DNA of 64,000 nt from Chlorobaculum limnaeum (GTDB taxonomy: Bacteria > Bacteroidota > Chlorobiia > Chlorobiales > Chlorobiaceae). A model generated the notes under the pieces. The model had not been told where the DNA came from, ran no database searches, and worked only from the letters and a program-made list of their open reading frames with translations. Made by a program: the position numbers and the translations under genes. Below are positions 1-64,000 of this stretch, in pieces (position 1 is the first letter of the stretch; every line of letters starts with the position of its first letter). The stretch is from the NCBI RefSeq assembly GCF_001747405.1, contig NZ_CP017305.1:2312001-2376000 (forward strand), written 5' to 3'.

Positions 1-300
1 TTGTCTGGTGGCATCGCCCAAGTACAACGATCTGTGCAAATATCTCTTTCCAACATCCGATCAAGAACACTTATCAAGAACGAAACTGGCGAACCAACCG
101 GTGAGGAAGTTTTTATGTATCAGCCCAAGTCATTTCTGGTCATTGGTTCGCTGTCCGAATTCCAGGGAAAGTATGGAATCAATGAAGAAAAATACTCATC
201 ATTTGAACTTTTCAGAAGAAACTTGACCTCCCCTGAAATAATCACATTCGATGAACTATATCAACGAGCAAAGTTTATAGCAGAGTCGAGCGAGGCATAA
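1..300 (+). CDS. Shedu-like (DUF4263) protein, C-terminal end, partial
   Basis: Only the last ~99 residues are inside the window; the reading frame is open to base 1 and stops at 298-300. The readable part (SGGIAQVQ, then QPKSFLVIGSLSEF, FELFRRNL, EIITFDELYQRAKFI) resembles the C-terminal half of the PD-(D/E)XK nuclease-like domain of DUF4263/SduA proteins, the effector of the Shedu anti-phage system. The catalytic D-ExK part would lie upstream of base 1 and cannot be checked. I infer a defence gene from this motif string only; another restriction-endonuclease-like family remains possible. Confidence 0.6.
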   Translation: MSGGIAQVQRSVQISLSNIRSRTLIKNETGEPTGEEVFMYQPKSFLVIGSLSEFQGKYGINEEKYSSFELFRRNLTSPEIITFDELYQRAKFIAESSEA

Positions 301-580
301 ATAATATGCAATATTTACCCACTGTAACTGAAAGTTCAAACCTGTGCTTTAATTAACTTTAAGCATCAAATATAACCCAGCCCCCAATAAAAACCCCCAC
401 TGTTTTTGAGATAGTCTGAAACCCCTTTGCCCGCCCCTGATTCCCGAATGCCTGTCAAAAACGCTCGGCCTTCGGCACCGTTTTATCCCGGCAGTCTCTC
501 CACAGACTGCAAAAAACGTAAATAGCAAGGGCGGCCACAAGAGCCGCCCCTACAATGAATTCACCCCCTAAAGCAAATCC
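301..580. other. intergenic region with two hairpins
   Basis: No credible gene. A 7-bp-stem hairpin GCAGTCT/AGACTGC lies at 491-510 and a GGGCGGC/GCCGCCC hairpin at 529-549. Read on the minus strand they follow the asd stop and precede T-rich sequence, so they may help end the recA-dusB-asd transcript. Confidence 0.4.
527..554. repeat. GGGCG-hairpin dispersed repeat, copy 1
   Basis: Perfect 7-bp inverted repeat GGGCGGC/GCCGCCC with a 7-base loop, flanked by AA on the left and CTACA on the right. A second copy with the same frame (AAGGGCG...CGCCCCTACA) and a different loop lies at 50505-50533, so this is a small dispersed REP-like family. Confidence 0.5.
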
Positions 581-1597
581 TCACAGATTCCCCACCAGCA
601 GTTCGGCGATTTGCACGGCGTTGGTGGCGGCGCCTTTGCGGAGGTTGTCGGCCACGACCCAGAGGTTCAGCGTGCGCGGATGCCAGTAGTCGGGGCGCAG
701 GCGGCCAACGAACACCTCGTCGCGCTCGTAGGAGGTCATCGGCATCGGGTAGAGGCGGGCGGACGGATCGTCCTGCATGACGATGCCAGGCGATCCGGCG
801 AGCAGCGCGCGAACCTCCTCGATGTCGAAATCGCTCTTCAGCTCGACGTTCAGCGACTCACCGTGGCCACCGTAAACCGGAATGCGCACGGTGGTCGGCG
901 AAACCTCGATGGTGTCGTCGGCCATGATCTTCTTCGTTTCGTTGACCATCTTCATCTCCTCCTTCGTGTAGCCGTTTTCGGTGAATGCGTCGATCTGCGG
1001 CACGGCGTTGAAGGCGATCTGGTGGAAATGGGTGAAATCCTCCGGAATGTTGCCCGCCAGCTCGCTTTCGAGCGCGTCGCGTCCGGCCTTGCCCTTGCCG
1101 GTGACCGACTGGTAGGTCGAAACCACTACGCGGCGGATGCCGTAGGCGTCGTAGAGCGGCTTGAGCGCCACCACCATCTGGATGGTCGAGCAGTTGGGAT
1201 TGGCGATGATGGGGGCCGCCTTGCCTTCGCGGTCGAAGATCGATTCGGGATTGACCTCCGGCACCACCAGCGGAATCCCCTCGTCCATGCGGAAGGCCGA
1301 GGAGTTGTCGATCACGATCGCGCCTGCCGCCGCCGCCACGGGCGCCCACTCCCTGCTGGCCGACGCGCCAGCAGAGAAGAGCGCGATGTCAACGCCCTCG
1401 AAAATCTCCGCCGACGGCACTTCGGTCACGAACTCGCGCCCCTTGAAGGCGATCACTTCGCCACGGCTGCGCGGCGAGGCGAGCGGCACCAGCTCGCTGA
1501 CCGGGAAATTGCGCTCTTCGAGCACCTTGATCATGGTTCTGCCAACAAGGCCGGTTGCACCAAGAACGGCTACACGGTAGCCTGCTTCACTGCTCAT
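581..1597 (-). CDS. asd: aspartate-semialdehyde dehydrogenase
   Basis: Reduces aspartyl-4-phosphate to aspartate semialdehyde with NADPH, the branch point to lysine/diaminopimelate, threonine and methionine. The 338-residue protein has the N-terminal Rossmann motif GATGLVG (13-19), the catalytic Cys136 in NPNCSTIQ, and the conserved His245 in VYGGHGE; its length is normal for the family. It is the last gene of a minus-strand run, 22 bp downstream of dusB, with recA upstream, so the three are probably cotranscribed. No motif is missing. Confidence 0.95.
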   Translation of the reverse strand: MSSEAGYRVAVLGATGLVGRTMIKVLEERNFPVSELVPLASPRSRGEVIAFKGREFVTEVPSAEIFEGVDIALFSAGASASREWAPVAAAAGAIVIDNSSAFRMDEGIPLVVPEVNPESIFDREGKAAPIIANPNCSTIQMVVALKPLYDAYGIRRVVVSTYQSVTGKGKAGRDALESELAGNIPEDFTHFHQIAFNAVPQIDAFTENGYTKEEMKMVNETKKIMADDTIEVSPTTVRIPVYGGHGESLNVELKSDFDIEEVRALLAGSPGIVMQDDPSARLYPMPMTSYERDEVFVGRLRPDYWHPRTLNLWVVADNLRKGAATNAVQIAELLVGNL

Positions 1598-1619
1598 ATA
1601 CGTAAGAATGGATGATGGT

Positions 1620-2663
1620 TTAGTAATTGAGAATCAGTCTCGGCGAGTGATCGTTCAGGTTTTCACCCCCCTCTTTGAGAAGCCCCTCGCGGTCGAGCGC
1701 CTCGCACGACGCCTCGAATTCGCGGAGCAGTTCGACGATCACCGCCGGGTCAGGTTCGCGCACCAGAAGGTTGCGAACTTTCGAGACGCCCGGCAACCCT
1801 TTCAGGTAGGTCGAGTAGTGGCGGCGCATTTCAAGCACGCCATGCTTCTCGCCCTTGTACTCCAGCGACAGGCGCAAGTGCTCACGCGCAGCTTCGATCC
1901 GGTCGCGGTAGGAAGGAGCCGGAAGTCGTTCGCCTGTTTTGACCAGACTTTTGGCCTGCGCGAAGATGAAGGGATTGCCGATGGAGCCGCGCCCGATCAT
2001 GATGCCATCCGCGCCGGTCTCGGCGAACATCGCCACGGCGTCGGCGGCGTTCCAGACGTCGCCGTTGGCGATCAGCGGAATCGAGCACGCAGCCTTCGCC
2101 TCGGCGATGCGCCCCCAGTCGGCACGGCCTTTGTACATGTCGCTGCGGGTGCGCCCGTGCACCGCGACCGCCTGGATGCCCGCGTCTTCGAACCGCCGCA
2201 CGGTGTCGGTTATGTTGATCGAGTCGTGATCCCAGCCGATGCGCGTCTTGGCGGTCACCGGCAGCGAAACGGCGTTGACCACCGCCGAGGCGATGGCCGA
2301 GAGCTTCTCCGGCTCCCTGAGCAGCGCCGCTCCGGCTCCGCGCCCGGCCACTTTTTTCACCGGACAGCCGAAGTTGATGTCGAGATAGTCCGGCTCGTAA
2401 CTCTCGGCGATGGCCGCCGCCTCCACCATCGACTCGACCGTGCTGCCGAAAATCTGCACCGCCACCGGCCGCTCGTGCTCGTCCATCCTGAGCTTGCGGA
2501 TCGACTTCTCCGCGCCGCGCCTGATCGCTTCCGCGCTGATGAATTCGGTGTAAACGATGTCCGCCCCGTGCTGCTTGCAGAGCTGCCGGAAGGCGCGGTC
2601 GGTCACATCCTCCATTGGCGCGAGGATGATGGGGCGGTCGATCTCGATGGTTCCAATGCGCAT
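1620..2663 (-). CDS. dusB: tRNA-dihydrouridine synthase, DusB/NifR3 family
   Basis: FMN-dependent enzyme that reduces uridines in tRNA to dihydrouridine. The 347-residue sequence begins with the TIM-barrel strand PIILAPMEDVTD, carries the catalytic Cys100 in the motif NFGCPVKKV, and has the FMN phosphate-binding stretch GADGIMIGRG. It lies 15 bp after recA and 22 bp before asd on the same strand, a compact unit. The NifR3 label follows the family, not a nitrogen-regulation role seen here. Confidence 0.92.
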   Translation of the reverse strand: MRIGTIEIDRPIILAPMEDVTDRAFRQLCKQHGADIVYTEFISAEAIRRGAEKSIRKLRMDEHERPVAVQIFGSTVESMVEAAAIAESYEPDYLDINFGCPVKKVAGRGAGAALLREPEKLSAIASAVVNAVSLPVTAKTRIGWDHDSINITDTVRRFEDAGIQAVAVHGRTRSDMYKGRADWGRIAEAKAACSIPLIANGDVWNAADAVAMFAETGADGIMIGRGSIGNPFIFAQAKSLVKTGERLPAPSYRDRIEAAREHLRLSLEYKGEKHGVLEMRRHYSTYLKGLPGVSKVRNLLVREPDPAVIVELLREFEASCEALDREGLLKEGGENLNDHSPRLILNY

Positions 2664-2678
2664 GAAGCGTGCTCCGGC

Positions 2679-3722
2679 TTATTCGGTTGGCGCTCCGGTA
2701 AGCGTGGCGCGCACCTGCTGGCGGATCGTGTTGCGTAGTGTCTCGTCCTCCTTGAGCAGCTTCTTGACGTTCTCGCGTCCCTGCCCAAGCTTTTCGGTGC
2801 CGTAGCTGAACCACGCGCCCGCCTTCTTGATGATGCCGAACTCGACAGCCATGTCGATCAGCTCGCCCAGCACCGAAATGCCTTCGCCGTAGAGAATATC
2901 GAACTCGGCGGTCTTGAAGGGCGGAGCCACCTTGTTCTTGACCACCTTCACCTTGGTGCGGTTGCCGATCACCTCTTCGCCATCCTTGATCTGCGCGATC
3001 TTGCGGATGTCGAGGCGCACGGAGGAGTAGAACTTCAGCGCCTTGCCGCCGGTGGTGGTTTCGGGGCTGCCGTACATCACGCCGATCTTGTCGCGAAGCT
3101 GGTTGATGAAAAGGCAGACGCTGCTCGACTTGGAGATCGCGCCGGTGAGCTTTCGCAGCGCCTGGCTCATGAGCCGCGCCTGGAGGCCAACGACGCTGTC
3201 GCCCATCTCGCCTTCGAGTTCGGCCTGCGGCACCAAGGCCGCCACCGAGTCAATGACGACGATGTCCACCGCGCCGCTGCGCACGAGCGTTTCGACGATG
3301 GAGAGCGCCTGCTCGCCCGACTCGGGCTGGCTGACGAGCAGAGCGTTGATATCGACGCCGAGCCTGCGGGCGTAGGTCGGATCGAAGGCGTGCTCCGCAT
3401 CGACGATGGCCGCGATGCCGCCTCCTTTCTGCGCCTCGGCGATGACGTGCAGGGCGAGCGTGGTCTTGCCGGAGGACTCAGGGCCGTAGATTTCGGTCAC
3501 GCGGCCACGCGGCAAACCACCGACGCCAAGAGCGTAGTCAAGCGCCATCGAACCGGTCGATATAGACTGCACCTGCAAAACGGGCGAATCGTCGCCGAGG
3601 CGCATGATCGAGCCTTTGCCGAACTGTTTTTCGAGAGTCTCTATCGCGAGGTTGAGCTGTTTGAGCCTTGCCGGATCGACGGCTTGCGGCTGTTGCTGCT
3701 GTTGTGGTTTCTCTTTTTCCAT
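2679..3722 (-). CDS. recA: recombinase RecA
   Basis: ATP-dependent strand-exchange protein of homologous recombination and SOS co-protease. The 347-residue sequence has Walker [10 protein letters not shown] (80-88), the Walker B strand [12 protein letters not shown], and the DNA-binding loop region [19 protein letters not shown]. The N-terminus has a five-glutamine run (QQQQQ), seen here as CTG/TTG repeats. A tight gap of 15 bp to dusB suggests an operon. I see no clear SOS box upstream, but no consensus is established for this group. Confidence 0.97.
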
Positions 3723-3763
3723 AGGGGTATGCTCTGAATTTGTAAAAGTGTTCTGCCCGAAAA

Positions 3764-4762
3764 TTATAGAATGGCGCTTCGAAGCGTTTCATCAAATGGA
3801 CGGTAGGTCATGCCAAGCTCGTCCACCGAACGCCGGTTGCTGTAGCGTGCCGGATGCGCGGCCTGCCTGAGACTTTCGATGCTGATGAACGACGGACGCT
3901 GCGTCAGGAGCGACCAAAGCTCGCCTCCGGCGCCAGCCGCCATTCCGGCAACTCCGCCGACGCGGAACGCCTTGCCGCTCCGGCTGCCGGGCAGCGCGGC
4001 GATTCGCTCGAACAGCTCCCGGAACGAGAGATTCTCGCTGACGACGATGTAGCGTTCTCCCGTTATTCCCTTCTGCCATGCGGCGATATGGGCGTCGGCC
4101 ACGTCGCGTACATCGACGAATCCCGTCGCGCCATCGGGGCAGAGCGGCAGGCGGCCATCGTAGATCATCCGGAGCACCTCGTTGGAGCTGCTGCCGGGCA
4201 TCCCCGGTTCGGGATTCCTGCCGATCACCACGCCGGGATTGACCATCACCACGTCGAGACCCTCGGCAACGCCGCGACGGCATTCGAGCTCTGACAGGTG
4301 CTTGGACTCCATGTAGACATTGTGGCGCTGCCACTCGGTGAAGGCGGTCTGCTCGTTCGACTCCCGCAGGCCGCTTGCCAAGTCGGAGGAACCGACGGCG
4401 GCAATAGAGCTGGTGGCGACGAGCCGCTTCACGCCCGCCTCCAGGCAGGCATCGACGACGTGGCGGGTACCGAGCACGTTGGTGTCGTAGAGCCGGTGAC
4501 GATAATTTTTGGTGTAGGCGATCAGCCCCGCGCAGTGGAAGACGACCTCCGCGCCTTTAACCGCTTCGTTGAGAGCAACCGGATCGTGCATGTCGGCCCG
4601 AACGATCTCGACCGGCAAATTGCGCAGAAACGAAGCATCCGATCCCTCCCGGACGGTGGCCCGGCAACGGACGCCATCGCCGAACCGTTCGATCAGATCG
4701 ACGAGAAGCCGTGCCCCTATGTAGCCCGTTGCACCGGTGATGAGAATCGGTATACCTGACAT
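3764..4762 (-). CDS. NAD-dependent epimerase/dehydratase (extended SDR)
   Basis: Rossmann-fold sugar or flavonol-type reductase of unknown substrate. GATGYIG at residues 10-16 binds the dinucleotide, Y150-x3-K154 (YMESK) is the SDR catalytic pair, and the serine of TSSIAAVG completes the triad. The 332-residue length fits the extended SDR class; the dihydroflavonol-4-reductase-like subgroup is the nearest I recognise. It lies 41 bp upstream of recA on the same strand and is divergent from the peptidase gene at 4983. Confidence 0.8.
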
Positions 4763-4982
4763 GAAAAAGTTGCGCCTCTGAAAAACCTGTTCAGCGTTGC
4801 GTGAGCTTTGCAGTGGCCACGAGTTTCCTCACTGAAAAATCCCGGTACCCGCAAAACCCTTCGACAGAAAACCTGAACGCCAGATGCGACTCAGGCGTTA
4901 CGAAGAAGCTGCTGTCGCGCAATCACTACAGATGCGGCCCAGCGCCGCGAATTGTGCTTAATAATAAGAAGAATAACTTACA

Positions 4983-6308
4983 TTGCACTCAAATCCATCC
5001 TCAATCGTGAGAAAAAATATCGTATCACCCTCCGGCGGCAACGCAGCATATTCCGAAGAACGCCTCTCGACCGGACTCGTCGAAAGCGGAACCCTCTCCA
5101 ACGGCCTGCGCATCGTCAGCAATCTCGTTCCATACGTACACAGCGTCACGCTCGGCCTGTGGATCGACGCCGGTTCCCGCGAAGACCCCGAGGGGCTGGA
5201 GGGAATGGCGCACTTCATCGAGCACGCGCTCTTCAAGGGCACGCAGAAGCGGGATTACGTGGAAATCGCCCGCTGCATCGAAGAGACCGGCGGCTACATC
5301 GACGCCTGGACCACCAAGGAGCAGACCTGCCTCTGCATCCGCTGCCTTCGGGAGCACCTGCATCTCGCTTTCGACCTCTTGGCCGACCTCTGCTGCAATC
5401 CGCTCTTTCCGCCCGGCGAGATCGACAAGGAGAAAGAGGTGGTGCTCGAAGAGATCGCCAGCGTGAACGACACCCCGGAAGAGCTGGTCTTCGAGGATTT
5501 CGACCGCCGCACATTCCCCGCGCATCCGCTCGGTACGCCGATTCTCGGCACCGAGGAGAGCGTGGAGCGACTCACCGTCGAAGAGATCAGGAACTTCATG
5601 CGCCGTTACTACACGCCGTCGAAGATGCTCGTCACAGCAGTCGGCAACATCGATCACGCCGAAGTCACCTCGCTGGCCGACTCGTTTTTGGGACACCTAA
5701 AGAACGAGCCGCAGGAAGATTCGTCGCGGCGGCTCTTCGATCTTTCGACCTACAAGCCATTCAACGTGACGCTGAAAAAGAGCGTGTTCCAGTCGCAGAT
5801 TCTGCTCGGCGCGATCTGCCCGCGAGACGACCGGCGCTTCTGGGGACTCATGGCGCTGAACGCGATGCTGTCGAGCGGCATGAGCTCCATTCTGAACCTT
5901 GAACTTCGCGAAAAGCGCGGACTGGTCTACCAGGCCTACTCCTCTGTCTCGTTTTATGACGAGCTGACGGCCTTCAACATCTACGCGGGAACCGACAAGG
6001 GCAAAACCGCCAAAACCCTCGACACCATCGGCAAGCTGTTAAGCGGCAATACAATGAAGGAACCCGATCCCGCCGAACTCGCGGCGGCCAAATCGAAGAT
6101 GCTCGGCTCAATGATCCTCGGCATGGAAAAGATGACCCGGCGCATGTCCAACATCGCGCAGGATGTTTTTTATTTCGGGCGATATGTGTCGCCTGCCGAA
6201 AAAGCAGGGATGATCGAAGAGGTGACGATTGCCGAGATCGCCATGACGGTCGATTCGCTTGGCCTCCCCGACCGGCTCTCGACGCTGGTTTACAAACCCG
6301 GACGGTAA
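4983..6308 (+). CDS. M16 family zinc metallopeptidase
   Basis: Processing-peptidase-like protease of the pitrilysin family. The inverted zinc motif HFIEH (H77, E80, H81) is intact, and the downstream EKEVVLEEI stretch supplies the expected third-ligand Glu. Length of 441 residues matches single-unit bacterial M16B enzymes (YmxG/PqqL-like). The TTG start at 4983 has no good ribosome site; GTG at 5007 in the same frame is an alternative. It is divergent from the SDR gene. The substrate is unknown. Confidence 0.88.
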   Translation: MHSNPSSIVRKNIVSPSGGNAAYSEERLSTGLVESGTLSNGLRIVSNLVPYVHSVTLGLWIDAGSREDPEGLEGMAHFIEHALFKGTQKRDYVEIARCIEETGGYIDAWTTKEQTCLCIRCLREHLHLAFDLLADLCCNPLFPPGEIDKEKEVVLEEIASVNDTPEELVFEDFDRRTFPAHPLGTPILGTEESVERLTVEEIRNFMRRYYTPSKMLVTAVGNIDHAEVTSLADSFLGHLKNEPQEDSSRRLFDLSTYKPFNVTLKKSVFQSQILLGAICPRDDRRFWGLMALNAMLSSGMSSILNLELREKRGLVYQAYSSVSFYDELTAFNIYAGTDKGKTAKTLDTIGKLLSGNTMKEPDPAELAAAKSKMLGSMILGMEKMTRRMSNIAQDVFYFGRYVSPAEKAGMIEEVTIAEIAMTVDSLGLPDRLSTLVYKPGR

Positions 6309-6459
6309 GGGTTTCTGGATGGCAGCCTGAAGCCGCCACCGGCCCGATACGGTCAACGGTTTGCGGAAAAACGCCTTAACGAGCGTCTTTTCAAAAAGAC
6401 CGAAAAAATCGTATTATTCGAGCTTTAATTTTTCAACAACAAACCGGTCACGTAGAGCT

Positions 6460-7743
6460 TTGCAAAAGAATATCACGAATGTCAGCGAAATCGCGCAGGA
6501 ACTTGAAATCATTCTGACTGCCGATGAGTACCAGCCCGAATACGACCTTGAACTCGAAGAAGCCCGCCGCTCCGTCAGAATCAAAGGATTCAGGCAGGGG
6601 CACGTGCCCGCAGGCATGCTCAAACGCATGATCGGGCCGTCCATCGAGGCCAGCGTCGCCGAAAAGATGGCTTCGAAACATTTCGCCGCCATCGCCGAGG
6701 AGGAGAAGATCAATCCGGCCAGCCGCGCCCAGATCGAAAGCTATAACTTCGAGAACGGCAACCTGACCATTCGCATCTCCTACGAAATCCATCCCGAATT
6801 CGAGCTGAAGGATTTCAGCGGATTCACCTTCACCCAGGCCGAATATACAGTCACTGACGAAGATGTCGATCGTGAAATCAATCTGATTCTCCGCGGCCAC
6901 GGAACCATGGTGACCAGCGAAGAAGCGGCTGTCGCGGGCGACACCGTCATCGGCGACGTCACCAAGCTCGATGCCGAAGGCGCCGACGTCGAAGGCTCGA
7001 AGAACGAAAACCACCACTTCAACCTCGAATACCTCCCGGCGGACAACCCGTTCCGCATGGCTCTCGAAGGCAAGAAAGCCGGCGATGTCGTGGAAGTGAC
7101 CGTCGAACCCAGGCAGGAGGGCGGCGAAACGAGCCGGTTCCGCGTAGAGATCAAGGAGGTCAAGCGCCTCGAGCTGCCGGAGCTGGACGACGAGCTGGTC
7201 AAAGAGATCAGCCAGCAGCGCTTCGAGAAGGTCGAAGACTTCAGAAACGATGTCCGCTTGCAGATTCAGGCGCACTTTTCCGACAAATCCGAGCATGACC
7301 TGCTCGAAGCCATTTCAGCGAAACTGATCGAAGAGCATCCGGTGCCGACTCCGAAAGCCATGGTCGCCCAGTTCCAGAACATGCTGCTCGAGAACGCCAA
7401 GCGCCAGGTTGGCGGTCAGTTCCCCAAAGGTCTCGACGAGCGCGAGTTCTTCAACACCATGAAGCCGAACGCCGAAAAGCACGCCCGCTGGCTTCTGGTC
7501 AGCCAGAAGATCGCCAGGGAGAGCAGCCTTGAAGTGACTGACGAGGACATCAAGGCCTACGCCGAAAAAGAGGCTGAAAAAGAGCCTTCACTCACCGTGG
7601 ATCAGCTCCTCAACACCTACATGTCCACCGAGTTCAAGGACTACATCATCGACACGATCCTGAAGGAGAAAATCTACGACGTGATCAAATCCAAGGTGAG
7701 CATCACCAAAGAGGCGACTCCGATTCCGGAGCACAACAACTGA
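6460..7743 (+). CDS. tig: trigger factor, ribosome-associated chaperone and peptidyl-prolyl isomerase
   Basis: Binds the exit tunnel of the ribosome and shelters nascent chains. The ribosome-binding signature appears as [15 protein letters not shown]; the PPIase domain (GDTVIGDV onward) and the C-terminal helical domain follow. The frame is open from 6361, but family proteins begin at the [16 protein letters not shown] segment, so I place the start at TTG 6460, giving 427 residues, the usual length. A strong terminator follows at 7764-7795. In many genomes clpP follows tig; here it does not. Confidence 0.9.
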
Positions 7744-7763
7744 TCGTAAGGTAACACGGATAT

Positions 7764-7795
7764 AAAAAAGGCTCCTGAAAAGGAGCCTTTTTTTT
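7764..7795 (+). terminator. rho-independent terminator after tig
   Basis: Stem GGCTCC/GGAGCC with a 6-base loop, extended by A6 on the left and T8 on the right. The A/T arms make it usable on both strands, so it may also end the acpS transcript from the minus strand. Confidence 0.9.
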
Positions 7796-7875
7796 GAACT
7801 GTCATGGACTGGCACGGACGAAGTGGTCAGGCTCCGGAAAAAAACTCGACAGCAATTCATGTCCACACCCAACCA

Positions 7876-8232
7876 TCACGCCTTCTCGTACAGCGCCATC
7901 GCTACGGCGGAGTGGCGGTCGTGCGAAATGGAGAGGCTGATCCGACCTGAAAAATCTGCGGCATGAATCGTCACGCAGGGTTTGCCCGCCTCGTCGTTCA
8001 GCACCTCGATGGAGTGCCAGAACAGGCCCTTCGAGATGCCGGTGCCGAGCGCCTTCGAGACCGCTTCCTTGGCGGCAAAACGTCCGGCGAGGCTCGCCAC
8101 GGGATCGGGCTTTGTGAGGCACTGGGCCATTTCGGCTCCGGTCAGGATTTTCTTCATGAAGGTCTGGCCGAAACGGTCGTAAATCGAGCGGATGCGCGCC
8201 AGCTCGACAATATCAACGCCAACCTCCGCCAT
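7876..8232 (-). CDS. acpS: holo-[acyl-carrier-protein] synthase
   Basis: Transfers 4'-phosphopantetheine from CoA to apo-ACP. The 118-residue sequence has the Mg-binding Asp7 in GVDIVEL and Glu56 in the signature RFAAKEAVSKALG, and ends with the LSISHDRHSAVAMA strand typical of AcpS. It starts 5 bp after the nadC stop, so the two are cotranscribed. Confidence 0.94.
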   Translation of the reverse strand: MAEVGVDIVELARIRSIYDRFGQTFMKKILTGAEMAQCLTKPDPVASLAGRFAAKEAVSKALGTGISKGLFWHSIEVLNDEAGKPCVTIHAADFSGRISLSISHDRHSAVAMALYEKA

Positions 8233-8237
8233 CGCGC

Positions 8238-9131
8238 TTAAGCTCTTTCGATCTTCATCGACATGTCAAGCGCTTTGACGCTGTGCGTCAGCTCGCCAAC
8301 CGAAATGAAATCGACGCCGGTCATGGCGACTTCGGAAACGTTGTGCAGGCCGATATTTCCCGACGCTTCGAGCAGGATGTTGCCGAAGCCGTTCGCCTTG
8401 ACCCAGCGCACCGCTTCGGCCAGGTCATCAACCATGAAGTTGTCGAGCAGAATCATGTCCGGCCGGCTGGCGCATGCGCGAACCAGCTCGGAAATGCTGC
8501 GAACTTCGGTTTCGATCTTCACCGCCACGCCCTGCTTCTCGCAATACGCCTTCGCCCGTTTGACCGCCTCCTCCACGCTGCCTGCGGCGTCGATATGATT
8601 GTCCTTGATGAGAATCATGTCGAACAGCCCGAAGCGGTGGTTGGTGCCGCCGCCGATCCGCACGGCGTCCTTGTCGTAAAAGCGCAGGGCTGGCGCGGTC
8701 TTCCGGGTATCGAGAATGGCTGTGTTGGTGTGGCTGACCCGCTCGACATACATGTTCGTCCGGGTGGCGATGCCGGACATCCGCTGCATGAAATTGAGCG
8801 CCGTCCGCTCGCCGAAGAGAATCGAGGCAATGCGCCCCCTGACTTCGAGAATCCGCTCACCCGGATAGACCCGCTTGCCATCCTTGACGCAGGCCGTGAA
8901 CTCCAGCGAGGCGTCCGACGACTGGAACACCTGCCGGGCGACCTCGATTCCGGCAATGATCCCCTCGGCCTTGGCCTCGATATAGCCGAGCCCCTGCTGG
9001 GCCGGATCGACGGTCGCCTCGGTGGTGATGTCCCCCAGATAACGATCCTCTTCGAGCGCGAGCTGCAAGGCTTTCAACCGGCAGGTCTCGAAAAATTCCC
9101 TGAACGCGATATTGGTTCTTTTTTCTGTCAT
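8238..9131 (-). CDS. nadC: nicotinate-nucleotide pyrophosphorylase (quinolinate phosphoribosyltransferase)
   Basis: Converts quinolinate and PRPP to nicotinate mononucleotide in de novo NAD synthesis. The 297-residue sequence has DTRKTAPALR, GGGTNHRFGL, LLDNF and EASGNIGL, the ordered active-site and phosphate-binding motifs of the family. It is directly upstream of acpS with a 5-bp gap. The region 9132-9349 between nadC and the divergent folB should hold both promoters, but I see no convincing sites. Confidence 0.94.
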   Translation of the reverse strand: MTEKRTNIAFREFFETCRLKALQLALEEDRYLGDITTEATVDPAQQGLGYIEAKAEGIIAGIEVARQVFQSSDASLEFTACVKDGKRVYPGERILEVRGRIASILFGERTALNFMQRMSGIATRTNMYVERVSHTNTAILDTRKTAPALRFYDKDAVRIGGGTNHRFGLFDMILIKDNHIDAAGSVEEAVKRAKAYCEKQGVAVKIETEVRSISELVRACASRPDMILLDNFMVDDLAEAVRWVKANGFGNILLEASGNIGLHNVSEVAMTGVDFISVGELTHSVKALDMSMKIERA

Positions 9132-9349
9132 AACTGCTATATCAGTATGAGGTTAGCGGAATCAGAACGGCGCCCGTCGGGCTATTGAGCGTGCTTCTGC
9201 AAGGTACTATTTTTTTGGTATTCGCCAGGGGTCATGACGCTCGCGCATGACAGTTTGAGCAAGGCGGAGGAGCCATTTTTGCAATGCAGCGGGCAATAGA
9301 TTACATTCCTGCAGAATCCTCCTGAACGCCTATCCCGCTCTGCCCAGCC

Positions 9350-9730
9350 ATGAAACTTCATCATCGTTCCTGCGTCAGGCTCGTCAATGCTGTTTTTTAT
9401 GCCCGGCACGGCGTCCACGAAGAGGAGCGCTGCCTCGGCGGGCGGTACGAGGTCGATGCCGAAGTTGTTTTCGACACCACGGAAGCCGCCGCGACCGACG
9501 ACATCACGAAAACTGTCGATTACAGCAAGGCTTACGCGATCATCAGCGAGGTCATGACCTCCGGCGAACCTGCAGCGCTCATCGAGACGCTTGCCGCAAG
9601 AGCGGCGGCGAGGCTGATCGAAGAGCTGGTCATCGCGGAAAAGGTCACAGTCAGGGTGCGCAAGCGCGTGGTGCCGCTCGGCGGGCTGTGCGATTATGCC
9701 GAGGCCGAACACACCATCGAAAAGCGTTGA
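9350..9730 (+). CDS. folB: dihydroneopterin aldolase
   Basis: Cleaves dihydroneopterin to 6-hydroxymethyl-dihydropterin in folate synthesis. The 126-residue protein shows FYARHGVHEEER, the DITKTVDYSKAY strand and the C-terminal KRVVPLGG-type motif, all expected in FolB. It is followed after 3 bp by folK, the next enzyme in the pathway. Confidence 0.92.
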   Translation: MKLHHRSCVRLVNAVFYARHGVHEEERCLGGRYEVDAEVVFDTTEAAATDDITKTVDYSKAYAIISEVMTSGEPAALIETLAARAAARLIEELVIAEKVTVRVRKRVVPLGGLCDYAEAEHTIEKR

Positions 9731-9733
9731 GCG

Positions 9734-10249
9734 ATGGAGCCTGTCACCGCCTATATCGGCATCGGCTCGAATGTCGGAGACCGTCTCGGCTACCTTCAGC
9801 AGGCCGTTGACCATCTGTCACGGATGCCGGACACTTACGTGACCGGAGTGTCGAGAGTCTACATGACCGAGCCGTTCGGCGACCCCGACCAGGAGCGCTA
9901 CTTCAACGCCGTGGTCGAGGTGCGAACCTCGCTCGATCCGGCAGAGTTCCGCGCCCGCTGCAAGGCAATCGAGCACGAGCTGGGCCGCCCCGACCAGTAC
10001 CGGCGCTGGAGTCCGAGAACCATCGACCTCGACATCCTGCTCTATGGCGACCGGTGCATCAAAAACGAGCTGCTTGTCATTCCCCATGCCGAGATGCACC
10101 GCCGGAAATTCGTGCTCGTGCCGCTGCTCGACATCGCCAACCCGCTCCACCCCCGGCTGCACCACCCCATCGCCGAGCTGCTGAAAAGCTGCGACGACCG
10201 CTCGGCTCCGGTAAGGCTGGTGGAAAAATTGAAGATCGGTCAGGTCTGA
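9734..10249 (+). CDS. folK: 2-amino-4-hydroxy-6-hydroxymethyldihydropteridine pyrophosphokinase
   Basis: Transfers pyrophosphate from ATP to 6-hydroxymethyl-dihydropterin. IGIGSNVGDR at the N-terminus, RRWSPRTIDLDILLYGD in the middle and the IPHAEMHRRKFVLVPL segment are the HPPK signatures; 171 residues is normal. It is translationally close to folB (3-bp gap). The gene converges with the ArsA-type gene at 10338. Confidence 0.94.
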   Translation: MEPVTAYIGIGSNVGDRLGYLQQAVDHLSRMPDTYVTGVSRVYMTEPFGDPDQERYFNAVVEVRTSLDPAEFRARCKAIEHELGRPDQYRRWSPRTIDLDILLYGDRCIKNELLVIPHAEMHRRKFVLVPLLDIANPLHPRLHHPIAELLKSCDDRSAPVRLVEKLKIGQV

Positions 10250-10283
10250 CCAATCGGTCGGATCGAACTGATCTCCCAACAAA

Positions 10284-10315
10284 AAAAGCGGACCACCGTG
10301 AAGCAGCCCGCTTTT
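10284..10315 (-). terminator. terminator between folK and the ArsA-type gene
   Basis: Stem AAAAGCGG/CCGCTTTT with a 16-base loop between convergent genes. The T run of 7 is on the minus strand, so it serves the ArsA-type gene best; on the plus strand only TTTTG follows. Confidence 0.65.
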
Positions 10316-10337
10316 GTACCAAAACCTCGCTTTTCGC

Positions 10338-11492
10338 TCAGTTCGCGAAGGTGATATTCAGCGTACCCTGTTCGAAATCGGCGCCTTCGGTCTTGCGGCC
10401 TACCAGCACGTTTGGCAGCACGATGCTCTTGCGGAAGTTGTTGATATCGACCAGCAGCTCGTCCCCCTTGATGTTCACCGCGAGCTTGTCCACCTCGACA
10501 TTCGGCAGATAGAGGCTGAGCACGTATTTGCCGTCGATTTTTTCGAGCGTCTGGGTCTTGTCGTTGGTGTAGAGCACCTCCATCGGATTACGGCCAGTGA
10601 AAAGCTCCTGGCTCAGGTCATACAGCCTGTCCGTGCTGATAACCTCCCTGGAAGACTGCATCGCCCTGAAAATCGGCACCGGGTAGAAGCAGTTGTCGAT
10701 CACGCGGAGATACTTGGCTTGCTGGTCAATCAGGCTCTGGAGATACGGATCGCTTGAGTTCGAAGGCAGCACCTTGTTGACGACAGCCGCATCGAGCTTG
10801 TAACCGAAAAGATTGAGGTAGGTCTGAACGCGCAACGCCTCCTTGATGACCATGTTCTCCGGATTGAGCACCACCCTGAAGGTCGTGATGCTCTTGTCCT
10901 GCAACATGCCGTGCAGCTCCTTCATGTGCTCGTTCACTTCGGGCATGAGCTTGAAGATGTTCTTCTTTGGCATGAATTTGCTCAGCAAGGGCGCGGCAAA
11001 GCCGATCGCCTTGGAGTGCCAGCCGCCGATCTTCTCGGAGTACCAGCCGTAGGATTCAGGCATGCCGAGCAAGCGCATGGTCTCGCCGGTCGGAGCCGCA
11101 TCGACGACAACCGCGTCGTAGAGACCGGATTTCGCGGCTTTCCAGATATAGCGGAGGCTGATCATCTCCTCCATGCCGGGCACGATAGCCAGCTCTTCGG
11201 CGACGACTTCATTCGCGCCGTCATGCATGAGAATCGAAGAGAAGTAGGAGTACAGCTCGGTCCAGTTTTCCCGGATTTCTGCAAGAACGTTCACCTCCAT
11301 GGCAAAGAGATTTTTCTCGACCTCCAGAGGAGTCGAACTCAATTCGACGCCGAACGCATCGGCCAGGCTATGGGCGACATCGGTGCTCATGATCAGCACG
11401 CGCTTGCCGCTGCGAGCGATCGCTGTCGCTGTGGAAGCCGATACAGTGGTCTTGCCCACTCCGCCTTTGCCCAGGTAAAGGATGATTCTCAT
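10338..11492 (-). CDS. ArsA/Get3-type ATPase with C-terminal HSP20-like domain (paralog 1)
   Basis: SIMIBI-class ATPase of the anion-transporting/tail-anchored-protein-targeting family. Deviant Walker A KGGVGKTT (9-16) with signature lysine, switch [13 protein letters not shown] around Asp38, and switch [14 protein letters not shown] are intact. The last ~85 residues ([18 protein letters not shown]..., LNITFAN) match the ArsA_HSP20 domain found fused to bacterial homologs. There is no CxxC pair as in eukaryotic Get3, and no arsenic genes are nearby. It lies 86 bp downstream of the 744-residue gene and 2.6 kb from csmA, so chlorosome-protein handling is a reasonable inference. Confidence 0.85.
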
Positions 11493-11510
11493 GGTGTTGA
11501 AAAACTATAG

Positions 11511-11542
11511 TGTAAACTTGACTGTAAACTTGACTGTAAACT
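11511..11542. repeat. 12-bp tandem repeat upstream of the ArsA-type gene
   Basis: TGTAAACTTGAC occurs twice exactly at 11511 and 11523, with a third partial unit TGTAAACT at 11535. It lies 19 bp upstream of the ArsA start on its coding-strand side, between it and the 744-residue gene. Confidence 0.7.
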
Positions 11543-11578
11543 GAATGCTTGTCTCCTTCGGGCTTGTCGCCGTCAGAC

Positions 11579-13813
11579 TTATCTGCCGCGCCGTTTGCCG
11601 CGACTGGCCTTCCCGGACGAATGCCGGGGCTGTTCGGGTCTTTTCTCGATAACAGGTTCTTTAATCAGCTCCTTAACCGGCTCGTTGAGCTGCTCGTTAG
11701 CCGACTCGCTGACCACTCTCCGAACAGGAATGTCGGATTCGATAGTCATATACTCTTTCGATTCATCCGAACCATCTGCCGTCTCGGGCTCGCCAAGAGC
11801 GGATAAGATGATCTCTTCCGGAATTTCGATCGACTCTTCCGCCTCGATCTCGCCCCGGATTGCTTCCATGGCTGGCGCTTCCGGTTCAGACTCCTGTAAA
11901 ACCTCGATTTCAGACTCGACTTCCACCTCGATAGCGACGCGCTCTGTAATGAGTTCTTCCTGCTCAGCTTCAGGTTCGGAATCGATTTCCGTCTCAAGAG
12001 CACCTGCCACCTCAGGCTCGGCATCCGCCTTGATCTGGATCTTCTTTTTGACAGGTTTCTCCAGCTCAGGCTCGGGTTCCTGCTCGAACTCGACTTCAGA
12101 CTCAGCCAGAATTGCAGCTTCCACTTCGGTTTGAAGCGCTGACTCGATTTCCGGCTCAAGCGTGAATTCCGGTTCCGGCTCAGCTTCCGCCCTGATCTGG
12201 ATTTTCTTCCTGACCGGTCTTTCCGGCTCCGGTTCGGTCTCATCATCTCCGGCGGCACTCTCCTGCTCCTCGCCAGGCATGGCGGTGTTGATCGCGCCGC
12301 GCTGCTCCTCGTCGTAGCTCATCAGCTTCTGGGCGATATCTGCTTTGGCGCCGCTACCCTCTTCGGCTTTGATCGAAAGCTTCCTGCGACGAATCCCGGA
12401 ACCATTTTCGGTGCTTCCGGCGGAGGGAGCGATAACCGGCGTTTCCGCCGGAGCTGGCCGGACAGCCTCACGCTCGCTCTCATCATAACTCATGAGTTTC
12501 CGCGCGATCTCGTTGTCATCCTCCATCTTGATCGAGAGCTTCTTTCTGCGCCCACCCGATCCCGCGCCTGCATCGTCCTGATCGGGTTCGCTGCTGCGGG
12601 AAACTTGCTGACTATTCTCACGCGAACTGATCGGCTCGTCGCTGCCTGCAAAAAGATCGGCTTCTGCATGATCGTCGTCGTCCTTGATGCTGATCTTCTT
12701 GCGGCGTATCGTCGAGCTGTCGTCATCCTGCTCCTCGACAAACGGCGATTTCCGCGCGCTTGACGCCCCACGCTCTTCTCGGGACGGCTCATGGCCCTGA
12801 GGCTTCGGACTCTTTTTGCCGCCTCCGCTGCCGATACCGGTCATTTTGATGATCTTGCCGAGAGAACCGAGCACGCCGTCGTTGACCACCGCCGTTTTGA
12901 TGGCATTCATGATGAAGCGTTCGGCAAGGGGATTGCCCGCGATATTTGAGAGCAGCTCGTTCAGGGCGGTCAGAACCGTAGCCATGTCTCCGGGCACGTG
13001 CTGCAAATCTTTCATTACCTGATCGCGCATCTTGAACGGAGCATCGCCAACCATGCTCTTGATCTGTTCGGCGATTCGTTTCAGTGCAGCGGGATCGGTC
13101 GGCAGCATCGACTCCAGGCCGCGCATGGCATCTTGCGGCCCCATGGAACGGGGACGCGGCCCGGGAGCGGTTCCTGGCGGCTGGTACGGCGGATAAGGCG
13201 CTTGCGGCTGACCTTGACCAGTTGCCCGGTACTGTTCGAGCAGATCCTGCCCGTAACCTATGCCCGCATCGGGTACGGGAGCCTGCGGTGTATCGAGCTT
13301 GAGCGCGATTTGCCGTGGCGGGCACGCGCTTCTGGCGGCCTGAAAAATCCTGTCTGCGGCATCCTGGGGAATTTCCTGACGGTAATTGATTCCGAGATAA
13401 TCCTCTATGATCGACTCGACGACAGTCTGAAGCTTGACGATCATATCCGCTTCGCGGATCTCGACCATGTCGAAAATCACAAAGATCGGCTCCTTGCCTT
13501 CGCGCCGGATTTTGAGATTCATGGTCGCGAATGCGCTGTCCTTGTTGCGGCTGTTGACCGAAACAGTCCCGAGACTGAATCGATCGAGAAAATCCTTTGA
13601 AGCACCCCTCGCCCACAGGTAGAGCGCCTTGTCGGTATAGATCAGGTAGTCCTGATAGACGATGTTGCCCACCCGCTCCTGGTGAGACTCGTAAAATACC
13701 CCGTCAAAAAAAGCGACGGGAGTTTCACCCTCGCCAATCAGCCGCTTCTGGAAAAACTCGGAGACATCATCCAGCTCTGTCTGTCCCGAAATATAGAGAG
13801 AAATATTAGCCAT
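11579..13813 (-). CDS. 744-residue hypothetical protein with acidic tail and repeated basic motif
   Basis: Not assigned to a named family. Residues 1-170 look like a globular alpha/beta domain; 200-225 is a Pro-rich linker; 226-330 is helical; 345-744 is low complexity and strongly acidic with a basic end (KASRGKRRGR). In the tail a short basic motif [RK][RK]K[IL][SQ]I[KR] recurs at 371-377, 423-429, 476-482, 535-541 and 589-595, spaced 53-60 residues apart, and KLMSYDE occurs at 439 and 496. It lies between the ArsA-type gene and csmA on the same strand. No signal peptide or membrane span is seen. A scaffold or chlorosome-associated role is only a guess from position. Confidence 0.8.
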   Translation of the reverse strand: MANISLYISGQTELDDVSEFFQKRLIGEGETPVAFFDGVFYESHQERVGNIVYQDYLIYTDKALYLWARGASKDFLDRFSLGTVSVNSRNKDSAFATMNLKIRREGKEPIFVIFDMVEIREADMIVKLQTVVESIIEDYLGINYRQEIPQDAADRIFQAARSACPPRQIALKLDTPQAPVPDAGIGYGQDLLEQYRATGQGQPQAPYPPYQPPGTAPGPRPRSMGPQDAMRGLESMLPTDPAALKRIAEQIKSMVGDAPFKMRDQVMKDLQHVPGDMATVLTALNELLSNIAGNPLAERFIMNAIKTAVVNDGVLGSLGKIIKMTGIGSGGGKKSPKPQGHEPSREERGASSARKSPFVEEQDDDSSTIRRKKISIKDDDDHAEADLFAGSDEPISSRENSQQVSRSSEPDQDDAGAGSGGRRKKLSIKMEDDNEIARKLMSYDESEREAVRPAPAETPVIAPSAGSTENGSGIRRRKLSIKAEEGSGAKADIAQKLMSYDEEQRGAINTAMPGEEQESAAGDDETEPEPERPVRKKIQIRAEAEPEPEFTLEPEIESALQTEVEAAILAESEVEFEQEPEPELEKPVKKKIQIKADAEPEVAGALETEIDSEPEAEQEELITERVAIEVEVESEIEVLQESEPEAPAMEAIRGEIEAEESIEIPEEIILSALGEPETADGSDESKEYMTIESDIPVRRVVSESANEQLNEPVKELIKEPVIEKRPEQPRHSSGKASRGKRRGR

Positions 13814-14018
13814 TTACCGCTTCCGGTCACGTTACCGTTTTAATACCCGTTCATCATCGATAGAATGTTCGAACCGACAAAATATGAAAACTAAAATAAA
13901 TTACGTAACAAAGAGAGGGGATAACCGTTACGGAAAAAGAGGAAAGGCACACATCAATTCCCGATACCAAGCCGGGCCATTGCAAGCTGGTCAGTCATGA
14001 AGGCAGTAGCGAAAACAA

Positions 14019-14055
14019 AAAAAGCAGTGACGGCACGAAACCTGTCACTGCTTTT
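14019..14055 (-). terminator. terminator after csmA
   Basis: Twelve-base perfect stem AAAAGCAGTGAC/GTCACTGCTTTT with a 12-base loop, followed on the minus strand by a T run. It lies 22 bp after the csmA stop and separates csmCA from the downstream 744-residue gene, whose own promoter should lie in 13814-14018. Confidence 0.92.
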
Positions 14056-14077
14056 GAAAATCGGCTGAACGGTTTGC

Positions 14078-14317
14078 TTATTTGGCAAACTTCGATTCAA
14101 CAGCTTTGGTAGGAACGGCATAGCCGGATACCTCGGGGGAAGAACCACGAAGGCTGCCACCGCCCATAGAGCCGTAAGCATTGCGGTTGATCCTCATGGT
14201 GCCTTTGCCCAGCGAGTCAAAAAGCATACCGACGGTTTCCCAGTGACCTTCGACCATAACTTCGAAAATACGGCCTGCGGCGGCTAAAATGTCGGTAAAG
14301 ACGCCTCCTCCACTCAT
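14078..14317 (-). CDS. csmA: chlorosome baseplate protein CsmA precursor
   Basis: The main baseplate protein of the chlorosome; it binds bacteriochlorophyll a and passes excitation energy to the FMO protein. The 79-residue precursor starts [18 protein letters not shown] and has His25 in EGHWE, the proposed BChl a ligand. In known GSB CsmA the mature protein is 59 residues; here residue 59 falls in SLRGS, so a 20-residue C-terminal peptide would be removed. A strong AGGAGG ribosome site precedes the ATG. It forms the csmC-csmA pair with the gene at 14472. Confidence 0.97.
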
Positions 14318-14471
14318 AACTCCTCCTTTTGGAATTTAATTGACAGAAAAAACAAGAATGAAAATCGAGACTTTAAGACAAAAATAAGCGAATAAACGAA
14401 AAAACACAAATAAAAGATTTTAAGCGCCATCCTGCTCTTTGTCTGGCCGGATGCTTCCGGATAAAACAGGC

Positions 14472-14891
14472 TTATTTATTCACAGTGGTTTTCTGGAACG
14501 AGCCAGCAAGGTTCTTTACCGCCTCGGAGGCCGAAACTCCGGCATCACCAACCGCTTTGGCGGCATTGCTGGTAGCGTTTTCGACATTCTTCACGGCATC
14601 GCTGTACAGTTCGCCAGCCGAACGTGAGACATCTTTCACGGTGATCGCCACGCGGTCGATGGTTTCGCCGACAACGCCGCCCGAACCGCCGAGAATATTT
14701 CCGATGCCCGATGCATCGACAAGAGAGCCGACCGTTCCCGCGACCGTCTCGGCAACGCTGCCAGCCACTTCAAGACCGCCGACAATGGCGCTCTGACCGG
14801 TCAGAAGCAGACTTTCCGCAAGAAAGGTAAGCCTGTCGGTGAAATCGAGTTCCTTGAAGTCTTTGCGAAGTTTCTGATACGACTCTGACAT
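14472..14891 (-). CDS. csmC: chlorosome envelope protein CsmC
   Basis: Small envelope protein of the chlorosome monolayer. I choose the ATG at 14891 ([12 protein letters not shown], 139 residues) because AAAAGGAGG sits 5 bases upstream (14897-14905); an in-frame ATG at 14921 has no such site. The first 30 residues are charged and the middle is rich in Gly, Ala, Val and Ser ([16 protein letters not shown]), amphipathic to hydrophobic as in the CsmC/CsmD family. It lies 154 bp upstream of csmA and 126 bp downstream of the ArsA-type paralog, all on the minus strand. Confidence 0.93.
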
Positions 14892-15017
14892 TGTATCCTC
14901 CTTTTGACCGGCTGGCTGCACAGCTCCCGGTTACTGGTTTAGTGTGACGTTGTAAAATTCAAAATCATTCGAAGCTAATAAAAAATCAGCCTCGCTCAAA
15001 CAGCACCAGGCATCGAA

Positions 15018-16235
15018 TCAAGCCTTGTTGAACTCTCTCGTGCGGTGATGGTGTCCCTGCTTTTCGAGGTCAAACGGAATATGAAGCCATTTGTCCTTGA
15101 AGACAGCATCGCCAGGTTCGAGACCGGTCAGGCTGATCGGAAGCGTGATGATCTTGCGCTGGTTGCCGATCTGCACATACAGTTCGTCGCCAGTAACCCA
15201 GACATCGATATCGACCGGATTGGCGAACATGAGCTTGAGCTGCACTTCATAGAGGTCGCCCTTGCGGACAAACTTGATCGGCGGCTCGTCATACATCATG
15301 TCGGATGGATCGGTATCGCCGTACATATCGCGAGCGAACACTTCGAGCGACTTGACACCGACGATCTCCTGATCGTACATCTTGAGCTTTTTAACCGGAA
15401 GCGGAGAGAACCCCTCTTCGATCTCGCCGAGATATTTCTGCTGGATGCCTTTCCACTTTTCGAGGTAACCGCTGTTCTCCTGCGTGTCGAGCAGCTTGTT
15501 GACCAGCACCATATCGACCTTGAAGCCGTAGAGGTTCAGGTAGGTCAGGGCGCGCATGGTCTCCTTGATCGACATCTTTTCGGCATTCATAACCAGGCGG
15601 ACCGTTGATTTGACGTTGTCGGTCAGAATCTCGCGGATGTCTTCGAGTTCGTCGAATACCTGATCGACCGATTCGATGGCGTCTTCCGGAGGGATGTAAT
15701 AGGCAATCTTGTCCGACATTTTCGACAGCGGCTTGCTGAGCGGACGGACAATGTATTTGTTGACGTTCTTGACCGCCTTCATGCCCCATGAGAGAGTGTC
15801 GGGCAGGGAGAGCAGGCGGAGGGTTTCGCCGGTAGGCGCGGTGTCGAGCACGAGCGCGTCGTACAGACCGGCGGATTTGTAACGTTTGATCCTGAGCAGG
15901 GAGAACAGCTCCTCCATGCCGGGCAGGATCGTCATCTCGTCGGCCATGACGCCCGAAACGCCCTGGGCCATGAAAATGCGGGTGTAGTACTTCTGTACCG
16001 AATGCCAGTTCTGCTTGAGGTCAACGTAGGGGTTCACCTCGATGGCGTGAAGATTTTCCTTGATCTTGGTCGGCTCGGCGCCAAGCTGGAGGTTGAAAGA
16101 GTCTGAAAGGCTGTGGGCGGGATCGGTGGAAAGCACGAGGGTACGATGACCCATTTCGGAAAGACGAACTGCCGTGGCGGCCGAGACGCTCGTCTTGCCC
16201 ACACCACCCTTACCAGTAAAAGTTAATATACGCAT
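15018..16235 (-). CDS. ArsA/Get3-type ATPase with C-terminal HSP20-like domain (paralog 2)
   Basis: Second ATPase of the ArsA/Get3 family, 405 residues. KGGVGKTS (9-16), the canonical switch I STDPAHSLSDSF around Asp38 and DTAPTGETLRLLSLP are intact; the last ~90 residues (LYEVQLKLMFANPVDIDV...) form the HSP20-like domain, ending in a His-rich tail GHHHRTREF. It is close to paralog 1 in plan but differs along its length. It is directly upstream of csmC. In eukaryotes the family inserts hydrophobic tail-anchored proteins, so a role in handling chlorosome envelope proteins is an inference from context, not shown. Confidence 0.87.
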   Translation of the reverse strand: MRILTFTGKGGVGKTSVSAATAVRLSEMGHRTLVLSTDPAHSLSDSFNLQLGAEPTKIKENLHAIEVNPYVDLKQNWHSVQKYYTRIFMAQGVSGVMADEMTILPGMEELFSLLRIKRYKSAGLYDALVLDTAPTGETLRLLSLPDTLSWGMKAVKNVNKYIVRPLSKPLSKMSDKIAYYIPPEDAIESVDQVFDELEDIREILTDNVKSTVRLVMNAEKMSIKETMRALTYLNLYGFKVDMVLVNKLLDTQENSGYLEKWKGIQQKYLGEIEEGFSPLPVKKLKMYDQEIVGVKSLEVFARDMYGDTDPSDMMYDEPPIKFVRKGDLYEVQLKLMFANPVDIDVWVTGDELYVQIGNQRKIITLPISLTGLEPGDAVFKDKWLHIPFDLEKQGHHHRTREFNKA

Positions 16236-16556
16236 GAACCAGGCATTGGAAGTTTATTGTACAGCCAAGATCGTAAAGATATACTTCTGCTGTCATTCTG
16301 CAAAGGAACAATCTTCACATCGGCCCCGCGCAAAAGCCCCATCCCGCGGAACAGCGGCTCACGAACGTTCTTTCGACGTCACTATATGATTGTCAATCAA
16401 TCGCTTAACCTGTTTATTGCTTGCCTCCGCAGGGAAAACCGATTTGCAAAATCGCGGTCGGGACTCTTAATTATTGTCAGATACTTTTCAAAAGCGGGAA
16501 AGAGGCTTGCCGAAATCCTCCCGCTCGCCTGAAAATCCAATTTGGACGTTTCTCCC
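16236..16556. other. divergent intergenic region between ArsA-type gene and pyrK
   Basis: About 320 bp with no credible gene. It should contain the promoters for the minus-strand chlorosome block and for pyrK. I see no clear operator, riboswitch or repeat. Confidence 0.4.
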
Positions 16557-17351
16557 ATGCTTCAGACCAGCACCATTTCCGACGTCAGAACCCGCATTAC
16601 GGCCATCCGGCCAGCGGGAGCGGATGTCTCGATCCTGTCGATGCCTTGCCCCGAAATCGCCGCTGCGGCCCGGCCGGGAAACTTCGTCAACATCAAGGTC
16701 AGCGCTGGCGATCAGCCGCTGCTCAGGCGTCCCTTCTGCATCCATAACGTACAGGGCGACACCATCGATGTCATGGTGAAAAACGTTGGCCGCGGCACCT
16801 CGCTGCTTTGCGAGGCATCGTGCGGCGAGAGCCTCCTGGTGCTCGGCCCGCTCGGCAACTCGTTCGGCACCGGCACCGGAGAGTTCGATACCGCGCTCTG
16901 CGTCTCCGGCGGCATCGGCACCGCTCCGATGCTGTTTCTCGAAAAAACGCTGGCCTCGGAGGGAATTCCGTTCCATCACCTGGCGGGAGGCCGAAGCAAG
17001 TCAGATCTCCTGACCACCGGTCTTTCCAACGTCAGCACTTCGACCGACGACGGTTCCGAAGGGTTTCACGGCAATGTGGTGCAACTGCTCGAAAAGCATC
17101 TGGCTGAGCGGACGAACGCCGGACGGGTCAAGGTGTTCGCCTGCGGCCCGAATCCGATGCTCAAGGCGCTCGCCCGCTTCTGCAAGGATCGCGCCATTGG
17201 GTGCGAACTGTCGCTCGAATCGGTCATGGGTTGCGGCGTCGGCATCTGTTACGGTTGCATGGTCGAACTCAGCAACGCCGACGGCGAAAAGGAGAGCATC
17301 CTGCTCTGCCGCGAAGGGCCGGTCATCGACGGTGAGCGTTTCACCGCCTGA
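16557..17351 (+). CDS. pyrK: dihydroorotate dehydrogenase electron-transfer subunit (PyrK-like)
   Basis: FAD and [2Fe-2S] subunit that passes electrons from dihydroorotate dehydrogenase PyrD to NAD. Ferredoxin-reductase fold: the FAD-binding LLRRPFCIHN, the nucleotide motif SGGIGTAPM and ACGPNPML are clear, and the cluster ligands are C226, C231, C234 and C251 in MGCGVGICYGC...LLC. I use ATG 16557 (264 residues); a TTG at 16542 is in frame. pyrD is not adjacent. A sulfide or NADPH oxidoreductase beta subunit (SudB-like) shares this fold and is the main alternative. Confidence 0.82.
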   Translation: MLQTSTISDVRTRITAIRPAGADVSILSMPCPEIAAAARPGNFVNIKVSAGDQPLLRRPFCIHNVQGDTIDVMVKNVGRGTSLLCEASCGESLLVLGPLGNSFGTGTGEFDTALCVSGGIGTAPMLFLEKTLASEGIPFHHLAGGRSKSDLLTTGLSNVSTSTDDGSEGFHGNVVQLLEKHLAERTNAGRVKVFACGPNPMLKALARFCKDRAIGCELSLESVMGCGVGICYGCMVELSNADGEKESILLCREGPVIDGERFTA

Positions 17352-17430
17352 CTTGAACAATAACGAATAATCATGTAGCTTGCTGGTCAAAAACAGCAAC
17401 GAGAGAATCGCATAAATCCCGCACAACACT

Positions 17431-17925
17431 ATGGCAAGAGGCTTGAACAAAGTAATGCTGATCGGTCACCTCGGCAACGATCCCGAACGCCGCGAAACCG
17501 CATCCGGCCAGACCGTCGTCAATTTCACCCTCGCGACCAGCGAAGGATTCAAGGACAGCAGCGGCAACTTCCAGGAGCGCACCGAGTGGCACCGCATCGT
17601 CGTTTGGGGCAAGCTGGCCGACATTTGCAGCCAGTACCTCAAGAAAGGGCGTCAGGTCTACATCGAAGGCCGCCTTCAGACCCGCTCATGGGATGACAGC
17701 AAGACTGGCGAAAAAAAATACACCACCGAAATCGTGTGCAGCGACATGCAGATGCTCGGCTCCGGCCGGGACTCCGGCGGCGGCATGGGCGATTCATCCT
17801 ACCCGCAGGAACGGCAGCAGTATTCTCGCCCGTCGAGGCCAGCCGAACCCCCCGCCGGGAATTACGGCGAGCGCCCCTCTTCCGGCGGCGCGCAGGAGTT
17901 CGAGAAGGACGACCTGCCTTTCTGA
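17431..17925 (+). CDS. ssb: single-stranded DNA-binding protein
   Basis: Binds ssDNA as a tetramer in replication and repair. OB fold in residues 1-110 ([36 protein letters not shown]), then a Gly/Pro/Ser-rich linker and the acidic tip EKDDLPF that recruits partner proteins. 164 residues is normal. It is 25 bp upstream of the polymerase III delta gene, a plausible replication pair. Confidence 0.96.
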
Positions 17926-17950
17926 CCCCGGCCTGACCCGCTGACCACGC

Positions 17951-18991
17951 ATGGCTGACCTGAAAAAACAGATCGCATCAGGCAAGATCGCTCCTGTCTA
18001 TTTTTTGCAGGGGCCGGAAAGCTGGCTCAAGGAGGAGATCGAAGCGCAGCTCAAGGCGGCGCTCTTCCCCTCGGAAAACGAGGCCGCCCTCAACACGCTC
18101 CTCCTGTACGGCCCCGACGTCACCCTCGGGCAGATCGTTTCGGCGGCCTCCGAGTATCCGATGTTCACCGAAAAGAAGATGATCGTCGTCCGCCAGTTCG
18201 ACAAGCTGAAGAAAGTGACCGGCAAAGATGCGGCACAGCAGCAGGATGAGTCGCTCCTGCGCTATCTCGCCGATCCGCCCTCGTTTTCGGTGCTCGTGCT
18301 CGATGCGGACGAGGTCGAGAAAAAAGAGCTCGAAAAAGCTCCGTACAAGCATCTCAAGGCGTTTCGCCATGAGTTCGGGGCTATCAAAAATGCAGACATC
18401 TTCGCCGCGGAACGGGCGAGGGAATCGGGATGGGAGTTCGAACCAGACGCGCTGAAAACCTTCGCGGGCTACATCGAGCCATCATCGCGACTCATCTGCC
18501 AGGAGATCGAGAAGCTCACCCTCTACGCCTCGAACAAGCGCCCCGACAAACGCATCACCCTCGACGACGTCTGCGACTGCGTCGGCATTTCGCGCAAGTA
18601 CAACGTCTTCGAGCTTGAAAAAGCGGTGGTCGCCAAAAATCTCCGCCAGTGCAGCGGCGTCGCGCTGATGATCATGGAGCAGGAGGGGCAGAAGGAGGGA
18701 CTGATGAACATCGTGCGCTATCTGACCACCTTTTTCCTGCGCATCTGGAAGCTTCAGACGCCGGGCTTGCAGCGGCTCTCGCTCCAGGAAACCGCCACCG
18801 CGCTCGGCATGTACGGCCGCCAGGAGTTCTTCGCAAAAAACTTCATCGGCTACGCACACCTGTTCAGCTCCGCCGAAACCGAAAAAGCCCTTCTCGCCCT
18901 GCGCGAAGCCGACGCCGCCCTCAAAGGCATCATTCCCTCCCCCGACGACAAATTCACGCTGCTCAAGCTGATGCAGCGAATTTTCAGTTGA
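17951..18991 (+). CDS. holA: DNA polymerase III delta subunit
   Basis: Clamp-loader wrench that opens the sliding clamp. The 346-residue sequence begins with the typical PVYFLQGPESWLKEE motif and contains the middle ADEVEKKELEKAPYKHL segment and the C-terminal helical collar domain (LLALREADAALKG). It follows ssb by 25 bp. After its stop comes a GTGGAC minisatellite and no clear terminator. Confidence 0.9.
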   Translation: MADLKKQIASGKIAPVYFLQGPESWLKEEIEAQLKAALFPSENEAALNTLLLYGPDVTLGQIVSAASEYPMFTEKKMIVVRQFDKLKKVTGKDAAQQQDESLLRYLADPPSFSVLVLDADEVEKKELEKAPYKHLKAFRHEFGAIKNADIFAAERARESGWEFEPDALKTFAGYIEPSSRLICQEIEKLTLYASNKRPDKRITLDDVCDCVGISRKYNVFELEKAVVAKNLRQCSGVALMIMEQEGQKEGLMNIVRYLTTFFLRIWKLQTPGLQRLSLQETATALGMYGRQEFFAKNFIGYAHLFSSAETEKALLALREADAALKGIIPSPDDKFTLLKLMQRIFS

Positions 18992-19002
18992 AGAGAGCGA
19001 CG

Positions 19003-19060
19003 GTGGACTTTGTGGGCTTTGTGGGCTTTGTGTTTGTGGACTTTGTGGACGCTGTGGACA
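19003..19060. repeat. GTGGACNNN minisatellite, copy 1
   Basis: Imperfect 9-base units of the form GTGG(A/G)CTTT run 3' of holA: GTGGACTTT, GTGGGCTTT twice, GTGTTT, GTGGACTTT, GTGGACGCT, GTGGACAGA. Two other arrays of the same unit lie at 50385 and 54773. A short run of AATTCATAATTC-like units follows at 19105-19138. Confidence 0.75.
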
Positions 19061-19140
19061 GAATCTGCGACAACCGGGTTTTTGCCCTCGGAGTCCCCCC
19101 TCTTCAATTCATAATTCTTAATTCATCATTCATAATTCTC

Positions 19141-20142
19141 TTACAGCCACCCCTGCTGCTGGTACCACCGCAGCGTTTCCGCAACCCCCTCGGCCAGCGG
19201 CGTGCTGGCCGTGAAGCCGAGGTCGCACTGCGCTTTTTCCGGGCTGCATACCCAGTAGTCCTGCACCAGCTCGTTGGCTTTGTCGCGGTTGATCAGCGCC
19301 GGGCGGCCTGTCAGCTTCGCAACCGTGCCAAGCACCGCGCCCAGCGCGAACACGAGCGGCTTCGGAAGATCGATGCGCATGAGCCGCCCAAAGCCAAGCG
19401 ACGGACGCGCGGCTTCGATCACCTCGTCCCAGGCGTAGCCGCGAGGCGAGGTGATGAAATAGTCCTGACCGGCAGCGGCTTCCGACCGAAGCGCCGACAG
19501 CGTACCTTCGATAAGGTCATCGACGTGGATCATGCTGAAGCGCTGCCGCTTGCCTGAACCCGCCGAGAGCAGATACCCTTTTTTCATCATGGCGAACACC
19601 TCCAGAATGTCGCGATCTCCCGGCCCGTACACCGCCGGCGGCCGGACGATGGTGAGCGGAACGCTTCCCGCATGCCGCCGCGCGACCTCTTCGCCGAGCA
19701 GTTTGCTGCGCCCGTAGGCGCTGACCGGACAAGGCCGGTCGGATTCCCGGACGCCGGGAGAGGACGACGAGGCTGGCCCCAGGGCCGCGAGCGACGAGAC
19801 CAGCAGAAACCGTCGAAGCCCCGGATTGTGCCGTTTCACCGCATCGAGCAGGTTTTCGACCGGCGTCACGTTGCCCGCCAGAAATCCGGCCTCATGGGCC
19901 GCCTTGGTCACTCCGGCAAGATGAATGATCGAGGTAACGCCCGCCACCGCCCTGCCGAGCGCCTCGGTGTCGCCATACGCAGCACGCGCCTCCTCGACCT
20001 CCGCGCCATGACGCGCCGACGAAGCACTGCGGCTTTCAGGCCGAAGCAGCACCCGCACCCGGCTCCCCTGCCCTACGAGAATTTCCACCAGCCGCGAACC
20101 AATAAAGCCGGTAGAACCCGTAACCAGAATCACTTCATCCAT
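19141..20142 (-). CDS. NAD-dependent epimerase/dehydratase (extended SDR), possible ceramide/ketosphinganine reductase
   Basis: Rossmann protein with GSTGFIG near the N-terminus, the strand VSSLAALGP and the catalytic YGRSK. I start it at ATG 20142 (MDEVILVTG, 333 residues), since AAGAGG lies 9 bases upstream; the longer frame to 20223 adds a poor N-terminus. It is divergent from a serine-palmitoyltransferase-like gene. In sphingolipid-making bacteria such SDRs reduce the keto group of the product of that enzyme, so I suggest this role with low certainty. A general sugar epimerase is the alternative. Confidence 0.78.
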   Translation of the reverse strand: MDEVILVTGSTGFIGSRLVEILVGQGSRVRVLLRPESRSASSARHGAEVEEARAAYGDTEALGRAVAGVTSIIHLAGVTKAAHEAGFLAGNVTPVENLLDAVKRHNPGLRRFLLVSSLAALGPASSSSPGVRESDRPCPVSAYGRSKLLGEEVARRHAGSVPLTIVRPPAVYGPGDRDILEVFAMMKKGYLLSAGSGKRQRFSMIHVDDLIEGTLSALRSEAAAGQDYFITSPRGYAWDEVIEAARPSLGFGRLMRIDLPKPLVFALGAVLGTVAKLTGRPALINRDKANELVQDYWVCSPEKAQCDLGFTASTPLAEGVAETLRWYQQQGWL

Positions 20143-20364
20143 AAAAACCATCCTCTTTTTCCCATGACTGCTTTCTTGTGTTGACCGGACATGATGACAG
20201 AAAACCACCTGATGACCAGACAAAAAACACCGGCCTGTTTATCGAAAAAAATGAAATTTTTAATACATTTCCGTTTCATAGCAGAATCCGCTGCAGTGAA
20301 CCGGCATTGCCGGGCACAATATGCGGAAAACTGCAATCATCAATTTCAAGCACTTGGCGAGAAC

Positions 20365-21588
20365 GTGGAAGTAAAACCGCAACCTGTGGAAAAAGCGAAA
20401 GATATATTCAAAAAGTGCGTGGATTTCACTCTTGCCGACGAAATCAAGGCACAGGGAATTTATCCCTTTTTCCGCCCCATAGATGACTCCGAAGGGCCGG
20501 TAGTCACCTTCGAAGGCCGCAAATTCGTAATGGCCGGTTCAAACAACTACCTCGGACTGACCACCGACCCGACCGTCAAGCAGGCCTCGATCGACGCCAT
20601 CAAAAAATACGGCACGAGCTGTTCCGGCTCACGCTACATGACCGGTACAGTCAAGCTTCATATCGAACTCGAAGAGCAGCTCGCAGACTTTTTCGAAAAA
20701 GAGCGCTGCCTTCTTTTCAGCACCGGCTACCAGACTGGCCAAGGCATCATTCCGACCCTCGTGCAGCGTGGCGAATACATCGTGTCCGACCGCGACAATC
20801 ACGCGAGCCTCGTGGCCGCGTCGATCATGGCGATCGGCGGCGGAGCGAACCAGGTGCGCTACCGGCACAACGACATGGCCGACCTGGAGCGCGTGCTTCA
20901 GAAAATCCCTGACGGGGCGGGCAGGCTGATCGTTTCTGACGGCGTTTTTTCGGTCTCCGGCGAAATCGTCGATCTTCCCAAACTGGTGGAGCTGGCCAAA
21001 AAGTACAATGCCCGGATCGTCATCGACGATGCCCACGCCGTTGGCGTCATCGGCAAGGGCGGACGCGGCACCCCCTCTGAATTCGGACTGGTTGAAGAAG
21101 TTGACCTGATCATGGGCACCTTCTCCAAAACTTTCGGCTCGCTCGGAGGCTATGTTGTTGGCGAGCGCTCGGTGATCAACTACATCCAGCACACCGCCTC
21201 TTCGCTCATCTTCAGCGCTTCACCGACTCCGGCCAGCGTGGCGGCGGTACTGGCGACCCTCAAGATCATCAGGGAGCAGCCGCAACTGACCGAACGCCTG
21301 ATCGCCAATACCGATTACGTTCGCCAGGGATTGCTGAAAGCAGGATTCACCCTCATGCCGTCGCGCACGGCTATCGTGACGGTGCTGATTGCCGATCAGA
21401 TGAAGACCCTCTATTTCTGGAAAAAGCTTTTCGATGCCGGCGTCTATGTCAACGCTTTCATTCGCCCTGGCGTCATGCCCGGTCACGAAGCGCTGAGAAC
21501 GAGCTTCATGGCAACCCACGAAAAAGAGCACCTCGACAAGGTCATTACTGAATTTTCCGCCATAGGACGGGAACTCGGTATTATCTAA
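20365..21588 (+). CDS. alpha-oxoamine synthase, serine palmitoyltransferase-like
   Basis: PLP enzyme that condenses an amino acid with an acyl thioester. The PLP lysine lies in [12 protein letters not shown], with [10 protein letters not shown] (PLP-pyridine Asp and His) and SDGVFSVSG before it. The start region [13 protein letters not shown] and [14 protein letters not shown] look like Bacteroidetes serine palmitoyltransferases rather than KBL or BioF. The frame is open from 20191, but GTG 20365 preceded by GGCGAGA gives a normal 407 residues. Its divergent SDR neighbour fits a sphingoid-base pathway; glycine C-acetyltransferase cannot be excluded. Confidence 0.82.
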
Positions 21589-21620
21589 GCCGTTAAGCGG
21601 TTTTTCGATTTTTATTGTAC

Positions 21621-21652
21621 AAAGCCCTGCGAAACCCGTAGGGCTTTTTTTT
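21621..21652 (+). terminator. terminator after the alpha-oxoamine synthase gene
   Basis: Stem AAAGCCCT/AGGGCTTT followed by a T run, 32 bp after the stop codon. Confidence 0.88.
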
Positions 21653-21886
21653 CTGCAAATTAACCTTCAACATCGTCTGACTCTTTGGAGTTTGCATTAA
21701 TTCACCATAAATTTACAACGTTCTGCACGTCCCGTAACATGATGCGATGATGCGTACGATCAGTTTCACCGATAACTTCCCTTCCGTGCCGATGAGCTCC
21801 GGCGGATCGCAGCAGTCAACCACTGCCCGCTGGAAATCCATGTCTTTGAACGCTCACACAACACCAACAACCCAACACTCACACGT

Positions 21887-24454
21887 ATGAAAAAGCAGCA
21901 GGCAAAGGGTTATGGCATGAAGAGGCTCGCCCTGTCGGTGACTTTTCTCGCTTCGTCGCTGTCTCCACTGACAACCTGGGGCGCGGATGGCGTCCTGAAA
22001 GGTCGCGTCACGGACAAGGCTGACGGTGAAGGCGTCGTCGGCGCGGCGGTATCGATCGCTGGCACCAACATCGCGACCGCCACGGATATCGACGGCAATT
22101 TCGTGCTCAGGAATGTTCCGCCGAAACAGCAGAAAGTCACCGTTTCGAGCATCGGTTACGCTCCGACCACCCAGGTCATCGCCGTCGGCGACGGCCAGAC
22201 CGCCACGCTGAACTTCACCCTCGGCCAAACCACCATCATGGCCTCCGAAGTGGTTGTGGGCGCCGCGCTCTACAAACAGGACAGGCTCGACGTGCCGGTA
22301 ACGGCCAACGTAGTGTCGAAAGAAAAAATCAAGGAACAACCAAATCCGACGCTCGATGCTGTCGTGCAGGACGTTCCCGGTGTGGTCGTCAGCCGCGCAG
22401 GCGGAACATCATCATCGAACTTGCAGATTCGCGGCTCGAACACCTACAATGGCGGAGGTATCGGCACGAGGGTCAATGCCTTTTATGACGGATTCCCCAT
22501 CAACAACCCGGAAAGCGGTGAAATCGTCTGGCAATCGGTCAACATGAATGGAGCCGACAAGGTTGAGGTACTCAAGGGCGCGGCGGCCACTCTTTACGGC
22601 TCAGGCGCTATGGGCGGCGTGGTGAATGTCACGGGGCACATGCCGCAGAAAATGGAGATCAGGGCAGGCAGCAGCATCGGTATTTACGACGACCCGCCAT
22701 CAAGTGACGAAAGCGAATACTACAAAACCGGCACGCCGGTATTCTGGAACACCTATGTCGGCGTGGGCAACAAAAGCGGCAAATGGACTTACGATGTCCT
22801 TTACACGCACAGCGACGACGACGGCTACCGCCAGAACGCCTGGAACTACATGAATGATGTTAAACTGAAAGCCCGCTACGACATCGATTCAAGGCAGTAC
22901 ATCCAGCTCAGCACATTCTACAACTCGACTGTAGGTGGTTATGCGTATCAGTGGCCTTCGAATACCGACGTCAATCTGAATTTTGGCCCTCCGGCATCTT
23001 TTGTCGTCAACCAAACCCCTATAGAAGGCAAGTCTTATGACATCTACAGGACTTATTCGAGTGCCATGTTTGTCCCCTTGGTTTACTCAAATCTCTATGA
23101 TGTTTACACAGATGACATGATCAAGAGACAAAACGCTCTTGTGGGATTAAACTATGTCAACCTCTTGAGCGACAACCTCTCTCTTGATACAAGGTTGTAT
23201 TACACCTATAATGCTACCCGCATCGAGTATAACCGCACAGGTATCGATCAGGTATATCCAACTGGCGGCGGTTACATTACCCCAGTCCATCCGGCTTATG
23301 GGATTATTATTGGTGCCGGGTTAAATCCTAATGCCCCAAATTTCCCAAGCCTTAAGACACCGGGACAGTTCAACGAAACGGATGATAACCGTTACGGTGC
23401 CGGAGTCAAACTCGACTGGCGTGTAAACGATGCTCACCGTATGCTTTTCGGAATCGATGCCAACATTGTCGATACCCGTACTACTCAGGTGGCAGCGGAA
23501 TACCCGGTAAAAGGAGCATTCAATGACATTCAGGAAAAAAACTTTGCCGCATTCCTGCAAGACGAATGGAAACTGAGCAACAAGTTGACTGCCCTGATGT
23601 CATTGCGCTATGACTGGAGCGGCATCAACAAGGATGAAGTAGAGGAAACCCCTGGGGTCTGGAAACCCATCAACAATCCAAGCGTTGACGCCCTGAGCCC
23701 GAGAATCGCACTCAACTACAGGATAAGCGATGACACGGCGCTTCGCGCCTCATGGGGCCAAAGCTTCCGGGCACCTACCCTGTATGAGCGCTTCGTTCGC
23801 GAAGGGGGCATTTTCACCGGCGAAATGAATCCGGACCTCAACAAGGAAACCATGACCGCTTGGGAGGCGGGTTTTTTCAAGCAGTTTAGCGACAAGGTCT
23901 CAATTGATGTGGCTGGGTTCATCAACGATTACGATGACTTGATCCAGTCGATCATTGACTACGACAATAGCACTTTCATGTACCGCAACATTACCAAAGC
24001 GCGTATATGGGGTATCGAGACCAGCCTGAACTACAGGCCGACCACCGACTGGAACATGAGCGTAGGCTACACGTACATGAACGCCAAGAACCGGTCGTAT
24101 GAACTCGGCGAAGATAAAACACTGGACAAAAACCCCGATCCGGAATGGCTGCCTTACCGCCCAGAGCATACCGCATCGGCAAGCGTGACCTGGAAGGCCA
24201 CCAAAAAGCTGACGCTGAACGTCAACGGTCGCTATGTTGGCAAGTACAAAGCCATCAGCTACTACACCAATCCCGAAGGCGAAAACTACCCCGGCGATTT
24301 CGTGGTGTTCAATGCTGGACTTAAGTACCAGTTCAACAAGAACGTCTCCGGCTCACTGGTCTGCAACAACATCAACAACACGCAGTACGAAGAAGCCGAG
24401 TGGTTCCGTGCGCCGAACCGCAGCTTCATCGCCGGTATCGACCTGACCTACTGA
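21887..24454 (+). CDS. TonB-dependent outer-membrane receptor
   Basis: Energised uptake porin, 855 residues. A signal peptide covers ~1-32 (MKRLALSVTFLASSLSPLTTWG; an ATG at 21917 would shorten it by 10). Residues ~36-110 form a carboxypeptidase-regulatory-like domain (LKGRVTDKADGEGVVGAAV, GYAPTTQVI), typical of Bacteroidetes/Chlorobi receptors, then the plug (VQDVPGVVVSRAGGTSSSNLQIRG) and the beta barrel ending in ...FIAGIDLTY. The ligand is not evident: siderophore or cobalamin are common. No binding-protein or ABC genes are adjacent and no riboswitch was recognised. Confidence 0.92.
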   Translation: MKKQQAKGYGMKRLALSVTFLASSLSPLTTWGADGVLKGRVTDKADGEGVVGAAVSIAGTNIATATDIDGNFVLRNVPPKQQKVTVSSIGYAPTTQVIAVGDGQTATLNFTLGQTTIMASEVVVGAALYKQDRLDVPVTANVVSKEKIKEQPNPTLDAVVQDVPGVVVSRAGGTSSSNLQIRGSNTYNGGGIGTRVNAFYDGFPINNPESGEIVWQSVNMNGADKVEVLKGAAATLYGSGAMGGVVNVTGHMPQKMEIRAGSSIGIYDDPPSSDESEYYKTGTPVFWNTYVGVGNKSGKWTYDVLYTHSDDDGYRQNAWNYMNDVKLKARYDIDSRQYIQLSTFYNSTVGGYAYQWPSNTDVNLNFGPPASFVVNQTPIEGKSYDIYRTYSSAMFVPLVYSNLYDVYTDDMIKRQNALVGLNYVNLLSDNLSLDTRLYYTYNATRIEYNRTGIDQVYPTGGGYITPVHPAYGIIIGAGLNPNAPNFPSLKTPGQFNETDDNRYGAGVKLDWRVNDAHRMLFGIDANIVDTRTTQVAAEYPVKGAFNDIQEKNFAAFLQDEWKLSNKLTALMSLRYDWSGINKDEVEETPGVWKPINNPSVDALSPRIALNYRISDDTALRASWGQSFRAPTLYERFVREGGIFTGEMNPDLNKETMTAWEAGFFKQFSDKVSIDVAGFINDYDDLIQSIIDYDNSTFMYRNITKARIWGIETSLNYRPTTDWNMSVGYTYMNAKNRSYELGEDKTLDKNPDPEWLPYRPEHTASASVTWKATKKLTLNVNGRYVGKYKAISYYTNPEGENYPGDFVVFNAGLKYQFNKNVSGSLVCNNINNTQYEEAEWFRAPNRSFIAGIDLTY

Positions 24455-24491
24455 CCGGTCGTCACATCGGATGCCGTCAGCTACGGCTCAC

Positions 24492-24531
24492 ACACGGAAG
24501 GGCTGTCAAATGGCAGCCCTTCCGTGTTTTG
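24492..24531 (+). terminator. terminator after the TonB receptor
   Basis: Perfect 14-bp stem ACACGGAAGGGCTG/CAGCCCTTCCGTGT with an 8-base loop, followed by TTTGCTT. Confidence 0.9.
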
Positions 24532-24603
24532 CTTCCCTTGACCTTCGCGATATATCCAGCCAATAAAACCGTCCTTAAAACCGTTCGGCCTGTACTGATT
24601 TTG

Positions 24604-24632
24604 TTTACTTTAAATTTATTACGCATTATATT
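24604..24632 (+). promoter_or_regulatory. possible sigma70-type promoter now separated from the FkbM gene
   Basis: TTTACT and TATATT separated by 17 bases in an AT-rich stretch, 47-75 bp upstream of the IS left end. Before the IS inserted this would have lain just upstream of the FkbM start codon. Promoter consensus in this phylum is not well tested. Confidence 0.35.
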
Positions 24633-24678
24633 TCCACTGAACACATCACATACACACCTTGCGATTTCAGAGTATTTA

Positions 24679-26301
24679 GGGTTTGCTGAAGAATTCAAGC
24701 CATCGCCCCGCGGCACTCAATCGCCGCTCGGGGAGGTGACCACGCGAACAAATTTCTGATTACATCAAGCTCCAAAAGGAGCCATTCAAACAGGCGCAAA
24801 AAAGGAGCGGCGAGCAGCCTGTCCAAGTTCATCACGAGGAACGTGATCGAGACCACACTCAGACTGCTCTCGGCAAGCCTCGCCATTACCCGGCCCAGCC
24901 CGTATCGGCGCTTCGCCTTACCGAACATGCCTTCGACTGCATTCCGGACTCCTTCGTCTTCCCTGATCTGCCGCCGGCGGGCCCGGTTCTTCTCAACATC
25001 CTTCGGGGGCCGACCGAGCGGCACGCCGCTCAGCCGGATTCCTCGTGCTTTGCACCACATCCGGTTGGCCAGCGTCCGGTAGATCTTGTCGGCATGGACT
25101 GATTCGGGATAGTGCCCGTAGCGCTCGCGATATCGCTCGATATCCCGCACCAGGTCGCAGCCTTCGTTGTAGGCGTTCCAGCTCATCCGTTCCGGCAGGC
25201 TGATGCCGTCGACGACGCTGATGGAGAGCTTCATGCCGAACTCCGTCCTGGCTGCGGCCTTGCCCCGTACGATCGGCCTGACATGGGGCTGGCTGATGCT
25301 GACGATTCGATCGCTGATGCTCTTCCTGTCACTCTTGTACATTTCCTGTTGCTGCCGATACAGCTCATCGATCACCAGCAGGTCGCGATACCGCGCTGTC
25401 GAGAGGACGGTCAGCGGAACCGAGGCGGACAAGCCGCCGATGTACTGCAGGTTCCTCCTGAGATAACTCAACTGCTTGCGTAGGCCTTTGCGGAGGGCCT
25501 TTCTCGACAGGCTCTTCTTCATGCCGACAGCAAGGAAATCCTTCCTTGCCGTCCGGCGGGACATCCTGGGTTTTGCGACGCCTTCCGGGTGCATGGCACA
25601 GAGATCGTCGATGATCCGTTCGGTCTTCTCGCGGGCATCGTTCAAGAGTCCGATATCCGTCGGATAGGCGATGTCTGCCGGAGCACAGGTGGCATCAACG
25701 ATGAGTTTGCCCTTGTTGCCGGAACCTCCGTCTCCGTCGTCATTCTGGTTCCTTTCCTCAGCCTTCCTGCGCTCTTCAGCCAGATGGCGTTGCAGGAGTT
25801 CCTCCTGCAACGCGGCCAGATCGGTATGCTTCAGCCGCTTCCGAAAGTGGGTCAGCATCGAGGCATCGAAGGGCGCTGCATGCTGGTACGTTTCAAGACC
25901 GATAAAGAACTGGAGATACGGGTTCTCCTTGATCTGTTCGACCGTCTCGATATCCGAAAGGCCGAGCTTCTCCTTGATAATCAAGGACCCCAGCGCCATG
26001 CGAACCGTCAGTGCAGGAGCGCCCCGTTTCGACATGAAGTTTTTGGCATACTTCGTCTCGGCGACGTGCCAGGGAATTACGTCGGCGAGCTTCACCCACC
26101 GGTTTTCCGGATCGAGTTTACCACCAAACGGCAGATGGAAATTTTCGAACGTGAGCTGCTGAAACTTCGGCTGGTACATGAATCGGCGGTATCGAGGTGC
26201 AAGGTTTTTGGGGCTTTTTCAGGCTTTTCCTTGCATTCAAGATACAAAAATACCGCTTAATTCATTACCATAAAACAATTTAACCATTATTCAGCAGACC
26301 C
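24679..26301 (-). mobile_element. IS element of the IS5/IS1182-like DDE group, 1623 bp
   Basis: Bounded by terminal inverted repeats GGGTTTGCTGAA (24679-24690) and its near-complement at 26290-26301 (GGGTCTGCTGAA when reversed, 11 of 12 matching; GAAT/TAAT continue). A 6-bp direct repeat TATTTA flanks both sides exactly (24673-24678 and 26302-26307), the expected target duplication. One transposase gene fills most of it. The perfect target duplication and intact gene point to a recent insertion. Confidence 0.92.
24695..26179 (-). CDS. transposase, IS4/IS5-type DDE
   Basis: 494 residues, intact. The N-terminal DUF772-like region (LTVRMALGSLIIKEKLGLSD, DASMLTHFRKRL) is followed by a charged linker rich in E, N, D and G (residues ~150-170), then the first catalytic Asp in IVDATCAPADIAYPTD, a middle region with VHADKIYR, and the C-terminal Glu region AVEGMFGKAKRRYGLGR. 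The stop lies 16 bp from the left inverted repeat. It reads away from the FkbM gene. Confidence 0.92.
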   Translation of the reverse strand: MYQPKFQQLTFENFHLPFGGKLDPENRWVKLADVIPWHVAETKYAKNFMSKRGAPALTVRMALGSLIIKEKLGLSDIETVEQIKENPYLQFFIGLETYQHAAPFDASMLTHFRKRLKHTDLAALQEELLQRHLAEERRKAEERNQNDDGDGGSGNKGKLIVDATCAPADIAYPTDIGLLNDAREKTERIIDDLCAMHPEGVAKPRMSRRTARKDFLAVGMKKSLSRKALRKGLRKQLSYLRRNLQYIGGLSASVPLTVLSTARYRDLLVIDELYRQQQEMYKSDRKSISDRIVSISQPHVRPIVRGKAAARTEFGMKLSISVVDGISLPERMSWNAYNEGCDLVRDIERYRERYGHYPESVHADKIYRTLANRMWCKARGIRLSGVPLGRPPKDVEKNRARRRQIREDEGVRNAVEGMFGKAKRRYGLGRVMARLAESSLSVVSITFLVMNLDRLLAAPFLRLFEWLLLELDVIRNLFAWSPPRAAIECRGAMA

Positions 26302-26306
26302 TATTT

Positions 26307-27068
26307 ATGCGATTCTTCACAAAATCAAAAATTCTGTTCCGGCAGATGATCGGGCGCGAGCTTAAAGCTGGCGTGGAATTGTATTGCAAAACCTTCCATG
26401 CCGGAGGCTGGGTCTTTTCGCCTATCGGCATCGACAGCTCAAGCGTCGTTTTCTCGCTTGGCGTTGCCGATAACATCAAATTCGACAAAAGCATGATCGA
26501 CAGCTTCGGCTGTCATGTTCATGCTTTCGATCCGACACCCGCCTGGGTTGACTGGATAGCCGCGCAACAAACGCCACCGGAATTCCATTTTTACCCCTAC
26601 GCCATTGGCGACAAGGATGGCACCCTGCCCCTGTACCCCCGCGTGAATCGAAAAGGAAAACCGGTGCCCGGCATGTTGACCATGATTGACGAATGGAAGG
26701 GCGCGTATGAGGCCATAGAGGCACCCGTCAGAAGAATCTCCACGATCATGTCGGAAATCGGCGTCGATCACATCGATATTCTCAAGATGAATATCGAGGC
26801 TGCCGAGTACGAGGTGATCGATGACGTGCTGAACTCCGGCGTTCCGGTCTATCAGTTACTCGTCGAGTTCCATCACCGGTTCAAAACCGTCCCTTTGGAA
26901 AAAACGAAGGAGATACTTCAAAAACTCTTTTTCGCAGGGTACCGCATTTTCTACATATCGGAAAAGCTCTACGAGTTCTCCTTCATCCACGAACAGACCT
27001 ATCACCAGCGCGTCAATGACAGCATCAACAGCCTGACGCCCAAATCCCGCGCGGCCCGGAGCGACTGA
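26307..27068 (+). CDS. FkbM family methyltransferase
   Basis: SAM-dependent methyltransferase of unknown acceptor, often a sugar or polyketide hydroxyl. The Methyltransf_21 pattern is visible: GCHVHAFDPTPAWVDW for the SAM strand, YAIGDKDGTL, and the hallmark HIDILKMNIEAAEYEVI. Length 253 residues. The A of the ATG is the last base of the right target duplication, so the IS has cut off whatever lay upstream; no ribosome site is seen. Expression may be lost or now depend on the IS end. Confidence 0.82.
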   Translation: MRFFTKSKILFRQMIGRELKAGVELYCKTFHAGGWVFSPIGIDSSSVVFSLGVADNIKFDKSMIDSFGCHVHAFDPTPAWVDWIAAQQTPPEFHFYPYAIGDKDGTLPLYPRVNRKGKPVPGMLTMIDEWKGAYEAIEAPVRRISTIMSEIGVDHIDILKMNIEAAEYEVIDDVLNSGVPVYQLLVEFHHRFKTVPLEKTKEILQKLFFAGYRIFYISEKLYEFSFIHEQTYHQRVNDSINSLTPKSRAARSD

Positions 27069-27474
27069 TCTCCGCATTTTCAGGCCGCTTCACCGACCGG
27101 ACAAGGCGAAACAACCACCGTCATCCGGCTTGACTCATGCCTGACGCAGGCCCGGCGCATTTTTTCCCGCCAACACCCAACTCCGGAATCATCCCCGCCA
27201 TGCTGTTTGTCTGTTACGGCGCAAAAACCCTGAACTGAACCGTACATCATCCTTAACTCGTTTCATTCAGCAATCATCCGGGAACGATCCACGGTCGGTT
27301 GTCATTATCAGGGGGAGTGTCGGCATGGTTCGCGGCTGCTATGGATCGAGCATGCCGGTTCGCCTGCCGAGTCAGGCAAATGCCCCGAACGTGTTTTTAG
27401 CCTGTTATATCAAAGCGGGATTTATTACATTACGTAGCCTGAAAAACCTCAATCAAAGCACATCTCAGTTATTT
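27069..27474. other. 406-bp region upstream of bchS
   Basis: No supported gene. An in-frame extension of bchS to 27325 is open but unlike any BchH N-terminus. The region should hold the bchS promoter; I see no clear ribosome site before ATG 27475 and no recognised riboswitch. Confidence 0.4.
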
Positions 27475-30400
27475 ATGGGCGACAAAATCCGAATTGCCGC
27501 GGTGGTCGGAATGGAGCAATGCAACCAGCGCGTATGGCGGGAAGTGAAAGAGTTGGTTGGCCGACACGCCGAGCTGACCCAGTGGACAGACCAGGATCTC
27601 GAACACCAGAACCCGGAGGCAGGCAAGGCGATCCGCGAAGCGGACTGCATCTTCACTACCCTGATCCAGTTCAAAAGTCAGGCTGACTGGCTTCAGGAGC
27701 AGATCGACCAGTCGAAGGTCACGACGATCTTCGCCTACGAGTCGATGCCGGAAGTGATGCACATGACGAAAGTCGGAAATTACGTCGTTTCCGAAGACGG
27801 CAGCGGAATGCCGGACATCGTCAAGAAAGTCGCCAAGATGCTCGTCAAGGGTCGCGACGAGGACGCCCTCTACGGTTACATGAAGCTTCTGAAGATCATG
27901 CGCACCATGTTGCCGCTGATTCCGAAGAAGGCCAAGGACTTCAAGAACTGGATGCAGGTGTACACCTACTGGATGCATCCGACCGCCGAAAATCTCGCCT
28001 CGATGTTCAATTACATCATGGCTGAATACTTCGATGTGAACGTAAAAGCCGAAAAAGTTCAGGAAGTTCCGACGATGGGATTCTACCATCCCGACGCGCC
28101 GGAGTACATGAAAGACCTGAACCACTACGAAAAATGGCTGCATAAAAAGAACCGTAACGCCAAAGGGCAGAACAACATCGCCATGCTCTTCTTCCGCAAG
28201 CACCTCTTGCAGGAGAAGGATTATATCGACAACACCATCCGCGCCATCGAGGCCAAGGGACTGAATCCACTGCCGGTGTTCGTGATGGGCGTCGAGGGCC
28301 ACGTGGCCGCTCGCGAGTGGTTCACCCACACCAAAATCGACATGCTCATCAACATGATGGGCTTCGGCTTCGTCGGCGGCCCCGCAGGCGCGACCACGCC
28401 GGGCGCTTCGGCGGCTGCGCGAGAGGAGATTCTCGGCAAGCTCAACGCGCCTTATGTTGTTTCCCAGCCGCTCTTTATCCAGGACGTCGAGTCGTGGAAG
28501 ACGCAGGGCGTCGTGCCGTTGCAGTCGGCCATGACCTTCGCCCTCCCGGAGATGGATGGCGCGGTCTGCCCCGTCGTGCTCGGCGCGATCAAGGATGGCC
28601 GCCTGCACACCGTGCCCGACCGCCTCGACCGCCTCTCAACATTGGCCAAGAAGTTCTCCGAACTGCGCCACACCGCGAACCGCGACAAGAAGGTCGCCTT
28701 CGTGGTCTACGACTATCCGCCGGGCATGGGCCGCAAAGCGAGCGCCGCCTTGCTCGACGTGCCGAAGAGCATCTATAAAATGTTGCAGCGCCTCCAGAAC
28801 GAGGGCTACAACGTCGGCGAACTTCCGGAATCGCCGGAAGCCTTGCTCGCCATGCTCGACCGCGCCACCGATTACGAAATCCAGGCGCATGAGCCGGACT
28901 GCTTCACCATCGACCGCCAGACCTTCAACGCCATCACCTCGGATCGCGAGCGTGAGCGCATCGAGGCCCGCTGGAGCGGCTTCCCCGGCGAAATCGCCCC
29001 GGTCGGCGTGGACAAGATGTTCCTCGGCGGCCTCACGCTCGGCAACATCTTCATCGGCGTCCAGCCACGCCTCGGCATTCAGGGCGACCCGATGCGCCTG
29101 CTCTTCGACAAGGAGAACACGCCGCACCACCAGTACATCGCCTTCTATCGCTGGATCAGCCGCGAGTTCGGCGCTCATGCGATGGTGCACGTCGGCATGC
29201 ACGGCACGGTCGAGTGGATGCCCGGCCTCCAGCTCGGCGTCACCGGCGAGTGCTGGCCGGACGCGCTGCTCGGCGAGGTGCCGCACTTCTACATCTACCC
29301 GGTCAACAACCCCAGCGAGGCCAACATCGCCAAGCGCCGCGGTTACGCGACCATGATATCGCACAACATTCCGCCGCTCTCCCGCGCCGGCCTCTACAAG
29401 GAGCTGCCGACCTTCAAGGACATGCTCAACGACTACCGCGAGCGCGGACTGGAGAAGATCGTCGATGTCGAAACCGAGATGGCCATCATCGAAAAGGCCG
29501 AGAATCTCAACCTGACCGACGACTGCCCGAGAATCGAAGGAGAACTGTTCACCGACTACATCAGCCGCCTCTACATGTATCTGCTCGAACTCGAAAGCAA
29601 GCTCATCTCGAATGCGCTGCACGTGTTCGGCGAAACTCCGGAACTCGCGACGCAGGTCACGACGATCTCCGAGTACCTGAAGGTTCGCGGCAACGAGCGC
29701 TCGCTGCCATCGGTCATCATGCAGGCGATTGGCGAAAGCACCGCCTGGGGCGACTACGCCTCGCTTGCCACCAAAGCCCGCAAAGGCGACCCGAAGGCGC
29801 TCAAGATCAGGGAGAAGGTGGACGACATCGCCAGGGAGTTCATCGAGCAGACCGTTTTCGGCAACTCGAACCCCGGCAGCGTCTTCGGCGTACTGACCGG
29901 CGGCGCGAAGATCAACGACGAGATGGCTGCCGCCATCAGCTCCGCATTGCAGGAGGGCGCCGCACTCAAGAAGGGCTTGCAGGACAACGGTCACGAAATG
30001 CAGAGCTTCATCCGCGCCTTGAACGGCGAGTACCTCCCCTCCGGCCCCGGCGGCGACCTGGTGCGCGATGGCGCGGCGATCCTGCCGACAGGCCGCAACA
30101 TCCACGCCATCGACCCGTGGAGAATCCCGTCCGAGCTGGCCTTCAAGCGCGGCAAGCAGATCGCCGACACCATCATCCAGAAGCACCGGGACGAGAACAA
30201 CGGCGAGTATCCCGAAACCATCGCCCAGGTGCTCTGGGGTCTCGATACCATCAAGAGCAAGGGCGAAGCGGTTGCGGTCATCATCGCCCTCATGGGCGCT
30301 GAACCGGCCTACGACGCGCAGAACAAGATCAGCCACTACAAGCTCGTGCCGCTCGAAAGGCTGGGCCGTCCGAGGATCGACGTGCTGATCCAGATCAGCT

Positions 30401-31278
30401 CCATCTTCCGCGACACCTTCGGTGTGCTGGTCGATCACCTCGACAAGCTGGTCAAGGATGCCGCAAGGGCAATCGAGCCTGCCGAGATGAACAACATCAA
30501 GAAGCATGTTGACGAGGCGATGGCGCAGGGCAAGGACTTCGAAAGCGCCACATCGCGCCTCTTCACCCAGGCCCCCGGCACCTACGGCTCACAGATCGAC
30601 GAGCTGGTCGAGGATTCGGCGTGGGAATCGGAGGAGGATCTCGACAACATGTTCGTCAAGCGCACCAGCTTCGCTTATGGCGGAAACCGCTACGGTGACG
30701 AGCAGTCCGACATTCTCAAAAATCTGCTCGGCACCGTGGATCGCGTCGTGCAGCAGGTGGACTCGGCGGAATACGGCATTTCCGATATCGACCGCTACTT
30801 CTCCTCATCGGGAGCGTTGCAGATGTCGGCCCGCCGCCGCAATCCGAAAGGCGACAGCGTGAAGCTGAACTACGTCGAGACTTACACCGCCGACATCAAG
30901 GTTGACGACGCAGAGAAAGCGCTCAAGGTGGAGTTCCGCACCAAGCTGCTCAATCCGAAGTGGTTCGAGGGTATGCTGGCGCAGGGCCACAGCGGCGCGA
31001 CCGAGATCAGCAACCGCTTCACCTACATGCTCGGCTGGGATGCCGTCACCAAGGGCGTGGACGACTGGGTCTATAAAGAGGCCGCCCAGACCTACGCTTT
31101 CGACCCAGCCATGCGCGACAAGTTGATGAAGCTCAACCCGAAAGCCTTCAAGAACATCGTGGGCAGGATGCTCGAAGCGAGCGGCCGCGGCATGTGGGCC
31201 GCCGATCCCGACACCATCGAGAAGCTTCAGGAGATATACTCCGATCTCGAAGATCGTCTCGAAGGCATCGAGGTCTGA
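27475..31278 (+). CDS. bchS: magnesium chelatase large subunit paralog (BchS type)
   Basis: Cobaltochelatase/Mg-chelatase H family protein that binds protoporphyrin IX; with BchI and BchD it inserts Mg2+. Start at ATG 27475 (MGDKIRIAAVVGMEQ), 1267 residues, full length. The HVGMHGTVEWMPGLQLG and YPVNNPSEANIAKRRGYA segments are the conserved H-subunit core, and PTGRNIHAIDPWRIPS the C-terminal motif. Green sulfur bacteria carry three paralogs, BchH, BchS and BchT. I call this BchS because in C. tepidum bchS precedes bchH (from memory); the sequence alone does not decide. Confidence 0.85.
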   Translation: MGDKIRIAAVVGMEQCNQRVWREVKELVGRHAELTQWTDQDLEHQNPEAGKAIREADCIFTTLIQFKSQADWLQEQIDQSKVTTIFAYESMPEVMHMTKVGNYVVSEDGSGMPDIVKKVAKMLVKGRDEDALYGYMKLLKIMRTMLPLIPKKAKDFKNWMQVYTYWMHPTAENLASMFNYIMAEYFDVNVKAEKVQEVPTMGFYHPDAPEYMKDLNHYEKWLHKKNRNAKGQNNIAMLFFRKHLLQEKDYIDNTIRAIEAKGLNPLPVFVMGVEGHVAAREWFTHTKIDMLINMMGFGFVGGPAGATTPGASAAAREEILGKLNAPYVVSQPLFIQDVESWKTQGVVPLQSAMTFALPEMDGAVCPVVLGAIKDGRLHTVPDRLDRLSTLAKKFSELRHTANRDKKVAFVVYDYPPGMGRKASAALLDVPKSIYKMLQRLQNEGYNVGELPESPEALLAMLDRATDYEIQAHEPDCFTIDRQTFNAITSDRERERIEARWSGFPGEIAPVGVDKMFLGGLTLGNIFIGVQPRLGIQGDPMRLLFDKENTPHHQYIAFYRWISREFGAHAMVHVGMHGTVEWMPGLQLGVTGECWPDALLGEVPHFYIYPVNNPSEANIAKRRGYATMISHNIPPLSRAGLYKELPTFKDMLNDYRERGLEKIVDVETEMAIIEKAENLNLTDDCPRIEGELFTDYISRLYMYLLELESKLISNALHVFGETPELATQVTTISEYLKVRGNERSLPSVIMQAIGESTAWGDYASLATKARKGDPKALKIREKVDDIAREFIEQTVFGNSNPGSVFGVLTGGAKINDEMAAAISSALQEGAALKKGLQDNGHEMQSFIRALNGEYLPSGPGGDLVRDGAAILPTGRNIHAIDPWRIPSELAFKRGKQIADTIIQKHRDENNGEYPETIAQVLWGLDTIKSKGEAVAVIIALMGAEPAYDAQNKISHYKLVPLERLGRPRIDVLIQISSIFRDTFGVLVDHLDKLVKDAARAIEPAEMNNIKKHVDEAMAQGKDFESATSRLFTQAPGTYGSQIDELVEDSAWESEEDLDNMFVKRTSFAYGGNRYGDEQSDILKNLLGTVDRVVQQVDSAEYGISDIDRYFSSSGALQMSARRRNPKGDSVKLNYVETYTADIKVDDAEKALKVEFRTKLLNPKWFEGMLAQGHSGATEISNRFTYMLGWDAVTKGVDDWVYKEAAQTYAFDPAMRDKLMKLNPKAFKNIVGRMLEASGRGMWAADPDTIEKLQEIYSDLEDRLEGIEV

Positions 31279-31296
31279 CATCACGGAACATCGATC

Positions 31297-31337
31297 AAAA
31301 AAGAAGGGCGCTGAAACAGTAGCCCTTCTTTTTTTTG
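31297..31337 (+). terminator. terminator after bchS
   Basis: Stem AGAAGGGC/GCCCTTCT with A-rich left arm and T8 right arm, 18 bp after the stop. It makes bchS a separate transcript from bchH. Confidence 0.9.
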
Positions 31338-31583
31338 CCAACTCTCCATTTATCAAAATATATTACTTCATGACCACAGCTATCCGACGCTAAACGGCCC
31401 CTCGGCAGCCGTGCGCATCTTCGTTTTCAGAACTTTGTTTGATATATTTCTGCTATTTAAGAGCATCCTTTCCCTTTGTCATCAGCCAGGATTCAGGACG
31501 AATTAATACGCTTGGCCTGATGAAGTAATAGTTGCCTGCTGTTTGCGAGGATCGAGTGAACAGTTCGCTCATACAATCAGTTT

Positions 31584-31988
31584 ATGCATACCCGAAAACA
31601 TACTGTCGGCAGAAACATTCTCCGCGTTTTCGAGATAGCACTGTTCCTGGTGATCTCGGTGCTTGGGTACGGACTGATGGTGAAGGCATCTTCATTCAAC
31701 GCCAAGTCGAAAACCCGCGTCCAAACACCAGGTTTTCAGAACACGCCCGATCAACAAGGCAACAACCGCGAGCTGAACGTTCTCCCCGGCAACCCAATCT
31801 TTCCGGAAGAAACGGCACTATCGACGAGCCACTCCGGCTACATGCATCCTGTCGATGCGTGCCATGCGTTGCCATCTCCGATGATTCTGACTGCTGCGCA
31901 TGACTGTTCGCCTCAATACCCTAACGCTCCCGATCGCACGCCCCTTCCGCATAACCTCCTTCAGCAGAATCCTGTACTCCTGATTTAA
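31584..31988 (+). CDS. doubtful small hypothetical protein with one membrane segment
   Basis: 134 residues beginning MHTRKHTVGRNILRVF, with a hydrophobic stretch ILRVFEIALFLVISVLGYGL (about 12-31) and then a Pro/Asn-rich tail without recognisable motif. No ribosome site, and codon use is less biased than in neighbours. It may be a real gene, since a locus lies between bchS and bchH in C. tepidum as I recall, or just an open frame. Confidence 0.3.
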   Translation: MHTRKHTVGRNILRVFEIALFLVISVLGYGLMVKASSFNAKSKTRVQTPGFQNTPDQQGNNRELNVLPGNPIFPEETALSTSHSGYMHPVDACHALPSPMILTAAHDCSPQYPNAPDRTPLPHNLLQQNPVLLI

Positions 31989-32170
31989 ACCCAGGCAAGC
32001 ATTCCGCAGGCGACACCCTGGCCAAAACCGCGCAGTGAGCGAAATCGCTGTGCCCGCGTCGAGGATGATCCGCTGCCTGCAACGCCTGAACTGCAAAGCT
32101 TTCGGCCCCGCGCAAAAAGGCCGTCAGTCCGGAACCGAAATATTCACCGCCCGGAAACAGGATCCGATTT

Positions 32171-35100
32171 ATGCGATTTCTCTTCATCACCATGGAGCCG
32201 ACCAACAACAGCGTGCTGAAATCGGCAGCCGCCGAGTTGAGTCGGGAGTTCGGTCTCGATCTCGACATCTCCATGTTCAATCTCGGCCTCAATCACAGCC
32301 GCCTCGTCTGGGAGCGGCTCGAACGGGAGATTCCATCCGCCGACTTCATTTTCGGCTCGATGCTCTTCAGCGAGGAGATCGTCCGGCCGCTCGAACAGCT
32401 CCTCGAAACGGCGACTTGTCCGGTCTGCATGATCACGAGCAACCCGGCGCTCATCAGCCAGACTCGCGTCGGCAGGTTCTCGCTCCAGAAAAACAGTGAG
32501 GAGGAAAAGCCGCAGGGCATTTTCAAGCAGCTCGCCTCGAAGCTCAGGCCGTCACACAACGGCAGCGGCGAAAGCCAGCGCCAGCTCTCGCTGGTGCGCA
32601 ACGTCGGCAAGCTGATGAAGCACATCCCCGGCAAGGCGCGGGACATACACACCTTCATCTCGGCGCACCAGTTCTGGCTCAACGGCTCGAAGGAGAACAT
32701 GCGGCGCTTCCTCTGCCTGCTCATCGATCGCTACATTCCGGGCTACAAAGGGAAGCTGCCGCAGAACGACCCGATCTTCTACCCCGATACCGCGCTCTAC
32801 CACCCCGACGCGGGGATGCCTTTTTCGACCACCTTCGAGCTGCGCGAGTGGCAGGAGAAGCACCGGCCCGCCACGGGCGAGGGGCGGGTGGCGATTCTGG
32901 TGATGCGCGCCACGCTGCTCTCCGAAAACATGCTGCACGTCATCAACCTGCTTCGCGAGCTGGAATCGCGGAATGTGCAGTGCTGCATCGCCTACAGCGG
33001 CGGCCTCGATTTCCGGCCCGCGCTCGAAGGCTTTTTCGATCCTGCCAGCAGCGAGTCGATGCCAATCGATCTCGTCGTCAACGCCACCGGCTTTTCGCTC
33101 GTGGGCGGCCCGGCAGAGACCCGCTCGGCGGAGGCAGTCGGCATCCTGAAAAAGATCGGCGTACCCTGCTTCAACCTCATTCCGCTCGCCTTCCAGCCGA
33201 TCAGCCACTGGCGAGAGAACAACCTCGGCCTGACGCCGCTGCAGACGGCGCTCAGCGTGGCCGTGCCGGAGCTCGACGGAGCCATCGAGCCGCACGTCTT
33301 TGCCGGACTCGAAGAGGGGAGCGACCGCACCCTGCCGCTCGAAACCGAAACCCGCGCGCTGGCCGACCGGGTCGCCCGGCTGGTGCGGCTGCGGCGCAAG
33401 GCCAATGCGGACAAAAAGCTCGCCATCGTGCTCTTCAACTTCCCGCCGAACCTCGGCAACGCGGGCACGGCGGCCTTCCTCGATGTATTCGAGAGCCTGT
33501 TGCGGCTGATGCGCAAGCTGAAGGATGAGGGCTACCAGATCGACCTCCCGGCGTCGGTCGATGCGCTGCGCGACAAACTGCTCGAAGGCAACCGGCTCGT
33601 CTTCGGCACCGACGGCAACGTGGCGGCACACTACCCGGTCGAGCAGTACCGCAAAGCCTTTCCGGTCTACGAGCGCATCGAGCCGTTCTGGGGCGACGCG
33701 CCCGGCGAGCTCTTCAACGACGGCAGCCGTTTCCACATCCTCGGCGCGATGTTCGGCAACCTCTTCGTCGGTCAGCAGCCGTCGTTCGGCTACGAGCGCG
33801 ACCCGATGCGGCTGCTCATGGCGAAAGACGCCGCGCCAAACCACGCCTTCGCAGCCTTCTACTCATGGCTCGACCACGTGTTCCGGGCGGACGCGCTCTT
33901 GCACTTCGGTACGCACGGGGCACTCGAGTTCATGCCGGGCAAGCAGGTCGGCCTGTCGCAGGAGTGCTGGCCGAAGCGGCTCATCGGCGCGTTGCCGCAC
34001 TTTTACTGCTACTGCGTCAACAATCCGAGCGAGGCCGCCATCGCCAAGCGGCGCGGCTTCGCCACGCTGGTGAGCTACATGGCCCCGCCGCTCGAACACG
34101 CGGGTCTGTACAAGGGAATGCGCCAGCTCCGCGAGCTGGTCGGCTCGTGGCGCAGCCGTCCGTCAAGCGAAGCGCTGGCAGAGATCCGTGAGCTTGCCGG
34201 GGCGCTCGACCTCGACCGCGCGGAGGAAGCGACGAGCGACGAGGAGTATATCACCTGGCTCAACAACGAGCTGTATCTGATCGAAGAGCGGATGATTCCG
34301 CTCGGCCTGCACGTGCTCGGCTCGGCCCCGACGGCGGAGAGCCTCGTGGACAACCTCGCGTTGCTGGTCAGCCACGCCCGGCCCGAACTCGACAACCGCT
34401 CGCTGCCGGAGCTGGTCTGCGCGGGACTGCGGCTCGATTACGAAAAGCTCGTCGAACACCACGAGGAGGAGATGGAGCTGCGGGAATCGTGGCAGCGAGT
34501 CACATCGATCTGCCATGAAGCGGTGAAGCGCTTCGTCGGCAAGTTGCCCGCCTCGCTGCCGCATGGTGTCACGACCGCCTCGTTGCTCGACGGCACCCTT
34601 GCCGTCCGGATGGACGAGGCGAACGCCTGGCTGCACAAATCGGCGGGCATCAGGCCCCGGCAACTCGACAAGCTCTGGCACTTCTTGAACGGCATTCTCG
34701 CCGCGATGCTCGAAAACCGCGAAATCGAGGCGGTCACGCAGGCGCTTGCCGGAGCCTATATCCCGCCATCGCCGGGCAACGATCTGGTGCGCAACCCGGC
34801 CATCGTGCCGACCGGACGCAACATCCACAGCCTCGACCCGTACAGCATCCCGACCCCCTTCGCGACAAGGGCCGGAGAGCGCTCGGCCGAGGAGCTGCTG
34901 GCGCAGTACCGCCGCGAAACTGGCGAGCTGCCGGAGTCGATCGCGCTCATCCTGTGGGGCACGGACAATCTGAAAAGCGACGGCGAAGGGGTCGCCCAGG
35001 CGCTCGCGCTCCTCGGCGCGCGGACGAAAACCGACGAGCTGGGCAAGATCGGCGACGTGGAGCTGATTTCGCTCGAAAAGCTCGGACGCCCGCGCATCGA

Positions 35101-36010
35101 CATCGTCGTCACGGTCAGCGGCATCTTCCGCGACCTGCTCTCGCACCAGGCGCGTCTGCTCGACCGCGCCGTGCGGCTGGCGGCATCGGCGGACGAGCCG
35201 GAATCGATGAACTTCGTCCGCAAGCACGTGCTCCGGCAGGCTTCGGAACTTGGCGTCACAGCGGACGAGGCTGCGAGCCGAATCTACTCAAACGCCCCCG
35301 GCAGTTACGGCTCCAATGTCAACCACCTGATCGAGAGCAGCACCTGGGAAGAGGAAGAGCAGCTCGCCGATGCCTTCGTCAACCGCAAGAGCTTCGCCTT
35401 CTCACCGGAGGGCGACTGGCGTGAAAGTCCGGAAATCCTCCGATCCGCCCTGAAAAATGTTACATTGACCTTTCAAAATATCGACAGTTTCGAGATCGGA
35501 TTGTCTGATATTGACCACTATTATGAGTATCTTGGCGGCGTCTCGAAATCGGTCGAGGTGCTCGGCGGCGCAAAGCCGAAGGTCATGGTCGGCGACACCG
35601 GCGGTTTCGGCAAGGGGCAGAAGATCCGCTCGCTCGAAAGCATGGTGGCACTCGAAGCCCGCACCAAGCTCCTGAACCCGAAGTGGTACGAGGCCATGCT
35701 CGAACATGGCTACGAAGGGGTGAGGGAGATCGAGTCGCACCTGACCAACACCTACGGGTGGAGCGCGACCGCCTCGGCGGTCAAAAACTGGACCTACCAG
35801 CAAGTCACGGAGACCTTCCTGCAAGACCGCGAGATGCTGGAGCGCATGGCGGCGCTCAATCCCAATGCCACCATGTCGATGACCCGGCGGCTGCTCGAAG
35901 CCAGTTCGAGAGGCTTCTGGGAGGCCGACGAAGGCACCATCGAGCAATTGCAGGAACTGTACGAAGAACTCGAAACAAGAATCGAAGGCGCCCACAGCCC
36001 CGAGGTCTGA
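32171..36010 (+). CDS. bchH: magnesium chelatase large subunit BchH
   Basis: Second full-length H subunit in the window, 1279 residues ([16 protein letters not shown]). The porphyrin-binding core [35 protein letters not shown] and the C-terminal [16 protein letters not shown] are present; it lacks none of the blocks seen in the BchS-type paralog but differs widely elsewhere, including a longer N-terminal insertion (~100-130). The stop lies 42 bp before bchM, the next enzyme of the pathway, which supports the BchH assignment and an operon bchH-bchM. Confidence 0.93.
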
Positions 36011-36052
36011 CCGGGAGCGGGCAAAAACAATCATCAACCACGAAACAGCAAC

Positions 36053-36751
36053 ATGAGCAGCCCATCATTCAACGTCGAAGAACACAAGAAGATGCTTCAG
36101 TCCTATTTCAATGGCCAGGGCTTCCAGCGCTGGGCATCGATCTACGGCAACGACAAGCTCTCCACCGTCCGCTCAACCGTCCGGCAGGGCCACGCGGTCA
36201 TGATGGACAAGGCGTTTGAATGGCTCCAGAAAACCGGCCTCGCCAAAGGCTCGAAGATTCTCGACGCCGGCTGCGGCACCGGCCTCTTCACGATTCGCCT
36301 CGCCAAAAGCGGCTACCGCGTCAAGGCGGCGGACATCGCCTCGCAGATGGTGAACAAGACGAAGGAGGATGCCGAAAAAGCTGGCGTGGCGGGTAACATC
36401 GAGTTCGAGGTCAGCTCCATCGAGTCGGTGTCGGGTACGTTCGACGCCGTAGTCTGCTTCGACGTACTGATCCACTACCCGGCGGAGGGATTCGCGCACG
36501 CCTTCAGCAACCTGGCGAGCCTCACCAAAGGGCCGATCATCTTCACCTACGCGCCGTTCAACAACATCCTCGCCTTCCAGCACTGGATCGGCGGCTTCTT
36601 CCCGAAAAAGGAGCGCCGCACCACCATCCAGATGATCAAGGACAAGGAGATGCAGCGGGTGCTCGGCGAACTTGGTCTCAAGATCGTCAGTCAGCAGAAG
36701 ATCAGCTTCGGCTTCTACCACACGATGCTCATGCACGTGGCTCGCCGCTGA
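36053..36751 (+). CDS. bchM: Mg-protoporphyrin IX O-methyltransferase
   Basis: Methylates the ring C propionate of Mg-protoporphyrin IX with SAM. The 232-residue sequence has the class I motif [16 protein letters not shown], a second-strand acidic residue in KAADIAS, and the BchM-typical start [20 protein letters not shown]. It follows bchH by 42 bp. A 164-bp gap separates it from bchE. Confidence 0.95.
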
Positions 36752-36915
36752 ACGGCGCTGATGCTGAGTTCAGGCTCAGGAATTTTAGGGAATAAGTTGT
36801 AAATTATAAGTTAAAGAATTTTTTACAGCGCGCACAGCGTTGCATAACAAGCGTGTAACTACATGCCGATACATTCGAATTCGTACTCAAAAACCTATCC
36901 GGAGGGTGGAAACAG

Positions 36916-38556
36916 ATGAAGATTCTGATGATTCAGCCGAATTATCACTCAGGCGGCGCCGAAATTGCAGGCAACTGGACGCCAAGCTGGGTTGCCTACA
37001 TTGGCGGAGCTTTGAAGCAGGCTGGCTTCAATCAGGTAAAATTTGTGGATGCTATGGCCGACGACCTGCCCGATGAAACCATCGAGGAGATCATCCGCAA
37101 AAACCAGCCGGATGTGGTGATGACCACCAATATCACCCCCTCGATCTTCAAGGCGCAGGACATCATGAAGATCGCCAAGAAGGTCAACAAGAATATCCGC
37201 ACCATCATGGGCGGCATTCACTCCACCTTCATGTACCCGCAGGTGCTCACCGAAGCGCCGGAAACCGATTACGTCGTTCGCGGCGAAGGCGAAGAAGTGA
37301 CCGTCAACCTCATGAAGGCGATTGCCGCAGGCAACGACAAGGAGACCCGCGGCGACATCACCGGCATCGCCTATATCGACGAGAAAGGCGAGGTCTTTGC
37401 GACCGCCGCCCACCCGGTCATCGAGGATCTCGACACCCTCTCGCCCGACTGGAGCCTCTACGACTGGGACAAGTACATCTACACCCCGCTGAACTGCCGC
37501 CTGGCCGTGCCGAACTTTGCCAGAGGCTGCCCCTTCACCTGCACCTTCTGCTCGCAGTGGCAGTTCTGGCGCCGGTACCGCGCCCGCAGCCCGAAGAACT
37601 TCGTGGACGAAATCGAGGTGCTGGTCAAGAAATACAATGTTGGATTCTTCATCCTCGCCGACGAAGAGCCGACCATCAACAAGCAGAAGTTTGTCTCGCT
37701 CTGCCAGGAGCTGATCGACCGCAAGCTCGACGTCACCTGGGGCATCAACACCCGCGTGACCGACATCATGCGTGACGAAGACCTGCTGCCGTTCTTCCGC
37801 AAGGCTGGTCTGGTGCACGTTTCGCTCGGCACCGAGGCTGCCAGCCAGATGAACCTGAACCGTTTCCGCAAGGAAACCACCATCGAAGAGAACAAGTACG
37901 CCATCAAGCTGCTCCAGAAGAACGGCATCGTGGCCGAAGCGCAGTTCGTGATGGGTCTCGAACACGAAACCCCGGAGACCATCGAAGAGACCTACCAGCT
38001 CTGCAAGGACTGGGATCCCGATATGGCCAACTGGACGATCTACACGCCGTGGCCCTTCTCCGATCTCTTCAAGGAGCTTGGCGACCGCGTCGAAGTCCGC
38101 GACTACTCACGCTACAACTTCGTTTCGCCGATCATCAAGCCGGACAACATGGAGCGCGAGGATGTGCTCAAGGGCGTGCTGAAATCGTACGGACGCTTCT
38201 ATGCACGCAAGACCTTCTTCAGCTACCCCTGGATCAAGGACCCGTATGTGCGCAAGTACATGCTCGGTTGCCTCAAGGCCTTCGCGCAGACCACGCTCAC
38301 CAAGCGTTTCTACGACATCGACCGCGTCAAGACCAAGAACCGCAAGATCGAGATCGACCTCGGTTTCGACCAGTCGAGAATCCTGACGCAGGCAGAGGTC
38401 AAGAACCTGAAGGAGCTGAGGCCAGAGATGGTCGCCGACATGAGCTTCGGCCTCAAGGAAGCGGGCTACCAGCGCGAGCACCAGGAGCACAACTGGGACG
38501 AGTTCGACGAGACGACGATCAAGGACCGCACATCGTCCACCGTCCGCAACTGCTGA
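36916..38556 (+). CDS. bchE: anaerobic Mg-protoporphyrin IX monomethyl ester cyclase (radical SAM, cobalamin-binding type)
   Basis: Forms the isocyclic ring E without oxygen. N-terminal B12-binding-like Rossmann domain (1-150) then a radical SAM core with the 4Fe-4S ligands C205, C209 and C212 (GCPFTCTFC), the ADEEPTINKQ strand, and a C-terminal helical domain; 546 residues is right for BchE. A GGAGG site sits 11 bases before ATG. Coming after bchH and bchM it completes three successive steps. The oxygen-dependent cyclase AcsF is not expected in this strictly anaerobic group. Confidence 0.94.
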   Translation: MKILMIQPNYHSGGAEIAGNWTPSWVAYIGGALKQAGFNQVKFVDAMADDLPDETIEEIIRKNQPDVVMTTNITPSIFKAQDIMKIAKKVNKNIRTIMGGIHSTFMYPQVLTEAPETDYVVRGEGEEVTVNLMKAIAAGNDKETRGDITGIAYIDEKGEVFATAAHPVIEDLDTLSPDWSLYDWDKYIYTPLNCRLAVPNFARGCPFTCTFCSQWQFWRRYRARSPKNFVDEIEVLVKKYNVGFFILADEEPTINKQKFVSLCQELIDRKLDVTWGINTRVTDIMRDEDLLPFFRKAGLVHVSLGTEAASQMNLNRFRKETTIEENKYAIKLLQKNGIVAEAQFVMGLEHETPETIEETYQLCKDWDPDMANWTIYTPWPFSDLFKELGDRVEVRDYSRYNFVSPIIKPDNMEREDVLKGVLKSYGRFYARKTFFSYPWIKDPYVRKYMLGCLKAFAQTTLTKRFYDIDRVKTKNRKIEIDLGFDQSRILTQAEVKNLKELRPEMVADMSFGLKEAGYQREHQEHNWDEFDETTIKDRTSSTVRNC

Positions 38557-38579
38557 TTCGCAGCATAGATACCGACAGC

Positions 38580-38609
38580 AAAACCCGCCACTCCGGCGGG
38601 TTTTGTGTT
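38580..38609 (+). terminator. terminator after bchE
   Basis: Stem AAAACCCGCC/GGCGGGTTTT with a 5-base loop and a T-rich tail, 24 bp after the stop. Confidence 0.9.
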
Positions 38610-38749
38610 TTTGGACTGGAACGAGCCCCGGGCAACTTCAGTCCGAGCCTTCTGCATGAAGGAGGGTATCAACCATACAGACATTTGATCTTGCATTGCT
38701 GGTTCAGTTGTCACGGCTTTCAATCCAGCCGGAGGGGAACAAAGACAAC

Positions 38750-38782
38750 AAAAAAAGCCCCGCATCCGGAGATACGAGGCTT
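38750..38782 (-). terminator. terminator after hsp20
   Basis: On the minus strand a stem AAGCCTCG/CGGGGCTT (one mismatch) is followed by T7, 27 bp after the hsp20 stop. Confidence 0.8.
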
Positions 38783-38808
38783 GGGAGGGAATTATAGTCA
38801 CTGCCCGA

Positions 38809-39237
38809 TCAGCTTACGGCGATCTCCTTGCTCTTTTTCTCTTCAGGTTCCTTTTTCGGGACGACGATCTTGAGTACGCCATTGTCGTAGTTTGCAGTGA
38901 TATTTTCAGCGTCTACGTTGTCACCAAGGGCAAAACTTCTCGACAGACTTCCCCACGAGCGCTCGACCCGGTGATAATTCTTCTTTTTATCCTCCTCTTC
39001 CTGGGTGCGCTCGGCGCAGATGCTGATGACATCATCTTCCATCGTCACCTTCACATCCTCCTTCTTAACGCCCGGAATGTCGGCGGAGAGATACACGGCT
39101 TTTTCATCTTCACTGATGTCCACCTTGAAGTTTGGAGCCATCATCGAGCCCATCGAGCTGATGAACGGCGTCAACCTTTCGTTGAACACATCTTCGAACA
39201 TTTTCAGTGGATCCCTTCCATAAAGCTTCAGGTTCAT
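38809..39237 (-). CDS. small heat shock protein, Hsp20/alpha-crystallin family
   Basis: ATP-independent holdase chaperone, 142 residues. The alpha-crystallin domain runs from ~38 (NFKVDISEDEKAVYLSADIPG) to ~128, with the closing motif NGVLKIVVPK, and ends with a charged tail. A GGAGGT site 6 bases before ATG supports the start. It converges with bchE and diverges from cas3. Confidence 0.94.
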   Translation of the reverse strand: MNLKLYGRDPLKMFEDVFNERLTPFISSMGSMMAPNFKVDISEDEKAVYLSADIPGVKKEDVKVTMEDDVISICAERTQEEEDKKKNYHRVERSWGSLSRSFALGDNVDAENITANYDNGVLKIVVPKKEPEEKKSKEIAVS

Positions 39238-39575
39238 GGTTCACCTCCGTTTATCTGTTCATGAAATCGAAAGTCACACACATCTTCTCTTTCGTATGCT
39301 AACACTTTTCCACTCGTCAAAATTCCAATCCGGCCCTCTGGAGCCTCTCTCGACCCGATGTAACCAAACCGGCACAGGAGCAAAATTCAGCCCGTTTCCT
39401 TTCGAGTATTTTTTTCGCACAGGGAGATTCACATTTCGAAGCACCAATTTTTACATTCAATTTATCACACCAACCCCACACGCCAGCAGTTCCGGTTCAT
39501 TGTGGATTCGGTTGACCGTTTTGTGTTTTGCGCTTTGCCTGACAATGCCGTTCAAACCTCACGACCTGACCGCAC
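39238..39575. other. divergent intergenic region hsp20 / cas3
   Basis: 338 bp, less GC-rich than its surroundings, no supported gene. It should contain the promoters of hsp20 and of the cas operon. I looked for a CIRCE inverted repeat and did not find one. Confidence 0.4.
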
Positions 39576-42158
39576 ATGCGATACCCAAAATCCAACAGAA
39601 AGCCGGAGGCTCCGGCTGAACATCCGCCCCTGCCGCTCGAAAACTGCCTGGCCAAATCCCGGAAAATCGATGCAGACCGCTCCGTTGCCGGGCGGACGGT
39701 GCTCGACCACTGCCGCATCGCGGGCGAGGTGGCGCGGGAGCTGATCGCCCGCTCGCCCGCCTATCTGCGCGAGCCGTTCTTCCCCGGCGGCTCCGCGCTC
39801 GTCGCCGCCTGCCACGACCTCGGCAAGGTCTGCCCGACATTCCAGAAAAAGATTCACAAGGCGATCGAGGGCGCTGACCCGACGATTCTCGATGCGTTGA
39901 ACGATGTCGATCCGGAGATCGAAAAAAATTGGGGCGGACACGCGGGCGTGAGTCAGTGCGCTCTCGAAGCGCTGGAGGCGGGCAAAACCGTCGCTTCGAT
40001 TGCCGGTTGCCACCACGGTTACGCGCCGAAACTCGGCGGACGAACTGCCGACGCGGAGTCGTTCGGCGGCGCGGCGTGGCAAGCCAAGCGGACGCGGCTT
40101 TTGGAATTGCTGATGGAGGCGACGGGCGAGCGGCTCCCGGAAATCCGCGATCCGCTGCACGCCCGCGTGCTGGCCGGACTGACCTCCGTGGCGGACTGGA
40201 TCGGCTCCGGCGCGATCTTCGACGACCCCGGCGAGCCGTGGCAAAACCGCGTCGCCGCCGCCGTCGATACCGCCGGATTCACGCCGCCGCTCCTCGCGCC
40301 GGGGCTGTCGTTCCGGGAGATTTTTCCCTTTGAGCCGAACCCGATCCAGCGCGGCCTGATCGAGGCGGCCTGTCGCCCCGGCCTCTATATCCTCGAAGCG
40401 CCGATGGGCATCGGCAAAACCGAGGCCGCGCTCTACGCCGCCTACGCCCTCGTGGCGGCTGGGAAGGCGCGCGGCATCTACTTCGCCTTGCCGACGCAAC
40501 TCACCTCCAACCGCATCCATGGGCGCGTCGAGCGCTTTCTCGACCGGGTGCTCGAACCGGACTCCCCCCACCGGGCCGCGCTGCTCCTGCACGGCAACGC
40601 CTGGCTGCAAGAGTTCGACCTCGGCGCGGAGGCCGCGCCCGGCTGCTCGTGGTTCAGCTCCGCCAAGCGCGGCCTGCTCGCCCCCTTCGCCGTCGGCACC
40701 GTCGATCAGGCGCTGATGGCCTCGATGAACGTCAAGCACGGCTTCGTGCGCGCCTTCGGCATCGCGGGCAAGGTGGTCATCCTCGACGAAGTGCACAGCT
40801 ACGACGCCTACACCGGCACCATTCTCGACCGGCTGGTGGGTGAGTTGCGGCGGCTGCGCTGCACGGTCATCATCCTCAGCGCCACCCTCACCGGCGAGCG
40901 GCGGAGCGCGTTGCTCGGCGCGGAACGAAGCGCGGAGGCGGCCTACCCGCTCATCACTGCCTTGCCTGCCGACGCGCCGGAGCCGCTGGAAATCGCGCCG
41001 GAAACGACCGCCGGAAACGAGGTCACCATCCGCCAGACGCTCGACTGCGAGGCGGCGCTCGACGAAGCGCTCGACCGCGCGGATTCCGGCCAGCAGGTGC
41101 TCTGGATCGAAAACACCGTCAGCGAGGCGCAGGAGGCGTACAAACTTCTCGCCGCCCGGTCGAGCGGCATGGCAATCGAGTGCGGCCTGCTCCATTCGCG
41201 CTTCATCCACCGCGACCGCGAGGCGCTCGAAGAAGAGTGGGTGACGCGCTACGGCGCTGATGGCGCGGCGGCGCGGCGCGAGCGGGGGCGGATTCTCGTC
41301 GGAACGCAGGTGCTGGAGCAGTCGCTCGACATCGACGCCGACTTCCTCGTCACGCGCCTCTGCCCGACCGACATGCTCTTGCAGCGCATCGGGCGGTTGT
41401 GGCGGCACAGCTTCCACCAGCGCCCCGCCGGAGCGAGGTGCGAGGCGTGGATCGTCAGCGCACAGTTCGAGGCCGCCGAGCAAAATCCCGGCGAGGCGTT
41501 CGGCAACAGCGCGAAGGTTTACAGCCCCTACGTACTCTTGCGGACGCTTCAGGCGTGGGCTGGCGTGGAAACGCTTTCGCTGCCGGGCGACATTCGCGGC
41601 CTGCTCGAACGCACCTACGAAGCGAAGCCGGAGAGCGAGGCGATGGCAAAGCACAAAGCCGAACTCCAGAAACGCAAGGAGATGCTCGAAACTTTCGCGC
41701 TTCAGAGCGTCTCGCCGGGCCTCGGCGCAAAGCCCGACACCAACGTCACCACCCGCTACAGCGACATCGACAGCGTCGAGCTGCTCCTGCTGCAATCGGT
41801 CAGCCACAACCACGCGGCGGGCGAAACCACGGTGACGCTGCTCGATGGCAAAACGCTCACCCTGCCGCACGACTTCGCCGCCGGGAAGAAGCGCGAGCAG
41901 CGTAAGCTCGCCGCTCGCCTCGCTACACAAACGCTTCAGGTCGCCGATTACGCCGCGCCCACGGCGCCCGGACGCAACACGCTCACGTGGCTCAAGCCCT
42001 ACTTCTACCTCGGCGACCCGTCGAAGAGCGAAAGCCTCCTGCGCGTCGCCATCGTGGGCGAGGGCGGCCAACTGAGGCTGCCCGGCGGCGGCGCGGCGTC
42101 CGGCGACTACGAACTGAGTTACAACCCGCGACTGGGCTACCAGTACAAAAAACGATAA
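39576..42158 (+). CDS. cas3: CRISPR-associated helicase-nuclease Cas3 (type I-E)
   Basis: Degrades DNA recruited by Cascade. HD nuclease domain in the first ~230 residues with H45, H80-D81 (CHDLGK), H122, H146-H147 and D207; superfamily 2 helicase after it with Walker A MGIGKTEAA (K281), DEVH at 404-407 and SAT at 435-437, then the C-terminal motif QRIGRLWRH. 860 residues. All catalytic residues I can check are present. First gene of the cas operon, 17 bp before cse1. Confidence 0.95.
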   Translation: MRYPKSNRKPEAPAEHPPLPLENCLAKSRKIDADRSVAGRTVLDHCRIAGEVARELIARSPAYLREPFFPGGSALVAACHDLGKVCPTFQKKIHKAIEGADPTILDALNDVDPEIEKNWGGHAGVSQCALEALEAGKTVASIAGCHHGYAPKLGGRTADAESFGGAAWQAKRTRLLELLMEATGERLPEIRDPLHARVLAGLTSVADWIGSGAIFDDPGEPWQNRVAAAVDTAGFTPPLLAPGLSFREIFPFEPNPIQRGLIEAACRPGLYILEAPMGIGKTEAALYAAYALVAAGKARGIYFALPTQLTSNRIHGRVERFLDRVLEPDSPHRAALLLHGNAWLQEFDLGAEAAPGCSWFSSAKRGLLAPFAVGTVDQALMASMNVKHGFVRAFGIAGKVVILDEVHSYDAYTGTILDRLVGELRRLRCTVIILSATLTGERRSALLGAERSAEAAYPLITALPADAPEPLEIAPETTAGNEVTIRQTLDCEAALDEALDRADSGQQVLWIENTVSEAQEAYKLLAARSSGMAIECGLLHSRFIHRDREALEEEWVTRYGADGAAARRERGRILVGTQVLEQSLDIDADFLVTRLCPTDMLLQRIGRLWRHSFHQRPAGARCEAWIVSAQFEAAEQNPGEAFGNSAKVYSPYVLLRTLQAWAGVETLSLPGDIRGLLERTYEAKPESEAMAKHKAELQKRKEMLETFALQSVSPGLGAKPDTNVTTRYSDIDSVELLLLQSVSHNHAAGETTVTLLDGKTLTLPHDFAAGKKREQRKLAARLATQTLQVADYAAPTAPGRNTLTWLKPYFYLGDPSKSESLLRVAIVGEGGQLRLPGGGAASGDYELSYNPRLGYQYKKR

Positions 42159-42175
42159 CCCTCATCAACACAGCC

Positions 42176-43744
42176 ATGCACAACCGTTTCAACCTGATCG
42201 ACGAACCGTGGATTCCCGCCGTCGGCAAAGGCTTCGCGAGCCTCGGCGACATTTTCAGCGATCCCGACATTCCCGCGCTCGGCGGCAACCCCGTGCAAAA
42301 GATCGCCCTCACCAAACTCCTGCTCGCCATCGGCCAGGCCGCCTGCACGCCGGAAAGCACGGAGGCGCTCGAACAGCTCGACGCCGAAACCTTCCGCCGC
42401 GCCTGCCGCGCCTATCTCGAAAAGTGGCGTGACCGCTTCTGGCTCTTCGGCGAACGGCCATTCTTGCAGATGCCCGCCGTCCGAAGGCTGATCGAGGAGC
42501 GCAAGCAGACCGAACTGAAAGCCGTGCCCGCCGCCCCGGCAAAGAAAAAAGAGGATGCCGAGAAAAAAGCGGAGGAAAACGCTCTGCCCCGCCCGATCGG
42601 CACGGGCTTCTTCCCCGACCTGCCCGCCGAGAACAACACGATTCTGAGCCAGTTCCAGTTGCTCGAAACCACCGAACCCGCCGAAATGGCGCTCTTCGTC
42701 GTCACGCTCATGAACTTCGCCTTTGGCGGAAAACGGATCGAAAAGAACCTCGCCCCGCTCACTCACGGATTCACGGGCAAATCGGTCTCAGCCAAGGCGG
42801 GGCCGAGCATCGGCAATTACGTTGGCTACCTGCACTCGTTCCTCACCGGCCCGACTCTGACGGACACCCTTCTGCTGAACCTGCTATCGCGGGAGCAGAT
42901 TCGCGACAACCCTTACTGGAAATCGGGACTCGGCAAGCCGCCGTGGGAGTTGATGCCGGAGGGTGAAGATTGCGTCGCCGCCAACCACCTGAAGAACTCC
43001 TACATGGCGACCCTGCTCTCGCTTTCGCGCTTCGTGCTGCTCGACGGCGAGGCCATCTACTACGTCGAAGGGCTGCAATACCCAAGCCACAAAGAGGGGT
43101 GGCGCGAACCGGGCATGACGATCAGCGATCAGGAAAAACAGTTGAAAGTGCTCTGGGTCGATCCCGACAAACGCCCGTGGCGCGAACTGCCATCGATGCT
43201 CGCCTTCCTCGAAAGCAGCGAAAACAAAGGATTCGAGTGCCAGTTCATCAGGTACGGACTCACGCGGGCAACGCGAAAGCACCCGCAGGTCGGCATCTGG
43301 TCGGGCGGCCTTCGCGTCAGCGCGAACTCAGGCGACCAGTCGGTCAAGCAGGACAACGATTTCGTCGAATCCCTTTTCCTGTTCCGATCCTCCGAAATCG
43401 GGAAACCTTGGTATGACCGGTTCAAGCTGGAAATGGAGTCGCTCGACCAGCTTTCCCGAAAAGTTTATGCGGCGACAAGGAGCTATTTCGACAAACAGAA
43501 CATGGACGGCGGCGACCTGGCCTCCAACGCCTCGGGTCTCTTCTGGCAGCTCTGCGAGCGGCGCTTCCCGGAGCTGGTCGATGCCTGCGGCGAACCAGAC
43601 AAGCTTCCCGCCATCCGCAAAGCGACCGCCGCGCTCGCCTTGCAGTCGTACGACACCTACTGCCCGAAAGAGACGGCGCGGCAGATCGATGCGTGGGCGG
43701 AGTGCCGTCCCAATTTTGCGAAGCATTTCATCAACAACCGATAA
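42176..43744 (+). CDS. cse1: Cascade large subunit Cse1 (Cas8e/CasA)
   Basis: Recognises the PAM and recruits Cas3. ATG 42176 gives MHNRFNLIDEPWIPAV, the family's N-terminal signature, and 522 residues. A Lys/Glu-rich stretch (AKKKEDAEKKAEEN, ~122-135) lies in the N-terminal domain near the L1 loop region; the C-terminal four-helix domain follows. It is 17 bp after cas3 and 11 bp before cse2. An open frame reaches further upstream into cas3 but is not used. Confidence 0.93.
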   Translation: MHNRFNLIDEPWIPAVGKGFASLGDIFSDPDIPALGGNPVQKIALTKLLLAIGQAACTPESTEALEQLDAETFRRACRAYLEKWRDRFWLFGERPFLQMPAVRRLIEERKQTELKAVPAAPAKKKEDAEKKAEENALPRPIGTGFFPDLPAENNTILSQFQLLETTEPAEMALFVVTLMNFAFGGKRIEKNLAPLTHGFTGKSVSAKAGPSIGNYVGYLHSFLTGPTLTDTLLLNLLSREQIRDNPYWKSGLGKPPWELMPEGEDCVAANHLKNSYMATLLSLSRFVLLDGEAIYYVEGLQYPSHKEGWREPGMTISDQEKQLKVLWVDPDKRPWRELPSMLAFLESSENKGFECQFIRYGLTRATRKHPQVGIWSGGLRVSANSGDQSVKQDNDFVESLFLFRSSEIGKPWYDRFKLEMESLDQLSRKVYAATRSYFDKQNMDGGDLASNASGLFWQLCERRFPELVDACGEPDKLPAIRKATAALALQSYDTYCPKETARQIDAWAECRPNFAKHFINNR

Positions 43745-43755
43745 AACCAACCGTT

Positions 43756-44292
43756 ATGGACAACGAAAAAGAGAAGAAAACCGGCAGGCCGGAAAAGTTC
43801 GTGGAGTTCGTGATCGGGCTGTGCCAGAAGGACAAGGGGGCCGCCGCCGCGCTTCGCCGCGCGGACAATCCGGCGACCGAGTACCAGAGCTGGGAGTACC
43901 TGGCGGGCTTCAACATCGACCTCGAAAACCCGTTCGAGCGCATTCCCTACGCCACCATCGCCGCCGCCATCTCGCGGGCCAAAGCGGAGCGCAACGGCTC
44001 GGCGGGCATCGGCAAGGCCATCGCCTATTGCTACGACGACAAGAGCGCCAGCGATCAGGCCAAAGCGCGGCTCCGGCGGCTGCTTGCCTGCGATTCGGTA
44101 AAGGAGGCTTGCCGGATTCTCCGCCCGCTCTTCAGTCTGATTGACTCGAAAGCTGCGGTAACGATTGATTACTCGCGGCTGCTCAAAGACCTTATCGACT
44201 TCGGATACGACAGTAACAAGGTCAAGACAAAGTGGGCAACCGACTTTTACCGCCACGCCGCCGAAAGCGCAACCGAGGAGGTGGAGGCATGA
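43756..44292 (+). CDS. cse2: Cascade small subunit Cse2 (Cas11/CasB)
   Basis: Helical protein that lines the belly of Cascade. 178 residues from ATG 43756 (MDNEKEKKTGRPEKFVEF). It has the conserved stretches ADNPATEYQSWEYLAG, RLRRLLACDSVKEACRILRPL and the final DFYRHAAES. The TGA overlaps the ATG of cas6e by 4 bp. It is divergent in sequence, as usual for Cse2, but position and length agree. Confidence 0.9.
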   Translation: MDNEKEKKTGRPEKFVEFVIGLCQKDKGAAAALRRADNPATEYQSWEYLAGFNIDLENPFERIPYATIAAAISRAKAERNGSAGIGKAIAYCYDDKSASDQAKARLRRLLACDSVKEACRILRPLFSLIDSKAAVTIDYSRLLKDLIDFGYDSNKVKTKWATDFYRHAAESATEEVEA

Positions 44293-44918
44293 TTGCAACC
44301 ATTCTCACCCTCAGCCGCAAGGACGTCAATGCCTTGCGCATTACGGACAGCTATTCGCTGCACCGCGTCGTTTACAGCCTGTTCGAGGATGTGCGCTCGG
44401 AGGCCGAAAAGCGGTCGAGTGTGCCCAGCGGCTTTCTCTTCGCCGACAAGGGGGGCGACGCCAAAGGGCGGCAAATCCTCATTTTGTCGGACAGACCGCC
44501 GCTGCCACCGGCGCACGGCGAACTGGTTTCCAGACCTGTGCCGGAGGAGTTTCTCCAGCACCGCTTCTACAAGTTCGAGGTGACGCTCAACCCCACGCGC
44601 AAGGAGAACAAAAGCGGCAGGCGCATCCCCATCAAAACCCGCGAGGAGGTGGCGGCGTGGTTTGGTAGCAAGTCGCTCGAGTCGTGGGGATTCAGCGTTG
44701 ACCCGGCGCGGCTCGACGTGCGGATGCTGCCGGTGATGCAGTTCAGCAAGCAAGGCGACCGGCCCGTCACCCACGGAGCGGCCAGCGTGTCGGGGATGCT
44801 GCGGGTCGAAAACCGCGACCTCTTTATCGAAAGCTTCAGAAAAGGCATTGGCCGGGGCCGGGCGTTCGGCTTCGGGCTGTTGCAGATCGAACCTCTCAAA
44901 GACGACTCAAACCACTAA
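44289..44918 (+). CDS. cas6e: CRISPR RNA endonuclease Cas6e (CasE)
   Basis: Cuts the pre-crRNA at the base of the repeat hairpin and keeps the 3' handle. 209 residues; His25 in DSYSLHRVVY matches the catalytic His of the family, and the Gly-rich loop GIGRGRAFGFGLLQIEPL is at the C-terminus. The ATG overlaps the cse2 stop (ATGA). Unlike E. coli, where casE follows casD, the gene lies here before cas7. Confidence 0.93.
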   Translation: MIATILTLSRKDVNALRITDSYSLHRVVYSLFEDVRSEAEKRSSVPSGFLFADKGGDAKGRQILILSDRPPLPPAHGELVSRPVPEEFLQHRFYKFEVTLNPTRKENKSGRRIPIKTREEVAAWFGSKSLESWGFSVDPARLDVRMLPVMQFSKQGDRPVTHGAASVSGMLRVENRDLFIESFRKGIGRGRAFGFGLLQIEPLKDDSNH

Positions 44919-44930
44919 AACCATACCACC

Positions 44931-45981
44931 ATGAACACCATGAACAACAATCCATTCAAGGGCCAGCGCATCGAGTTCCACATCCTCCAGCCCTTCCCGG
45001 TCACCTGCCTGAACCGCGACGACGTTGGCGCTCCGAAAACCGCTTCGGTCGGCGGCTCCACCCGCGCCCGCGTCAGCTCGCAGTGCTGGAAGCGACAAGT
45101 CCGTCTCGAAATGCACGAACTCGGCGTCCGGCTCGGCATACGCAGCAAAAAAATCGCCGATCATGTGGCCAAAGCCTGCGTCGCGCTCGGCGCGGATGAG
45201 GAAACGGCGAAAGCGTGCGGAGAGAAGATTGCCGCCGCGTTCAGCAACGACACGCTCTTCTTTTTCAGCGAATCGGAGGCAAACGCCTACGCACAGTACG
45301 CTGCCGAAAAGGAGTTCGACGCCGCGAAGCTCAACGACAAGGAGCTGGCGAAACTCTCGAAAAAAACCCTCGATCCCGCCAAGGACGGCCTCGACATCGC
45401 GCTGTTCGGGCGGATGGTGGCGCAGGCTGCCGAGCTGAACGTCGAAGCCGCCGCGTCGTTCGCCCATGCGATTTCGACCCACAAGGTGAGCAACGAGGTC
45501 GAGTTCTTCACGGCGCTCGACGACCTTGCCGAAGAGCCGGGTTCGGCGCACATGGGAAGCCTCGAATTCAACTCGGCGACCTACTACCGCTACGTTAGCC
45601 TCGACCTCGGCCAGCTCTCCGAGAACCTCGGCGGCGCGGGCATTGCCGACGCGGTGGAGGCGTTCACCAGGGCGCTCTTCGTGGCCGTGCCGAGCGCCCG
45701 GCAAACGACGCAATCGGGCGCGTCGCCGTGGGAGTTCGCGAAAATCTACATCCGCAAGGGCCAGCGCCTTCAGGTTCCGTTCGAGACCGCCGTCAAGGCT
45801 GAGAAGGGCGGATTCCTTGAGCCAAGCATTAAGGCGCTCTCCGATTATCTCGCCAAAAAAGGAGAAGCTCGCCGGATCGATGTTCGGCAAGGAAAAGGAG
45901 TTCACCTTTGGCGAGGACGAGTCGTTCAGCATCGACACGCTGGTCGGCGAATTGCGGAACTTTATCGAAGCGAAATCATGA
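44931..45981 (+). CDS. cas7: Cascade backbone subunit Cas7e (Cse4/CasC), with apparent frameshift
   Basis: Six copies form the crRNA-binding backbone. Start FKGQRIEFHILQPFPVTCLNRDDVG and HMGSLEFNSATYYRYVSLDL are typical. The frame is good to codon 308; then at an A6 run (45855-45860) it leaves the expected C-terminus, which lies in the next frame (KEKLAGSMFGKEKEFTFGED ... NFIEAKS) and ends with TGA 45979-45981. With one A removed the protein is 349 residues and its stop overlaps cas5 as ATGA. As written, frame 0 runs on without stop into cas5. A sequence error, a real mutation or slippage are all possible. Confidence 0.85.
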
Positions 45982-46694
45982 GCAATCCATTCATTCTTTT
46001 ATGGCTCGAAGCGCCCCTCCAGTCGTGGGGCGCTGACTCGCGCTTCGGGCGGCGCGACACGCTCGACTTCCCCACGAAGTCGGGCTTGCTCGGCCTCTTG
46101 TGCTGCGCCCTCGGCGCGGGCGGGGAGCAGCGGGAACTGCTCGCCGAAATGGCCCCGCTCCGCCAGACGGTGCTCGCGTTCCAGCGCGAACGCGGCGAGC
46201 GACCGCCGCTCTTGCGCGACTTCCAGATGGTCGGCAGCGGGTATGACGAGAAAGACAAGTGGGAAACGCTGCTGATTCCGAAAAAGCGCGATGGCGGCGG
46301 CGCGGTGGGCGGCGGCACGAAGATGACCTACCGCTACTATTTGCAGGAGGCGACCTTCGCCACCGCGCTGGAGGTTCCGGCGGCGCGGGCGGAAGAGTTT
46401 GCCGAAGCGCTCAAGGCTCCCGTGTGGGACATCTATTTCGGACGGAAGTGCTGCGCGCCGACCGATCTGGTGTTCCGAGGCGAATTCGACTCGGAGGCGG
46501 CGGCGCTCGAAGCGGCCTCTTCAATCGCCAAAGAGAAGTCGCTCCGGGAGGCATTCCGCGTTCGCGACTACGCTCCGGGCGACCAAAGCGAGGGGGAGGT
46601 CGTGGCGCTGAACGATGTGCCGGTGCAGTTCGGCACGCGAAAGAAGTACCGTGAACGCAGAGTAACCATAATCCACTACAGCGATGAAGAGTAA
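45978..46694 (+). CDS. cas5: Cascade subunit Cas5e (CasD)
   Basis: Caps the 5' handle of the crRNA. ATG 45978 gives MSNPFILLWLEAPLQSWGAD, the standard Cas5e start, 238 residues, with a middle QMVGSGYDEKD and C-terminal DVPVQFGTRKKYRERRV. It overlaps the corrected cas7 stop by 4 bp and cas1 by 11 bp. Because of the cas7 frameshift its frame is also reachable by translation from the cas7 start, which would give a 587-residue fusion. Confidence 0.92.
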   Translation: MSNPFILLWLEAPLQSWGADSRFGRRDTLDFPTKSGLLGLLCCALGAGGEQRELLAEMAPLRQTVLAFQRERGERPPLLRDFQMVGSGYDEKDKWETLLIPKKRDGGGAVGGGTKMTYRYYLQEATFATALEVPAARAEEFAEALKAPVWDIYFGRKCCAPTDLVFRGEFDSEAAALEAASSIAKEKSLREAFRVRDYAPGDQSEGEVVALNDVPVQFGTRKKYRERRVTIIHYSDEE

Positions 46695-47574
46695 CGCACT
46701 CGGCAACGAAGGGAATCCGGCGCGGCTTCTGATAAAAGTGACGCGGGATACCCTGCCGCAGGTCAAGGAAAAGTATCCGTTTCTGTATCTTGAGAAGGGC
46801 CGGATGGAGATCGACGACAGCAGCATCAAGTGGATCGATTGCGACTGCAACGTCGTGCGCCTGCCGGTCGCCATGCTGAACTGCATTCTGCTCGGCCCCG
46901 GCACGACGGTGACGCACGAGGCGGTCAAGGTGATGGCTGCCGCCAATTGCGGCATCTGCTGGGTGGGCGACGACAGTTTGATGTTTTACGCCAGCGGGCA
47001 GACGCCGACCAGCAACACGCGGAACATGACGCATCAGATGAAGCTCGCGGCCAATCCGGCAAAGTCTCTCGAAGTGGCGCGGCAGCTCTTCGCGTACCGC
47101 TTTCCGGACGCGAATCTGGAAACAAAGACGCTGCCGCAGATGATGGGCATGGAGGGTTTGCGGGTGCGGAAGTTTTACGAGGAGATGGCCGTGAAGTACA
47201 AGGTGGGCTGGAAAGGGCGGCGGTTCGAGCCGGGAAATTTCGAGATGAGCGACACGACGAACAAGATTCTCACGGCGGCAAACGCGGCGTTGTACAGCAT
47301 CATCATGTCGGCGGCGCACAGCATGGGCTATTCGCCGCACATCGGGTTCATTCACTCCGGCAGTCCGCTGCCGTTCATTTACGACCTGGCCGATCTTTAC
47401 AAGCAGCAGGTCTCCATCGATCTGGCTTTTGCCATGACTGCCGAGATGGCCGGATATTACGACCGGCACAAGATCGCCGCGGAGTTCCGGAAGCGCGTCA
47501 TCGAAATCGACCTGCTGGGCAAAATCGGCCCTGACATCGAAACCATTCTGGGGAAAAAGCAATGCTTGTCGTAG
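46684..47574 (+). CDS. cas1: CRISPR adaptation integrase Cas1 (type I-E)
   Basis: Integrates new spacers together with Cas2. 296 residues; metal ligands E157 (MGMEGLRVRKFYEEM), H224 (GFIHSGSPLPFIYDLADLYK, stated in two parts here because of length) and D237 fit the family. No truncation. It overlaps cas5 by 11 bp and cas2 by 13 bp. Confidence 0.95.
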   Translation: MKSNALGNEGNPARLLIKVTRDTLPQVKEKYPFLYLEKGRMEIDDSSIKWIDCDCNVVRLPVAMLNCILLGPGTTVTHEAVKVMAAANCGICWVGDDSLMFYASGQTPTSNTRNMTHQMKLAANPAKSLEVARQLFAYRFPDANLETKTLPQMMGMEGLRVRKFYEEMAVKYKVGWKGRRFEPGNFEMSDTTNKILTAANAALYSIIMSAAHSMGYSPHIGFIHSGSPLPFIYDLADLYKQQVSIDLAFAMTAEMAGYYDRHKIAAEFRKRVIEIDLLGKIGPDIETILGKKQCLS

Positions 47575-47897
47575 TCGCCAATGACCTGCCCCCGGCGGTG
47601 AGAGGCCGGATGAAGCTCTGGTTCATCGAACCCAGGGCGAACGTTTTTGTGTCGGGCGTGCGGGACAGCCTGGCCAGAAAGGTGGTGGACTATCTGCACG
47701 AGCACTGCCCGCCGAAAAGCGGCCTGATGATTTTCAACAGCTCGAACACGTGCCCCGGCTACGAGATTTTCGGCTTGGGCGACACGCGCAAAGAGATCAC
47801 GGAAATCTCGGGCCTGCCGCTCGTGATCGAAAAATCCGCCGAACCGCCACCAGATAACCCAAACAGCTTGACGCCAGACGTCCCGAAACCCCAGTAA
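47562..47897 (+). CDS. cas2: CRISPR adaptation protein Cas2 (type I-E), with C-terminal tail
   Basis: Partner of Cas1. The ferredoxin-like core MLVVVANDLPPAVRGRMKLW ... GLPLVIEK covers ~92 residues. A Pro/Asp/Asn-rich tail of about 19 residues (EPPPDNPNSLTPDVPKPQ) follows; E. coli Cas2 is near 94 residues. The tail codons and the next 8 bp fill the place where a leader would be expected before the first repeat. Confidence 0.92.
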   Translation: MLVVVANDLPPAVRGRMKLWFIEPRANVFVSGVRDSLARKVVDYLHEHCPPKSGLMIFNSSNTCPGYEIFGLGDTRKEITEISGLPLVIEKSAEPPPDNPNSLTPDVPKPQ

Positions 47898-47905
47898 AAC
47901 CCAGT

Positions 47906-50375
47906 GTCTTCCCCACGCCCGTGGGGGTGTTTCCCGCTCGCGGCTGATGGTGAGTTTTTGCTGTGCGTCTTCCCCACGCCCGTGGGGGTGTTTCCGTCAG
48001 GATCGAGCACGTTGGTACTGGCATAAGGTCTTCCCCACGCCCGTGGGGGTGTTTCCTACATCGCGCACGGAAAAAACATCACCTGGGAGTCTTCCCCACG
48101 CCCGTGGGGGTGTTTCTTTTCAAGTGTGTACAAATTTAGGGCTACATACGTCTTCCCCACGCCCGTGGGGGTGTTTCTACATATTCATGTAACTACATAA
48201 CAGCACAACTGGTCTTCCCCACGCCCGTGGGGGTGTTTCTCGAAGAGGTTCCTTTACATTGGAGAATTCCACGTCTTCCCCACGCCCGTGGGGGTGTTTC
48301 CCTTTTTCATTGACTACTTGCAAGTTTATCGAGGTCTTCCCCACGCCCGTGGGGGTGTTTCTAGCTGAAAAATCGGTCAAAAACGCTTTCGAGGGTCTTC
48401 CCCACGCCCGTGGGGGTGTTTCTATCGCGTTCCGTAATACGGGATTACAGGGATGGTCTTCCCCACGCCCGTGGGGGTGTTTCCACATTAAAGCGATCAT
48501 ACGCCGCGCGACTTGTGTCTTCCCCACGCCCGTGGGGGTGTTTCCCCGTCCATGTGCCTGGATATCTTGCATATCCCGTCTTCCCCACGCCCGTGGGGGT
48601 GTTTCCCGGTCAAACGGCGGCTGCTTCGGCATACTGATGTCTTCCCCACGCCCGTGGGGGTGTTTCTTTCCGGCATCTCGTCCGCGACGAGCGCCAGCTG
48701 TCTTCCCCACGCCCGTGGGGGTGTTTCCCCGGCCTTGCTCCACTTCGTGAAGTCCGTCGCGTCTTCCCCACGCCCGTGGGGGTGTTTCTATTTATCTATA
48801 TTTTCGTACCATTGCCGTTCTGTCTTCCCCACGCCCGTGGGGGTGTTTCTGGCTTAACGGAATTATTAAAGACGTTTGCCAGGTCTTCCCCACGCCCGTG
48901 GGGGTGTTTCCGGCGTCCAAGAAGGAAACGACGAAAGCGTACTGTCTTCCCCACGCCCGTGGGGGTGTTTCCTTACACGATCACATATAAGCATTATAAA
49001 AAAAGTCTTCCCCACGCCCGTGGGGGTGTTTCCTTCAGAAGCGAATTACCCGATCAGGAAAGTTTGTCTTCCCCACGCCCGTGGGGGTGTTTCCCCCGCG
49101 CTGGGCGGGGCTGGTGGGCTGATTGCGTCTTCCCCACGCCCGTGGGGGTGTTTCTTCTTCAGAGCCAGAAGATTTCTGCTTCTACGAGTCTTCCCCACGC
49201 CCGTGGGGGTGTTTCTATTTCGACAAATTGCTTGCTATTGATGATGAAGTCTTCCCCACGCCCGTGGGGGTGTTTCTTTTGTGCTGCGCGCGGCGTTCCT
49301 GACAACCCCGTCTTCCCCACGCCCGTGGGGGTGTTTCTCGGTCAGGTGCTGATCGACCATATCCGTGACGGTCTTCCCCACGCCCGTGGGGGTGTTTCCT
49401 GGCGAGCGCATCGTGTTGCCGATTTCGGACGAGTCTTCCCCACGCCCGTGGGGGTGTTTCCTCAGCAAGCTCGCGCGTCGCTTCATCATGGTCGTCTGCC
49501 CCACGCCCGTGGGGGTGTTTCTGGCTTTTACGATTTGTCGAACGGTTTGGGCACGTCTTCCCCACGCCCGTGGGGGTGTTTCCTCCACCGATGACAAAAG
49601 AAGTTCCTCAAGTCAGTCTTCCCCACGCCCGTGGGGGTGTTTCCAGAATGCACCCCTCGACGATCCGTAATCGTCAGTCTTCCCCACGCCCGTGGGGGTG
49701 TTTCCTTTGCTTTTTTACGGTTTTCCTCCCACTGGTGGTCTTCCCCACGCCCGTGGGGGTGTTTCTCCGTCAAAGAACGGCGACATCTATGTGATCTCGT
49801 CTTCCCCACGCCCGTGGGGGTGTTTCCTTTGACTGTGGACTCATAGGAAGCGTACCGGTGTCTTCCCCACGCCCGTGGGGGTGTTTCCGAGATGGGTACG
49901 TCGCCCTATACGGTCGATGAGTCTTCCCCACGCCCGTGGGGGTGTTTCCATCAAAGGAGAGTCATCATGACAAGCGAAGCAGTCTTCCCCACGCCCGTGG
50001 GGGTGTTTCTTTAAGCTCCTTTTTCTTATGCTGTTCCAGACTGTCTTCCCCACGCCCGTGGGGGTGTTTCCTCGCCCACATGACCGTAACCGCCAGAACC
50101 ATCGTCTTCCCCACGCCCGTGGGGGTGTTTCCGGAGATGGCATCATGACAAACGCAGAAAAACTGTCTTCCCCACGCCCGTGGGGGTGTTTCCGGGAGTT
50201 CCGACATACGTCGCTGCCGCCGACAGTCTTCCCCACGCCCGTGGGGGTGTGCGTTTTATTTCAGTCACCAGCACCGGCTCCGTCTCGTCTTCCCCACGCC
50301 CGTGGGGGTGTGCGCTCAGGCCAATAATAACTGAAACGGGTATCGCGGTCTTCCCCACGCCCGTGGGGGTGTGCG
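47906..50375 (+). CRISPR. type I-E CRISPR array, 41 repeats and 40 spacers
   Basis: Core repeat of 28 bases begins GTCTTCCCCACG and ends CGTGGGGGTGTTTC; it forms a stem CCCCAC/GTGGGG with a GCCC loop. The period is 61 bases, with two 62-base exceptions (spacers before 48212 and 49433). The first base after the core is C in 24 and T in 17 of 41 copies, so the functional repeat is probably 29 bases (ending in Y) with 32-base spacers, canonical for I-E. Repeats at 50226, 50287 and 50348 end in GTGTGCG instead of GTGTTTC; the one at 49494 has GTCTGCC. All spacers look different. Transcription is probably left to right, as in E. coli by repeat orientation. Confidence 0.98.
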
Positions 50376-50384
50376 TCGCAAAAA

Positions 50385-50432
50385 GTGGACGGGATGGACA
50401 GTGTGGACGATGTGGACGATGTGGACGGACGG
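50385..50432. repeat. GTGGACNNN minisatellite, copy 2
   Basis: Ten bases beyond the last CRISPR repeat: GTGGACGGGATGGACA then GTGTGGACGAT, GTGGACGAT, GTGGACGGAC. Same 9-base unit as at 19003 and 54773. It has no repeat-spacer structure and is not part of the CRISPR. Confidence 0.75.
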
Positions 50433-50504
50433 ACGGGCGATGCGACTGGAAATGGGGAAAGTTGCTCCCGCTCGGGCAATGTCGCTCGGCTTGCGTGAAA
50501 GAAA

Positions 50505-50533
50505 AAGGGCGAACACGCAGATTCGCCCCTACA
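50505..50533. repeat. GGGCG-hairpin dispersed repeat, copy 2
   Basis: Inverted repeat GGGCGAA/TTCGCCC, 8-base loop, inside the frame AAGGGCG...CGCCCCTACA shared with 527-554. Read on the minus strand it lies 25 bp after the DUF4438 stop. Confidence 0.5.
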
Positions 50534-50557
50534 AAAACTGGATGCCCTATCGCGCAA

Positions 50558-51442
50558 TCACAACCTTGTGCCGATGCCGAGGAGGTCGGCGATGTTGGCT
50601 TTGGGGTCGATGACCGGGCGGATGACGGGGGTGGCGCTGGTCATGATGGTGGTGACGCCGGGGCCGTGGCCCGCTTCGCGGCAGTCGCTGTGCACCACCA
50701 CACCGATGGTGACGGCCCCCTTGCGGTAGGCTCGCCCGTAGCGGTTGTCCTGATCGAGCAGCGCCACGAAGTCGCCGAAGCGGATGCGGTCGAGGCCGAA
50801 CTCGCGCACGGCGTCGGGGTCGCTGGTCACGATGTCGTAATCGCCTTTGGCCACGTGCGCCGAGCCGATGCCGGAACCCATGCAGTAGGCAGGAACCAGC
50901 GTCGTCACCGGCACTTCGAGCACACCATCCTCGGCAACGGTGATCTTCATTTTGGCGAGCAGCGAGGGGTCGAGGTTAAAGAGTGAAATCTGCGGGAAGT
51001 CGGTCAGCTTCAGCCCCTGCCCTTTCGAGCGCACCATGATGGTGTCGCCGTAGGCCATCTTCTCTTTGGTTTCGCGCGGAAAATCGACGATGATGTGCTC
51101 CGAGCCGCCGTGATGGCCAAGCACCACGCCGCTCTCCCCCTTGGCTTCGCCGGAGACGATGGTGGCCGTGTTGCCAACGCAGCTCAGCATCTGCACGGTG
51201 ACGTTGGGGTGCTCGTAGGGCTTGTGCGTGTCGGCGGTGCAGCTCACGCCGGGTTCGATGTGGTCACCCTCCCAGCCAAAGGCCGGATCGCCGACCTGGA
51301 GGTTGAGCGTGATGCCGCCGATGGAGGGCAGAATGAAGGGCGTGCCCTGGTGATCGACCTCCCAGGTGCCGCGAGTGCGGGGCTGGCCGGGCTGGCACTG
51401 GAGCAGAATTTCGACGAGCCGGTTTTCGTTGGTTGCAAGCAT
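50558..51442 (-). CDS. DUF4438 family protein
   Basis: Protein of unknown function, about 294 residues from ATG 51442 ([13 protein letters not shown]); a longer frame starts at 51490. Recognisable blocks are [23 protein letters not shown], in two parts [14 protein letters not shown] and [12 protein letters not shown], then [47 protein letters not shown] and [16 protein letters not shown]. The many conserved His, Asp and Glu residues suggest an enzyme or metal site, but none is established. It is divergent from the M23 peptidase. Confidence 0.75.
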
Positions 51443-51735
51443 GGCGTAATCAAGAGTTTGATGATGAAAAAACACGGCAGCGGAGCGCATTTACGGCGGC
51501 AAAAATGACCTCCGGTAAAACGGTCAGGCGTGGTTCAAAAATGAAGAAAATTAATGCCGGATGGCGAAATCAGGAAAATAACCAACAAAAAGAGAACTTT
51601 TTCCCCAGATTTGCACAGATATAGCGTATCGGCGGCGTACTGTATTTTCCTTTCCGGGCTTTTTTTATAACATTGATGTTCAAGATTTTTGCAAGGTGTT
51701 TCACCCTTCGTGTTTCGTGAACTTATGAAGTAACT

Positions 51736-53154
51736 ATGTCCAATTCCCAATTTCGCCATTTTCTGTTGAGGATGCGCCGTTCGGCCCTGTTCCGAAGTCG
51801 TCCCCTCCTTCTTGCGTCATCGACGGCGCTGCTCGTCGTACTCTTCTTTTCAGTCAACCTCATCCTTTCAGCAACATCCCGGCAGGCATCGCCCGAAAAC
51901 CAGTCAGCGTCATCGGTTCAGACGCTCTTCAAATCCATCGGCCTCGGTGGCGACGACGAGCTTGGCCTGAATGACGAGTCCGACAAGGTAACGCTCGACG
52001 AGGGCGAAAACGATCCTGCCAGCAAAATCGAAAAGAGAACCCTCAAAAAAGGGGAATCCGTCTACACCATTCTCACCGCCGCCGGACTGACCCCTTCCGA
52101 AATCCATCGACTGACCGTCCAGCTCAAGGGAAGCCCTGCGCTCAAGGGGCTGAAGGCCGGTAAAACCTATGAGTTCGAAACCGGCAGAAACGGAAAGTTC
52201 GTCCGCTTCTCCTTGCAGTCGAGCCCCTATGAAACGCTGCATATCGTCAGGGATGAACAGACCGGCAAGCTGAGCGCCGAACGTGAAGCCATCGAATACG
52301 ACACCCGGGTAGCCACCCTCGAAGGAACTCTCAACTCTTCGCTGTCGAGCGAGTTGCGCAGCCGGAACCGCTCTTCGCTCAATCCGAAACTCAGAAAGAT
52401 CCTCTCCGCCAGGCTCAATTTCAGAAAAGACATCCAGGCCGGAGCGACCTACCGGATTCTTTTCCAGGAGCAGTGGAGCGGTACGGATTTCATTGGCACG
52501 GGCGATATTCTCGCCGTCGAAATCAGCTCGAAGGGCCGAAATTTCAACGCTTACCAGTTCACCAACGCCAAGGGCGACACGGCGTACTACGATGAAAAAG
52601 GACGCGCCATCATGCAGGGACGAACCATGTTCATCCAGCCCTGCCGCTTCAGCCGCGTTTCGAGTGGATTCGGCTATCGCACCCACCCGGTGACCGGCAG
52701 ACGCCAGTACCACGGTGGCGTCGATCTGGCCGCGCCGACCGGCACGCCGGTGAAGGCAGTGGCCGACGGGCGCATCATCTTTCGCGGACGCAAAGGCAAC
52801 GCGGGTAACATGATCACCATCGCCCATTCCGGAAAGGTTCATACGATGTACCTGCACCTGAGCCGTTACGCATCGGGCAGCCGTTACGGCAAAAAAGTGA
52901 AGCAGGGCGACATCATCGGCTATGTCGGCTCGACCGGCCGCTCGACGGGGCCGCACCTCGATTTCAGGATCATCAGGAACGGACGCCCGCAGAATCCGCT
53001 GGTTGCGCTGAAGCAGACGGCGCCGCGCCGCTCGCTTTCGCCATCGGAACTGCACCGCTTCATGGCCAGGGTGCAGACCTATCATCAGCAGCTTGGCAGC
53101 GAGCGCCCGGTCATGGTTGCCGATACCGGCAAACAGCGCGAAACGCTGCTCTGA
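51736..53154 (+). CDS. M23 family peptidase (LytM domain), membrane-anchored
   Basis: Cell-wall endopeptidase or its degenerate relative. One N-terminal membrane span (~23-46) puts the rest outside the cytoplasm; a LysM/OapA-like domain lies at ~100-150 (KKGESVYTILTAAGLTPSEI). The LytM domain has H326-x3-D330 (YHGGVD) and H374 (YLHLS), but the final HxH motif reads H407-L-D409 (GPHLDF). Asp may replace the zinc-ligand His; I recall this form in Bacteroidetes/Chlorobi. 472 residues, MepM-like layout. Confidence 0.87.
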   Translation: MSNSQFRHFLLRMRRSALFRSRPLLLASSTALLVVLFFSVNLILSATSRQASPENQSASSVQTLFKSIGLGGDDELGLNDESDKVTLDEGENDPASKIEKRTLKKGESVYTILTAAGLTPSEIHRLTVQLKGSPALKGLKAGKTYEFETGRNGKFVRFSLQSSPYETLHIVRDEQTGKLSAEREAIEYDTRVATLEGTLNSSLSSELRSRNRSSLNPKLRKILSARLNFRKDIQAGATYRILFQEQWSGTDFIGTGDILAVEISSKGRNFNAYQFTNAKGDTAYYDEKGRAIMQGRTMFIQPCRFSRVSSGFGYRTHPVTGRRQYHGGVDLAAPTGTPVKAVADGRIIFRGRKGNAGNMITIAHSGKVHTMYLHLSRYASGSRYGKKVKQGDIIGYVGSTGRSTGPHLDFRIIRNGRPQNPLVALKQTAPRRSLSPSELHRFMARVQTYHQQLGSERPVMVADTGKQRETLL

Positions 53155-53182
53155 GCGAAACAGCTCTCGCTTCATGCACAAA

Positions 53183-53223
53183 GCCCCCGGTATGCTGATG
53201 ACTCGACGTACCGGGGGCGTTTC
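53183..53223 (+). terminator. bidirectional terminator between M23 peptidase and arfB
   Basis: Ten-base stem GCCCCCGGTA/TACCGGGGGC, 16-base loop, with GTTTCC on the plus side and TTTG on the minus side, between convergent genes. Confidence 0.8.
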
Positions 53224-53258
53224 CGTTTCCGCCGCGGCGTCACCGTATGCGCCACGGC

Positions 53259-53675
53259 TCACTCGTCACCGATGGACTTTCTCGACGCCTTGAGTTCTCC
53301 TCTTTTCGCCTTCGCTTCGAGCCGCTTCGCCGAGGCGCTTTTGGGCGGCTTCGTCACTTTGCGCGTCTTCTGTTCAACCAGCGCCTTGGTCAAGATGCCC
53401 TGAAACCGTTCGATGGCGTCCTGGCGGTTCCGCTCCTGCGTGCGGTAGCGCTGGGCGCGGATGACAATCACCCCCTCCCGCGTGATCCGGTGGTCTTTGA
53501 GCCGCGCGAGCCGCTCCTTCAGCTCCGGCGGCAGGGACGACGCGCCGATGTCGAAGCGCAGATGCACCGCCGTTTCGACCTTGTTGACATTCTGCCCGCC
53601 CGCCCCCTGCGAGCGCATGGCCTTGATTTCGATCTCGTTTTCGTCAACCGAAACGCCTCCGGCGATCCTGATCAT
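53259..53675 (-). CDS. arfB: alternative ribosome-rescue factor, peptidyl-tRNA hydrolase ArfB (YaeJ)
   Basis: Release-factor-like protein that frees stalled ribosomes. 138 residues from ATG 53675; GGQ motif in RSQGAGGQNVNKVET, and a basic C-terminal tail (KASAKRLEAKAKRGELK-like) that enters the mRNA channel. It overlaps the HAD gene by 4 bp (ATGA). No Gly-Gly-Gln change is seen. Confidence 0.92.
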   Translation of the reverse strand: MIRIAGGVSVDENEIEIKAMRSQGAGGQNVNKVETAVHLRFDIGASSLPPELKERLARLKDHRITREGVIVIRAQRYRTQERNRQDAIERFQGILTKALVEQKTRKVTKPPKSASAKRLEAKAKRGELKASRKSIGDE

Positions 53676-54301
53676 CGATGCGCCTCCACGTGGACGGAGT
53701 GTTGCGAAAAGGCCGCCAGCTCCCGTGACGCAAGAGTTTCCTGCCAGCTCCGGAACAGAATGCTTTGGATGCCGAAGCCGGCGCATGTGCGAGTGTTGAC
53801 CTCGCGGTCGTCGATCAGCAGAAATTCAGCGGCGTCGAGGCCGGAGGAATCGAGCACGTACCGGAACGCCTCGGGCGAGCGCTTCAGCCAGCCGTGCTCG
53901 TAGGAGAGAAAGTAGCGATCCATGTTCCGCAGCACCGGAAAGCGGTCGATGAGAAAGGCGAAGTGCAGCGGGTCGGTGTCGCTCATGATCCAGAGCCGGT
54001 GACGCCGCCGCAGCGCCTCGACCGCTTCGGCGCTACCGGGCGTCGGGGTGAAGATGTCCTGCCAAGCGAACCGGAGCCGGTCGAGTGGCAAGTCGCGCGT
54101 GAGCGGATCGGCGGCGATCATGGCGAGATACTCGTGCGAGCCGGTGCGCCCGGTGTCGTGCCGATCCTTGAGTTCACCCTGGCAATAGCGCCCCACGATC
54201 GCTGCCGCGCCCGGTTCGCCCTCGCGCGAGACCGCCCGGCAGAAGGGCATGAAGTCCACGTTGACCAGCACATTGCCAATATCGAGAAGAATGATGCCCA
54301 T
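53672..54301 (-). CDS. HAD-superfamily hydrolase, subfamily IA (YihX-like)
   Basis: Probable phosphatase, 209 residues from ATG 54301 (MGIILLDIGNVLVNVDF). Motif I is DIGNV, motif II MSDTDP, motif III Lys in GWLKRSPE, motif IV IDDREVN. The DxG form of motif I is usual in the YihX group. It is translationally coupled to arfB. The substrate is not known; sugar phosphates are possible. Confidence 0.84.
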   Translation of the reverse strand: MGIILLDIGNVLVNVDFMPFCRAVSREGEPGAAAIVGRYCQGELKDRHDTGRTGSHEYLAMIAADPLTRDLPLDRLRFAWQDIFTPTPGSAEAVEALRRRHRLWIMSDTDPLHFAFLIDRFPVLRNMDRYFLSYEHGWLKRSPEAFRYVLDSSGLDAAEFLLIDDREVNTRTCAGFGIQSILFRSWQETLASRELAAFSQHSVHVEAHR

Positions 54302-54508
54302 GCGAAAGGGAATGGTTATGATCGATGGGTCTGACGGAAGACATATTAACCAAACGCAGCGAAGAGGCAATGATAAAAAAAAGCTCTTCCGGCGCCGTGG
54401 CCTCCCTTGTGGAACTCTTTGCGCATCTTTGGCGTCCTAAATATGCAACCATGTTTCATGCCGGTTTTTGCTGACGGCAAACACCACATTCCACAGGAGG
54501 AGATCGCT

Positions 54509-54757
54509 ATGGCAAACAACGCACTGAAGCATACGGCAAATGCGCCCGGCCCGTTCTACGTCACCAGCCCGGACGATCCCGACGGACAGGGTTGCAATGG
54601 CTGCACCATCTGCTACAACGCCGCCCCGGACTTTTTTGCCGAAGATGAAGAGGGATACGCCTACGTGGCGCAGCAACCCGAATCGGAAGCCGATATCGCC
54701 CTCTGCCGCGAGCAGATGGACGCCTGCCCGACCAACGCCATCGGCGACGACGGATGA
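54509..54757 (+). CDS. small ferredoxin with one 4Fe-4S site
   Basis: 82 residues from ATG 54509, chosen because AGGAGGAG lies 8 bases upstream. The ligands form C-x2-C-x2-C (GCNGCTICYN) and a distant Cys followed by Pro (DACPTNAI), the single-cluster pattern; the second cluster of the 2[4Fe-4S] type is missing. Rich in acidic residues. Electron partner unknown; green sulfur bacteria use several ferredoxins with reaction centres and CO2 fixation. Confidence 0.88.
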   Translation: MANNALKHTANAPGPFYVTSPDDPDGQGCNGCTICYNAAPDFFAEDEEGYAYVAQQPESEADIALCREQMDACPTNAIGDDG

Positions 54758-54772
54758 ATGGTGAATCTCGCA

Positions 54773-54808
54773 GTGGACGTTGTGGACAAAGTGGACAAAG
54801 TGGACAAA
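54773..54808. repeat. GTGGACNNN minisatellite, copy 3
   Basis: GTGGACGTT, GTGGACAAA, GTGGACAAA, GTGGACAAA in tandem just 3' of the ferredoxin. An inverted piece (CCACTTCGTCC, GTCCACTT) follows at 54823-54848. Confidence 0.8.
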
Positions 54809-54854
54809 GAAAATCTTTATAGCCCACTTCGTCCGTGCCAGTCCACTTCCCCAA

Positions 54855-54892
54855 AACAAAACTGCCGGGCATCAACCCGGCAGTTTTGTTAT
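54855..54892 (+). terminator. terminator after the ferredoxin region
   Basis: Fourteen-base perfect stem ACAAAACTGCCGGG/CCCGGCAGTTTTGT with a 6-base loop CATCAA, then TATTACT. It is ~100 bp downstream of the ferredoxin stop. Confidence 0.85.
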
Positions 54893-54937
54893 TACTCCAG
54901 CAACAATAAATCGCAATCGCTGCCGCTGAAAGATTTT

Positions 54938-55017
54938 GGGCTAAAGCCCCGACTTATTTTGTTGTATCCACATACCCCGGACTGAAGTCCGGGGCAATTG
55001 TTTAAGAGTTTAAATGG
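54938..55017. repeat. dispersed palindromic repeat, copy A
   Basis: Composite element: GGGCTAAAGCCC, a ~25-base AT-rich middle with TTATTTTGT, then CCCCGGACTGAAGTCCGGGG and CAATT...AGAGTTTAAATGGC. Copies B (57298) and C (62575) follow the same order. Each palindrome can form a hairpin. Confidence 0.8.
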
Positions 55018-55043
55018 CCTGAGCAATAACATCACACAAACCT

Positions 55044-55994
55044 TTACACGACGCCCCAGAGCTTGATTTTGAAGTCGTCGCTGCCGCTGGCGATCACTTT
55101 GCCGTCCGGCGAGAAGGCGACCGACTGCACCTCGTGCGTGTGACCACGGTAGGTGTGCACGAGCGATCCCTTCGCCACGTCCCAGAGCCTGACCGACTCG
55201 TCGTTGGCGGCGCTGGCGATGAGCGTACCGGCGGGGTTGAAGCAGAGGCTGCGGACGCCATCTTCATGCCCTTCGAGCACTTTGAGCATCTGGCCGCTCG
55301 TCGCGTCGAGCACCTTCACTTTGGCGTCGCGTCCGCACAGCGCGATCTTGCTGCCGTCCGGGCTGAAAGCCACGAAATGCGAAAGGGTGTCGCCGGTCGG
55401 GTAGTTGGCGATGTTCTTGCCGGATTCGAGATCCCAGATTTTCACCACCGGCTCTTCGCCGCAGCTCACGAGCTTTTTGCCATCGGCGCTGAAGGCGATG
55501 CACTCGATGTACGATTTGTGGCCAAAAAGCGTTTTCAGCTCGTTGCCGGTTTCGACGTCCCAGAATTTGATGGTGGTATCTCGGGAGCAGCTCGCCACCG
55601 TCTTGCCGTCGGGGCTGAAAGCGATCATGCGCACCTCGATGTCGTGCCCCTTGCAGACGTGCAGGCACTTGCCGGTCACCACATCCCAGATGCGCACCGT
55701 GCTGTCGATGCTGCCGCTGGCGACCTTGTCTCCCTTGGGACTGTAATCGACGCACTTGACCCAGGTGGTATGGCCCGACATGGTATGGATCGCATTGCCG
55801 GTCTCGACATTCCACAACTTCACCTTTTCGTCGAAGCTGCCGCTGACGAGCTTCTTGCCGTCGGGGCTGAAGCGTACGCCAAGCACCCGGTCTTCGTGAC
55901 CGGCGAGGGTTTTGATCAGGGCCGCGTCTTCGCGCACCTGCGGGCGTTTCAGTTCCACCTCTTTTTTGCCGAATATCTTCGATAGAAAACCCAT
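55044..55994 (-). CDS. WD40-repeat protein, seven repeats
   Basis: 316 residues from ATG 55994 (MGFLSKIFGKKEVEL). Seven WD repeats of ~42 residues run from ~27 to the end (GHEDRVLGVRFSPDGKKLVS ... KVKLWNVETG), enough for one closed propeller; repeats 4, 5 and 7 lack the terminal WD. No catalytic or kinase domain is attached. No signal peptide, so probably cytoplasmic scaffold. The partner is unknown. Confidence 0.92.
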   Translation of the reverse strand: MGFLSKIFGKKEVELKRPQVREDAALIKTLAGHEDRVLGVRFSPDGKKLVSGSFDEKVKLWNVETGNAIHTMSGHTTWVKCVDYSPKGDKVASGSIDSTVRIWDVVTGKCLHVCKGHDIEVRMIAFSPDGKTVASCSRDTTIKFWDVETGNELKTLFGHKSYIECIAFSADGKKLVSCGEEPVVKIWDLESGKNIANYPTGDTLSHFVAFSPDGSKIALCGRDAKVKVLDATSGQMLKVLEGHEDGVRSLCFNPAGTLIASAANDESVRLWDVAKGSLVHTYRGHTHEVQSVAFSPDGKVIASGSDDFKIKLWGVV

Positions 55995-56117
55995 GAGCGT
56001 AAATCGTTTGATGGTTGCCTGGCGGTGGCACGAGAATGCCGGAAAACGCCTGAAAAAATTGTCCGCTAATTTAAAAAATTTTCTTCGGAACACCCACCCC
56101 CGCAGCGCTCCACGACA

Positions 56118-57275
56118 CTAAAGGCTTTGACCGGAAAGCGGGTAGTTCCTCCCCTTCCACTCAGGCCCCTTGCCGAAAACGCTCAGGCGGAAAGAGTTTG
56201 CGGCGATCAGGAGGAGCATCGCCTGCGAAAAGAGATGCAACGCCACGGGCCACAACGGCTGACGGAACTTCGCGGCGATGATGAGGCGGATGAGAAGCGC
56301 CACCGCGATCTGCACCAGCGGCAGCCAGAACAAGGTGAGGGAGCGGTCACCATGGAGCACCGAGATGGCGAGGAAACCGTACGGCGCGAGGTAGAGGAGC
56401 GCGACCAGCGCCATCAGGGCGAAGAGACCGACGACGTTGTTGCCGAGTCCGGCGAAGAGATTCTTCGAGAAACCCTGCCACACCTCGCCAAAGCCCTGGT
56501 ACATGCGGCAACTCACCGCATCGGTTCCGTCGAAAGCCGTCACCTTGCCGCCCGAACGCTTGACCGCCTTGCAGAGCCAGACATCCTCGACGATGTTGTT
56601 GCAGACCGACCGGTGCCCACCGATCCGCTCGTACGCCTCGCGCCGAAACAGGATGAACTGGCCAATGGCGTAGCAGAAAGCCGGAGAGGGGCTTTTCGAG
56701 ACCATTGCGATGGGCAGGTAGCTGAAAAGGATGTGATAGACCAGCGGCACGATCAGCTTCTCCCAGAAGCTCTCCATCTGTTGCGCCGGAGTGAGCGAGA
56801 GCATCCCCGCCCCGCTTCGCTGCATCGCCTCGACCGCCCTCGGCAGCGCGTCGGACTGGTGGCACGTGTCGGCGTCGGTGAAGAGCAGCAGCTTGCCCGA
56901 GGCTGCTTCGCCAAGCTGCTGGCAGGCCCACGCCTTGCCATGCCATCCGGCGGGCAGCGGACGGCCTTCGATGATGCGCAGCTTCGCGCCGGAGGGCGTG
57001 GCGGCGATCCGGCGGAGCACGTCGAGTGTGCCGTCGCTGGAGTGGTCGTCGAGCACGATCACCTCGAAATCGGGATAACGCTGTTCGAGAAGCGAAGCGA
57101 CACACGCCTCGATGTTCAGCTCCTCGTTCCGCGCAGGCACCAGCAGCGACACCTTCGGCGCGAACGCGCCGTCACCCGGCCCGGCAGGAAGTCGCGGCAG
57201 ATCGCCGAGGTTTTTCAGCACGATGCCAAGAAAAACCAGCAGCGAACCGAGAATGAAGAGCTGGTAGAAGATCAC
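56118..57275 (-). CDS. cruC: family 2 glycosyltransferase, CruC-like (chlorobactene glucosyltransferase)
   Basis: Membrane glycosyltransferase of 385 residues: an N-terminal span (~1-20), GT-A domain with VPARNEELN, LDDHSSDGT, the metal-binding TDADT and EDVWL, and three or four C-terminal spans. It resembles the carotenoid glycosyltransferase CrtQ, and in C. tepidum the CruC enzyme that glucosylates hydroxychlorobactene lies in this part of the genome (memory). Assignment rests on that and on the layout; another lipid glycosyltransferase is possible. Confidence 0.72.
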   Translation of the reverse strand: MIFYQLFILGSLLVFLGIVLKNLGDLPRLPAGPGDGAFAPKVSLLVPARNEELNIEACVASLLEQRYPDFEVIVLDDHSSDGTLDVLRRIAATPSGAKLRIIEGRPLPAGWHGKAWACQQLGEAASGKLLLFTDADTCHQSDALPRAVEAMQRSGAGMLSLTPAQQMESFWEKLIVPLVYHILFSYLPIAMVSKSPSPAFCYAIGQFILFRREAYERIGGHRSVCNNIVEDVWLCKAVKRSGGKVTAFDGTDAVSCRMYQGFGEVWQGFSKNLFAGLGNNVVGLFALMALVALLYLAPYGFLAISVLHGDRSLTLFWLPLVQIAVALLIRLIIAAKFRQPLWPVALHLFSQAMLLLIAANSFRLSVFGKGPEWKGRNYPLSGQSL

Positions 57276-57297
57276 AAGCGTCTGTTAAAAAGAGATT

Positions 57298-57376
57298 GGG
57301 CTAAAGCCCTGGTTTATTTTGTCTTATCCATAACCCCCGGACTGAAGTCCGGGGCAATTATCAAGAGTTTTAATGG
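57298..57376. repeat. dispersed palindromic repeat, copy B
   Basis: GGGCTAAAGCCC, GGTTTATTTTGT, CCCCCGGACTGAAGTCCGGGG and AATTATCAAGAGTTTTAATGGC; about 80% like copy A by eye. Confidence 0.8.
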
Positions 57377-57388
57377 CTGCATGAACAA

Positions 57389-57411
57389 AAAGGCCGCACC
57401 AGGCGGCCTTG
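57389..57411 (-). terminator. hairpin with T tail downstream of hisG
   Basis: Stem AAGGCCGC/GCGGCCTT, 5-base loop; T5 follows on the minus strand. It is 186 bp after the hisG stop, beyond several palindromes. Confidence 0.65.
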
Positions 57412-57461
57412 CATGACAAGATATGGAAAGACGGGTGGAGCACGGAAACCATAGATATTCA

Positions 57462-57573
57462 GAAGGGTTTTAACCCTTCGGACATTCAAAACTCTTCCAT
57501 TCACATTGCCCCGGCTTTCAAGCCGGGGAACGTGAAGATTTCAAGCACCACCCAATCCCGAACGATTTCGGGA
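57462..57573. repeat. cluster of three short palindromes
   Basis: GAAGGGTTTTAACCCTTC at 57462-57479, CCCCGGCTTTCAAGCCGGGG near 57508-57527, and TCCCGAACGATTTCGGGA at 57556-57573. The second also occurs in copy C (62672-62686). Probably the same dispersed family, 3' of hisG. Confidence 0.7.
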
Positions 57574-57596
57574 CAACAGTTGCAGCGCGGTTCCCC

Positions 57597-58481
57597 TCAG
57601 TCGATCAGCTTGTTGATATTGTACTCGAAAATCCCTTCAGCACCAGCCCGTTTCAGCTCAGGAATGAGCTTGCGCACGATCTTTTCGGCGACGATCACTT
57701 CGAGCGCCACCCACTCCTTGTCGGTGAGGTCCGAGACAGTCGGCTGACGCAGGGCGGGGATCCCGCTCAAAATGGCGCCGAGCGCGGCTTTCGGAGCGTT
57801 CATCTTCAGCCCCACCTTGCCCTGCGCGTTGATCGCGCCTTGCAGCAGCATGGCCATGTTTTCGATCTTCTCGCGCTTCCACGGGTCTTCCCATGCGGCC
57901 TTGTTGGCGATGAGCTTGGTATTAGATTCGAGCACCGTCTCGACGATGCGAAGCTTGTTGGCCCGCAGCGACGAGCCGGTCTCGGTCACTTCGACGATGG
58001 CGTCGGCCAGCTCAGGCGGCTTGACCTCGGTCGCGCCCCAACTGAACTCGACCGATGCGTTCACGCCATTTTCGGCCAGATATTTTTTTGTGATGTTCAC
58101 CACCTCGGTGGCGATATGCTTGCCTTCGAGGTCTTTGACCGTCTTGATCGGCGAGCTTTCCGGCACGGCGAGCACCCAGCGCACCGGGCGCATCGAGGCT
58201 TTCGAGTAAACCAGATCTGCCACCTCGACCACATCGGAGTCGGTCTCGATGATCCAGTCCTTGCCGGTCAGTCCGGCGTCGAACGCCCCTTGCGAAACGT
58301 AACGCGCCATCTCCTGCGCGCGGATCAGGATCGCCTCCAGCTCGTCGTCATCGATCGAGGGAAAATAGGAGCGGCTCTGTACGGAGAAGTGAAAACCGGC
58401 GTTGGCGAAGAGTTCGAGAGTGGAATCCTGGAGGCTGCCTTTGGGCAGACCCAGCTTGAGAACCTTGTTGCTGTTGCTCAT
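57597..58481 (-). CDS. hisG: ATP phosphoribosyltransferase, long form
   Basis: First step of histidine synthesis, feedback-inhibited. 294 residues with the catalytic domain starting [14 protein letters not shown], the PRPP loop [14 protein letters not shown], and a C-terminal regulatory ACT-like domain (~220-294), so it is the hexameric long form that needs no HisZ. It follows lpxH by 27 bp on the same strand; no other his gene is in the window. Confidence 0.94.
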
Positions 58482-58508
58482 GAGGTGAAAAATAATCTGA
58501 TAGTTGAC

Positions 58509-59240
58509 TTAAAGCTGTTCGAGCCTGAATTGCCCCTGTTCATAGACTCCGTACTGATAGCGTCCCTCGATCCACGAGCCGAGATTGACATAGGCGCTGC
58601 CCGATTCATGAACAGTCTCGATACGCTCCGAGTGGTTATGGCCGCAGACAAAGTAATCAAAATCGCGTTCTTGAGCCAGTGAGGTGGCAAAATCGAAAAG
58701 GCGCGTCGATTCCGCGCGCATGTCGCTCTTCTTGTGCTTGCGGCTGAGGCGTGAAAACCAGCTCATCAGGGCGGTCGAAAGGTCGGAGTGGAACGCGGTC
58801 AGCAGCCCGAGGTTGAAACGGTTCCGGACAAAGCGGGCGAAGAGCTTGTAACCGAGATCGCCATCGCCCAGCCCGTCGCCGTGCGCCATCAGAAAGGTGC
58901 AACCGTCGTGCTGCACCTCGTGCAGGCCGTACATGGTTTTCACCCCCAGCTCGTCATCGAAATAGCTGCCTAGGTAGAAGTCGTGGTTTCCGGCCATCCA
59001 GGTCACCGACACGCCGCTGCGCACCAGCCCCGAGAGCATACAGAAAAAACGGGTGAACCCTTTGGGAATGACGTGGCGATACTCCATCCAGTAGTCGAGG
59101 ATGTCGCCGAGCAGAAAGAGCGAGCCGCCGGTGCTTGCGATGGTGGAGAAGAGGGTTTCGAGACGTTCGAGCTTCTCCGCTTCGGCCTGCGGTTCCTGCA
59201 GGCCGAGATGAAGATCGCTGACGAAGTAGAGTGCGGACAT
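58509..59240 (-). CDS. lpxH: UDP-2,3-diacylglucosamine pyrophosphatase-like metallophosphoesterase
   Basis: Calcineurin-like enzyme, 243 residues, likely LpxH of lipid A synthesis. Metal motifs in order: D9-x-H11 (SDLHLG), D46 and D49 (GDILDYW), N85-H86 (GNHDFY), H120 (AHGDG) and GHNH near residue 205. The longer linker between GNHD and GHNH is LpxH/LpxG-like. It sits between the prenol-kinase-like gene and hisG. Confidence 0.84.
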   Translation of the reverse strand: MSALYFVSDLHLGLQEPQAEAEKLERLETLFSTIASTGGSLFLLGDILDYWMEYRHVIPKGFTRFFCMLSGLVRSGVSVTWMAGNHDFYLGSYFDDELGVKTMYGLHEVQHDGCTFLMAHGDGLGDGDLGYKLFARFVRNRFNLGLLTAFHSDLSTALMSWFSRLSRKHKKSDMRAESTRLFDFATSLAQERDFDYFVCGHNHSERIETVHESGSAYVNLGSWIEGRYQYGVYEQGQFRLEQL

Positions 59241-59256
59241 GGATCGAAAATGCGGT

Positions 59257-59976
59257 TCAGGACAAAAGCGCCAGCGAAAGCGCGATCACCGTTACGGGAA
59301 TGAGGATGTTGTCCACCTCTTTCGGGCTGGCCCCTTCGACCGCCGTAGCAGCAAGCGCGATAATGGCGATCTTGCCGGGATTGTAGGCCTCCGGCACGAT
59401 GAGCTGGACGAAGAACAGACCGGCAAGAAACGCCCCGGCGAAGAACGCGACGCTTCCCTCGACGGTCTTGTTGCTTAAAATCCGGTACTGCATCTTGCCG
59501 AGCTTCGTGCCCACGATCGGCGCGAGTCCGTCGCCCCACCCGAGCATCGCCATCGCGAGCACGCCGGCGCTCTGCTTGTAGAACACCGTGCCACAGATCA
59601 TCGCCACCACCACGAAGTAGAGAGTGCCCTTGAGCAGCTCGCGCTTGTCGCCGGTGCGGGTCATGGTCTTGACCGCCTGGTCGTCTTCGGCGGCAAACAG
59701 CCCCTTCTGCACCAGCAGCACCGTCCAGATGGCGAACACCGAAATGTTCAGATACTGCGACCAGCCGCCGTCCTGAAACAGCGGCAGAAAGATGATGACC
59801 GACCCGGCGCAGATGTGGGTAATCTTGCGGCTGATGTCGCGCGGCAGGCCGTGGTTGGTCACAAGCCAGTCCATCAGCGGGGGAACGCTGAACACATAAG
59901 CGAGGGTAAGAAACGCGACCAGCGCGTTGTGCCAGACCACAGGCAGGGAAAAGAAAGTCGAAGGCAAAGTCATCAT
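59257..59976 (-). CDS. phytol/farnesol-kinase-like membrane protein (CTP-dependent kinase family)
   Basis: 239 residues (start ATG 59976 or 59973), seven or so membrane spans. DISRKITHICAGSVI, MLGWGDGLAPIVGTKLGKM and KTVEGSVAFFAGAF are the marks of the phytol kinase (VTE5)/dolichol kinase/CdsA family. It is 124 bp downstream of bchK, which attaches a prenyl tail to bacteriochlorophyllide, so recycling of farnesol or phytol is an attractive role. Phosphatidate cytidylyltransferase is the alternative. Confidence 0.78.
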   Translation of the reverse strand: MMTLPSTFFSLPVVWHNALVAFLTLAYVFSVPPLMDWLVTNHGLPRDISRKITHICAGSVIIFLPLFQDGGWSQYLNISVFAIWTVLLVQKGLFAAEDDQAVKTMTRTGDKRELLKGTLYFVVVAMICGTVFYKQSAGVLAMAMLGWGDGLAPIVGTKLGKMQYRILSNKTVEGSVAFFAGAFLAGLFFVQLIVPEAYNPGKIAIIALAATAVEGASPKEVDNILIPVTVIALSLALLS

Positions 59977-60100
59977 AGCGATCGGATTTAGGCTGTTGAA
60001 CAAAAAAGAATGCCGTGCGTCGACGGCGGACAAAAAGCAGGCCCCGCCCTGGCGTCACGCACATTTCAAAAAAACAGCAATTCCGGTGTTCCACAGCCAC

Positions 60101-61111
60101 CTAAGCATTCATATACTTCATACCAATCGCACCGGCGGCAAACAGATTGTTGGAAAGAAACAGGATGTTATTAGCTATCTGAAACCTGAGATAGGCGTTA
60201 TGCTCGGCTACATCGCTCTGGCCGATGGCGTTGCCAAAACCGTCGTCCACGGCATTCTGCATGAACGACACACCACTTTTCGGATCCTTGTACAGCTTGA
60301 TCTGCAACACGATATTGAGCACCAGCCCGCCGAGCATCAGGAATACCAGATGATAGAAACCCCAAATGAACTCGAGCGTCGCGAAAGAGATAAAGACGAG
60401 ATCGATGATAATAAAGGAAACCAGAAAGGTGTTTTTCGCGCCGATCATCACCGTCAGCGATTTCAGCCCCCCCTCCCTGTCGCCTTCAGCGGACTTGAAG
60501 TCATTGAGAATGATGAGCGCCACCGCCATGAAAAAGTTCAGTACGGAAAGCCAGTACACTTCGGGCCGGATCTCGCTGAACAGCGCATTGGCGGAAAACC
60601 AGGTAATGAAGCTGTAGGAAAAACCGACGGCCGGCGCCGAGGTTATGATATTTTTTTTGAGCTTCAATGGGGGCGCCGAATAGATATAGGCGACAAACAG
60701 ACCGGAGGCTATCGAAACGAGAATGATGAGGCCCCGAATGCCACCGATATAGAGCCAGAGGAAAACGCCTATCGCCAAGGCCATCAGGCAAACCACCACG
60801 CTGTTCAATAACGCCTCTTTCTTTGTCAGCCGACCCGATGGAATCGGTCTGGTCGGCTCGTTGACCCTGTCGAGTTCAAGGTCGAACAGATCGTTGATCG
60901 ACTGACTGAATCCAGTACCCAAAGGGCCAAACATCAGGAATATCGAAAGCAGAAGCAAGTAATCGTGAAGCGTCGGCCGCATCGAACCCGAAGCCATGAC
61001 GCCCCCGGCCAGACAAGGAAACACGCTGATCCAGGTGACGGGATCGAGAATTTCAAGATGAGCCCTTACTTTATCGGTAAAACTGAAGCTGCGATTTGTT
61101 GTAACAGACAT
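60101..61111 (-). CDS. bchK: bacteriochlorophyll c synthase BchK (prenyltransferase)
   Basis: UbiA-family membrane enzyme that joins a farnesyl tail to bacteriochlorophyllide c. 336 residues from ATG 61111 (MSVTTNRSFSF). First Asp-rich motif NDLFDLELDRVNEPTRPIPS, second NDFKSAEGDREGG, about eight membrane spans. BchG and ChlG are close relatives; I prefer BchK because its position next to a miaB and after cruC matches the C. tepidum locus as I recall. It reads from a separate promoter, 100 bp past miaB. Confidence 0.84.
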   Translation of the reverse strand: MSVTTNRSFSFTDKVRAHLEILDPVTWISVFPCLAGGVMASGSMRPTLHDYLLLLSIFLMFGPLGTGFSQSINDLFDLELDRVNEPTRPIPSGRLTKKEALLNSVVVCLMALAIGVFLWLYIGGIRGLIILVSIASGLFVAYIYSAPPLKLKKNIITSAPAVGFSYSFITWFSANALFSEIRPEVYWLSVLNFFMAVALIILNDFKSAEGDREGGLKSLTVMIGAKNTFLVSFIIIDLVFISFATLEFIWGFYHLVFLMLGGLVLNIVLQIKLYKDPKSGVSFMQNAVDDGFGNAIGQSDVAEHNAYLRFQIANNILFLSNNLFAAGAIGMKYMNA

Positions 61112-61211
61112 TGTACATCCGAAGCACGCTCTTTGGAGCAAGCGTTATTAGATAAAAATATTCTTTTTTGGAAAGAAGGAATTTACAAATCACCCCCAAC
61201 ATAAAAAAGCC

Positions 61212-62531
61212 TCATACAGGACATTGCACAACACCCATAAGAGTCGCCGAGGTCGCGCCGGTGATCTTCACCAGAAGCGTGTCGCCCGGATTGAACTCGC
61301 CACGGCTGAAAACCACCGCGCGGTTGGTTTTCGTGCGGCCCATGAGCTGCGACGATGAGCGGCGGCTTTCGGCTTCGGCGAGCACCTCGACCGTCTGGCC
61401 GATCTCGCACCGGTAAATTTCGCGTGACATCGAGGTCTGCAATTCGATGATCTCCTGGAGCCGCCGCTTCTTGACCGCTTCAGGCACGTCGTCCGGCAGG
61501 TTCCGCGCCGCCCAGGTGCCGGGGCGCACCGAGTAGTGGAACATGAACGCCGTGTCGTAACCGACCGCTTCCATGAGCGACAAGGTCTCCCGGTGCTCCT
61601 CCTCCGTTTCAGTGCAGAATCCGGCGATCAGGTCGGTGGTGATGGCGGCGTCGGGAATATGGCGGCGGATCATGGCGATCTTGTCGAGGTACTCCTGGCG
61701 CGTGTGGCCGCGCTTCATCAGATCGAGCATCCGTGACGATCCCGATTGGACGGGCAGATGGATGTGGTTGCAGAGGTTTGGACGGGCGGCGATCACCCTG
61801 ACGAGCGACTCGGAGATGTCCTTGGGGTGCGAGGTGGTGAAGCGGATGCGCATCCCGGGCGCGGCGAGGCTCACGCCGTCGAGCAGACCGGCGAAGTCGA
61901 GGCCCTCTTTGGCGTCGCGCCACGAGTTGACGTTCTGGCCGAGCAGCGTCACCTCGCGGAAGCCCGCCGCCGAGAGCGCCGCGACCTCGGCGACGACACG
62001 TTCGTAGCCGACGCTGCGCTCGCGCCCGCGCGTCACCGGAACCACGCAGAAGGCGCAGTAGTTGTTGCAGCCGCGCATCACCGGCAGGAACGCGCTGATC
62101 GTCCCGGTTCTGACGGGATCGATGCCCGCGTAGGTCTCCGCCTGATCATAATCGAGGCTTGCGAGATGCTTCTGCTCCCGCGAGTTTTCGATGATCCCGG
62201 CAAGCTCGCGATAGTTGTCCGGCCCGACGATGAAATCGACGAAGGGATAATCGCTGAAGACCCTTTCGCGCTCGAACTGCGGCACACAGCCAAGCACGCC
62301 GACCACCAGCCCCCGCTGCCGCCGCTTGCGCCCCTTGAGCTGCGTGAGGATGTTGCCGAGCCGCTCCTCGGCATTCTCGCGCACCGCGCAGGAGTTGAGC
62401 AGCACCACATCGGCGGAGGCCTCGTCGCCAGCCCGCGCGAATCCGCCATCCGTCAAAATCGACGTGACGATCTCCGAGTCCGCCAGGTTCATCTGGCAAC
62501 CGAAGGTGTGGATGTAAAATGATGATGACAT
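61212..62531 (-). CDS. miaB: tRNA-2-methylthio-N6-dimethylallyladenosine synthase
   Basis: Radical SAM methylthiotransferase acting on i6A37 of tRNA. 439 residues: UPF0004 domain with C12, C48 and C82 for the auxiliary cluster ([19 protein letters not shown]), radical SAM ligands C155, C159 and C162 ([10 protein letters not shown]), and a C-terminal TRAM domain ([15 protein letters not shown]). Nothing is missing. Confidence 0.95.
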
Positions 62532-62574
62532 GCTGCTTATCGGAATCGACGCTGCTATAAGATATTGGTCTTAT

Positions 62575-62727
62575 TGGGCTAAAGCCCTTATTTATTTTGC
62601 ATTATCTGCATACCCCTGACAAAAGTCCGGGGCAATTATTCCGGAGTTAATGGTCGGCACAATAATTGCCCCGGCTTTCAAGCCGGGAATACAGAATTGA
62701 CCAGTTTTCTTGGGCTTCAGCCCAATC
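62575..62727. repeat. dispersed palindromic repeat, copy C, with extra palindromes
   Basis: GGGCTAAAGCCC, a TTTATTTTGCATTATCTGCATACCCC-like middle (25 bases), an imperfect GACAAAAGTCCGGGGC, AATTATTCCGGAGTTAATGG, then CCCCGGCTTTCAAGCCGGG and GGGCTTCAGCCC (62711-62722). The left palindrome is eroded (CCCCTGAC). The rest of 62728-62920 holds no supported feature. Confidence 0.78.
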
Positions 62728-62920
62728 TCTTTCTTTGTGATTTGTGCGATTGATTGTTGCCGGAGCAATAATGCAATGACAAATCAAAACCTGCACACTC
62801 ACTCAACCTCCCGAAACGGAGCGAGGCGCGACCTCGTGACTGGCCCGGCGAACCGGAGTCGTCACGAAGCGCGCCCTGCCGCTTCCTTCCCTTGAACTGA
62901 AAACTCCCCGGCGGAGACCG

Positions 62921-63532
62921 TCAGGCGCCGAAATGGAGGTGGACGTACTTCTGAAGTTCGGCTTCGGCATCCTCCTTGCACAGCCCGCACACCGTGCTGA
63001 TCTTGGTGTGCTCCTGAAGCTCGTAGAAGGTGCGCGCGCCTTCGAGCACCGCCTCCTCAATGTCGTGATCGGTGACGTTCATGCACTGGCAGACGGTTCT
63101 CGCCTGCACCTTCTGGACGCGGTCGTTCATGCCGTTGCGGATGAAGTAGTCGTTGATCGCCGCCCGCAGCGCCTTGTCGCCGAGCACCGAGCAGTGAATC
63201 TTGTTCTCCGGCAGCCCGCCCAGCTCCTTGGCGACCTCTTTGGGCGAAATGTTGAACGCCTGGTCGAGCGTCATCCCCTTGACCATCTCGGAGAGAATCG
63301 AGGTGCTGGCGATGGCGCTGGCGCAGCCGTAGGTCTTCCACTGACAGTCGATGATCTTTTCGTTCTCCTTGTCCACTTTGATGGCCACCATCATCTGGTC
63401 GCCGCACTGCAGGTTGCCCTCCATGCCGACGCCGTCGAAGGCGCTGGTGTCGTTGCCCTTGAGAATATTTTTCGGACTCTCGAAATGCTCCTTGAGTTTT
63501 TCGGTATATGCCCATTCGCCTGACTGAAGCAT
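62921..63532 (-). CDS. nifU: NifU-like Fe-S scaffold: IscU domain plus BFD-like [2Fe-2S] domain
   Basis: 203 residues. IscU-type domain (1-135) with the scaffold ligands C43, C70 and C114; then a bacterioferritin-ferredoxin-like domain (~145-195) with C148, C150, C182 and C185. The C-terminal NFU domain of classical NifU is absent, so this is the two-domain form. AAGGAGAT precedes the ATG. It lies 12 bp downstream of the cysteine desulfurase, the usual partner. Confidence 0.9.
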   Translation of the reverse strand: MLQSGEWAYTEKLKEHFESPKNILKGNDTSAFDGVGMEGNLQCGDQMMVAIKVDKENEKIIDCQWKTYGCASAIASTSILSEMVKGMTLDQAFNISPKEVAKELGGLPENKIHCSVLGDKALRAAINDYFIRNGMNDRVQKVQARTVCQCMNVTDHDIEEAVLEGARTFYELQEHTKISTVCGLCKEDAEAELQKYVHLHFGA

Positions 63533-63544
63533 GAATATCTCCTT

Positions 63545-64000
63545 TTATGCTTTGATATAAGCAGTTGACATGTTTCTGATTCTTTCGATGACCCCCGGCA
63601 GGACGTCGAGCATGTATTCGACCTCCTCCAGGGTGGTCGCGCGGCCCATGCTGATGCGGATCGAGCCGTGCGCCCTCTCGGCATCGACGCCGGTGGCGAG
63701 CAGCACGTGCGACGGATCGAGCGATCCCGAAGCGCAGGCCGAACCGGTCGAGACCGCGATTCCGGCGAGATCGAGATAGAGCAAAATCGACTCCCCCTCC
63801 GCGCCGGGGAACGACACGTTGAGCGTGTTGGGCACCGAATCGGTCGGATGGCCGTTGAACAGCGCCTCGTCGATGCGCTCCTCGATTCCCTTGCGCAGCA
63901 CCTCCTTCAACCCAAGCAGCCGCTCCGCCTCGGACTCCATTTCGGCCTTGCGCATATCGACCGCCATTGCGAGGCCCATGATGCCGAGGGTGTTTTCGGT
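63545..64000 (-). CDS. nifS: cysteine desulfurase NifS/IscS, C-terminal part
   Basis: The frame is open to base 64000 (TENTLGIMGLAM), so the start and the PLP-lysine part lie outside the window. About 151 residues are visible with the catalytic Cys in STGSACASGSLDPSH and the tail ISMGRATTLEEVEYML. It gives sulfur from cysteine to the NifU-type scaffold that follows after 12 bp. Confidence 0.93.
   Translation of the reverse strand, partial: TENTLGIMGLAMAVDMRKAEMESEAERLLGLKEVLRKGIEERIDEALFNGHPTDSVPNTLNVSFPGAEGESILLYLDLAGIAVSTGSACASGSLDPSHVLLATGVDAERAHGSIRISMGRATTLEEVEYMLDVLPGVIERIRNMSTAYIKA

Follow-up and report, generated by a model that had tools for sequence, protein, structure and literature searches.

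The cas7–cas5 junction in an ordinary type I-E operon

Does the type I-E CRISPR operon of Chlorobaculum limnaeum encode a fused Cas7–Cas5 protein, or does its record carry one adenine too many? We analyzed a 64,000-nt window of the genome (contig NZ_CP017305.1, positions 2,312,001 to 2,376,000), in which cas7 reads into cas5 through a run of six A. The question bears mainly on annotation: taken at face value, the record gives C. limnaeum, which serves as a model for green sulfur bacteria, a type I-E interference complex that looks broken or fused. Were the insertion real, this strain would amount to a natural knock-out of Cascade that retains intact adaptation genes. A sequence-only reading had proposed a sequencing error, a recent mutation or transcript slippage without ranking them. 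We infer, with moderate confidence, that the surplus A most likely stems from a miscounted homopolymer in a 454 assembly.

Apart from the junction, the operon is intact. All features described here lie on the forward strand. The genes comprise cas3 (39576..42158; TIGR01587 and TIGR01596, models of the Cas3 core and HD domain), cas8e (cse1/casA; 41987..43744; TIGR02547, 6.5e-90), with its true start inside the open reading frame (ORF) just before the match beginning at residue 69, cse2 (casB; 43693..44292; TIGR02548), cas6e (casE; 44232..44918; TIGR01907), cas1e (46684..47574; TIGR03638, 9.1e-105) and cas2e (47562..47897; TIGR01873, 4.3e-39). NCBIfam matches exceeded the curated cut-off for cas8e, cse2, cas7, cas6e, cas5, cas1e, cas2e and the Cas3 core and HD models. 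With the order cas3-cas8e-cse2-cas6e-cas7-cas5-cas1-cas2 and an adjacent array, the type I-E gene set is complete; by its features other than the junction, the operon remains type I-E, and the locus is an ordinary system of this type, not a new one. In a complete genome of another Chlorobaculum (G017), cas3 is frameshifted relative to both the window and C. tepidum (L095 ~1893; G017:C1 near 1847893), and that genome yielded more frame breaks than the C. limnaeum genome.

The CRISPR array (47906..50375) comprises 41 repeats, nearly identical to one another, and 40 spacers that all differ. Its first repeat begins 8 bases past the cas2 stop (47850-47930), and the stretch preceding it is kept in four relatives; the leader is therefore likely to overlap with the cas2 3' end. 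The last three repeats (50226-50375), at the end distal to cas2, are variants that end in GTGTGCG rather than GTGTTTC. Self-targeting spacers were detected neither in 864 kb of the C. limnaeum genome at up to 4 mismatches nor when all spacers were searched against the whole genome, a search whose sensitivity to 33-base matches was not calibrated. Phage records yielded no protospacers for the first 14 spacers.

A single open frame spans cas7 and cas5

Direct reading and ORF translation of 44931-46694 gave a single open frame of 587 codons with an ATG start, a second in-frame ATG at 44940 and no internal stop. Its first 310 residues (44931..45860) form the body of Cas7e (casC/cse4), matched by TIGR01869 from NCBIfam (residues 12-310, 1.1e-112) and PF09344, Cas_CT1975, from Pfam (residues 14-309, 2.1e-95). 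The frame breaks at the A6 run (45855..45860), located by direct reading and by alignment with eight relatives, in the context CTC GCC AAA AAA GGA. One base forward, 45862..45981 holds the normal C-terminal tail of Cas7e, 39 codons plus TGA that are untranslated in the written frame; this forward frame encodes EKLAGSMFGKEKEFTFGEDESFSIDTLVGELRNFIEAKS and then reaches the TGA of an ATGA overlap with cas5. A full-length Cas7e is thus not present in the record as written, its last 40 residues, including an invariant FGK, being out of frame. In the written frame, the corresponding stretch (45861..45977) would become the linker of the hypothetical fusion, about 40 out-of-frame residues without a family match in NCBIfam and Pfam profile searches.

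The downstream gene, cas5e (casD; 45978..46694), is intact and 85-89% identical to those of relatives. Its ATG shares the sequence ATGA with the cas7 stop and is in frame with the broken cas7, such that TIGR01868 (residues 354-581, 6.3e-80) and Cas_Cas5d from Pfam (residues 354-578) match within the same 587-residue frame. Direct reading, profile matches and two-frame alignment thus bear out the sequence-only reading in its description of the A6 frame break, forward-frame tail, ATGA overlap and 587-residue frame. Its remark that the run is not in the phase of a classic A AAA AAG −1 site was also right, and frame restoration moreover needs a shift of +1 (or −2), not −1. Its statement that a Cas7–Cas5 fusion is encoded holds for the letters of the record; as a functional biological product, such a fusion is unlikely.

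Relatives read the same stretch one base shorter

The intact Cas7 of C. tepidum (G003) and that of another Chlorobaculum aligned across the break in two frames, with 93-94% identity in the first and 83-93% in the forward frame; the match is therefore not due to chance. The cas7 body is 93-97% identical to most Chlorobaculum cas7 genes. In eight aligned Chlorobaculum loci, the same stretch is one base shorter, reading GCC or ACC followed by AAAAAGGAG or, in three of the eight, ACA AAA AAG GAG; another locus (L009) has CGC AAA AAA GAG. Among 88 loci, a set in which some are represented twice, cas7 has a stop before cas5 in 87; the remaining one runs off its contig, and none continues into cas5. 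In one of the 87, from an Endozoicomonas metagenome-assembled genome (L059), cas7 stops about 20 residues early after 320 matched codons, possibly a separate truncation or an assembly error. The exact A6 context was absent from the other 20 of 21 Chlorobaculum genomes compared, and the exact break site had no match among viral contigs. In the C. limnaeum genome, cas7e is present as a single copy, with no second, compensating gene.

The displaced tail is conserved and undecayed

An alignment of 23 sequences identified F319, G320, K321 and L338 as invariant tail residues and K311, E312, G316, S317 and L318 as near-invariant ones. In the Cas7 of a relative as modelled by AlphaFold (pLDDT averaging only 61.6 overall, yet 82-88 across residues 301-350), the break cuts a helix at residues 297-319 and removes a strand (321-327) and a further helix (335-349). 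The 314-residue type I-E Cas7 of known structure in 8ji9 aligns through the same tail. Loss of the tail would be expected to damage Cas7.

The forward-frame tail shows no sign of decay. It differs from that of the nearest relative (L003) in five codons, two synonymous and three nonsynonymous, and each of the three replaced residues (T, E and S) is found at the corresponding position of other intact Cas7e proteins. Taken together, the undecayed tail, the intact cas genes and the near-identical repeats of the array imply that the insertion, unless an artefact, is very recent.

Error background of the deposited genome

The genome of C. limnaeum DSM 1677T (CP017305; 2,797,276 bp) was generated from 454 GS FLX+ reads at a coverage above 60x and assembled with Newbler and phred/phrap/consed, with Sanger sequencing for gap closure only; its announcement makes no mention of Illumina polishing (PMC5473272). 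Run-length errors of 454 data are biased to A/T and rise with run length, with ~90% located in runs of at least five (PMC3277595, PMC3045373).

For comparison, we scanned 864 kb of C. limnaeum for frame breaks with C. tepidum (G003) ORFs; inspection of the DNA alignments left two further conserved genes with a single-base break. One break, in a gene named mutS2 from its sequence (near G000:C1 361772; L205 ~1772), is the loss of one base compared with C. tepidum, with GG where GGG keeps the frame. The other, in a cobaltochelatase ATPase assigned to TIGR02442 in C. tepidum, is a one-base insertion just before the YVDEVNLL motif (near G000:C1 2079485; L115 ~7485) and, if real, would be a cobalamin-pathway lesion. 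The two breaks have the appearance of run-length changes and could also be real mutations. Break density amounted to three in ~430 kb of compared ORF sequence or, without cas7, ~0.26 expected per 64 kb, rough figures given the many spurious antisense ORFs among those compared. Nonsense mutations were also considered as a gauge of real gene decay and rejected, as most hits were to such spurious antisense ORFs.

Competing explanations for the extra base

On the favored reading, an over-call, the run in the cell is probably one base shorter than in the record, and the gene would encode a normal Cas7e of ~349 residues with an ATGA overlap with cas5, within an ordinary type I-E operon. The 454/Newbler origin of the record, with its typical miscounts of A/T runs, speaks for this, as do the nature of the change (a homopolymer indel of one base that no compared relative shares), the tail residues T, E and S shared with intact proteins, the integrity of the other cas genes, and the mutS2 and cobaltochelatase breaks, which are consistent with further run-length errors. 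Against it stand the coverage, which removes most short-run errors, the low density of frame breaks, and two longer A7 runs of the same gene, at 45147 and 45360, that are both in frame; the mutS2 and cobaltochelatase breaks may themselves be real, and genuine insertions likewise arise at poly-A runs. A less probable but serious alternative is that strain DSM 1677 truly gained the base, very recently, either in nature or in culture. Cas7 would then lose its C-terminal 40 residues (the helix end, strand, second helix and FGK) and be joined to Cas5. Ribosomes would miss the cas7 TGA, stop-start coupling at ATGA would be lost, and cas5, before whose ATG our reading of the sequence found no clear Shine-Dalgarno motif, would be made mainly as the fusion. 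Cascade contains about six Cas7 subunits per Cas5; with Cas7 as a fusion, its six-subunit backbone would not assemble normally, and I-E interference would fail while Cas1–Cas2 stayed intact. The recent mutation named by the sequence-only reading fits the undecayed tail and operon, which are what a recent event would leave. Consistent with a genuine lesion, cas7e is single with nothing to replace it, and the lost tail holds invariant residues and the modelled strand and helix (321-327 and 335-349); C. limnaeum possesses a type III-A system as well (PMC13148439), so the loss could be tolerated. Yet the insertion is located exactly where 454 sequencing errs, and the spacer searches detected no self-targeting spacer that would reveal a loss of interference, itself weak evidence.

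The explanations that give the fused frame a function fare worse. If the A6 run is real, slippage of RNA polymerase or the ribosome might yield both normal Cas7 and a Cas7–Cas5 fusion, thereby setting the ratio of subunits or providing a contingency switch, a proposal that we consider highly improbable. The fusion frame is open, and three close relatives carry an in-phase A AAA AAG in cas7 with a −1 frame open into cas5, such that a −1 shift there would produce the same fusion. These sites (L006, L005/L053 and L003/L013) lie 123 nt before the stop, and the motif occurs genome-wide at chance level. However, bacterial slippage has been described for runs of nine A or T (reviewed in PMC5009743), longer than the six A found here; the C. 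limnaeum run is out of phase (GCC AAA AAA GGA) and needs a +1 shift; and A AAA AAG, at ~0.055 per kb genome-wide, is not conserved beyond the three close relatives. Of genes with at least 300 codons, 12-18% have a −1 frame open for at least 354 nt upstream of the stop, and the long open −1 frame over the end of the relatives' cas7 was rejected as a coding sign, being ordinary in these genomes. Stimulatory RNA structure was not detected: the stability of the downstream RNA did not exceed that of shuffled sequences (z 0.41 to −0.58). With the wrong phase, an unconserved site and no such structure, programmed frameshifting was rejected; the transcript slippage option of the sequence-only reading is unsupported. 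A broader version, in which a real A run at the 3' end of cas7 serves as a contingency or slippage switch between normal and fused Cas7–Cas5 Cascade in Chlorobaculum, appears very improbable. We give the least credence of all to a selected, functional Cas7–Cas5 fusion subunit. Its frame is indeed open through an intact Cas5, but no relative has such a protein, its linker is out-of-frame sequence without a family match, Cascade stoichiometry calls for about six Cas7 per Cas5, and the old tail is still intact.

Comparison with known systems

As an over-call, the C. limnaeum site resembles published 454 over-calls of bacterial and metagenome assemblies (PMC3277595, PMC3045373), with which it shares a single-base indel in an A run of five or six within an otherwise undecayed gene; in the C. 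limnaeum case, the over-call is a probable one. With recoding genes such as dnaX, where an A AAA AAG −1 frameshift or slippage on nine A operates (PMC5009743 for slippage), it has in common a run of A, then G, ahead of another open frame, whereas the wrong phase, the shorter run, the need for +1, the lack of a stimulatory structure and the absence of conservation set it apart. The closest likeness is to the type I-E system of C. thiosulfatiphilum DSM 249 (L053), whose Cas7 is 93% identical and which has the same ATGA cas7–cas5 overlap, the repeat GTCTTCCCCACGCCCGTGGGGGTGTTTC and a first repeat just past cas2. Relative to the intact Cas7 proteins of its Chlorobaculum relatives, ~347-355 residues long, C. 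limnaeum has one extra base in the cas7 run.
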